Positions 1 through 37,121 of a DNA stretch of 37,121 nucleotides are shown piece after piece; position 1 is the first letter of the stretch; each line of letters starts with the position of its first letter. The notes under the pieces are model-generated. The model had not been told where the DNA came from and made no database searches. It worked only from the letters and a program-made list of their open reading frames with translations. The DNA is from Desulfocapsaceae bacterium (GTDB lineage Bacteria > Desulfobacterota > Desulfobulbia > Desulfobulbales > Desulfocapsaceae), in assembly GCA_030065655.1 (NCBI GenBank), contig JASJDT010000011.1, positions 1 to 37,121 on the forward strand, read 5' to 3'. Position numbers and translations under genes: made by a program.

Positions 1-2
1 CC

Positions 3-101
3 AATTTTATTGCTCCCGAAGAATTGTCACCGATAAGGTTTAATCCATTCAGGTTTATCGGGAGCACTCTAAAAAGATTGTCAACGGTCTCTTCCAGATA
101 A
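3..101 (+). CDS. C-terminal end of an upstream ORF truncated by the window start (product unknown)
   Basis: Frame 3 is open from the first bases to TAA at 99-101, reading ...NFIAPEELSPIRFNPFRFIGSTLKRLSTVSSR*. Too short to identify. Confidence 0.3.
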   Translation, partial: NFIAPEELSPIRFNPFRFIGSTLKRLSTVSSR

Positions 102-142
102 TTGAGTTGAAAGTAGATAAAAATCACCCGAGAGGATATAAA

Positions 143-895
143 ATGTTTGAATTAAATGGGAAAACAGCACTGATTACGGGAGGTTCGAGAGGAATTGGCA
201 GAGCTATTGCCATTCGTCTTGCTCAGCATGGTGTCGATATTGTGGTTAATTATGTTCGTCATAAAAAGGATGCTCAGGCAACTGCCAACGCTGTCCAGGA
301 GCTTGGCAGGGAGTGTATGTTGGTAAAAGCCAATGTTGCCAAGGAAGATGATGTTGCTGCGATGTTCAACGCGATTGAAGACCGCTTCCAGAAACTTGAT
401 ATAATAGTAAGCAATGCGGCCTCTGGTGTGCTGAAGCCGGCCATGGAACTGACCGAGCGTCATTGGAACTGGGCGATGAATATAAACGCCCGGGCCTTGC
501 TTACCCTTGCTCAACATGGAACACCAATTATGGGTGAAGGGGGGAGGATGATTGGCGTGTCGAGTCTTGGTGCTATCAGGGCTATTGAAAACTATACAAC
601 AGTGGGAGCTTCGAAGGCAGCGCTTGAATCTCTCGTGCGTCATTTAGCCATTGAACTCGGCCCGAAAAAGATCAATGTCAACACCATAAGCGCCGGAGCT
701 GTTGATACCGATGCACTGAAAAAATTTCCCAATCGGGATCTAATTCTCTCCACTGCCTTAGAACGAACCCCCATGGGCAGATTAACAACCCCAGATGATG
801 TTGCTGATGTTGCTCTTTTTCTCTGCAGTCAATTCGCCACGATGATCCAGGGACAGGTCATCACCGTTGATGGCGGTTACGCAATAAGAGGTTGA
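143..895 (+). CDS. fabL: SDR-family oxidoreductase, FabL-like enoyl-ACP reductase
   Basis: N-terminal TGGSRGIG Rossmann motif, YTTVGASKAALE (Y-x3-K-like region), C-terminal QVITVDGGYAIRG. ATG at 143 with an upstream GAGAGG SD is preferred over the TTG at 107. Confidence 0.8.
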   Translation: MFELNGKTALITGGSRGIGRAIAIRLAQHGVDIVVNYVRHKKDAQATANAVQELGRECMLVKANVAKEDDVAAMFNAIEDRFQKLDIIVSNAASGVLKPAMELTERHWNWAMNINARALLTLAQHGTPIMGEGGRMIGVSSLGAIRAIENYTTVGASKAALESLVRHLAIELGPKKINVNTISAGAVDTDALKKFPNRDLILSTALERTPMGRLTTPDDVADVALFLCSQFATMIQGQVITVDGGYAIRG

Positions 896-970
896 GAGTT
901 CATTACGTCTTTTAGCGTCGGCAATGAGATAATACCTCTAAGCCTATAACTTTTTAGATGCCAAAAGAGC

Positions 971-1561
971 ATGTTTACAACATTAGCAGAAATTATCCTT
1001 GCCTCTGCCTCCCCAAGACGACAGAATTTTTTGCATAGTTTGGGCATTAAGTTTGAAATTGCCATTCCAGAGGTAGATGAAACACCTCGTAATGGTGAGC
1101 CGCCAGTCAGTTACGTTGAAAGGATGGCAAAAATCAAAAACGATGCGGTGAGGCAGATTTACTCAGATGCTTGGATTATGTCGGCTGATACCATCGTTTT
1201 TATTGATAATGTCATTCTTGGTAAGCCTTGCTCAGAACAGGAAGCTGTCGATACATTAATGTACTTGCGCGGTAAGACGCATAATGTTGCCACAGCCTTT
1301 TGTTTGTCTTCAGCAAATAGGCAGATTATGCATCAGGAAACGGTGATTACCAAGGTGGATTTTGCGAATTTCTCAAAGGAGAGCGCAAGGGCTTACGTCA
1401 TAACAGGAGAGTCCAGCGATAAAGCGGGTTCCTATGGGATTCAAGGAATAGGCGGTTTTCTGGTGAAGAGTTTGCAAGGTTCCTATTCTAATGTAGTCGG
1501 GCTGCCGCTGACTGAAGTGGTGGAAGCCTTTACTAAATATGGAATAGTAAAAACAAAATGA
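971..1561 (+). CDS. maf: Maf family nucleotide pyrophosphatase
   Basis: IILASASPRRQNFLHSLGIKFEI, AxxKN pattern, SADTIVFIDNVILGKP, GSYGIQGIGGFLVKSLQGSYSNVVGLPL. Confidence 0.92.
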   Translation: MFTTLAEIILASASPRRQNFLHSLGIKFEIAIPEVDETPRNGEPPVSYVERMAKIKNDAVRQIYSDAWIMSADTIVFIDNVILGKPCSEQEAVDTLMYLRGKTHNVATAFCLSSANRQIMHQETVITKVDFANFSKESARAYVITGESSDKAGSYGIQGIGGFLVKSLQGSYSNVVGLPLTEVVEAFTKYGIVKTK

Positions 1562-1619
1562 CCTATTTATTTACAAAGTCACTTCCTATTCACCGAAAAA
1601 AATGTTTAAATAGGGGAAT

Positions 1620-1920
1620 ATGGGTAATTGTACCCTATAAGAGCTTGTTGTGATTAGGAATGCTATGATGATCCGGGCCAGGCTTCAGCCATGTTGATTG
1701 GTAGAACATAGCGAAAAAGACACAGATGCCTCAGACAGATAGCTGCAATGAAGTGAGGCTGTTGGTTGGAGAAACGAGTAATGGAGTGAGATAATCACTC
1801 ACTGAGAATAGTATTGTAAATGATTAATCCCTTGAAGGGATAAAGTTATAGTAAACATGACCCATCTCAGCGACCATGCTACGAAGGGGTAACCGCGGTT
1901 ATGTGTTAATGGGTGTCCAC
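1620..1920 (+). promoter_or_regulatory. Candidate structured 5' leader or ncRNA upstream of the HEAT/cNBD/PilZ gene
   Basis: Intergenic, with several perfect inverted repeats: GGGTA/TACCC (1622-1635), GCTATG/CATAGC (1662/1707), GCCTCA/TGAGGC (1728/1754), GAGTGA/TCACTC (1784-1800), ATCCC/GGGAT (1827-1841), palindrome TAACCGCGGTTA (1890-1901), ACCCAT/ATGGGT (1860/1909). Confidence 0.35.
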
Positions 1921-1932
1921 AGGAGTTGAATT

Positions 1933-4900
1933 ATGGCAGGTGAGGATAAACAGCAGATTGGTTTGAGCGTTTTGAAAGGCTTGAATGCTGCCGTGACAAC
2001 TACCAAGTTGTATCCACCACACTTTCCTCAGGTTGCCGATGCCGTAGAGAAAGCCTTTGAATTAATAACTGAATACCTGAGTAAACATGGCACGCTCAGC
2101 TTCAGTATGACTGATAATGAACCAAAACTCTGCGGTCTTCCTGTGAGTCAGAAAACATTGGGCAAGGTGCACGGAGAGGACATCTTCAGACAACTGAATT
2201 TACTCCATCTTGATCATGTCGTCCTTGAAAATGAATGCCTGCGTCCTACCTTCAATGCTTTGATGACTTTTTTCACCACCTCGCCTCAACTCGTAAACAG
2301 GGAAGGCGGTGGTCGTGCCTTCGTTGTCAATCTGGGTTTGAACGATAATTTCCCTGAAGAATATACAGCCGAAGTGCCCACCGAGCGGGAAGACTCTTTT
2401 GTGAATGTTCTTTCCGAATTGAAGAAAGAAGGGAAGGTGGCAGGTGAAGATATTCAGATACTGATAAATGAAATTGACGGCGAAACCATTGGGGGACAGA
2501 AAAAGATTTCCGTATTGGCTGATCATGCAACGAATCAGGAGAGCATGGTCACTCTCATTATAGCTGGTACCAGCCAACTTCTTCAGGGCATAAAGCGTAG
2601 CGGTGAAATCTTCTTTCCGTTCTCCTTTGCCACCCTCCTGCGGAACGTAAACCGGGTAGTTAACGAAGAGGATAGAGAGACGCTAGCTCAAGCGACTGCA
2701 TTGGCTTGTCGCGAGATGTTCAATGACTTTGGCATGTGCGTTGTGCTCCTTCAACACTTTCCCAAGGGATTTGGGATGGAACTCTATGATCGTTTGCTGG
2801 CAGCAACAGCGAAGGATTTTGAAAGTATAGTTCATTTGATGCGTGAAGAACAGGCCTCAATAGCAAAAACGGTTGGAAAAACCGCTGAGCAATACGGGTA
2901 CATTCGGACCGGTATTGAACGTTTCTTTGCTACTGAAAGGGGACAACAGTTTCTCATGCGGGAAAACGCCAAGAGTGCTCTGGATGCAGGAGAGAAAGAA
3001 CGTCAGGCCAAAAGAATACAAGCAGGAATCCACAGTATTCTAAAAGGTGATGTAAAAAGCCTCAGGAATAAGGAAATAGTCAACAGCCTGCCAGCTACAA
3101 TAGAGTCATTGATTGGCAAAGGAAAGGATAAGGCTGCTGCAACGATTATCACCAACATCACTACGGAGTTGTTGAAGGATGATGAGCGCAGTCATGATTT
3201 GTTGGGAGAATGTCTTGGCAGTGTAGCTGAAGGTTTGGTTAACAGTGAGAAATGGGAATGGCTTGAGAAAGTCTCCATACCGCTGATGGCATGGTTAAAG
3301 GGGGTTGACCGAGCCGATGATGTTTTTGAAAATGTAGTTGAGATTCTAATCAAACTGCAAAATCATTATTGGCAAACAGGAAAAGACCATCAGGCTGATA
3401 CCATTCTTAAACTTATCTTTGCAATTCGTTCAGGAAAGCTGGAGAAAAGTCAAGAGGTTGTGGCCATCGTCACCCGGCTCCAGGATAAAGCGGTGGAGCG
3501 AACTCCTTTATCGGAAATACTGGCAAAAAGTGTAGAAGGCAGTGATGAGTTTGCAGATCGTCGACTTATACTGCAGGGGCCGCTTGTGACCCGCTTTTTA
3601 CTCAATAAACTTCTCGATTCGGAAAATCGGGAAGAACGATTGAAAATACTTGAGTTACTCCGACGCAAAAAATCGATGCTACCGCCCGTTCTACTGGAAA
3701 AGCTCGCAAGTCCAATGCCTTGGTATGGCAAACGAAATCTTCTCAAGTTATTGGCTGAGACAGGCAGCAGTAAGCATGCCAGAAAAATCATTGAGTATCT
3801 GAACCATGAGGATATCAGAGTTCAGCAGGAAGCCTTTCTTTGCATTGATACATTAAGCGGTGAGGATAAAAAAGATAATTTGCTCGATGCCCTCTCTTTT
3901 GCTTCAGGACCTATGATGGAGCAGGTAGTGCGGGCCTTGACCCCTGTTGCTGACGAGGAGGTCATTGGGGTCGTTGCCGATCTTTTGGCTGATTGGAAAC
4001 ATTTCCCCGACGAAATCCGGGATCCGCTATTGGAACAATCGGTAAAACTTCTCGGAAAGACGACAAGCTCCACGGCGGAAAAAGTGCTCGATGACTTCTT
4101 ACAGCTTGAGAATAAGTCCAGAGCCCGAATTATTGGGGATGCGGTCTGGCAGGCTGCTCGTCAGGCTTATCGAAAAATTCGCACTGCAAGACGAGAGATT
4201 AGTAAAAAACAGGCACAGACCGCTCCAAGAGAATCAAGGCCTCCCGCGTTTTCTCCTAAACAGCCGGGAACGACAACAACTCGGAGAACGGAATACCCTG
4301 AAGAAGCAGATATAGCTGAACTGTTCGAAAACAATGAGACCGAGGAGGGCAAGAAGCGGCTTGTAGAGCTTATCGGTAAGGCAGCACGTGCCAGTCGCTT
4401 TGAGGAGGCCAAAAAGTTGCGGGAATGGCTTGTTGAGGTTGAACCAGCAGCATTGAGTGAAATAATTCAGGCAGCTGAGATTATAGAAGAGGCGCAAAGA
4501 GAAGGTATCAGCAATGATTATCTGAAGATCTGGTCAAGGTTGCATGATAACCTGACCTCTGAGGAATTTAATGCAGTGTACTATGCAATGGAGCATGCGA
4601 GCTACTCCAGCGAACATGAACTGGTACGTCAGGGTGAAGTGTTTCCAGCCCTTTTCTTTGTCAACCAAGGTAAGGTAAAGCTTTATTTCCATGATAAAAA
4701 TGAGGGAGAGGTCTTGCTGAGGGTAGTTGAACAGGGAGAAATATTTGGAGGTGATACATTCTTTGATGCCTCGGTATGGACAACCAGTGCCGCAACTCTC
4801 TCCCACGCTGAAATTTCATCTCTATCATATGAGCAGACTCGCGAATGGTCAGCCAATCAACCTGCGCTTATGTCCAAGCTGCTTGATTTCGTAAGGCAAC

Positions 4901-5304
4901 ACCATCAAGAGAAGACAGCCGAGCAAACGAAAACAAGCAGGAGAGAACATCCTCGTCAGCAGATTCAAGGAGTCGTGCAATTTGATTCTGCAGATGAGCA
5001 GAGTGGTACTTACGGTACCAAGCTCAAAGGTGAACTTGCAAATATATGTTCTGGCGGACTGTCATGTGTAGTACGAATTTCTAAGAAGAAAAATGCCAGA
5101 ATATTGCTGGGTAGAACAATGACTTTACAACTCCCCTCCGCTGATTCAGCCGAAAATAGGATGAATATAGATGGCGATCTAGTGGCCATACGCTCTTTGT
5201 ACAATGTGGAAAACGAATATTCTGCGCACCTCAAATTTTCTCGCTTACTCACGGAAGAAGAACTCCATTCTGTCCACGAAGCCTGTAAAAAAACAGCAGA
5301 ATAA
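1933..5304 (+). CDS. Large HEAT-repeat protein with C-terminal cyclic-nucleotide-binding-like domain and PilZ domain
   Basis: Helical/HEAT-like central region. Crp-like beta-roll (EHELVRQGEVFPALFFVNQGKVKLYF...GEIFGGDTFFDASVWT) then PilZ-like RREHPR...ANICSGGLSC. AGGAG SD at 1921-1925. Confidence 0.85.
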   Translation: MAGEDKQQIGLSVLKGLNAAVTTTKLYPPHFPQVADAVEKAFELITEYLSKHGTLSFSMTDNEPKLCGLPVSQKTLGKVHGEDIFRQLNLLHLDHVVLENECLRPTFNALMTFFTTSPQLVNREGGGRAFVVNLGLNDNFPEEYTAEVPTEREDSFVNVLSELKKEGKVAGEDIQILINEIDGETIGGQKKISVLADHATNQESMVTLIIAGTSQLLQGIKRSGEIFFPFSFATLLRNVNRVVNEEDRETLAQATALACREMFNDFGMCVVLLQHFPKGFGMELYDRLLAATAKDFESIVHLMREEQASIAKTVGKTAEQYGYIRTGIERFFATERGQQFLMRENAKSALDAGEKERQAKRIQAGIHSILKGDVKSLRNKEIVNSLPATIESLIGKGKDKAAATIITNITTELLKDDERSHDLLGECLGSVAEGLVNSEKWEWLEKVSIPLMAWLKGVDRADDVFENVVEILIKLQNHYWQTGKDHQADTILKLIFAIRSGKLEKSQEVVAIVTRLQDKAVERTPLSEILAKSVEGSDEFADRRLILQGPLVTRFLLNKLLDSENREERLKILELLRRKKSMLPPVLLEKLASPMPWYGKRNLLKLLAETGSSKHARKIIEYLNHEDIRVQQEAFLCIDTLSGEDKKDNLLDALSFASGPMMEQVVRALTPVADEEVIGVVADLLADWKHFPDEIRDPLLEQSVKLLGKTTSSTAEKVLDDFLQLENKSRARIIGDAVWQAARQAYRKIRTARREISKKQAQTAPRESRPPAFSPKQPGTTTTRRTEYPEEADIAELFENNETEEGKKRLVELIGKAARASRFEEAKKLREWLVEVEPAALSEIIQAAEIIEEAQREGISNDYLKIWSRLHDNLTSEEFNAVYYAMEHASYSSEHELVRQGEVFPALFFVNQGKVKLYFHDKNEGEVLLRVVEQGEIFGGDTFFDASVWTTSAATLSHAEISSLSYEQTREWSANQPALMSKLLDFVRQHHQEKTAEQTKTSRREHPRQQIQGVVQFDSADEQSGTYGTKLKGELANICSGGLSCVVRISKKKNARILLGRTMTLQLPSADSAENRMNIDGDLVAIRSLYNVENEYSAHLKFSRLLTEEELHSVHEACKKTAE

Positions 5305-5417
5305 CATAATCCTGATACGATTGATTATCTATTTAAGCAACATTCGAATGGAAGGTAAAATAGCGGGATATTTTTCCTTCGGTAGCATTTTGCTACTCTT
5401 ACTCTAAATCAGCTTTG

Positions 5418-7226
5418 ATGTCCAACCTCGTAACTGAAATACTGCAGCTGGATGCAGATTGTGAATATTTGCTGTTTTCCAGAAAAGGTGAACTTCTTTA
5501 TAACCCTACAGATTTTTTACCCAACTTATCAAGGGAACAGAAAAATATCTGGGCAAAAATTATTTCTCTTCTACCATTTCCTTTTGAAGCTAAATTGGTT
5601 TTCGCCGAAGAAACGCTGCTGATCTCTCAAAACGAGATCGGTTTCATTGTCGTTTTCTCAGGTGGTCTGAAAGAATTAGGAGATATGACGGAGCGGTGCT
5701 CTCAAGTACGAGAAGCTGTTGCCGATCTTGCCAATCGCAAAAAGCTGCTGGTCGAGATGCTCTCAAAGGCAGATGATAACGTCAAACTGGCACTGCTCGA
5801 AGAGCTTGCACCACTGGCCGATAAAGAAGTGTCCACTGGTTTGGTCGCTTTGCTGGCTCAATATAAGCAATTTACCGATGAGCTGAGGGATCAACTGTTG
5901 ATCAATATTTGCAGAATTTTGGGGGACTGTGATTCATGCGAGGCAATTGAACCTTTGGCTGATTTCATCGCGAAATACTGCAAGACCGGTACACCGTATA
6001 ATAGAGATATTGAAACAGAAGCGAGAGTCTCTCTGCAACAGCTTGAATTGATTCAACAGCAACAAAGTAGTGTCCTACCAGAAAATGGCAGTCATGACTC
6101 TGGTGTGATGGGTATGCGTGAAGATCATGCGGAATCATCCACATCTTCTAGTACTGCTGAGACAACTAACACAAACGATAATGAAAAAGGTTTGCAAGCA
6201 GTACAAAAAAAGGTAAAGCCACCGTTAAAAGACGGTGTGGAGCAGAAGATTAAAGATCTGGTTAACCAGGGAAAAAAGCAGGAAGCAGTGGCAATTATCA
6301 TGAGGTATATTGAAGCTGCAGCTCAACAGAGAATGTTTGAAAAGGCTGAAAAGCTGCGCGATACACTGATAAAAATAGACTCAATGATGCTAAAGGAGAT
6401 AATTCGGGCAGCAGAGATTATTGAGGAATATAAAGCTGCGACGATTGAACCAGAGCATCAGGAAATCCTGGCAGAACTTATCGATATGCTCAGTGTAGAG
6501 GAGTTTAATTCTTTATACCATTCCATGTCACTGCAGAAATTTGAGAATGGCGAGTCTATAGTTGAACAGGGAGCATTTTTGCCGCACCTTTTTTTGGTAA
6601 TAAACGGTCAAGTGCAGCTGTATGCAACTGTCAATGGCCAAGAAGTCCCTTTAAAAAAAGTGAGGAGTGGCGAAGTTATTGAGCCGGAAACCTTTTTCGA
6701 AGCTTCTGTGTGGACCATAAGTGTCAGGAGTCTCGGATCGGATCTTCTCTCTCTTCCCAGGAAAAAACTGGAAATAATGCGAGAAAAACATCCTTCCCTG
6801 GAATCACGTCTTGTTGATTATGCGGCACGATTTAGTTCTGCCAATGATTTCTTTCGACAAACCAGAAGATCGAGAAGACGATATGAGCGTAAAAAGCTGA
6901 GTGGACGAGCATCAGCCACACTGCTCGATAAACATGGTAAGGAGACCGACGTTTCTTTCAAAGGAGATCTGTTTGACATATCCCGAGGAGGAGTGTCATT
7001 CTGTGTTCGAGTATCGAAAAAGAAAAATGCCGGTTTGCTTTTTGGGAAGAGGATTAGCATATCCATTCCATCCGGGAATGTCGCTGCCAAGAGGCAACAA
7101 AGCCATCTCGGCAGAATTATTGCAGTGAAGGGCCACCATATCGTGGGTAATGAATATTCCCTGCACGTTGAATTTGACAGGGCGTTGAGTCACGAGGATA
7201 TGCGCAAGGCTCTCGAGCATGGCTGA
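5418..7226 (+). CDS. Shorter paralogue: cyclic-nucleotide-binding-like domain plus PilZ domain protein
   Basis: C-terminal ~330 aa clearly paralogous to the preceding CDS (AAEIIEE..., SVEEFNSLYHSM, FFEASVWTIS, DISRGGVSFCVRVSKKKNAG). ATG at 5418 or the TTG at 5415. Confidence 0.85.
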   Translation: MSNLVTEILQLDADCEYLLFSRKGELLYNPTDFLPNLSREQKNIWAKIISLLPFPFEAKLVFAEETLLISQNEIGFIVVFSGGLKELGDMTERCSQVREAVADLANRKKLLVEMLSKADDNVKLALLEELAPLADKEVSTGLVALLAQYKQFTDELRDQLLINICRILGDCDSCEAIEPLADFIAKYCKTGTPYNRDIETEARVSLQQLELIQQQQSSVLPENGSHDSGVMGMREDHAESSTSSSTAETTNTNDNEKGLQAVQKKVKPPLKDGVEQKIKDLVNQGKKQEAVAIIMRYIEAAAQQRMFEKAEKLRDTLIKIDSMMLKEIIRAAEIIEEYKAATIEPEHQEILAELIDMLSVEEFNSLYHSMSLQKFENGESIVEQGAFLPHLFLVINGQVQLYATVNGQEVPLKKVRSGEVIEPETFFEASVWTISVRSLGSDLLSLPRKKLEIMREKHPSLESRLVDYAARFSSANDFFRQTRRSRRRYERKKLSGRASATLLDKHGKETDVSFKGDLFDISRGGVSFCVRVSKKKNAGLLFGKRISISIPSGNVAAKRQQSHLGRIIAVKGHHIVGNEYSLHVEFDRALSHEDMRKALEHG

Positions 7227-7274
7227 AATGAACTGATGGACGATTATACTTGTGTATGGTGAGGATCAACTTCA

Positions 7275-9050
7275 ATGAAATCTCAGATTGAGCAATTTTA
7301 TCGGGAATGTCTCTCGGACAGCAAAGTGCAGGATAATGTCCTCTCCGCCAGCTGTCCATTTTGTGGTGATGTCGAATCTGGAAACGGCTCCAGAATTGTT
7401 GTTTTTCTCAATCCGGCAAGCTTTTTCTATGGTTTCTTTAAATGCCGTGATCACTGCGTTGAGGGTGGTTTTCCACAGTGGTTTGCTCGCCTTAACGGTA
7501 TTGACCCTGCCAGTGTACCGGGTCCTCTGGAGGATGAGTCAATCTGGAATAACCTCAGTTATCCAGACAAGAAAATTAATGGCGAGGTCGACGACTTTGA
7601 AAACAAGCTTGGCCAGGCAGATCTGTCATTCTTTACGGAGGCAGGTGTCGGTAAAGCAACTCTGGAGCGTTTGAAGGTTGGTTATAACGGCCGTTATCTG
7701 GTCTACCCTTATTATCAGCTTGACGGCAACGTTTATTCGGCCAGATGTGTTCACCCTGATAATTTTCAGGACTGGTTTTGGCATGGAGATGTGTCCTTTG
7801 GCCCTGGCTATACCGGACTTTTCAATGTTGAAGAAATTCAGCGTTGCAGCGGAGGGACGCTTTTTCTCTGTGAAGGTGAAGAAAATTTATTGCCTGTCAA
7901 GCAACTGGGTTTTCCAGGTGTTGGCTTTGCCGATAGAGCCGTTTTGGAACGGTTACAACCGGAATTTTTTGGTGCGGTAAAAACGCTTTTTTTCGTTCTT
8001 CGTAATACTCCGGAATCATATAGTGCGGCCCGTTTTGCCGCCTCCAAGATAGGTTATAAGGTACGCATTCTATATTGGCAACCGGAGCATCCACGTGATT
8101 TCACTCTTATAGACTTTGCCAAAGAAAAAGGGGATAAGCTTGCTCAGAGTTTTGGCGAGATGATTGTTACCGCCAAACCTTTTTCTCCTTTCAACACGGT
8201 GGAGAAGGAAGGAAGAGAGTTTTTCGAGACCATTGAAAAAAAGGCAGGAGAAGAATATGGCTCGCTTCTTTCCGGTTTCCCTCTTCTTGATCAAAGAATT
8301 GGTGGAATTCATGGAATAAACATTCTTGGAGGAGGGCCGAAAGTCGGCAAATCATGCTTCATGGTGCAAGTTGCCACCGAGCTTGCCAGAAAGAAAATTC
8401 CAGTACTTTATTATGATTTTGAAAACGGTAGACAAAGGTTGTATCAAAGAACCTTTTCGAGGCTAACAAAAATAGAGACTTCAAGACTTGCCGGAACGGA
8501 ACTTTCTGAAGAGGAAAAAAAGCTCTTTAATCAGGCCCGCCAGGTATTTGAGACAATGCTCCGCTACTTTCGGGTAATCAACGACAGAAAGGTCTCTCCT
8601 GAACTGATGCGACGTCATATCGATTTTCTTCGCCATGAAACACGCAATGAATTCACGGTTGTCGTCATTGACAGTCTGCATAAGTTGCCCTTCAAAGATC
8701 TCAGGGAGATGAGAACCGGTATTGATGCCTGGCTGAGACAAATGGAGGCCATTCGCGATGAACTACAGGTCTCGTTTCTGGTAGTGTCTGAACTTTCCCG
8801 GGGAACGGAAGGAAAATATGATGAAGAGCCGCATATGGGAATTTTCAAGGGGTCAGGAGACATCGAGTATAGCGCTGATAATGCCATGGTTCTTCTGCCG
8901 GATTGGGATCATATGCAGGAACAGCTCCGGGAAAGAGTGAATAAGCTGTGGCTCGTAGGAAGTAGGGAAAATCCACCAGGACTTGTCGGTGAATATGTCC
9001 TTGATTATCCCTATTGGGGATTTCACGAGAGGGCTGCTGGTAAAACTTAG
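7275..9050 (+). CDS. TWINKLE/DnaB-like primase-helicase protein (zinc-ribbon, Toprim-like, RecA-like ATPase)
   Basis: CPFCGD...KCRDHC zinc-ribbon; LFLCEGEENLLPVKQLGFPGVGF Toprim-like; Walker A GGPKVGKS; Walker B FTVVVIDSLHKL followed by a DnaB-type SFLVVSELSRG segment. GGTGAGGA SD. Confidence 0.75.
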   Translation: MKSQIEQFYRECLSDSKVQDNVLSASCPFCGDVESGNGSRIVVFLNPASFFYGFFKCRDHCVEGGFPQWFARLNGIDPASVPGPLEDESIWNNLSYPDKKINGEVDDFENKLGQADLSFFTEAGVGKATLERLKVGYNGRYLVYPYYQLDGNVYSARCVHPDNFQDWFWHGDVSFGPGYTGLFNVEEIQRCSGGTLFLCEGEENLLPVKQLGFPGVGFADRAVLERLQPEFFGAVKTLFFVLRNTPESYSAARFAASKIGYKVRILYWQPEHPRDFTLIDFAKEKGDKLAQSFGEMIVTAKPFSPFNTVEKEGREFFETIEKKAGEEYGSLLSGFPLLDQRIGGIHGINILGGGPKVGKSCFMVQVATELARKKIPVLYYDFENGRQRLYQRTFSRLTKIETSRLAGTELSEEEKKLFNQARQVFETMLRYFRVINDRKVSPELMRRHIDFLRHETRNEFTVVVIDSLHKLPFKDLREMRTGIDAWLRQMEAIRDELQVSFLVVSELSRGTEGKYDEEPHMGIFKGSGDIEYSADNAMVLLPDWDHMQEQLRERVNKLWLVGSRENPPGLVGEYVLDYPYWGFHERAAGKT

Positions 9051-9098
9051 TCCGCATTGTTAATCAATGAGCAGCGGTATCTATTTACTTGCTCAGCT

Positions 9099-10421
9099 TT
9101 AACCCGGAACGACTTTATTCTCTTTCTGCCAAGCCTGTAGGTCTTCGAGCGCTTTTTCAGCTCGCACCTTTCCGCGCAACTTCTTTGGCAATTTTTTCAG
9201 GAGAGGCGGGAACAGTCCAAAATTGACATTGGATGGCTGGAATTGGTCAGGATCGGTTCCGGTTAAATGATGAATAAGTGCTCCCATGGCGGTGGTTGCC
9301 GGTGGGACGACCAATTCCGTTCCATGCGCCATTCTGGCCGCATTTATACCAGCCAACAGCCCCATCGCCGCTGACTCGATGTATCCTTCAACACCTGAGA
9401 GTTGCCCAGCAATAAGAATATTCTGATTTTTTTTCAGCTGCAGAGTGGATAACAGAACATCCGGGGCACAGATAAAGGTATTCCGGTGAATTGATCCATA
9501 CCTTGAAAAAACCGCTTGCTCCAGGCCTGGAATCATTCGAAAAATACGCTTCTGCTCGCCATAGGTGAGCTTCGTCTGAAAGCCAACCAAGTTATAATGG
9601 CTTCCAGCAAGATTCTCTTTACGAAGTTGGACCACCGCATAGGGTTCCCGTCCAGAGCGGGGATCTACCAGGCCAACCGGTTTCATGGGACCATAGCGAA
9701 GAGTCTCTACACCTCTACCTGCCATTATCTCGATAGGCAGACAGCCTTCGAAGTATTTCGGATTTTCAAAGCTTTGCAAAGCAACACACATACCATCGCT
9801 TAATTCGGCCAGGAAATGAAGATACTGTTCTTTGTCCATGGGGCAATTGAGATAGTCGCCCGGGCCATCGTCATACCGTGATTTTTGGTAGATAATTTTC
9901 ATATCAAGCGAATCACTTTCGACAATAGGCGCGATGGCATCGTAAAAAAACAACCGCTGCTTGCCAGTCAGCCCGCTCAGACTTGTTGCCATAGGATCGG
10001 AAGTTAAAGGGCCGGTGGCCAGAATCAATGGTGCGGACAGTTTCTCGGGGATTTCACTGATCTCCTGCCGAATGATATCTATAGAGCTGTTTTCTTCAAT
10101 CCTCCTGGTGATATGACCTGCAAAACGATTGCGGTCTACGGCGAGAGCCTTGCCGGCGGGTACCGCAGTATCATGGGCAACCTGCATGATAAGGGAGTCG
10201 AAGGTTCGCATTTCTTCTTTGAGAAGACCGATTGCCGAGGTGGGATCATCGGAGCGGAATGAGTTACTACAAACAAGTTCGCCAAGTAATTCGCTTTCAT
10301 GGGCCGGGCTAAACTTCACCGGTTTCATGTCATATAGAGTTACTTTGCAGTCTCTTGCTGCAGCCTGCCAGGCAGCTTCACAGCCGGCCAGACCGCCGCC
10401 AATGATGGTTATTTGGGGCAT
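9099..10421 (-). CDS. trmFO: Methylenetetrahydrofolate-tRNA-(uracil-5-)-methyltransferase TrmFO
   Basis: ITIIGGGLAGCEAAWQAA; CSNSFRSDDPTSAIGLLKEEMR; PMKPVGLVDPRSGREPYAVVQLR; GQLSGVEGYIESAAMGLLAG. Confidence 0.96.
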   Translation of the reverse strand: MPQITIIGGGLAGCEAAWQAAARDCKVTLYDMKPVKFSPAHESELLGELVCSNSFRSDDPTSAIGLLKEEMRTFDSLIMQVAHDTAVPAGKALAVDRNRFAGHITRRIEENSSIDIIRQEISEIPEKLSAPLILATGPLTSDPMATSLSGLTGKQRLFFYDAIAPIVESDSLDMKIIYQKSRYDDGPGDYLNCPMDKEQYLHFLAELSDGMCVALQSFENPKYFEGCLPIEIMAGRGVETLRYGPMKPVGLVDPRSGREPYAVVQLRKENLAGSHYNLVGFQTKLTYGEQKRIFRMIPGLEQAVFSRYGSIHRNTFICAPDVLLSTLQLKKNQNILIAGQLSGVEGYIESAAMGLLAGINAARMAHGTELVVPPATTAMGALIHHLTGTDPDQFQPSNVNFGLFPPLLKKLPKKLRGKVRAEKALEDLQAWQKENKVVPG

Positions 10422-10437
10422 AGGAATGAATAGGGTT

Positions 10438-10998
10438 TTATGGCTTATATATTTCGGCTTTTACTTTTCTTCGGCCCCACTGCAACGCTTCACTGTGGGA
10501 ATCAAAATAGAGATCGATGCGATTGGGCCCTTTGATCGCACTACCCCTGTCTTCAACTCTTCCCCAGCCGTAACCGGGAATATACATCTCCGTACCGAAT
10601 GGATAGTATCTGGTATCAGCGGCGATTGTGCCTTTTTCCGCGGAAAAATACCATGGAAAAAGTATGGTCCTGACCGGAATCATGTATGGCCGGCGGATGC
10701 TGTCGAAGGAGAGTAGTCCTTCCTGCGGCTCTCTTGGAATTGTACCACTGGCGGTTTTACCGGTATATTCCCGCCCCCGGTCACTACCCTCACTGACATA
10801 GCGGTTCCAGAAATCGAGATGCAGATATTTGGAACTTCCCCGTTCCCAACTGCAGCAGGATGAACAACCACAGTATGCCGTGGCTGTAAGAACCTTTCCT
10901 ACCGGTTTTTTTCCGCAACCGCTGACCAGCAGAAGAAGACAAAGCAGGATGGTATGGTATGCAAAACGTCTGGTAGGCAAAAAAGCATTCATTTTCAT
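10438..10998 (-). CDS. 3D domain-containing lipoprotein
   Basis: Lipobox-like LLLLVSGC after a hydrophobic signal; C-terminal FGTEMYIPGYGWGRVEDRGSAIKGPNRIDLYFDSHSEALQWGRR matches the 3D-domain pattern. The start at 10998 (MKMNAF) lies just downstream of the mutL stop. Confidence 0.75.
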   Translation of the reverse strand: MKMNAFLPTRRFAYHTILLCLLLLVSGCGKKPVGKVLTATAYCGCSSCCSWERGSSKYLHLDFWNRYVSEGSDRGREYTGKTASGTIPREPQEGLLSFDSIRRPYMIPVRTILFPWYFSAEKGTIAADTRYYPFGTEMYIPGYGWGRVEDRGSAIKGPNRIDLYFDSHSEALQWGRRKVKAEIYKP

Positions 10999-11000
10999 AT

Positions 11001-12863
11001 TTATGTTCGATAAAACCATTTTTTTATTTCCTGGTCGGTAAAACTGCGTAAAACCGGTCTGCCATGGGGACAATGTGAAAAAAGGTCGGCCTTGGCCATA
11101 CTATCCAACAGACCATTGATTTCTCCTACGGACAGTTCATCACCTGAGCGCACTGCAGCCTTGCAGGCCATGGTTGCCAGGATGTGCTCCATCTTACCGC
11201 CGTCTGAGTGTTCGTCATCACTACCAAAATTGTCAATAACATCAAAAAAGATCTCGCTGGCAGAACATTTTCCGGCAAGAGCGGGTATTGCTGAAATTAC
11301 GTAGGAATTGCCACCGAACTCAGTGAAAGTAAAACCCATTCTCTCGATTTTTTCACTGTTGTCGGCAACACATTGAATCTGGAGAGGGCTCAACTCGACC
11401 GTTTCCGGGAAGAGCAAAGTCTGGCTGGCGACTTGATTCTGCAGATATTGACGGTGAAATTTTTCAAATAGAATTCGTTCATGGGCCGCATGTTGATCAA
11501 TGACCAGTAGCTCATCGCCTGCTTGACAGAATATATATAGGTTCTTGTATTGACCGATAATCCGAATGTCATGGCTCTGCAAATGCGAGTTGGTCTGCTT
11601 GAATATTTCACCATCATCATTAGATATCGTTGCCAGTGGTTCGCGCGTATGCACTATGGAAATCTGCGAGGAAGGAAAAGGAAGCGGTTGCGCTGGTGGA
11701 GATTTGCTCTGGTCTGGATTTATTTCCGTCGATGTATCCATCCCTTCTTTTTCCAAATTGAGCGGATTTGTCATGGTTGTTGGGGTAAAACCGGCAGTAT
11801 GGGAAGGGGGTAGCGGAGCCGGATCACGTTCATCGCTGCGACTAAAATAGGAAGCTCTGAGATGATGTTGATGGTTGCGCATACCGTTTTCAATAGTTTG
11901 TTTGATGAATTGATGAATATCACCACTATTGCGAAAACGGACTTCATGTTTGGCCGGATGTACATTGACATCCAATTCTTCTGCGGGAAGGTGCAGATGG
12001 ATATATCCTCCGGGGGAATGTCCCTTGAGGAGAAAATTACGTAATCCCTCAAACACGGCATGTCGCATCAGTTTATCCCGGATGGCCCTACCGTTGATGA
12101 ACAGGCGCAGCCGGGCCGACATGCCCGATGATCGCTCCGGAGGCACAAGAAAACCATGAAGCTTACGAGGAGCCCTGCGATTATTGTTTTCTCCGCTAAC
12201 AGGGATGAGCTTCCCGTGGTAGTTACTGATCGTGCGAAAGCGACTCTCTAGATTGTGACCGCTGGTAAAATGTAAACTCTCCTTGCCATTGACCTTCAGG
12301 ACAAAAGCTGTCTCGGGGCTGGCAAGAGCATAGTTTTTCATGATCTCATCGATATGACCGATTTCGGTTCGTGAAGTACGCAGAAATTTTTTTCGGGCTG
12401 GAGTTCGACCAAAAAGATTGCGCACTTCAATTACCGTTCCCAGGCTGCATCCGACTTCATGGACTTTCTGCAATCGACCAAATTCGAATTCCGCTCTGGT
12501 ACCGAAATCGGCATCCTGAGTTCTTGAGATGATGGCCATCTTGGCAACAGATGCTATTGAGGGAATTGCCTCACCACGAAATCCGAGAGTATCGATGGCA
12601 ACGAGATCATGGGATTCATTGATCTTGGAGGTACCATGCCTCTCCAGGGAGAGGAGAACGTCATCTTCGTCCATGCCGGAACCGTTATCGAGTACCCGGA
12701 TAAGCCGAGTGCCACCACCCTCAATTTCTACTTCTATACGATCCGCACCTGCATCAAGGCTGTTTTCGACCAGCTCTTTGACCACGGATGCTGGCCGTTC
12801 GACAACCTCACCGGCGGCGATACGATTTGCTAACTGTTCAGGAAGTATTCGGATTTTTGGCAT
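11001..12863 (-). CDS. mutL: DNA mismatch repair protein MutL
   Basis: IRILPEQLANRIAAGEVVERPASVVKELVENSLDAGA, DNGSGM, GFRGEAIPSIASV; C-terminal DQHAAHERILFEK and CPHGRPV. Confidence 0.97.
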   Translation of the reverse strand: MPKIRILPEQLANRIAAGEVVERPASVVKELVENSLDAGADRIEVEIEGGGTRLIRVLDNGSGMDEDDVLLSLERHGTSKINESHDLVAIDTLGFRGEAIPSIASVAKMAIISRTQDADFGTRAEFEFGRLQKVHEVGCSLGTVIEVRNLFGRTPARKKFLRTSRTEIGHIDEIMKNYALASPETAFVLKVNGKESLHFTSGHNLESRFRTISNYHGKLIPVSGENNNRRAPRKLHGFLVPPERSSGMSARLRLFINGRAIRDKLMRHAVFEGLRNFLLKGHSPGGYIHLHLPAEELDVNVHPAKHEVRFRNSGDIHQFIKQTIENGMRNHQHHLRASYFSRSDERDPAPLPPSHTAGFTPTTMTNPLNLEKEGMDTSTEINPDQSKSPPAQPLPFPSSQISIVHTREPLATISNDDGEIFKQTNSHLQSHDIRIIGQYKNLYIFCQAGDELLVIDQHAAHERILFEKFHRQYLQNQVASQTLLFPETVELSPLQIQCVADNSEKIERMGFTFTEFGGNSYVISAIPALAGKCSASEIFFDVIDNFGSDDEHSDGGKMEHILATMACKAAVRSGDELSVGEINGLLDSMAKADLFSHCPHGRPVLRSFTDQEIKKWFYRT

Positions 12864-12991
12864 TAGAAATGATATATTGAATGTTTCGTTGTTAGTGGTA
12901 CTGTAGCCTGTGGCGATTTTATGACGCTGACAATCAGATCAAGCGGCAGCTCAAGTCAAAATCAAGTAAATCTACCATCGTATAGTAAACA

Positions 12992-14887
12992 GTGTCACCC
13001 TATAAGAAAAGAACATCCACAAAAAGATCCACTGCTAAGCAAACTACCAGAAAAACAGTGAGTCGAAAACCCTATGGTGAAAAACATATCATTGGTTTTC
13101 TCTTTACCATTTGTCTTTTGCTCACCGTTTTTTTAGGAGGAGTGCTCAGCCTTATGGTTGCCCTGAAAATACCGGATATCAGAACGGTTGCCCACTATCA
13201 ACCCTTGCAGACAACCTACATTTATGATCGGCACGGCAAGGTGCTCGAGAGATTATTCAAAGAGAACAGAACCGTTGTCTCGCTTGCCAAGATGCCGCCA
13301 TTGTTGCCCAAAGCTTTTGTGGCTGCTGAAGATAGTCGATTCTTCGAGCATCCAGGTCTCGATTTTTTTTCTGTACTCCGTGCGGCGGTCATCAATATAA
13401 AGCGGGGCGGCAGAGCGCAAGGTGGCTCGACCATTACCCAGCAGGTGGCCAGATCACTCCTGCTTACCCGGGAAAAGACCTACCTGCGGAAATTCAAAGA
13501 GGCGATACTGGCGTGGCGAATTGACTCGTTGTTGAGCAAGGAAGATATCCTCTATATCTACCTTAACCAGATCTATCTCGGGGCCGGCGCCTATGGTGTA
13601 GAAGCAGCATCCCAAGCCTATTTTAATAAACATGTTGGGCAATTAAGCTTGGGTGAAATGGCCTTGTTGGCCGGTTTGCCCCAAGCGCCGAGCAGATACT
13701 CACCTCTGCAATCTCCAAAACGTGCTGTGCAACGGCAACGGTACGTCCTTAATCGCATGGTGGCGGATGGGCACATTAACAAAGATAGTGCGAAAAGGGC
13801 ATTTGAGGAGAAACTGAGGTTGCGTCAGAAAAGAGAACGTGGAGTTCTCGATGCCGGCTATTATACCGAAGTTGTAAAAAGACGAGCATCTCAATTGGTC
13901 AATCAGTCGCGGTTTAAATCTGGATTACGTATTCATACTTACTTTGATGCGAGAATGCAGAAAGTTGCAGTTAGAGCTGTTCGAGACGGAGTAAAAGCAT
14001 CGTTTGGCCGGCAGGTTCGCCGCGGGAAATCCCAAGGGGAAACGCCACAGGGAGCAATGGTTGGTCTAGATGGTTGCAGCGGTGAAGTGCGGGCTTTGGT
14101 GGGCGGCAGAGATTATGGGAAATCGCAATATGACCGGGCCTCCATGGCCAGAAGGCAGCCGGGATCAGCCTTCAAACCGATCGTTTTCAGTGCGGCCCTG
14201 GAAAAAGGTTGGGGAAGTAACTCAAGCGTACTCGACGCTCCGCTTGCCATAACCGGAGCAGGTAACACAACTTGGCGACCTAAAAATTATTCCGGTCAAT
14301 ATCATGGCCAGGTTTCGCTTACCGAAGCCCTGGTATATTCCTATAACACCGCTGCCGTTCGTCTGCTCAATTATGTTGGTTTACCAGCGGTCCATCAACT
14401 CAGTTCAGACCTGGGTATTTCCTCGGAAATGCCCGGTAACCTCTCGCTTGCCCTTGGTTCTCTGGATGTTTCATTGCTTGAATTGAGTTCAGCCTACTCG
14501 GCTTTTATCTGTGATGGCATATATTCATCTCCCCGTTTTATCAGCCGGGTTGAGAGGATGGATGGAAGCATTCTGTTTAACAATACACCGGAGAAAAGGC
14601 GGGTATTGTCTGCAAACACGGCTAAAGAAATGCAGGGAATGCTTGGTAAAGCAATCGTTTTTGGGACAGGCAAGCGCGCCAAAGGATTGTGGGGAGAAAG
14701 TGGGGGGAAAACAGGTACCTCGGATGATAGCAGAGATGCATGGTTTATCGGCTATAATCGTGATCACATTTCCGGAGTCTGGATCGGCTACGATAAGAAT
14801 GAAACTCTGGGACAGGGGGAAAATGGCGGGCGGACTGCAGCACCGGTCTGGCTCGACTATATGCAGCAGACCAGCGCTTATAGATGA
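12992..14887 (+). CDS. Penicillin-binding protein 1A family (glycosyltransferase/transpeptidase)
   Basis: GT51 AAEDSRFFEHPG and QGGSTITQQVAR; transpeptidase motifs PGSAFKP, YSYNTA, GGKTGTSDDSRDAWFIGY. GTG start. Confidence 0.93.
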   Translation: MSPYKKRTSTKRSTAKQTTRKTVSRKPYGEKHIIGFLFTICLLLTVFLGGVLSLMVALKIPDIRTVAHYQPLQTTYIYDRHGKVLERLFKENRTVVSLAKMPPLLPKAFVAAEDSRFFEHPGLDFFSVLRAAVINIKRGGRAQGGSTITQQVARSLLLTREKTYLRKFKEAILAWRIDSLLSKEDILYIYLNQIYLGAGAYGVEAASQAYFNKHVGQLSLGEMALLAGLPQAPSRYSPLQSPKRAVQRQRYVLNRMVADGHINKDSAKRAFEEKLRLRQKRERGVLDAGYYTEVVKRRASQLVNQSRFKSGLRIHTYFDARMQKVAVRAVRDGVKASFGRQVRRGKSQGETPQGAMVGLDGCSGEVRALVGGRDYGKSQYDRASMARRQPGSAFKPIVFSAALEKGWGSNSSVLDAPLAITGAGNTTWRPKNYSGQYHGQVSLTEALVYSYNTAAVRLLNYVGLPAVHQLSSDLGISSEMPGNLSLALGSLDVSLLELSSAYSAFICDGIYSSPRFISRVERMDGSILFNNTPEKRRVLSANTAKEMQGMLGKAIVFGTGKRAKGLWGESGGKTGTSDDSRDAWFIGYNRDHISGVWIGYDKNETLGQGENGGRTAAPVWLDYMQQTSAYR

Positions 14888-14980
14888 TTATTGCAATTAC
14901 ATCCTTATTACGGTTTTGCTGACACCTCTATAAACAATCCGTGGTCAGTTCAACTTAATGCAGCCGCAACGTCTAGCCGT

Positions 14981-16246
14981 TTAGCCGAAGATTCCCTTCA
15001 AAGTGAAAAAGAAGAGCATGGCCATGATTGCTCCGGCGGGCAGGGTGACTATCCAGGAGAGGATGATATTACCGACCACCCGCAGATCAAGTGCACCAAT
15101 ACCGCGGGCCATACCAACTCCGAGCACTGAGCCTACCAGAATATGAGTGGTTGATACCGGCAGACCGGTTCTGGATGCCAGGACCACGGTGGTTGCCGCT
15201 GCGAGTTCTGCACAGAAGCCGCGAGAAGGGGTCAGTTCAGTTATCCTTTTTCCGACCGTGAGCATTACCCGGTATCCCAGAGTAACCAGACCCAGGACAA
15301 TACCACCGCCGCCGAGGATGAGAATCCAGATGGGCAGTTCAGATTTCTGCATGACTTCACCCCCAGAACTGACGATACTGACTACCGCTGCCAGTGGGCC
15401 AATGCCGTTGGCCACGTCGTTGGAGCCATGGGCAAAAGCCATGGCACAGGCGGTAAAGAGCATCATCGGTGCGAAAACTCTTTCCACACTGGTGTAGTGA
15501 AATTCCCGGTCCGCATTGACATCTTCGCGAATGTTACGGACGAAATACCAACCGACACTGGCTGTAAGTAAACCGAAAAGGAAGGCAACCCCAAAACTTT
15601 CTGCGGTTGTGAATTCGATTTTAAGATGTTTCAAGCCTTTGAAGAGCGTGACGAGAGAAATGATAAAGCCGACCAGAAAAATATAAATAGGTGCATATTT
15701 TTTGGCGTTTCTCAGCGGATTTTCAGTGTCGAGAATAAGCTTTCTGGTGCTGATGACCAGTAGAAAAGATATGGTGCCGCCAATGGCTGGTGAGATTAGC
15801 CAACTGGCAACCACCTTAAGAACCTTTTCCCATTTCACTGCATCCGGGCCTATTCCCACAACAGCAAAACCGATGAGGGCACCAATGATGCTGTGCGTTG
15901 TTGAGACAGGCCATCCCTTAGCTGAGGCAATCATAAGCCAGAAGGCTGCAGCCAATAGCGAGGCAATCATGCCATAGACCAGTATTTCCGGGCTGTTGAT
16001 GATATTTGTTGGGTCTATTATACCCTTGCGGATAGTTTTAGTTACATGGCCGCCGGCGAGAACCGCTCCGAGGAACTCGAAAACAATGGCGATACAGATT
16101 GCCTGTCTGACCGTAACCGCCCCTGCACCTACCGAAGTGCCCATGGCATTGGCTAGATCATTTGCTCCTATACCCCAGGTCATGTATAACCCGAAGATTA
16201 TTGCCAGAGCTATCAGAATGGTACCGTAGGAAGCAATAATATCCAC
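14981..16246 (-). CDS. pit: PiT family inorganic phosphate transporter
   Basis: TWGIGANDLANAMGTSVGAGAVTVRQA and AHGSNDVANGIGPLAAV repeats, PVSTTH signatures (two copies), many hydrophobic segments. Confidence 0.93.
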   Translation of the reverse strand: MDIIASYGTILIALAIIFGLYMTWGIGANDLANAMGTSVGAGAVTVRQAICIAIVFEFLGAVLAGGHVTKTIRKGIIDPTNIINSPEILVYGMIASLLAAAFWLMIASAKGWPVSTTHSIIGALIGFAVVGIGPDAVKWEKVLKVVASWLISPAIGGTISFLLVISTRKLILDTENPLRNAKKYAPIYIFLVGFIISLVTLFKGLKHLKIEFTTAESFGVAFLFGLLTASVGWYFVRNIREDVNADREFHYTSVERVFAPMMLFTACAMAFAHGSNDVANGIGPLAAVVSIVSSGGEVMQKSELPIWILILGGGGIVLGLVTLGYRVMLTVGKRITELTPSRGFCAELAAATTVVLASRTGLPVSTTHILVGSVLGVGMARGIGALDLRVVGNIILSWIVTLPAGAIMAMLFFFTLKGIFG

Positions 16247-16261
16247 TTCTATCTCCTTGGT

Positions 16262-16951
16262 TTATCTGGAAAGAAACAGGGAAATCCTATCCCCTATGTT
16301 TTCTGCTTTATTGGATATGTCTCCGACCAGCTCAATGATTTTATACCAGAACATTACGTCCACGGGGTTGAGCTCTTTTTCTATGTCAAAGAGAGCTTTG
16401 CAGGTCCGGTTGAGGATGGCGTCAATATTATGTTCGCTTTTCCGAACACCTTTAATGATTTCGGTTACTTTTTCAATTTCTCTACCACCTCCGAAGCCAA
16501 CCTCGACAAGTTCGTCTAACTCTTCGATCATTTTTTTGGCTTCACCGCTGATCTCGATAGTTCCCTCGAGCAACTCGTCGATGAGGGGTTTGAGCGGTTC
16601 TGGAACAATCATCACCCGGTAAGACATGATTTTGCCAATTTCTTCGCAAATATCGGCGAGTCTGTCCTGATCAGTCATCAGACTCAGTAAATCTCTACGG
16701 TCGACCGGGAGAAGAAGGGTGGTGGGCATATTCAAGCGGAAAGAATTCTTGATAACATCAGCTTCCGATTCCAATTCCACTATTTGCCTGGCACACTCGA
16801 CAACTTTGTCATTGTTCTGATCATACAGTGCTTCAAAAAGTGGCGGGAGGTTGCAAATACAGGTAAAGACCATGCGCATATGTTCCTGGATAGGTTTGAA
16901 GGGTGATCTGCGCAGTAACTTGGAGAGAGGACTTGTTGATTTAAGGGGCAT
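16262..16951 (-). CDS. DUF47 / TIGR00153-type PhoU-like phosphate transport accessory protein
   Basis: Adjacent to pit; helical PhoU-like sequence with LPVDRRDLLSLMTDQDRLADICEEIGKIM. Start chosen at MPLKSTSPLSK with SD GAGGTGA. Confidence 0.85.
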   Translation of the reverse strand: MPLKSTSPLSKLLRRSPFKPIQEHMRMVFTCICNLPPLFEALYDQNNDKVVECARQIVELESEADVIKNSFRLNMPTTLLLPVDRRDLLSLMTDQDRLADICEEIGKIMSYRVMIVPEPLKPLIDELLEGTIEISGEAKKMIEELDELVEVGFGGGREIEKVTEIIKGVRKSEHNIDAILNRTCKALFDIEKELNPVDVMFWYKIIELVGDISNKAENIGDRISLFLSR

Positions 16952-17171
16952 GTTATTCACCTCATGTCTACAGGAAAATTTATTTTGACCGATGAGAGTT
17001 CGACCCAAAAAATTTTTTCCGACTGTAGAGCATCTCCCGAGGAAATGAAACAAAAAAACGGAATATATTTAAAAAAAATATTAGGGAAAAGTTAGGTTTT
17101 GGTTAGGGAGGTTGCCAAAAAGCTGTGCCTATTGATGGGAATGTGTAATCAGTCCAACCGGAAGGGCGCCA

Positions 17172-19253
17172 TTAACGGATTCTGTCGATGAGCTTAGTGA
17201 CCGGTTCTGCGGGAAATTCCAGGGGAATAACCTGGGTACCATCGAGAAGCAATGCTTCAGCACCTTCCTGATGACCACTGTAGATTATGTGATGATTTTT
17301 GATGCCGCCGACATCACGCCAATAACTGCCAAATGGATCGAGAGGGGTATGACCGACGATAAAAGGGATCCCTTTGGGCAGATCTAGAATCTTGCGGAAA
17401 CGTTTCACATCTTTTTTGTTATACCCTTGCAGATGATGTTGGCGCTGAACCCTTCTGGTCGTGATATCATTGATAAGATCTGACCTATCATGAATGTCAA
17501 TGAGGTCCTGGTAGGTGGTTTTCATCATTGGCGGTGCAGCGTGGCAGGCATAGAAAGAGGCACTTTTGGCAATGTAAGGCAGGGTGTCGTAGAGGCGATT
17601 CAAGGCAAGCAGGTACTCATCTCCGCGGGTCTCAAGTAATTGTCGTCTCATGAGAAGCCCCTGAGGAACACCATTTTTGCTGAGCTCCGGATTGAAACTG
17701 TCATGGTTGCCGCGAAGATAGAAAATGTTATCGGGAAACATGGTTTTCAATTTGAGAATAAGGTCCATCATGACAATGGAGCTTTCCATATCTTCCATTT
17801 CATCAGCCACTTCAGAATGAACAGCATCTCCGAGTATTATCAAACAGGCTGTGTTGGCGTAGAGACATTCCAGGAGATAATTTTCAGTGAGAATTTTGAG
17901 TAGGTTGTCCACCTGAGCATGAAGGTCTCCTACAATGACGGGTGTCAAATTTTCGGGAATTTGGACGATGCCGCCTGCGCGGTTCTTGCTGTTTTTCAGG
18001 GCGTATGAATCATTGGCGATTATCTGGGTAGCTTTTTCAACAAGCTGTAAGGCAGGCATGGGTTCCAGCATTTGAATGGGACCGCCATAAATTTCCCGCA
18101 TGGACAGCAAAGCTTCGTATCGATGTGCCTCTATCCGTTCCCGAATATCCTGGTCGTCCGTACGAATAATACTAACCCTTTTTCCCTGCTCCAGTGGGGT
18201 GAGAATCAAATCGCCGTTTCTATTGGTCACCTGAAGGTGTCTATTGGCTACATTTTTGTCAAAATCGAAAAGTTTGGAGTAGAGTAGGCTTTCTCGGCCA
18301 AGAACTATTGATTGACCGTCACGCAATCTGGAAAAACCGACAATATTTTTGACGCTGCAAGATAGGGGTGAAAAAATTAGCCAGTTCTTACCGATGTGCT
18401 TCTTTTTCACTCCGAGGGGAATTTCCGGATGAAAGTGGAGGAGCTGGTCCTCAAGCCTCAGCTCAAAGGTTTTACCATCATGAGCCAATCTGCATGGTGT
18501 ATGGATTTCCTCCTGCTTTTCAGTAATACTCAGCCAGTTAATTGCCTTTCTTTTGAAGAAATATCTTTTCCAGCTTCCAGAAGAATCAATGATACCTGTG
18601 CGTTTATACTGCGGCAGCAACCAGGCCGGCATGCTTTTCTCATTTGTATCAACAATTCGCATAGGTGGTTTTCCAATATCTTCCCGCACATACACCTGCA
18701 TACCGGCTCGATGCAGGTAAAGGGCAACTTCTCGATATACCGCCGTTTGGTTATTGACCATTTCCAGGCTGAGATCGTCATCGATGGGAAAATATCCTTC
18801 ATGGTGGCGATCCTGACGACGTTTCAGGACAGTTTTTGGATCGGGAAGCATGAACTCAAAAACGTATTTATGTTTCCAGTCAGAAGAGAAGAGGGATCTG
18901 CTGTCAGGAGGTATTTTGATCCGATCAAAGTCCAGAACAAGCAGTTGGTCAGCTTCAAGCCATTCCTTATCAAATACGGTGATTGCTTCCTTTATACCTT
19001 CAAATGGCAAACCCAGATGGACCTCACGCGGACGGTAAATAAGGCTTTGGTTTTTCCACCATTTCTTGGTGGTAAGGTCAATGAAGCCTTCGTTGGGCCA
19101 TCCTCTTATCTGATTGATATAGTATGTCTTGCCGGCACCAGGTGGACCGGTGACAATGAGTTGGAGGAATTCGAGACCGTCAGGAAGGGTCACCCCCCGT
19201 ATCGTCTGGGTGTGTTCAATGGGCTGTAGCAGTTTTTTTAAAATCTTTTGCAT
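17172..19253 (-). CDS. P-loop kinase-like / FHA-like / PPP-type metallophosphoesterase fusion
   Basis: Walker A TGPPGAGKT at the N terminus; central VLGRES...NRHLQVTNRNG FHA-like; C-terminal GDLHAQ, LGDAVHSE, RGNHDS, CHAAPP, VGHTPLD phosphatase motifs. Confidence 0.75.
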   Translation of the reverse strand: MQKILKKLLQPIEHTQTIRGVTLPDGLEFLQLIVTGPPGAGKTYYINQIRGWPNEGFIDLTTKKWWKNQSLIYRPREVHLGLPFEGIKEAITVFDKEWLEADQLLVLDFDRIKIPPDSRSLFSSDWKHKYVFEFMLPDPKTVLKRRQDRHHEGYFPIDDDLSLEMVNNQTAVYREVALYLHRAGMQVYVREDIGKPPMRIVDTNEKSMPAWLLPQYKRTGIIDSSGSWKRYFFKRKAINWLSITEKQEEIHTPCRLAHDGKTFELRLEDQLLHFHPEIPLGVKKKHIGKNWLIFSPLSCSVKNIVGFSRLRDGQSIVLGRESLLYSKLFDFDKNVANRHLQVTNRNGDLILTPLEQGKRVSIIRTDDQDIRERIEAHRYEALLSMREIYGGPIQMLEPMPALQLVEKATQIIANDSYALKNSKNRAGGIVQIPENLTPVIVGDLHAQVDNLLKILTENYLLECLYANTACLIILGDAVHSEVADEMEDMESSIVMMDLILKLKTMFPDNIFYLRGNHDSFNPELSKNGVPQGLLMRRQLLETRGDEYLLALNRLYDTLPYIAKSASFYACHAAPPMMKTTYQDLIDIHDRSDLINDITTRRVQRQHHLQGYNKKDVKRFRKILDLPKGIPFIVGHTPLDPFGSYWRDVGGIKNHHIIYSGHQEGAEALLLDGTQVIPLEFPAEPVTKLIDRIR

Positions 19254-19344
19254 ATCATTGTAACGCTAGAGACTTTTTATCCTAAGTCACGTGCGAAATC
19301 ATTTGATCAACATTGAGGTGACCTGATTTGTGCTGAAGCAACTG

Positions 19345-19372
19345 TTGAACTCTCCGCTTTTCATGGTATGCT
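19345..19372 (+). promoter_or_regulatory. Putative sigma70-type promoter (TTGAAC-N16-TATGCT)
   Basis: TTGAAC at 19345 and TATGCT at 19367, upstream of the small ORF at 19415. Confidence 0.4.
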
Positions 19373-19414
19373 AAAGGTTTGTTACCCATTTTTCAAGCAT
19401 GACGGAGAAGAGAT

Positions 19415-19687
19415 ATGGAAATTATAATCGGTTCAACGCCTCCACTTGGACCATCAGATGACAGTCCAAAGGTTCGGGAATCAAATACCGTGGAGGCAAA
19501 ACTGCTCCATGTCAGACCACCGCGCCGTGGCATAGCTGGACCTTCTGGAGCCGAACGTAGGATGAAGAAAACTTGTGACCCGATAAATGGGAGAGTCTTG
19601 ACGCTGATGGTGATGGATGGCAACACCCTGCCTAAAGACATTGAAAAGGCCAACTATCGCGTGAGTCTGCGTTTCCATCGCATGTGA
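19415..19687 (+). CDS. Small hypothetical protein (90 aa)
   Basis: ATG with GGAGAAGAG SD, promoter-like hexamers upstream, in a gap between two minus-strand genes. No family recognised. Confidence 0.5.
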   Translation: MEIIIGSTPPLGPSDDSPKVRESNTVEAKLLHVRPPRRGIAGPSGAERRMKKTCDPINGRVLTLMVMDGNTLPKDIEKANYRVSLRFHRM

Positions 19688-19748
19688 CAGGAAACCGTCA
19701 GTCTTTGCAGAGATGGAAAGCCAGATTGGCTTTAGCGCCCTGTTGGGG

Positions 19749-22103
19749 CTAGTAGACGTTCATTGTCCATATGCCGCAGGGGCAAGTGTCTGCACAAAAG
19801 CCGCAGGCGATACACTTTTCATCATCGGATACATACTCATAGTCTGCTTCCACAGGAACTCCCGCCACCTCTTTCTGGGTGATCTCCCGACGGGAAATTG
19901 CGCCTGTAGGACAGATGGTTTCGCAGAGATGACAGTCTCGGCATGCTGCACACGAAAGACAGCGATTGGCCTGCTCATTTTCCGATGAACCGGCTGATTC
20001 GGGCACGTAGTGAGTGATGGTAAGTGTCTGCAGAGGAATGACTTCCTTGGAAAATGGCTGCCAGGGGATGTTCTTGAAATTTGCCAGAATGTATTCGGCA
20101 GCAGTTTTACCTGCCCCTAAAGCATTGGTCGCCAACCCTGGACGTTCCACATCGCCGATAGCCATAACCTTGGCATCGCTAGTGAGATGAGCCTCATCCG
20201 TTTTGATCCACGATGCCCCGCCCACGGTAACCGTTTCCACTGATCCCGGTAAAAATGGCAGTGCAGGTACATCGCCGATGGAGATAATAACCGTCTGCGC
20301 TGGGATTAAATCCCCGTCCTCAGTGATCAGTCCCTCATCGGTAACTTCTTTGGTAACAATTGGCCAGAGGAAGGTCGCCCCATGTTTCTCCGCGGCTTCT
20401 TTTTCAAATCCAAAAGCAAGTGGTTTCTGGATGTCTACCAGCGTTACCTTCTCGGCGCCTAGACGATATGCTTCACAGGCAACATCACAGCCAACATTTC
20501 CCGCACCGATTACCACAACCTCTTTGCCTACCTTGGTGGTATTGTCACTTTTTGCTTTTTTGAGAAAATCCAGAGCGGGTATAACCTTGTTGCTGCCTGG
20601 GAACTGAAGTTTTCTTGGCTTGTGCGTACCAACAGCAATGACCACGTAGTCAAATTCATCGTGCAGTTTGGTAAAAGATTCCTTGTCCATATCAGTATTG
20701 AGATGGACATTGATATTTGGGGTTTCGACAAATCTGCGGATTTCTTCATCCCAGATTGCCTGGGACAGGCGTTCCCAGGGAACTACCTGGGCGAGTTTTC
20801 CGCCAAGTTTATCGTCACGTTCATAGATATGGGCTTCCACCCCCTCAAGAGCAAGTTGCCAGGCTACATTCATGCCGCCCGGACCACCGCCGATGATGGC
20901 CACTTTTTTACCAAGGGGATCTGCAATTTTCAGGGATTGATGTCTACTCACCGAACGGCCAAGTACCTGCATTTCGATCGGTTGATCGACACCACCGCGG
21001 GAACAGTTTTCCATGCAGAGGTTGGGGCATATCGCCCCACAAACAGATCCCGGCAGTGGGGTGTAGCCAAGGACCAACTCATAGGCCTCATCGATTCGTC
21101 CTTCTCTAATCAAACGAAGGCGATCTACAGTTGGAATATGGATAGGACAGTAATAGGTGCAGGGAGCGGCTTTTTCGCTGTTGGCCCACCAGGGTTTGTA
21201 ACGGCGCATCTCTCCGGTGACAATCGCATCAATTGTGCTGCGATCAAGACCAGGTGCGAGGTCGCGCAACGGATCGCCACCACCAAAGGCATTGTTCCAG
21301 AAGGTGTTGCGGTACTCTGCCATCGGCATTGGACCTGAGAACATCAATGCTCTTTCTTGGGGTGACACGGCCATGAGTGCCTGCCATTCTTCACGCACAC
21401 TCAGCTCATCTAGGAGCTCAGGGCGCTCGATTTTTTCGAGATAACCAGGCAGACGCTCTCTCAGCCACTGCCACTGGTCATCATCAAGGGCCTGAAGTTT
21501 AGCGTTGGTTTTTGAATAGGAATCGTCAATAGGACCACGAAAATAGATGGTACCGCCAACCATACCGACACAGGGGCGATAGCCGAGAACATTTTGGGGA
21601 TTCTTGGCCTCAACGTTGCATACAACCGCGATTCCACCACAGTTAAATTCAGCAAAGGAATCACCCGTGGAACCAAGTATCCAGAGTTCGGGACGTTGAT
21701 AATCGGGATTCCACTTGGTCATGGTCAAGCCCCGGGCACCGATGGAGCCGGCGATATATACCTTGCCGTTGGCCATGGCATTGCAGACACCGTTGGTGGC
21801 ATTGCCCCTCACCGTTATTTCAGCGCCAATGTTGAGATAGCCAACATCGTCTGAGGCCGCACCCTCACAGATTATCTCGGTTCCGGGCATTCCCATGCAT
21901 CCAAGTCGTTGACCAGCAGGTCCCTTGAGACGCAGGGTAAGTCCACCTTCTCTTTCCAGGCGAATGCCGATGTTGTGTTGGCCATAGGTTTCCAGAAGGA
22001 GCTCCGGAGCCTTTTTAGCAGCCTGGAACACAAGCTTTTCAAAATCCATTGAGTCGAGGCGTTGCCCCTGCTCATCGAGACCTTTAACTACTGGAATTGT
22101 CAC
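19749..22103 (-). CDS. Glutamate synthase GXGXG (GltB C-terminal-like) domain fused to GltD-like FAD/NAD(P) oxidoreductase with C-terminal 2x[4Fe-4S] ferredoxin
   Basis: N-terminal GxGxG-type helix region (GAEITVRGNATNGVCNAMANGKVYIAGSIGARG); AAPCTYYCPIHI, VAIIGGGPGGMNVAWQLA, VVVIGAGNVGCDVA; CLSCAACRDCHLCETICPTGAI and CIACGFCADTCPCGIW. Confidence 0.88.
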   Translation of the reverse strand: MTIPVVKGLDEQGQRLDSMDFEKLVFQAAKKAPELLLETYGQHNIGIRLEREGGLTLRLKGPAGQRLGCMGMPGTEIICEGAASDDVGYLNIGAEITVRGNATNGVCNAMANGKVYIAGSIGARGLTMTKWNPDYQRPELWILGSTGDSFAEFNCGGIAVVCNVEAKNPQNVLGYRPCVGMVGGTIYFRGPIDDSYSKTNAKLQALDDDQWQWLRERLPGYLEKIERPELLDELSVREEWQALMAVSPQERALMFSGPMPMAEYRNTFWNNAFGGGDPLRDLAPGLDRSTIDAIVTGEMRRYKPWWANSEKAAPCTYYCPIHIPTVDRLRLIREGRIDEAYELVLGYTPLPGSVCGAICPNLCMENCSRGGVDQPIEMQVLGRSVSRHQSLKIADPLGKKVAIIGGGPGGMNVAWQLALEGVEAHIYERDDKLGGKLAQVVPWERLSQAIWDEEIRRFVETPNINVHLNTDMDKESFTKLHDEFDYVVIAVGTHKPRKLQFPGSNKVIPALDFLKKAKSDNTTKVGKEVVVIGAGNVGCDVACEAYRLGAEKVTLVDIQKPLAFGFEKEAAEKHGATFLWPIVTKEVTDEGLITEDGDLIPAQTVIISIGDVPALPFLPGSVETVTVGGASWIKTDEAHLTSDAKVMAIGDVERPGLATNALGAGKTAAEYILANFKNIPWQPFSKEVIPLQTLTITHYVPESAGSSENEQANRCLSCAACRDCHLCETICPTGAISRREITQKEVAGVPVEADYEYVSDDEKCIACGFCADTCPCGIWTMNVY

Positions 22104-22260
22104 TGATAACTCCTTATAGCAATGGTAATCTCACCGGTACTGTCTTTACGGTGAAAGATATCTATCGTTATCGAAGAGATGCATTTTTAAATGGCAATAG
22201 CACTGTTTCCTAAACCTCTGCATACTCTCGTTTCACATGATCAACTACTATCAACAGAAC

Positions 22261-23901
22261 TTAACAAACGTACTTTATTTGCAGACGCTCGGCCGCATCC
22301 TTGTCATTTATACCCAAGGCATCTGACATACCCACGGGGAGGCTCTGCGAGCGTCCCAATGGTGCCATGATCTTTTTTACCTCTGTTCTGATGGACATGA
22401 AAACGTCGACTACACGCTGGGACACCAGATCCGGATCAAGCCTTCGGTATAATTTCGGGTTCTGGCTGGTAATGCCCTTCGGGCAGATACCAACATTGCA
22501 GACGTTGCAGCGATTCTTTTCGTTGCCGAGACAACCTGCAGCGGCCTGCATGATATATTTGCCGATATGAACGCCGGAAGCGCCCAACATGATAAGTGCC
22601 ATGCCGTTTTGAGCGACATTACCGTTCTTGCCAATTCCACCGGCAGCAAACAGTGGTATTTCGTTTTGTTTACCCTGCGCGGCGAGGTCGAGATAACATT
22701 CGCGGATATTTGAAGCAACCGGATGGCCGGTGGCGTTCATGGAGACGTCATAGGCAGCACCGGTGCCTCCGTCGATTCCGTCAATCATCAGGCCGGCAGC
22801 ATAGGGGTTACGCACCAGATTGTTGAGCACGGATTTGGCGGAAGTTGATGCCGAGATTTTTGGATACACCGGTACCTTGTGAGAAAATGCCGTAGAAAGG
22901 GTCTGAATCATCTTCATGACACTTTCCTCAATGGAGTAGAGCGTTTGGTGTACTGGAGGAGAGGGCAGATCTACACCTTCGGGAACGCCGCGCAGTCTGG
23001 CAATAAGTTTGGAGACTTTATACCACATGAGCAGACCACCATCACCGGGCTTGGCACCCTGACCATACTTTATCTCAATAGCGGCGGGATCACACTTCAT
23101 CTCCGGGATTGCCCGAATAATCTCATCCCAACCGAAATATCCCGAAGCAATCTGTAAAATGATATATTTAAGATAGGGGCTTTTGAGCACCCAAGGGGGA
23201 CAACCGCCCTCACCGGTGCACATGACCACGGGGATACCCAGTACTTCGTTACAGTACGCTACACCCTGCAGAAGACCTAGCCACATGTTCGGCGAGAGAG
23301 CACCAAAGGACATGGAACCGATAACAAAGGGGAATATCTCCCGGGTTGGTGGGATCCAGCCGCCGTTTTTACTTTTTTCAAGAAACTCTTCCGGTGGCAG
23401 AACCCGGCCTAGAGAGGTGGTGATATTAAACTCATGACGGCCTGCATCAAGCGCTGGATCGGTGAGCATGGAAATTCGATCAAACATGATGCGGTCAAGC
23501 AACGTGGGGCCTGTGGCATTCCTTCTTCCCCCACGCTTATAGGGCTCACCTTTGCCGTTATGATAGAAAAGAGAGCGATTTTCGTTAGCGTTGGGAAGAG
23601 GTGAAATGGCCTCATTGGGACAGACCATCTCGCACATAGCACAACCTATGCAACTGTTTTGCATTTCAGTTTTCTGCCGAATTCCGGTGAAATTGCGATA
23701 CTCTGTTTCACGTTTATGAGCAAAAACGTCCAGCTTGGGAATTCGTTGTCTCCGGTGGGCCAGGTAGATGGCACTGCGGGGACAGACCGCGGTACATTGG
23801 CCACAGAGAGTGCATCTGTCCTCACGGTGCTGGATTATCCAGGTGTGGTCGCTGTAGGTTAAGCTGCTTGGTGTAACGGATACGGATCGAGCTGAGACCA
23901 T
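22261..23901 (-). CDS. Glutamate synthase FMN-binding domain protein with N-terminal ferredoxin motifs
   Basis: CTLCGQCTAVCP and CIGCAMCEMVCP; PFVIGSMSFGALSPN, IKYGQGAKPGDGG, DGIDGGTGAA, AAGGIGKNGNVA; C-rich NRCNVCNVGICPKGI. Confidence 0.93.
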   Translation of the reverse strand: MVSARSVSVTPSSLTYSDHTWIIQHREDRCTLCGQCTAVCPRSAIYLAHRRQRIPKLDVFAHKRETEYRNFTGIRQKTEMQNSCIGCAMCEMVCPNEAISPLPNANENRSLFYHNGKGEPYKRGGRRNATGPTLLDRIMFDRISMLTDPALDAGRHEFNITTSLGRVLPPEEFLEKSKNGGWIPPTREIFPFVIGSMSFGALSPNMWLGLLQGVAYCNEVLGIPVVMCTGEGGCPPWVLKSPYLKYIILQIASGYFGWDEIIRAIPEMKCDPAAIEIKYGQGAKPGDGGLLMWYKVSKLIARLRGVPEGVDLPSPPVHQTLYSIEESVMKMIQTLSTAFSHKVPVYPKISASTSAKSVLNNLVRNPYAAGLMIDGIDGGTGAAYDVSMNATGHPVASNIRECYLDLAAQGKQNEIPLFAAGGIGKNGNVAQNGMALIMLGASGVHIGKYIMQAAAGCLGNEKNRCNVCNVGICPKGITSQNPKLYRRLDPDLVSQRVVDVFMSIRTEVKKIMAPLGRSQSLPVGMSDALGINDKDAAERLQIKYVC

Positions 23902-25001
23902 ATTGTCAGTTCCTTTCTATCGTTGGGAATTATTACGGTGTGTTCACGCATTGGCTGAAAATCAAGAGAGGGGTCGCGTTCCGGCACCAGTGCATCGACG
24001 CCGCACATTTCGGAGGCGATTGCCCATTCACCGGGGCGTCCTCCTACTGTTGCCGGACGTAATTTCTTGTGGTCCATGACAATAAGGCAGGTCTCATCTG
24101 GGAGGGTGCCGATAACGGCATTGGGACCATCAATAATCAAACGTCGGCAGACATCCCTCAAGCCACGGAGAAAATCTCCTTGAGGATGTTTTGCCAGCTC
24201 TTGATCGCGCAAGGGGGTGATAATATGTTTGTAGGCCTGCAGGGGGAGCTTCAGTTCCCTGAGAGTATAATGCAGGATATGGGCAAAGACTTCCGAGTCG
24301 CTTTGGTAACCAAGGTATCCCGGTAGCTTACGACCGAGCAACCAGTCGCGAATAGGCACGAAAGCCGTGTTTTCACCGTTGGTCATGGTTGCTATACCTT
24401 GGATGAAGAAGGGATGGCAGGCATAAAGGTTTATGCCATAGTTGGTGTTTTGTCGTCCCTGAGCCATGCACACTCTCGACTTGATCTGGCCGTCATGGAG
24501 CTTGAGGGCGTCACCGATTTGCAGTGGCCAGCCCACCTCTTTGATCATGGCAACATCGGGGTAAAAAGAGAAGATGCTAAGATCGCCGCCATGCTCCTCG
24601 CCTATTTTTCGCAAGGCTATACGAGTACGCAGCATTTCATCTTCTCTTTCCTCAGTTGACTTTTCTTTGAACTCCGCTGGCATTCTGTAGGCACGTAGTA
24701 GATAGCGGTAGCGATCCTGTGCCTCGATGAGACCATGTTTCATGTCAAATCGATGATCGTATTTGAGTTCGTAGCCATGACTATCCATAAATTCATCAAG
24801 CCGGTATTCCGCTTTCTTGGTATGGGCAACACCGGAGAGAACCGGGAATCTGGGATTATACTTGAAGTCTTCAAATTCCAGTCCTCTCAGCAATAGTCCC
24901 AGGCCTGATCCGTCATATCCTTCTTTCATGGCTTCCATGGCGGTAAGCACTGAATATGGTGAAAACGGCTCATTGGCTGTTTTTAAGGCTAAACGACACA
25001 T
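23859..25001 (-). CDS. Glutamate synthase glutamine amidotransferase (class II GATase) domain protein
   Basis: N-terminal MCRLALK with Cys2 as the expected nucleophile; YNPRFPVLSGVAHTKKA; NGENTAFVPIRDWL; AVIGTLPDETCLIVMDHKKLRPATVG. Confidence 0.85.
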   Translation of the reverse strand: MCRLALKTANEPFSPYSVLTAMEAMKEGYDGSGLGLLLRGLEFEDFKYNPRFPVLSGVAHTKKAEYRLDEFMDSHGYELKYDHRFDMKHGLIEAQDRYRYLLRAYRMPAEFKEKSTEEREDEMLRTRIALRKIGEEHGGDLSIFSFYPDVAMIKEVGWPLQIGDALKLHDGQIKSRVCMAQGRQNTNYGINLYACHPFFIQGIATMTNGENTAFVPIRDWLLGRKLPGYLGYQSDSEVFAHILHYTLRELKLPLQAYKHIITPLRDQELAKHPQGDFLRGLRDVCRRLIIDGPNAVIGTLPDETCLIVMDHKKLRPATVGGRPGEWAIASEMCGVDALVPERDPSLDFQPMREHTVIIPNDRKELTIWSQLDPYPLHQAA

Positions 25002-25332
25002 GTTTTCTCCTGATAGAGTGATATATACTGCCGGCGGCAGAGAGTAATTACGGCAGAATGTGAACCGGTGGGGGTACTTCTGACCAGGTAATAATGAATC
25101 CTAGGTGACGAACGTGTATAAATATCATGAAAATACAGGTAAGTCAATATAGTTTAACTGAGAGGAATAAGGGGGAGAACTATCTGAAAGAGATGAGAAA
25201 AAACGAATTCCAAAAAAATGATTTGTATTTTGGTGCAAAGGCAAGGTCTCAAACGAGCGCTCAAATAACACATTGTTGAAGTTGAGCAACCAAGTTAGCC
25301 GTAATAGTTGACGAGCAACTTAGAACAATCAT

Positions 25333-25367
25333 AAAAAAAGCTCCGCAGGCAAATTGCCAGCAGAGCT
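25333..25367 (-). terminator. Rho-independent terminator downstream of tatA
   Basis: Minus strand: AGCTCTGCTGGCAATTTGCCTGCGGAGCT hairpin followed by a T run (plus-strand A run at 25333-25339). Confidence 0.75.
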
Positions 25368-25403
25368 TGAAGTATTGAATAAGACTTTTTGTGGTATGAA
25401 TGT

Positions 25404-25649
25404 CTATTTCAGTACCTTGCCAACATTTTTTACTTGATTGACGGTTTCCTTGATCTCGCCAGCTTCTTTTACGCCCGGGATACTATCAACCACTTCCTTG
25501 CCGCCTTCTTCAACATCCTGTATGCCTTTTTTAAAAGAAGTAATGGCTTTGCCTAGTCCTGAGCCTATTTCCGGCAATTTTTTTCCACCGAAAATGAGGA
25601 AAGCAATGGCCAAAATAACCACAAGTTCCGGCGTTCCTAGTCCAAACAT
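25404..25649 (-). CDS. tatA: Sec-independent translocase TatA/E
   Basis: [42 protein letters not shown]. Confidence 0.93.
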   Translation of the reverse strand: MFGLGTPELVVILAIAFLIFGGKKLPEIGSGLGKAITSFKKGIQDVEEGGKEVVDSIPGVKEAGEIKETVNQVKNVGKVLK

Positions 25650-25689
25650 GATGACCTCCTAACAGTATTGTGCAATGTTGTCCGGGTAA

Positions 25690-25884
25690 TTATGAGGAAG
25701 AATCGTTTTTATCCTTATCGTCAATCTTCTTTTCCGACTCTTCATCCTGGTGCTTGGTTGCTTCCTTGAAGTTTTTTATGCCTTTACCAATACCCGAGCC
25801 AATTTCCGGGAGCTTGCCTGCTCCGAAAATAATCACAATAATTACCAGAATAACGATAAGTTCCGGCATTCCAAGTCCAAACAT
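25690..25884 (-). CDS. tatA: Sec-independent translocase TatA/E (second paralogue)
   Basis: [42 protein letters not shown], charged tail. Confidence 0.9.
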
Positions 25885-26097
25885 AATACATCCTCTAGTG
25901 GTGAGCTTTACCAGATGGTGCTGACCTTCAGCACATCATGGCAGCATTTAGTGTTTAGTGGAAATCTGACTTTAGATTAGTCCGTGGAGAAAGTCAAGAC
26001 TGGTGAGGACTCCTTGTCTTTTTACCTGCTCCTAAAAGTGTGTGAAAAAAGGGTGTGACGGCAGTACTTGCTGAGAGGCTATCTGCTTATGATCTTG

Positions 26098-27423
26098 TCA
26101 GTTACGCAATTCAACAATGTTCTTAGCCATTTTTCTCATTGTTGCCAAGAGCTTGGACTCATCAATAGTCAGGAGTTGGCGATTTTTCATGAGTGGCCTG
26201 CCATTAACATATGAATGGATGACATCGCTACCTCTAGCCACATAGGTGAGGTGGGAGGGGAGGTTGTAAAGAGGGACCATGTGCGGCTGGTCCAAATCGA
26301 GAACGATAAAATCCGCTTTTTTACCTACCTCAAGAGTACCAAGCGTTCTTTTTCTGCCCAGGGCATGGGCCCCACCAATGGTTGCGGCCGCAAGGGTGGT
26401 TTCTGCATTCATCACGGTCGGGTCCATGCACCTGGCCTTGTGGGTCTGGGCGACACTGTTCATTTCGCTGAACATATCGACATCATTGTTGCTGGCGCTG
26501 CCATCGGTTCCAAGGCTGACATTTATACCATGCCTGAGCATCTCAACTGTTGGAGCCAGGCCGGAGGCGAGTTTCATATTTGATTCGACACAGTGAGCAA
26601 CGCTCACTTGACGTTTACTTAAAAGTTCCATGTCGGTCGTGGTAAGCTTGACGCAATGGGAAGCAAGGGTGTTGCTCCCCAGCAAACCAAGATTGTCAAG
26701 GTGTTCAACCGGGCGAAGGCCATAGCGCTGGCGGCAGGTGTCGACCTCCACGTCATTTTCAGAGAGATGAATAACGTAAAGGCTGTTGTTCTCTTCAGCC
26801 AGGGCACCGAGCCTGGTCAGCAGGTCGGGTGAGCAGGTGTAGACGCTGTGCGGGTCGGTGGTGATGGTTACGAGCTCATTGTCTTGGTATTCGGCAAACA
26901 TCTCCTGCAGATAGGCGATGCCATTTGCCATTTCTCCATAGCAGGGAGATGGGAAATCATAGAGAACTTCGCCAACCCAACCGCGAATACCGGTGCTGTC
27001 AACTGCCCTCGCTACCTCTTTGGAAAAGAGATACATATCGCAGAAGCTCGTGGTACCTGAACGGATCATCTCGGCGATGGAGAGCAGGGTTGACTGAAAG
27101 ACCATTTCCGCACTAAGTTCGGCTTCGATGGGAAAAATATGTTTTTCCAGCCAATCCATGAGAGGAAGATCGTCGGCAAGTCCCCGTAGGCATGACATGG
27201 CGGCATGAGTATGGGTGTTTATAAGTCCCGGCATAATCAGTCCATGTTCTTCCCAGATAACTTCAGTTTCCGGGAACTTAGAGCGTAATGCATCCAAAGT
27301 ATCCACTGCTGTTATGGTATCACCACTGACACCAATTGCCCCCTGCTCAATGACACTTGTTTGACGATGGGTTGGCAGGACGTAGCGGGCAGCGGCAAGA
27401 TAATCGGGAGATGTGGTATTCAT
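26098..27423 (-). CDS. mtaD: 5-methylthioadenosine/S-adenosylhomocysteine deaminase-type amidohydrolase
   Basis: GLINTHTHAAMSCLRGLADDLPLMDWL, HLSEN, VAHCVESNMKLASG, LGTDGSASNNDVDMFSEM, GKKADFIVLDLDQPHMVP. Confidence 0.92.
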   Translation of the reverse strand: MNTTSPDYLAAARYVLPTHRQTSVIEQGAIGVSGDTITAVDTLDALRSKFPETEVIWEEHGLIMPGLINTHTHAAMSCLRGLADDLPLMDWLEKHIFPIEAELSAEMVFQSTLLSIAEMIRSGTTSFCDMYLFSKEVARAVDSTGIRGWVGEVLYDFPSPCYGEMANGIAYLQEMFAEYQDNELVTITTDPHSVYTCSPDLLTRLGALAEENNSLYVIHLSENDVEVDTCRQRYGLRPVEHLDNLGLLGSNTLASHCVKLTTTDMELLSKRQVSVAHCVESNMKLASGLAPTVEMLRHGINVSLGTDGSASNNDVDMFSEMNSVAQTHKARCMDPTVMNAETTLAAATIGGAHALGRKRTLGTLEVGKKADFIVLDLDQPHMVPLYNLPSHLTYVARGSDVIHSYVNGRPLMKNRQLLTIDESKLLATMRKMAKNIVELRN

Positions 27424-27447
27424 GGCACGAGCAGTTGCTGGAACTGA

Positions 27448-28284
27448 TTAGAGGCTTGAAAGTATTTTGGTAACGAGTTTTTTCAATTGTGGTTCAACGC
27501 GGGCGGCAGCGTCAATTATGTCCTCCAGAACGATGGGAACAAAATTGTCGGGATCATTCACATTGGAAACCACCGAAAGCCCAAGTACCTTGAGACCACC
27601 GTGTATGGCAACGATAACTTCGGGAACCGAAGACATTCCCACTGCATCCGCACCTGCCTGTCGCAGAAATCGGGTTTCAGCCGGTGTCTCGAGGCTCGGT
27701 CCAGGGATGCAGGCATAAACGCCAGTCCCGATATTGTCAATCTTGCAGGCAGTGGCACAAGCAAAGGCCGTCTTGATGAGATCTTGGTTATATGGCTCAG
27801 AAAGGTCGGGAAAACGCGGTCCCCAGCTATCTACGTTGGCTCCTCGCAAGGGATTTTCCCCAAGAAAATTGAGGTGATCCCGAATAACCATAATGGAGCC
27901 CGGTTGTAAATCGGGATTAAGACCACCGGCGGCATTGGTTATGAAGAGGTGCTCTGCCCCTAAAAGCGATAGTGCCCTGACAGGCAAGGCTACTTCCTTA
28001 GTTGAATAGCCCTCGTAATAATGAAATCTGCCCTGAAGGACAACTACTTTATGATCGCCCAGCCTACCGAGAATAAGGTTACCTTGATGACTTGTCACGG
28101 TTGGGGTAGGAAAATGAGGAATTTCACTGTAGGGAAGAACATAGTCCGCCTCGATATCGTGGGCAAACTCGCTGAGACCGGTGCCCAGTTGGATGATAGT
28201 GCGAGGTGTGTAATCGAGCTTTCTCTTGAGAAAACTTACACATTCTTCAACCTGTCGTTGATAGTCCTTATCCGTCATTGACAT
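27448..28284 (-). CDS. Purine-nucleoside phosphorylase (PNP family I)
   Basis: IIQLGTGLSEFA, GRFHYYEGYS, FITNAAGGLNPDLQPGSIMVIRDHLNFLGENPLRG, PGPSLETPAETRFLRQAGADAVGMSSVPEVIVA. Confidence 0.93.
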   Translation of the reverse strand: MSMTDKDYQRQVEECVSFLKRKLDYTPRTIIQLGTGLSEFAHDIEADYVLPYSEIPHFPTPTVTSHQGNLILGRLGDHKVVVLQGRFHYYEGYSTKEVALPVRALSLLGAEHLFITNAAGGLNPDLQPGSIMVIRDHLNFLGENPLRGANVDSWGPRFPDLSEPYNQDLIKTAFACATACKIDNIGTGVYACIPGPSLETPAETRFLRQAGADAVGMSSVPEVIVAIHGGLKVLGLSVVSNVNDPDNFVPIVLEDIIDAAARVEPQLKKLVTKILSSL

Positions 28285-28285
28285 T

Positions 28286-29677
28286 TCAGCTGGCGTGAGT
28301 GCGGATATAATTTTTAATTAGCTCTTGATCGGCGGTCATAATTTCACAGCGGCTTTCTTTGTCAAAAATATTTTTTATAGCTTCTGGTATATCCGGTTCT
28401 ATTCCGGTGGCTGCCTTGACAGTTTCACCAAACTTTGCCGGATGAGCAGTGGCAAGACAGATCATGGGAATGTTTTTCTGCTGTTTCTGCAGGCCTGCAA
28501 ATACTGCTATTGCCGTGTGAGGGTCTAGCAGGTAATTATATTCTTTGTGAAAATTTGCGATGGTATCGGCCAGTTCAGCCTCTGTTGCAGCTATGGCACC
28601 AAAATCGCGTTGGATATGATCGCAATGGTTACCGAGCTCGAGTAAGCCTTTTTCGCTGAATTCCTCCATTGCTGAAGCGGTTCTTTCTCCATCCTTATCC
28701 AGAAGATAATAGAGATAACGCTCAAAATTAGAAGCAGCCTGAATATCCATTGAAGGGCTTGATGTACTTTGCACCTCCGCTTTCGAATAGTCACCATTCT
28801 GGACGAACCGACAGAGAATGTCATTGGTGTTGGTAGCTAGAAAGAGTCTGCGGATAGTTCCTTCGGGCAGCAGGAGTTTAGCTATATAGCCTGCAAAGAT
28901 ATCACCAAAATTGCCGGTCGGGACGGCAAAATCCATGGCCTTGTCACCTTCATGTTTGATGACGTGCAGGCTGCTGTAGACATAATAGACAACCTGGGCA
29001 AGTATTCGAGCCCAATTGATTGAGTTGACCGCACCAAGCTGATATCTTTCCTTGAATTCTATATCGCTGAAAATATCCTTGACGATTTTCTGGCCATCAT
29101 CAAAAGTGCCCTCAACAGCAATGTTGAAGACATTGGCATCGGTCACCGTGGTCATCTGTTTTTCCTGGACCGGGCTTATGCGTTTGTGCGGATGGAGGAT
29201 GAAAATATTAATCCGCTGTTTGCCGCGCACCCCATAGATAGCAGCACTCCCAGTATCACCAGAGGTTGCTCCGAGGATGTTAAGTGAACCGTTGTCCTGT
29301 TCAAGCAGATATTCAAAGAGGTTGCCAAGGAATTGCAGGGCAATATCTTTGAAGGCCAGGGTCGGACCATGAAAAAGCTCAAGAATATGCAAATCACCAT
29401 GGTGCACCAGAGGAGTGATTTCGGCGTTGGTAAAGGTGGAGTAAGACCTCTTGATGAGGTCACGCAGGTCGCTTGAGGGTATATCATCGACAAAGCGGGA
29501 CATGATTTCAAAGGCTAGCTCCGTATAGGTCAGATCTTGCCAGGAGGCAAAGGTTTCTGCTCCTATACGGGGAATATTTCTGGGCAGCAGCAACCCGCCA
29601 TCCGTTGCCAGACCCATCATAACTGCCTTGCTGAAAGATATGGGCGAGATGCCACCGCGTGTGCTTATATATTGCAT
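28286..29677 (-). CDS. thrC: Threonine synthase
   Basis: MQYISTRGGISPISFSKAVMMGLATDGGLLLP; FHGPTLAFKDIALQFLGNLFEY (PLP Lys); GATSGDTGSAAIYG; VPTGNFGDIFAGYIAK. Confidence 0.96.
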   Translation of the reverse strand: MQYISTRGGISPISFSKAVMMGLATDGGLLLPRNIPRIGAETFASWQDLTYTELAFEIMSRFVDDIPSSDLRDLIKRSYSTFTNAEITPLVHHGDLHILELFHGPTLAFKDIALQFLGNLFEYLLEQDNGSLNILGATSGDTGSAAIYGVRGKQRINIFILHPHKRISPVQEKQMTTVTDANVFNIAVEGTFDDGQKIVKDIFSDIEFKERYQLGAVNSINWARILAQVVYYVYSSLHVIKHEGDKAMDFAVPTGNFGDIFAGYIAKLLLPEGTIRRLFLATNTNDILCRFVQNGDYSKAEVQSTSSPSMDIQAASNFERYLYYLLDKDGERTASAMEEFSEKGLLELGNHCDHIQRDFGAIAATEAELADTIANFHKEYNYLLDPHTAIAVFAGLQKQQKNIPMICLATAHPAKFGETVKAATGIEPDIPEAIKNIFDKESRCEIMTADQELIKNYIRTHAS

Positions 29678-29915
29678 GATTTTCTTTTCAACTTTTTATA
29701 GTGTTGGATGAGTTGGCAAGCGCTGATATGGAGGCCTGCTGTTGGGAAGTACTCATTTTTAAGAATACTCTCTTTGTCTTAAATAAGACCATCAAGAAGC
29801 AGAATATTGACTGGGAATGAAAAAGATAGCGTTTCTGCACTTCGTCTCATCGGTTCACAATTAAAAACATTACCAGATAACAACCGTATCCATAATTTGT
29901 TATGATGCCTGGGTG

Positions 29916-30293
29916 TCAATCAGTCTCTATTTCAACTTTCTTGGCATCGTGCCAGAGTCCCTCAAGATTATAAAAACTCCTTTGCTCATGATAAAAGACA
30001 TGAACAACCACGTCATCGAAATCGAGCAGCACCCACATCCCTTCTCGCATTCCTTCGGTGTGTGAGGGTTTGATTCGTTTCGCACGAAGCTGATTTTCTA
30101 TGGCTTCGGCAATACCTTGAACATGACGTGTTGATCTTCCGTTCACTATAACAAAATAGTCAGCAAACGAGGAGATCCCATCAACATCAAGCACGGTAAG
30201 GTCCTCAGCTTTGGCGTCCGAGGCGATTCTGGCGCAGGTAGAAGCCAGTTCAAAGCCGGACTGCGCACGATATTCTTCCTTTAATCTTTTCAT
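29916..30293 (-). CDS. rsfS: Ribosome silencing factor RsfS
   Basis: ASDAKAEDLTVLDVDGISSFADYFVIVNGRSTRHVQGIAEAIE and GMREGMWVLLDFDDVVVHVFYHEQRSFYNLEGLWHDAK. Confidence 0.95.
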   Translation of the reverse strand: MKRLKEEYRAQSGFELASTCARIASDAKAEDLTVLDVDGISSFADYFVIVNGRSTRHVQGIAEAIENQLRAKRIKPSHTEGMREGMWVLLDFDDVVVHVFYHEQRSFYNLEGLWHDAKKVEIETD

Positions 30294-30317
30294 ATTCTAA
30301 ATATGTAGACGTGATAT

Positions 30318-32780
30318 TTAATTGCTATTATTCTTTTTTCCTGATTTGCGTGGTGGAAATTCAAAGCTGATTTTACCATTTTTTTGCAAAAGAAGATAGG
30401 CATCAAATGGGCGCTTCTTTTTGGAAATAAATCCTTTAATGAGCTCCGTTTTACCAGTATTGAGCAGATTGGCTATGGTATCAGGGGAAAGTTCGCGTGA
30501 TAGAATTATTTTGCTTATTTTTAGTCCTTTTTTTTCATCTCCCTCCAGAGCCGACTGTGACATGTAGCCCGCCGGTGTTTCGTAAACGGGCGTGTCGTCA
30601 ATGGGTGATTTACCAAGCGGTTGTTGCTGCATTATTTCATCAATATCGAGCTCATCCGTGGCGTTGGCAAAGATGAAGTCCACTTTTTTATTGGTCAGCT
30701 TGATTGAAGCACTGAAATGTTTGCCTTTTTTTGAGAGAAAGTTGGCAAAAGGGCCGATGGTCTCACCTTTGATGAGAGCTATGATTTCTTCATCGCTCAT
30801 CACTCTTCCCCCAAGAATCTTGCGGATATGCATGGAATCATCTTCAGCATGATAGGCGATGGGCGAGGAATAAAAGCGCAGACCGTTCACCGGACTAAAA
30901 GGTGCTTCGGGGCGCACTTCCGACTCTTCAAAATTTACTATCTGCGAAGTAATATGCTTGGTAAGATCACGGATCTCCCGCATAAAACTCTCTCGTGTCA
31001 TCTCACCTTTCATTATTTGATTAAGTTTGTATTCCCATTCGCCAGTCATCTCCGGTGAAGCCAAAACCTCAATCTTCATGGCGTCGAGGAGTGCCAGAAG
31101 TTCTATGGCCTTACCCGTAGGGACGAGTTCTTTGGCTTCACGAACGACATATTTTTCATTGATTAATTTCTCGATGATTGCAGCCCGGGTGGCCGGCGTT
31201 CCCAAACCTCTTTCCTTCATGGCTTCGGCAAGTTCTTCGTCATCAACGAGCTTGCCGGAGTTCTCCATTGCTGAGAGCAGCGTTGCTTCACTGAAACGAG
31301 GTGGCGGCTTGGTCTCCTTTTCTTCCTCCCGGATATCGGTGCAGATCACTGTGGCATCATCTGGGATTGGCTGCAGGATACTTTCCTTGGTATCATCCGC
31401 TTCTGCACCATAGATAAGTTTCCAGCCCGGTTCGGTCATGATTTTACCTTCGGTGATGAAGGTTTCCTCTTTCACCAAAGATATTCGTTTCGTGACCAAA
31501 AATTTGGCCGGGGGAAAGAAGACAGCGAGGAAACGCTGGGTAACCATAAGGTATATTTTTTCTTCAGCTTCAGAAAGATTTTGTGGCAGTTGCGTAGTTG
31601 GGATTATGGCGTGATGATCGGTAACCTTGGCGTTGTTGAATATCTTTTTATTCTTTTTGATATAACTTTTTTCAAGCGCCATCTCGGCAAACTTGCCAAG
31701 TTTCCAGTTTCTTTGGCGTACGGTAACGTCTTTGGCGGTCTTCAGGTAATCTTCAGGCAGAAATCTGGAGTCGGTCCTGGGATAGGTCAGCACCTTGTGC
31801 CTCTCGTATAAAGCCTGGGCAATATTCAAGGTGTTCTTCGCGGAAAAACCGAACCTGGCATTGGCCTCCCGCTGAAGAGAAGTCAGATCGTAGAGTTGTG
31901 GTGAAGTTTGTGAAGATTGTTTACTTTTTTCGGAGACCTCAGCCTGACCTTTTCGGCATTTATCAAGTATCTCTCTGACCCTGTTTTCATCCCATAGCCG
32001 ATCGGCTTTGAGCTCTGGTTTTTGCGGATCTGGCGAGAATTTAGGATCATTCCATTTACCGATATATGAGCTGTCATTATAAGTAAATGTTGAAAAAATA
32101 TTAAAATATTTCTGTGGCTTGAACTCTCTACGGATCTTCTCCCGTTTGACCAGAAGAGACAGGGTCGGTGTCTGAACCCGACCACAGGGAGTAAGAAAGA
32201 ATCCCCCCCGGCGGGAATTGAAACCGGTGAGTGCTCTGGTTGCATTTATACCGATAAGCCAGTCCGATTCGGAGCGGCAAAGGGCGGTATCTTCCAGGGT
32301 CACCATCTCCTCGTTGTCTCGCATATGCTGAAATGCTTTGCGGATAGCTTCACTGGTCATGGACTGAAGCCATAATCTCTTGAAAGATTTTTGAGCAACC
32401 GAGTTGTTCCAGACAAAACGAACAATGTTCTTGAATATGAGCTCGCCTTCACGACCGGCATCACAAGCATTGACAATAGCGCCAATATCCTTGCGGCGGA
32501 TAAGTTTTTGCAGGGCATTGAGCTGACTCTTGGTATCAGGTAATTTCTTGAGTGGGAACTTTTCAGGAAGAATAGGAAGATCCTGAAGGCTCCACTTTTG
32601 ATATTTTGGGTCAATCTCCTCAGGGTAGCAAATGGCAACCAGATGCCCTATGGCGAACGAAATAATATACTCATCGCCTTCGAAGTGTGTTTTGGTTTTC
32701 TTGTATTTACCCGGAAGAACCTTGGCGAGATCTGCTGCAACACTAGGTTTTTCAGCTATTATAAGAGTTTTTTCAGTCAT
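30318..32780 (-). CDS. topB: DNA topoisomerase III
   Basis: TLIIAEKPSVAADLAKVLPG; NACDAGREGELIFKNI (Toprim DxD-type); LYERHKVLTYPRTDSRFL (active Tyr); GLGTPATRAAIIEKL. Confidence 0.95.
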   Translation of the reverse strand: MTEKTLIIAEKPSVAADLAKVLPGKYKKTKTHFEGDEYIISFAIGHLVAICYPEEIDPKYQKWSLQDLPILPEKFPLKKLPDTKSQLNALQKLIRRKDIGAIVNACDAGREGELIFKNIVRFVWNNSVAQKSFKRLWLQSMTSEAIRKAFQHMRDNEEMVTLEDTALCRSESDWLIGINATRALTGFNSRRGGFFLTPCGRVQTPTLSLLVKREKIRREFKPQKYFNIFSTFTYNDSSYIGKWNDPKFSPDPQKPELKADRLWDENRVREILDKCRKGQAEVSEKSKQSSQTSPQLYDLTSLQREANARFGFSAKNTLNIAQALYERHKVLTYPRTDSRFLPEDYLKTAKDVTVRQRNWKLGKFAEMALEKSYIKKNKKIFNNAKVTDHHAIIPTTQLPQNLSEAEEKIYLMVTQRFLAVFFPPAKFLVTKRISLVKEETFITEGKIMTEPGWKLIYGAEADDTKESILQPIPDDATVICTDIREEEKETKPPPRFSEATLLSAMENSGKLVDDEELAEAMKERGLGTPATRAAIIEKLINEKYVVREAKELVPTGKAIELLALLDAMKIEVLASPEMTGEWEYKLNQIMKGEMTRESFMREIRDLTKHITSQIVNFEESEVRPEAPFSPVNGLRFYSSPIAYHAEDDSMHIRKILGGRVMSDEEIIALIKGETIGPFANFLSKKGKHFSASIKLTNKKVDFIFANATDELDIDEIMQQQPLGKSPIDDTPVYETPAGYMSQSALEGDEKKGLKISKIILSRELSPDTIANLLNTGKTELIKGFISKKKRPFDAYLLLQKNGKISFEFPPRKSGKKNNSN

Positions 32781-33339
32781 TAATTATAAGTGGCCAGCTT
32801 CAACAGTCAGCGTTTTTTTCTGATATTTTGTAGAGCTTTTGTCCGTATTCTGTAATGCAGTGGTGCACGGTTCGTAATTTATCTGGTCGAGTTGTCCATC
32901 ATCCTCATCTGTTGTTCTGGCTGAAATGTTTTTTTCAAAGTCTTTAGGTCTTTTTTTTAAACCTGATGGTTATTTCAACCTATATACGATCTATGTAGAA
33001 ACTTAAGCACAAAATTATACGTCAGACGGAGGTACTATTGGGAAAGACATTATTTCTTGGTAAAGAACGGTAATGGAAATGTCCGTTGTTGTATAATTCG
33101 CTCTCTGGTTTGTCAATTATAAAATGAATTATATTTATTCTTATGTACTTCACCGAAACAACATAAATGGTAAAGACACTTTATAGTAAAAATGCAGGAT
33201 AAATTGTATGTCGTGTCAAATAAATGTCAAACAGGGCAAAATTCAGCGAAGGATCAATCGTTCATGGTAATGTAAAGACGTTTATTTTTCGGGGAGATTA
33301 AGAAGAAGGCATCCTGGCAAAGATATAGTTCCTTATTTC

Positions 33340-33368
33340 TTGACAAAGTTTATATGAAATGTTTAAAT
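33340..33368 (+). promoter_or_regulatory. Putative sigma70-type promoter for tRNA-Gly (TTGACA-N17-TTAAAT)
   Basis: Perfect -35 TTGACA at 33340-33345 and an AT-rich -10-like hexamer at 33363-33368, ~22 nt before the mature tRNA 5' end. Confidence 0.55.
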
Positions 33369-33390
33369 TGCATGTTTAAAACGAGGCCGA

Positions 33391-33466
33391 GCGGGCGTAG
33401 CTCAGTTGGCAGAGCGCAAGCTTCCCAAGCTTGAGGTCGCGAGTTCGATCCTCGTTGCCCGCTCCA
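33391..33466 (+). tRNA. tRNA-Gly (anticodon CCC), CCA encoded
   Basis: Cloverleaf: acceptor GCGGGCG/TGCCCGC, anticodon stem CAAGC/GCTTG with loop TTCCCAA, T-arm GCGAG TTCGATC CTCGT, discriminator T plus CCA. 76 nt. Confidence 0.96.
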
Positions 33467-33546
33467 TTTGTGCTGTACGGAGTGTCGTTGAGGCAGGAAT
33501 CAACCGGTTCCGAGTATACCTGCTGAAATTTTGGCAGGCATTTGAA

Positions 33547-33570
33547 AGTGGGCTTTGCCCGCTTTTTTTT
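33547..33570 (+). terminator. Rho-independent terminator (candidate attenuator) between tRNA-Gly and rimP
   Basis: AGTGGGC TTT GCCCGCT stem-loop followed by a run of eight T (33563-33570). Confidence 0.75.
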
Positions 33571-33642
33571 ATGTCCGTTTCCAGGTGAAACTATCTAAGG
33601 GATTATTGTCTTGGCGCAGTAGGAATGCCTGTTTGAGTTGAA

Positions 33643-34098
33643 ATGAGTGAAATTGTCAAAGAAAAAGTAAGCGCCTATGCAGAAGAATTGTTGCCCTCTC
33701 TGGGCCTGGAACTCGTCGAAGTTCAATTTCGTAGAGAGCAGCACGGCTGGGTCCTGCGGGTCTTCATCGATGCTGAAGAAGGTGTGAATCTTGATGATTG
33801 CAGCAGGGTGAGCAGAGAACTAGGCGATTATCTCGATGTCGAAGACATCATAGATCATGCCTATAACCTGGAAGTTTCTTCGCCTGGACTGGAGAGAAAG
33901 CTTATCAAGACAGAAGATTTTGCACGTTTTGCGGGCAGTAAAGCAAAAATAAAATTTCAGCAGCTGTATGACGGGCGAAAAAGTTATGTTGGTGAGATAG
34001 TAGATGTAGATGGAGATGAAATTTTGCTGTTGTCGGAAGATGGAAAAGAGCTGCGTTTTACCTTTGCTATGTTGAGTGCAGCGAGGCTTTCTTTATAA
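33643..34098 (+). CDS. rimP: Ribosome maturation factor RimP
   Basis: LGLELVEVQFRREQHGWVLRVFIDAEEGVNLDDCSRVSRELGDYLDVED...YNLEVSSPGLERKL. Confidence 0.96.
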   Translation: MSEIVKEKVSAYAEELLPSLGLELVEVQFRREQHGWVLRVFIDAEEGVNLDDCSRVSRELGDYLDVEDIIDHAYNLEVSSPGLERKLIKTEDFARFAGSKAKIKFQQLYDGRKSYVGEIVDVDGDEILLLSEDGKELRFTFAMLSAARLSL

Positions 34099-34172
34099 TT
34101 GTATATACCATTTTTTACTAATTGAAGAGTGTCCGTTCAGAAGAGCCAGGGCAACAACGTTGGAGTTACGTG

Positions 34173-35567
34173 ATGCTGTCAGATTTAAAACGCATAATCG
34201 ATCAGATCAGCAGGGACAGAGGATTTAATAAACAGCTTTTGATCAGTGCTATTGAGGATGCTGTTGCTTCGGCTGCCAGAAAAAAGTTGGGTAGCAGAAG
34301 AGATATTGAAGTCCGCTATAACGATGAATATGGCGAGGTTGAGATATTTCAGTTTCGCAATGTCGTTGAGGTTGCAGAAGACGAGCAAACTGAAATTTCA
34401 TTGGATGAAGCTCTGCAACTGGACCCGGAAGTTCGACTTGGCGACGAACTAGGCGAAAAGATGGACAACATTGAAGATCTCGGCCGCATTGCCGCTCAAT
34501 CAGCCAAGCAGGTAATCATCCACAAGATGAAGGATGCGGAAAAAGAGGTCATCTATGAGATGTTCAAAGGACGTATTGGCGAAGTTGTCAGCGGCATCGT
34601 CCAGCGCTTTGAACGTGGCAATATGATCGTGAACTTGGGTAGAACGGATGCGATTCTTCCAAAAGACCAGCAGATTCCCAAACGTTCGTTCAAGCAGGGT
34701 GACCGGATTCGGGCCTATCTTACTGAAGTTCGACAAAATACCAGAGACGCCCAGCTGATGTTGTCTCGTACCTGTGATGAATTCCTGGCCAAACTATTTC
34801 AAATGGAAGTGCCTGAGATATCTGAAGGGATTGTCAAAATCATGGGAGTGAGCAGGGAGCCGGGTTTTCGAGCTAAAATTGCAGTGAGTTCCATGGAAAC
34901 CGATGTTGATCCGGTAGGTGCCTGTGTTGGTATGAAGGGTTCCAGGGTACAAAATGTAGTGCAGGAGTTGCAGGGAGAAAGAATAGATATTGTCACCTGG
35001 AGTCCGGATCCGGCTAAATATGTCTACAACGCTTTGGCCCCAGCCCATGTGAGTATGGTGCGGGTTGATGAAGAGACAAAATCGCTTCTGGTGGTCGTCC
35101 CCAATGATCAGCTATCCTTGGCCATAGGGCGCCAGGGGCAGAACGTTCGCCTCGCCTCCAAATTATTAGGCTGGAGAATTGATGTAAAAAGCGAGCAACG
35201 CTATGCAAATTTAGAGGATCCAGGATATCAAAGTTTGCTGGCCATCGAAGGTATTGAGGAGCCCCTTGCCGACCAACTCTTTGCCAAGGAGATAAAATCT
35301 GTTAAAGATCTTGCCGTAGCAGATGTTGACTCTTTGATTGTCCTGCGGGCTATCGATGAAGAGTTTGCCCAAGCAATGATAAGCGCGGCTGCTGAAACGG
35401 TAGAAAGTGGTGTTGATTTTGAAACGGTAGCAACTGATGATGAGGATAACGTTCAGGCTGAGGGTGGTTCTGTTACTGCCGAGCAGGATGAAGTAGATAG
35501 TGTAGGTGATGTTGTTGAAGCCGAACAGAATGAGGATTCGGCCGATGCAGGTGATGAGAAAGAATAA
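34173..35567 (+). CDS. nusA: Transcription termination/antitermination factor NusA
   Basis: MLSDLKRIIDQISRDRGFNKQLLISAIEDAVASAARK; S1/KH regions including GACVGMKGSRVQNVVQELQGERIDIVTW and SLAIGRQGQNVRLASKLLGWRIDV. ATG at 34173 preferred over the track start. Confidence 0.97.
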   Translation: MLSDLKRIIDQISRDRGFNKQLLISAIEDAVASAARKKLGSRRDIEVRYNDEYGEVEIFQFRNVVEVAEDEQTEISLDEALQLDPEVRLGDELGEKMDNIEDLGRIAAQSAKQVIIHKMKDAEKEVIYEMFKGRIGEVVSGIVQRFERGNMIVNLGRTDAILPKDQQIPKRSFKQGDRIRAYLTEVRQNTRDAQLMLSRTCDEFLAKLFQMEVPEISEGIVKIMGVSREPGFRAKIAVSSMETDVDPVGACVGMKGSRVQNVVQELQGERIDIVTWSPDPAKYVYNALAPAHVSMVRVDEETKSLLVVVPNDQLSLAIGRQGQNVRLASKLLGWRIDVKSEQRYANLEDPGYQSLLAIEGIEEPLADQLFAKEIKSVKDLAVADVDSLIVLRAIDEEFAQAMISAAAETVESGVDFETVATDDEDNVQAEGGSVTAEQDEVDSVGDVVEAEQNEDSADAGDEKE

Positions 35568-35570
35568 TCC

Positions 35571-35780
35571 GTGTCTGAGCCGGTACGCACATGCGTAATA
35601 TGTAGGAGCAAAGCGATGAAATCAGCTCTACATCGCTTTGTCTGGGAGGATGGAAGTCCTCTACTTGATGAATATCAAAGAAAAAACGGCAGGGGAGCAT
35701 ACTGTTGCAGGAGTGAAAGATGTTTACAAAGATTTCTTTCACACCGGCAAAGGTGGCTCAAAATTTTTAATAAGCAATGA
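35571..35780 (+). CDS. ylxR: YlxR family RNA-binding protein (DUF448)
   Basis: VRTCVICRSKAMKSALHRFVW...NGRGAYCCRSERCLQRF, between nusA and infB. GTG start. Confidence 0.88.
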   Translation: MSEPVRTCVICRSKAMKSALHRFVWEDGSPLLDEYQRKNGRGAYCCRSERCLQRFLSHRQRWLKIFNKQ

Positions 35781-35860
35781 AACTTCTTGATGACGCCCAA
35801 GCAGAACTTCTTGCCTGTAAGACAGAACAGGCAGAACGATTGGCAGCGTATTTTTGCTGA
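35777..35860 (+). CDS. Possible 27-aa ORF coupled to ylxR (MKLLDDAQAELLACKTEQAERLAAYFC)
   Basis: ATGA start/stop overlap with ylxR; ends just before the infB leader. Not in the ORF track (too short). Confidence 0.25.
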   Translation: MKLLDDAQAELLACKTEQAERLAAYFC

Positions 35861-35884
35861 GGAGAGGTATTACGGGAGCAAATG

Positions 35885-37121
35885 ATGAGCAGGGTGAGGA
35901 TTTACGAACTAGCGAAAGAAGCCGGAATGGCGAGCAAGGATTTGGCCGCGAAACTCATTGAGCAGGGTTACGACATCAAAGGCCACAGTTCTACCGTGGA
36001 TGATGAAACGGCAGAAAAGATCCGTAAAACCGTATTGCAAAAACCGGAAATGGAGCGCGTTGAGAAGAGGATAGACGATCCCAAGGGAGCAACTGTTATT
36101 CGCCGAAGATCAACTATTATCAGGCGAAGAAAAGCTCCGACTGAGGAGACAGAACGCGAACAAGAAGCAACAGCTGAGGAAACAAGTCAAACAGAGACAG
36201 CTGACAGCGCTCCTGCCGGGGTGGAAGAGACAAAAACGCAGGCTGTAGAAGAGGCCGATGCTGCGCAGGTCGAAACGGGTAAGGAAGTAGAACCCCAAAT
36301 AGACAAAAGCGAAGAGGCAGCAGCCCCGACAAAGAAAGATTCTGCCATAGAATCCTCTAAAGAGATCATCGAGCCGGAAATGGCCGCTGAGGGTGGCGCT
36401 GAGACTGATCTTGAAGAAGCTGCGGTTGCTACAGCGACAAAAGAATCTGAAGCTGTTGAGGTTGATGAAGCTGCTCCGGAGACGGAAAAAAAGGTTAAAC
36501 CGAAAGAGAAAAAGAAGGTAGCCTCGAAAAAGCTGGCTCGTGTTGTAGGGACAATCGATATCCCAGTTGAAGAAGAGCAAAAAGCCTCACCGCGGCCTAA
36601 GAAAAAATCTGTCCGGCCCTCCGGTGCTCCTGGCCATGAACAGCCAGCTGGTCAAGATGGTTACGACTCTGGAAGGGCTCGCAAAAAAGGCAAGAAGGCG
36701 GATCAGACTGAAGCTGATGAAGAGTTTGGCCGTAAAGCCGGTAAAGCGGCCAAAAAAGCGAAGAAAGCGGTCAAGTATACGCATTTTGGCAGTGACTATC
36801 AGCGCTCACCTGGCAAAAGAGGTAAAAAAGGCGGGAGAGGCAAAAAAGACAGTAAACCGATTGCCCCACCTCTAGAGATGAAGGCAAGTAAGAAGCGGAT
36901 CAAGGTTTTTGATTCCATTACTGTCGGTGATCTCGCCTCCAAGATGAGGGTCAAAGCAAGTGAGGTAATAGCCAAACTGATGGGCCTTGGGGTAATGGCA
37001 ACCATGAACCAACCGGTTGATGTGGATACTGCCATGCTCATTGCCAGCGACTTTGGCTATGAGGTCGAGCAAGGTGTGACTGAAGAGATTGGTATCCAGA
37101 TGCTCGATCAGGAACAGGAAG
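35885..37121 (+). CDS. infB: Translation initiation factor IF-2, N-terminal part (truncated by window end)
   Basis: Frame from ATG 35882/35885: [46 protein letters not shown]..., charged Ala/Glu/Lys linker, then IF2_N-like [51 protein letters not shown]. No stop before the window end. Confidence 0.95.

Follow-up and report, generated by a model that had tools for sequence, protein, structure and literature searches.

PitR-type proteins work with cognate Pit transporters in phosphate homeostasis (PMC13170248). The regulation of bacterial PiT transporters, and what the PitR (DUF47) proteins sense, are poorly understood. Enzymes in which a P-loop kinase and a phosphatase share one chain are known from other settings. 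In PFK-2/FBPase-2 the two activities are opposed and set the level of a signal, and the polynucleotide kinase-phosphatases, bacterial Pnkp and animal PNKP, also join a kinase to a phosphatase, the bacterial enzyme using a PPP-type metallophosphatase. Two further points of background bear on the folds involved, namely that ApaH is a member of the PPP superfamily and that some P-loop domains act as nucleotide sensors.

Here we describe a protein, labelled T, that is the 693-aa gene product encoded on the minus strand at 17172-19253 of the window, the window being the whole stretch of DNA analysed (37,121 nucleotides; Desulfocapsaceae bacterium, assembly GCA_030065655.1, contig JASJDT010000011.1, positions 1 to 37,121 of the forward strand), which comes from a MAG that is 85% complete. 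The link of T to phosphate transport is well supported. As a co-inherited protein with kinase-like and phosphatase-like domains, T offers a concrete handle on PiT/PitR regulation. A search of the literature for its domain combination gave no match.

Domain organisation of T

The open reading frame runs from an ATG at 19253 to a stop at 17172, giving the single 693-aa chain of the original prediction, and all of the motif strings quoted in that prediction were found in it. Metallophos is the sole Pfam match of T above threshold. AlphaFold models were built from 23 and 40 sequences (mean pLDDT 78) and resolved three parts, and residue conservation was scored over 46 aligned homologues.

The first part, residues 1-205 (18639..19253, minus strand), was assigned as a P-loop nucleotide/nucleoside-kinase-like domain by Foldseek of the model and by its invariant catalytic residues. 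For the 436-residue N-terminal model the best PDB match was the adenylate kinase of an Odinarchaeota archaeon (E 7.9e-4, prob 0.99), followed by other adenylate, deoxynucleoside and UMP/CMP kinases. The TM-scores of these matches are modest, about 0.4 by target, and so the domain can be called no further than 'nucleotide-kinase-like'. The features of a P-loop kinase (Walker A, kinase-type topology and LID arginines) are all present. The Walker A motif GPPGAGKT (residues 36-43; 19125..19148, minus strand) is invariant in the 46 homologues bar A40 and T/S43, giving GPPGxGK[ST]. Invariant too are D59, R74 and R76 and, within a LID-like segment spanning R146-D158 (18780..18818, minus strand), R146, R149, G153, P156 and D158. 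The kinase match is structural only: no sequence profile rose over any kinase family cut-off on this domain, and a PDB sequence search with its profile returned nothing significant. PADLOC gave only weak ATPase matches. Foldseek against viral structures gave generic nucleotide-kinase-like matches with none at E <=0.001. The N-terminal kinase-like domain first recognised from its P-loop is thus upheld, with an adenylate-kinase-like fold.

The middle segment, residues 240-365 (18159..18536, minus strand), is beta-rich and can at most be called a degenerate FHA-like domain. PF00498 was the only Pfam family to recur on it, being seen in 7 of 20 members with a best E of 0.0019 and every match below cut-off, and the window's own copy of T gave no match to this profile. 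When the segment was aligned by hhalign with FHA domains of related genomes the probability was 34-46%, and a PDB sequence search with the segment profile returned nothing significant. The FHA call made originally from motifs is weak. In its favour, the FHA-like GR and R-H positions are conserved (Arg320 in 41 of 46 homologues) and the sub-threshold PF00498 matches recur. Against it, the position of the FHA Ser is mostly Ala, the NGT motif is absent, and the top 50 Foldseek matches of the N-terminal model include no FHA chain. N344 is invariant, its equivalence to the FHA Asn being putative.

The C-terminal part, residues 416-693 (17175..18008, minus strand; PF00149 E 3.8e-8), is a PPP-type metallophosphatase domain for which Foldseek returned PP5, PP1 and PP2A at E about 1e-12 and TM about 0.7 by target. 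The superfamily fold and its metal ligands (GDxH, GD, GNH, H, H) are present, and D443, H445, D476, N516, H571 and H635, together with the catalytic His H517, are invariant in the 46 homologues. The original prediction had found all the expected motifs here; this holds for the fold and the metal ligands but not for motif II, where the canonical PPP signature GDxVDRG is absent from T and GDAVHSE stands in its place (residues 475-481; 17811..17831, minus strand). The catalytic Asp and the phosphate-binding Arg of motif II are thereby missing, and the domain is for this reason labelled 'PPP-type' and not a standard PPP member. The new residues are conserved in their turn, H in 46/46, S in 44/46 and E in 44/46 homologues. 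Phosphatase activity may have been altered or lost through the change, and the domain likely treats its substrate unlike standard PPP enzymes. The invariance of active-site residues across 46 homologues indicates that the motifs of T are not due to chance, and with active sites so conserved both domains look like enzymes under constraint. The predicted architecture of a kinase-like domain and a non-HAD phosphatase in an unusual order, with no ligase, is therefore confirmed, the phosphatase having a PPP-type fold. T may also be the phospho-signalling enzyme that the original prediction named as an option.

The closeness of this fold to PP5, PP1 and PP2A could indicate a phosphoprotein switch in which T is a PPP protein phosphatase guided by the FHA-like segment to a pThr/pSer partner, the P-loop domain serving as an ATP/ADP sensor and not as a kinase. 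The conserved GR and R-H positions and the sub-threshold FHA matches are consistent with this, as is the existence of P-loop domains that sense nucleotides. The proposal nevertheless seems unlikely to us, as the Ser through which FHA domains bind pThr is mostly Ala and NGT is lacking, the DRG of the PPP motif has become HSE, and a true kinase would be expected to have the LID arginines and the acceptor-side D59, all of which are invariant here.

Comparison with polynucleotide kinase-phosphatases

T was originally likened to PNKP, as an end-healing enzyme whose kinase would act on 5'-OH ends and whose phosphatase would act on 3'-phosphate or 2',3'-cyclic phosphate. T does possess the two enzyme folds of bacterial Pnkp, and in the Foldseek search of the N-terminal model Pnkp1 was found at rank 13 (E 0.023, prob 0.63) and mammalian PNKP at rank 49. 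Adenylate kinases, however, outrank Pnkp in that search. TIGR04075, the profile of bacterial Pnkp, gave no match to T even with E values up to 1 allowed, and none across the genome; the DxxR of PNK is not conserved, D59 being invariant but position 62 being R in 27, Q in 12, K in 5 and T in 1 of the 46 homologues; in PPP motif II the Arg is replaced by Ser. As PNKP membership fails on four features the end-healing claim is strongly lowered, while some nucleotide-related substrate is possible. The T chain stops after the PPP-type domain with no ligase profile match, and it has this domain where animal PNKP has a HAD-type phosphatase. The neighbourhood of T was surveyed in 20 relatives for the ligase or Hen1 that such an enzyme might accompany, and no ligase, Hen1 or repair gene was found among the recurring neighbours, the genes that recur with T throughout being a phosphate transporter and its regulator. 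Given this strong link to phosphate transport we regard a role in end healing as quite improbable.

Distribution of T and its linkage to a PiT transporter

Counting fragments, T was found in 85 of 258 genomes of the order, confined to two of its 15 families (63 genomes in f1, the window's own family, and 22 in f12). The 22 homologues aligned with T are 47-70% identical to it across nearly their full length. In a sample of 395 genomes from the phylum, full-length T was present in two f1 genomes and in none outside f1, two further genomes matching the phosphatase part only. The best partial match to the phosphatase part outside the order is a PPP-like phosphatase with GDYVNRG (L029, 1096-2169, minus strand) from another family of the same phylum. 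No relatives of T were found among the phages, plasmids and viral contigs searched. An exact-peptide scan of genome contigs with the single T protein, a method blind to distant phyla, returned one same-genus relative. The relative L026 is a MAG from an uncultured member of the Desulfobulbaceae; its contig coincides with that of G002, which is of the same genus as the window. Cable bacteria are also placed in the Desulfobulbaceae. Pit, PhoU and polyphosphate metabolism are annotated in a cable-bacteria genome paper (PMC10030654).

Downstream of T in the window and on the same strand is a gene for a DUF47 protein (PhoU_div, TIGR00153; 16262..16951, minus strand), a PitR-type accessory regulator by its matches to PF01865 (E 5e-51), TIGR00153 and PDB 2iiu/2olt. 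Its start is probably the ATG at 16951, the listed open reading frame beginning at an upstream TTG at 17053. This is followed by a PiT-family phosphate transporter (14981..16246, minus strand; PF01384 E 1e-122), which matches the Thermotoga phosphate transporter 6l85 at E 2.7e-95 and is the single PHO4-family gene of the genome (in a MAG 85% complete). Sulfate was considered as a substrate on account of a weak match to the CysP model, at 131 bits where the cut-off is 400, and was set aside because the protein aligned over its full length with 6l85. The transporter thus presumably carries phosphate, to judge from its sequence.

Of the 78 T copies that could be scored across the order, 72 have DUF47 as the next same-strand gene downstream. 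The match-to-match gap ranges from 60 to 694 nt and is often above 100 nt, so that co-transcription of the two is at most putative. At 20 further T loci DUF47 and PiT both lie downstream in 18, PiT alone in one (G524) and neither in another (G015). No clear Pho-box or shared k-mer signal was found upstream of T, and terminators and promoters around the genes of the region were near chance level. In many f1 genomes a syntenic block comprises the glutamate synthase genes, T, DUF47, PiT, mrcA and mutL, and the adjacency of T to DUF47 and PiT could on this account be a matter of descent with no functional meaning. This appears highly improbable, because at f12 loci the other neighbours vary yet the T-DUF47-PiT trio is retained, and because T tracks a PiT subtype and not a taxonomic family.

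The glutamate synthase of this block, which many f1 genomes have upstream of T, lies at 19749-25001 of the window (minus strand) and is divided among separate proteins: one has GXGXG plus oxidoreductase, another combines the FMN domain and ferredoxin repeats, and a third, of 380 aa, matches no Pfam family and is probably the glutaminase. Elsewhere in the window two adjacent plus-strand paralogues, at 1933-5304 and 5415-7226, each have a cNMP-binding domain. HEAT repeats are present in the longer one, whose C-terminus is PilZ-like by eye; the shorter has a weak PilZ match, and the two may be a cyclic-nucleotide-responsive pair. Next to them, at 7275-9050 (plus strand), is a gene for a 591-aa DnaB_C/RecA-like ATPase with an N-terminal part that is zinc-finger/primase-like by eye; it lies outside any obvious phage region.

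The PiT proteins of the order fall into two types by identity to the window's copy, A at 76-87% and B at 42-49%, with none between. This division is reproduced in trees, in which the A and B forms of DUF47 are split at 100/100 and the PiT types at 98/96. T and type-A PiT were found together in 74 genomes, T only in 11, type A only in two and neither in 171 (Fisher p = 7e-50 over the 258 genomes, a value that overstates their independence since they are related), and the type-B PiT has no T next to it. Most of the mismatches look like assembly effects. A contig end cuts T or its DUF47 in six of the 11 genomes with T only (G017, G029, G493, G511, G539, G545) and in a further three T is present just as a fragment (G020, G491, G557). 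As for the two type-A-only genomes, the DUF47 of one, G458, is missing its N-terminus, probably because a contig ends there. Three near-complete genomes stand as exceptions: in G015 and G561 T is intact, with neither a type-A PiT in the genome nor DUF47 beside it, and G633 has the type-A pair without T. Neither T nor the type-A pair, therefore, strictly needs the other. Second copies of the type-A DUF47 gene were also seen in G036 (L122, 4824-5780) and G026 (L123, 4854-5786), each preceded immediately by a LysR-type gene where other loci have T; in G036 a PiT gene follows.

The two genomes that keep T without type-A PiT are in agreement with another possibility, that T is an enzyme of nucleotide salvage or of signal nucleotides (its substrates being, for example, NMPs or dinucleoside polyphosphates) and is tied to phosphate uptake through metabolism and not through regulation. 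The adenylate-kinase-like N-terminal domain and the membership of ApaH in the superfamily of the phosphatase domain point the same way. We consider this rather unlikely, however, as it leaves unexplained why T accompanies one PiT/DUF47 subtype and not the other, and T has no profile match to nucleotide kinase families or to ApaH.

The tree of T places the f12 genomes G487 and G495 within the f1 genus g13 at 100/100. DUF47 from these two genomes also groups with g13 (89/94), and the PiT of both belongs to the same wider clade. The trees thus suggest that T, DUF47 and PiT moved between families jointly as a cassette.

A possible third component of PitR-PitA modules

As T nearly always lies just upstream of, and is co-inherited with, a phosphate importer and its regulator, it is more likely that T governs phosphate uptake than that it mends nucleic-acid ends. 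With the chances standing roughly in balance, the explanation that we favour makes T the third member of a PitR-PitA module for phosphate uptake, as a bifunctional kinase/phosphatase that would add and remove a phosphate mark or signal. With kinase and phosphatase joined in a single chain, T may switch PitR, PiT or a small signal in both directions. T would be a cytoplasmic enzyme in which the adenylate-kinase-like P-loop domain moves phosphate from ATP onto a substrate and the PPP-type domain strips phosphate off the same or a coupled substrate, with the beta-rich middle domain as a putative reader or coupler. Together the domains would set the state of PitR (DUF47), and hence the activity of the adjacent PiT or its reporting to phosphate control, in a response that would follow the phosphate or nucleotide status of the cell. 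In this scheme both catalytic domains would be active and opposed, and the target would be PitR/PiT or the signal that they read. More tentatively, and with the balance of probability against it, T may make and destroy a dedicated phosphate-status signal or reversibly phosphorylate PitR/PiT, which would amount to a covalent or second-messenger control of PiT uptake not previously described. A literature search turned up no description of a kinase/phosphatase gene that joins PitR and PitA as a third member.

Each part of T can be set beside a known system. Residues 1-205 resemble the adenylate kinase/nucleotide-nucleoside kinase fold (OdinAK, 7owe) in predicted fold, Walker A and LID arginines, and differ in a sequence that falls under every family cut-off. 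With the PPP-family phosphatases (PP1/PP2A/PP5 and the NinI/lambda type; phrog_246) T shares the fold, the six metal ligands, the catalytic His, GNH, HAGPP and GHTP, and it differs by the conserved GDAVHSE and by the added kinase-like and FHA-like domains. Bacterial Pnkp and animal PNKP are alike to T in having a P-loop kinase and a phosphatase in one chain and unlike it in profile, DxxR, PPP motif II, ligase, HAD phosphatase and gene neighbours. The comparison with PFK-2/FBPase-2 is one of possible working and carries no claim of homology, the phosphatase of that enzyme belonging to another superfamily and the activities of T being only putatively opposed. The PitR (DUF47, TIGR00153)-PitA pairs are directly represented, since the two genes downstream of T form such a pair; the difference is that T is added as a third gene, tied to one subtype in one order.
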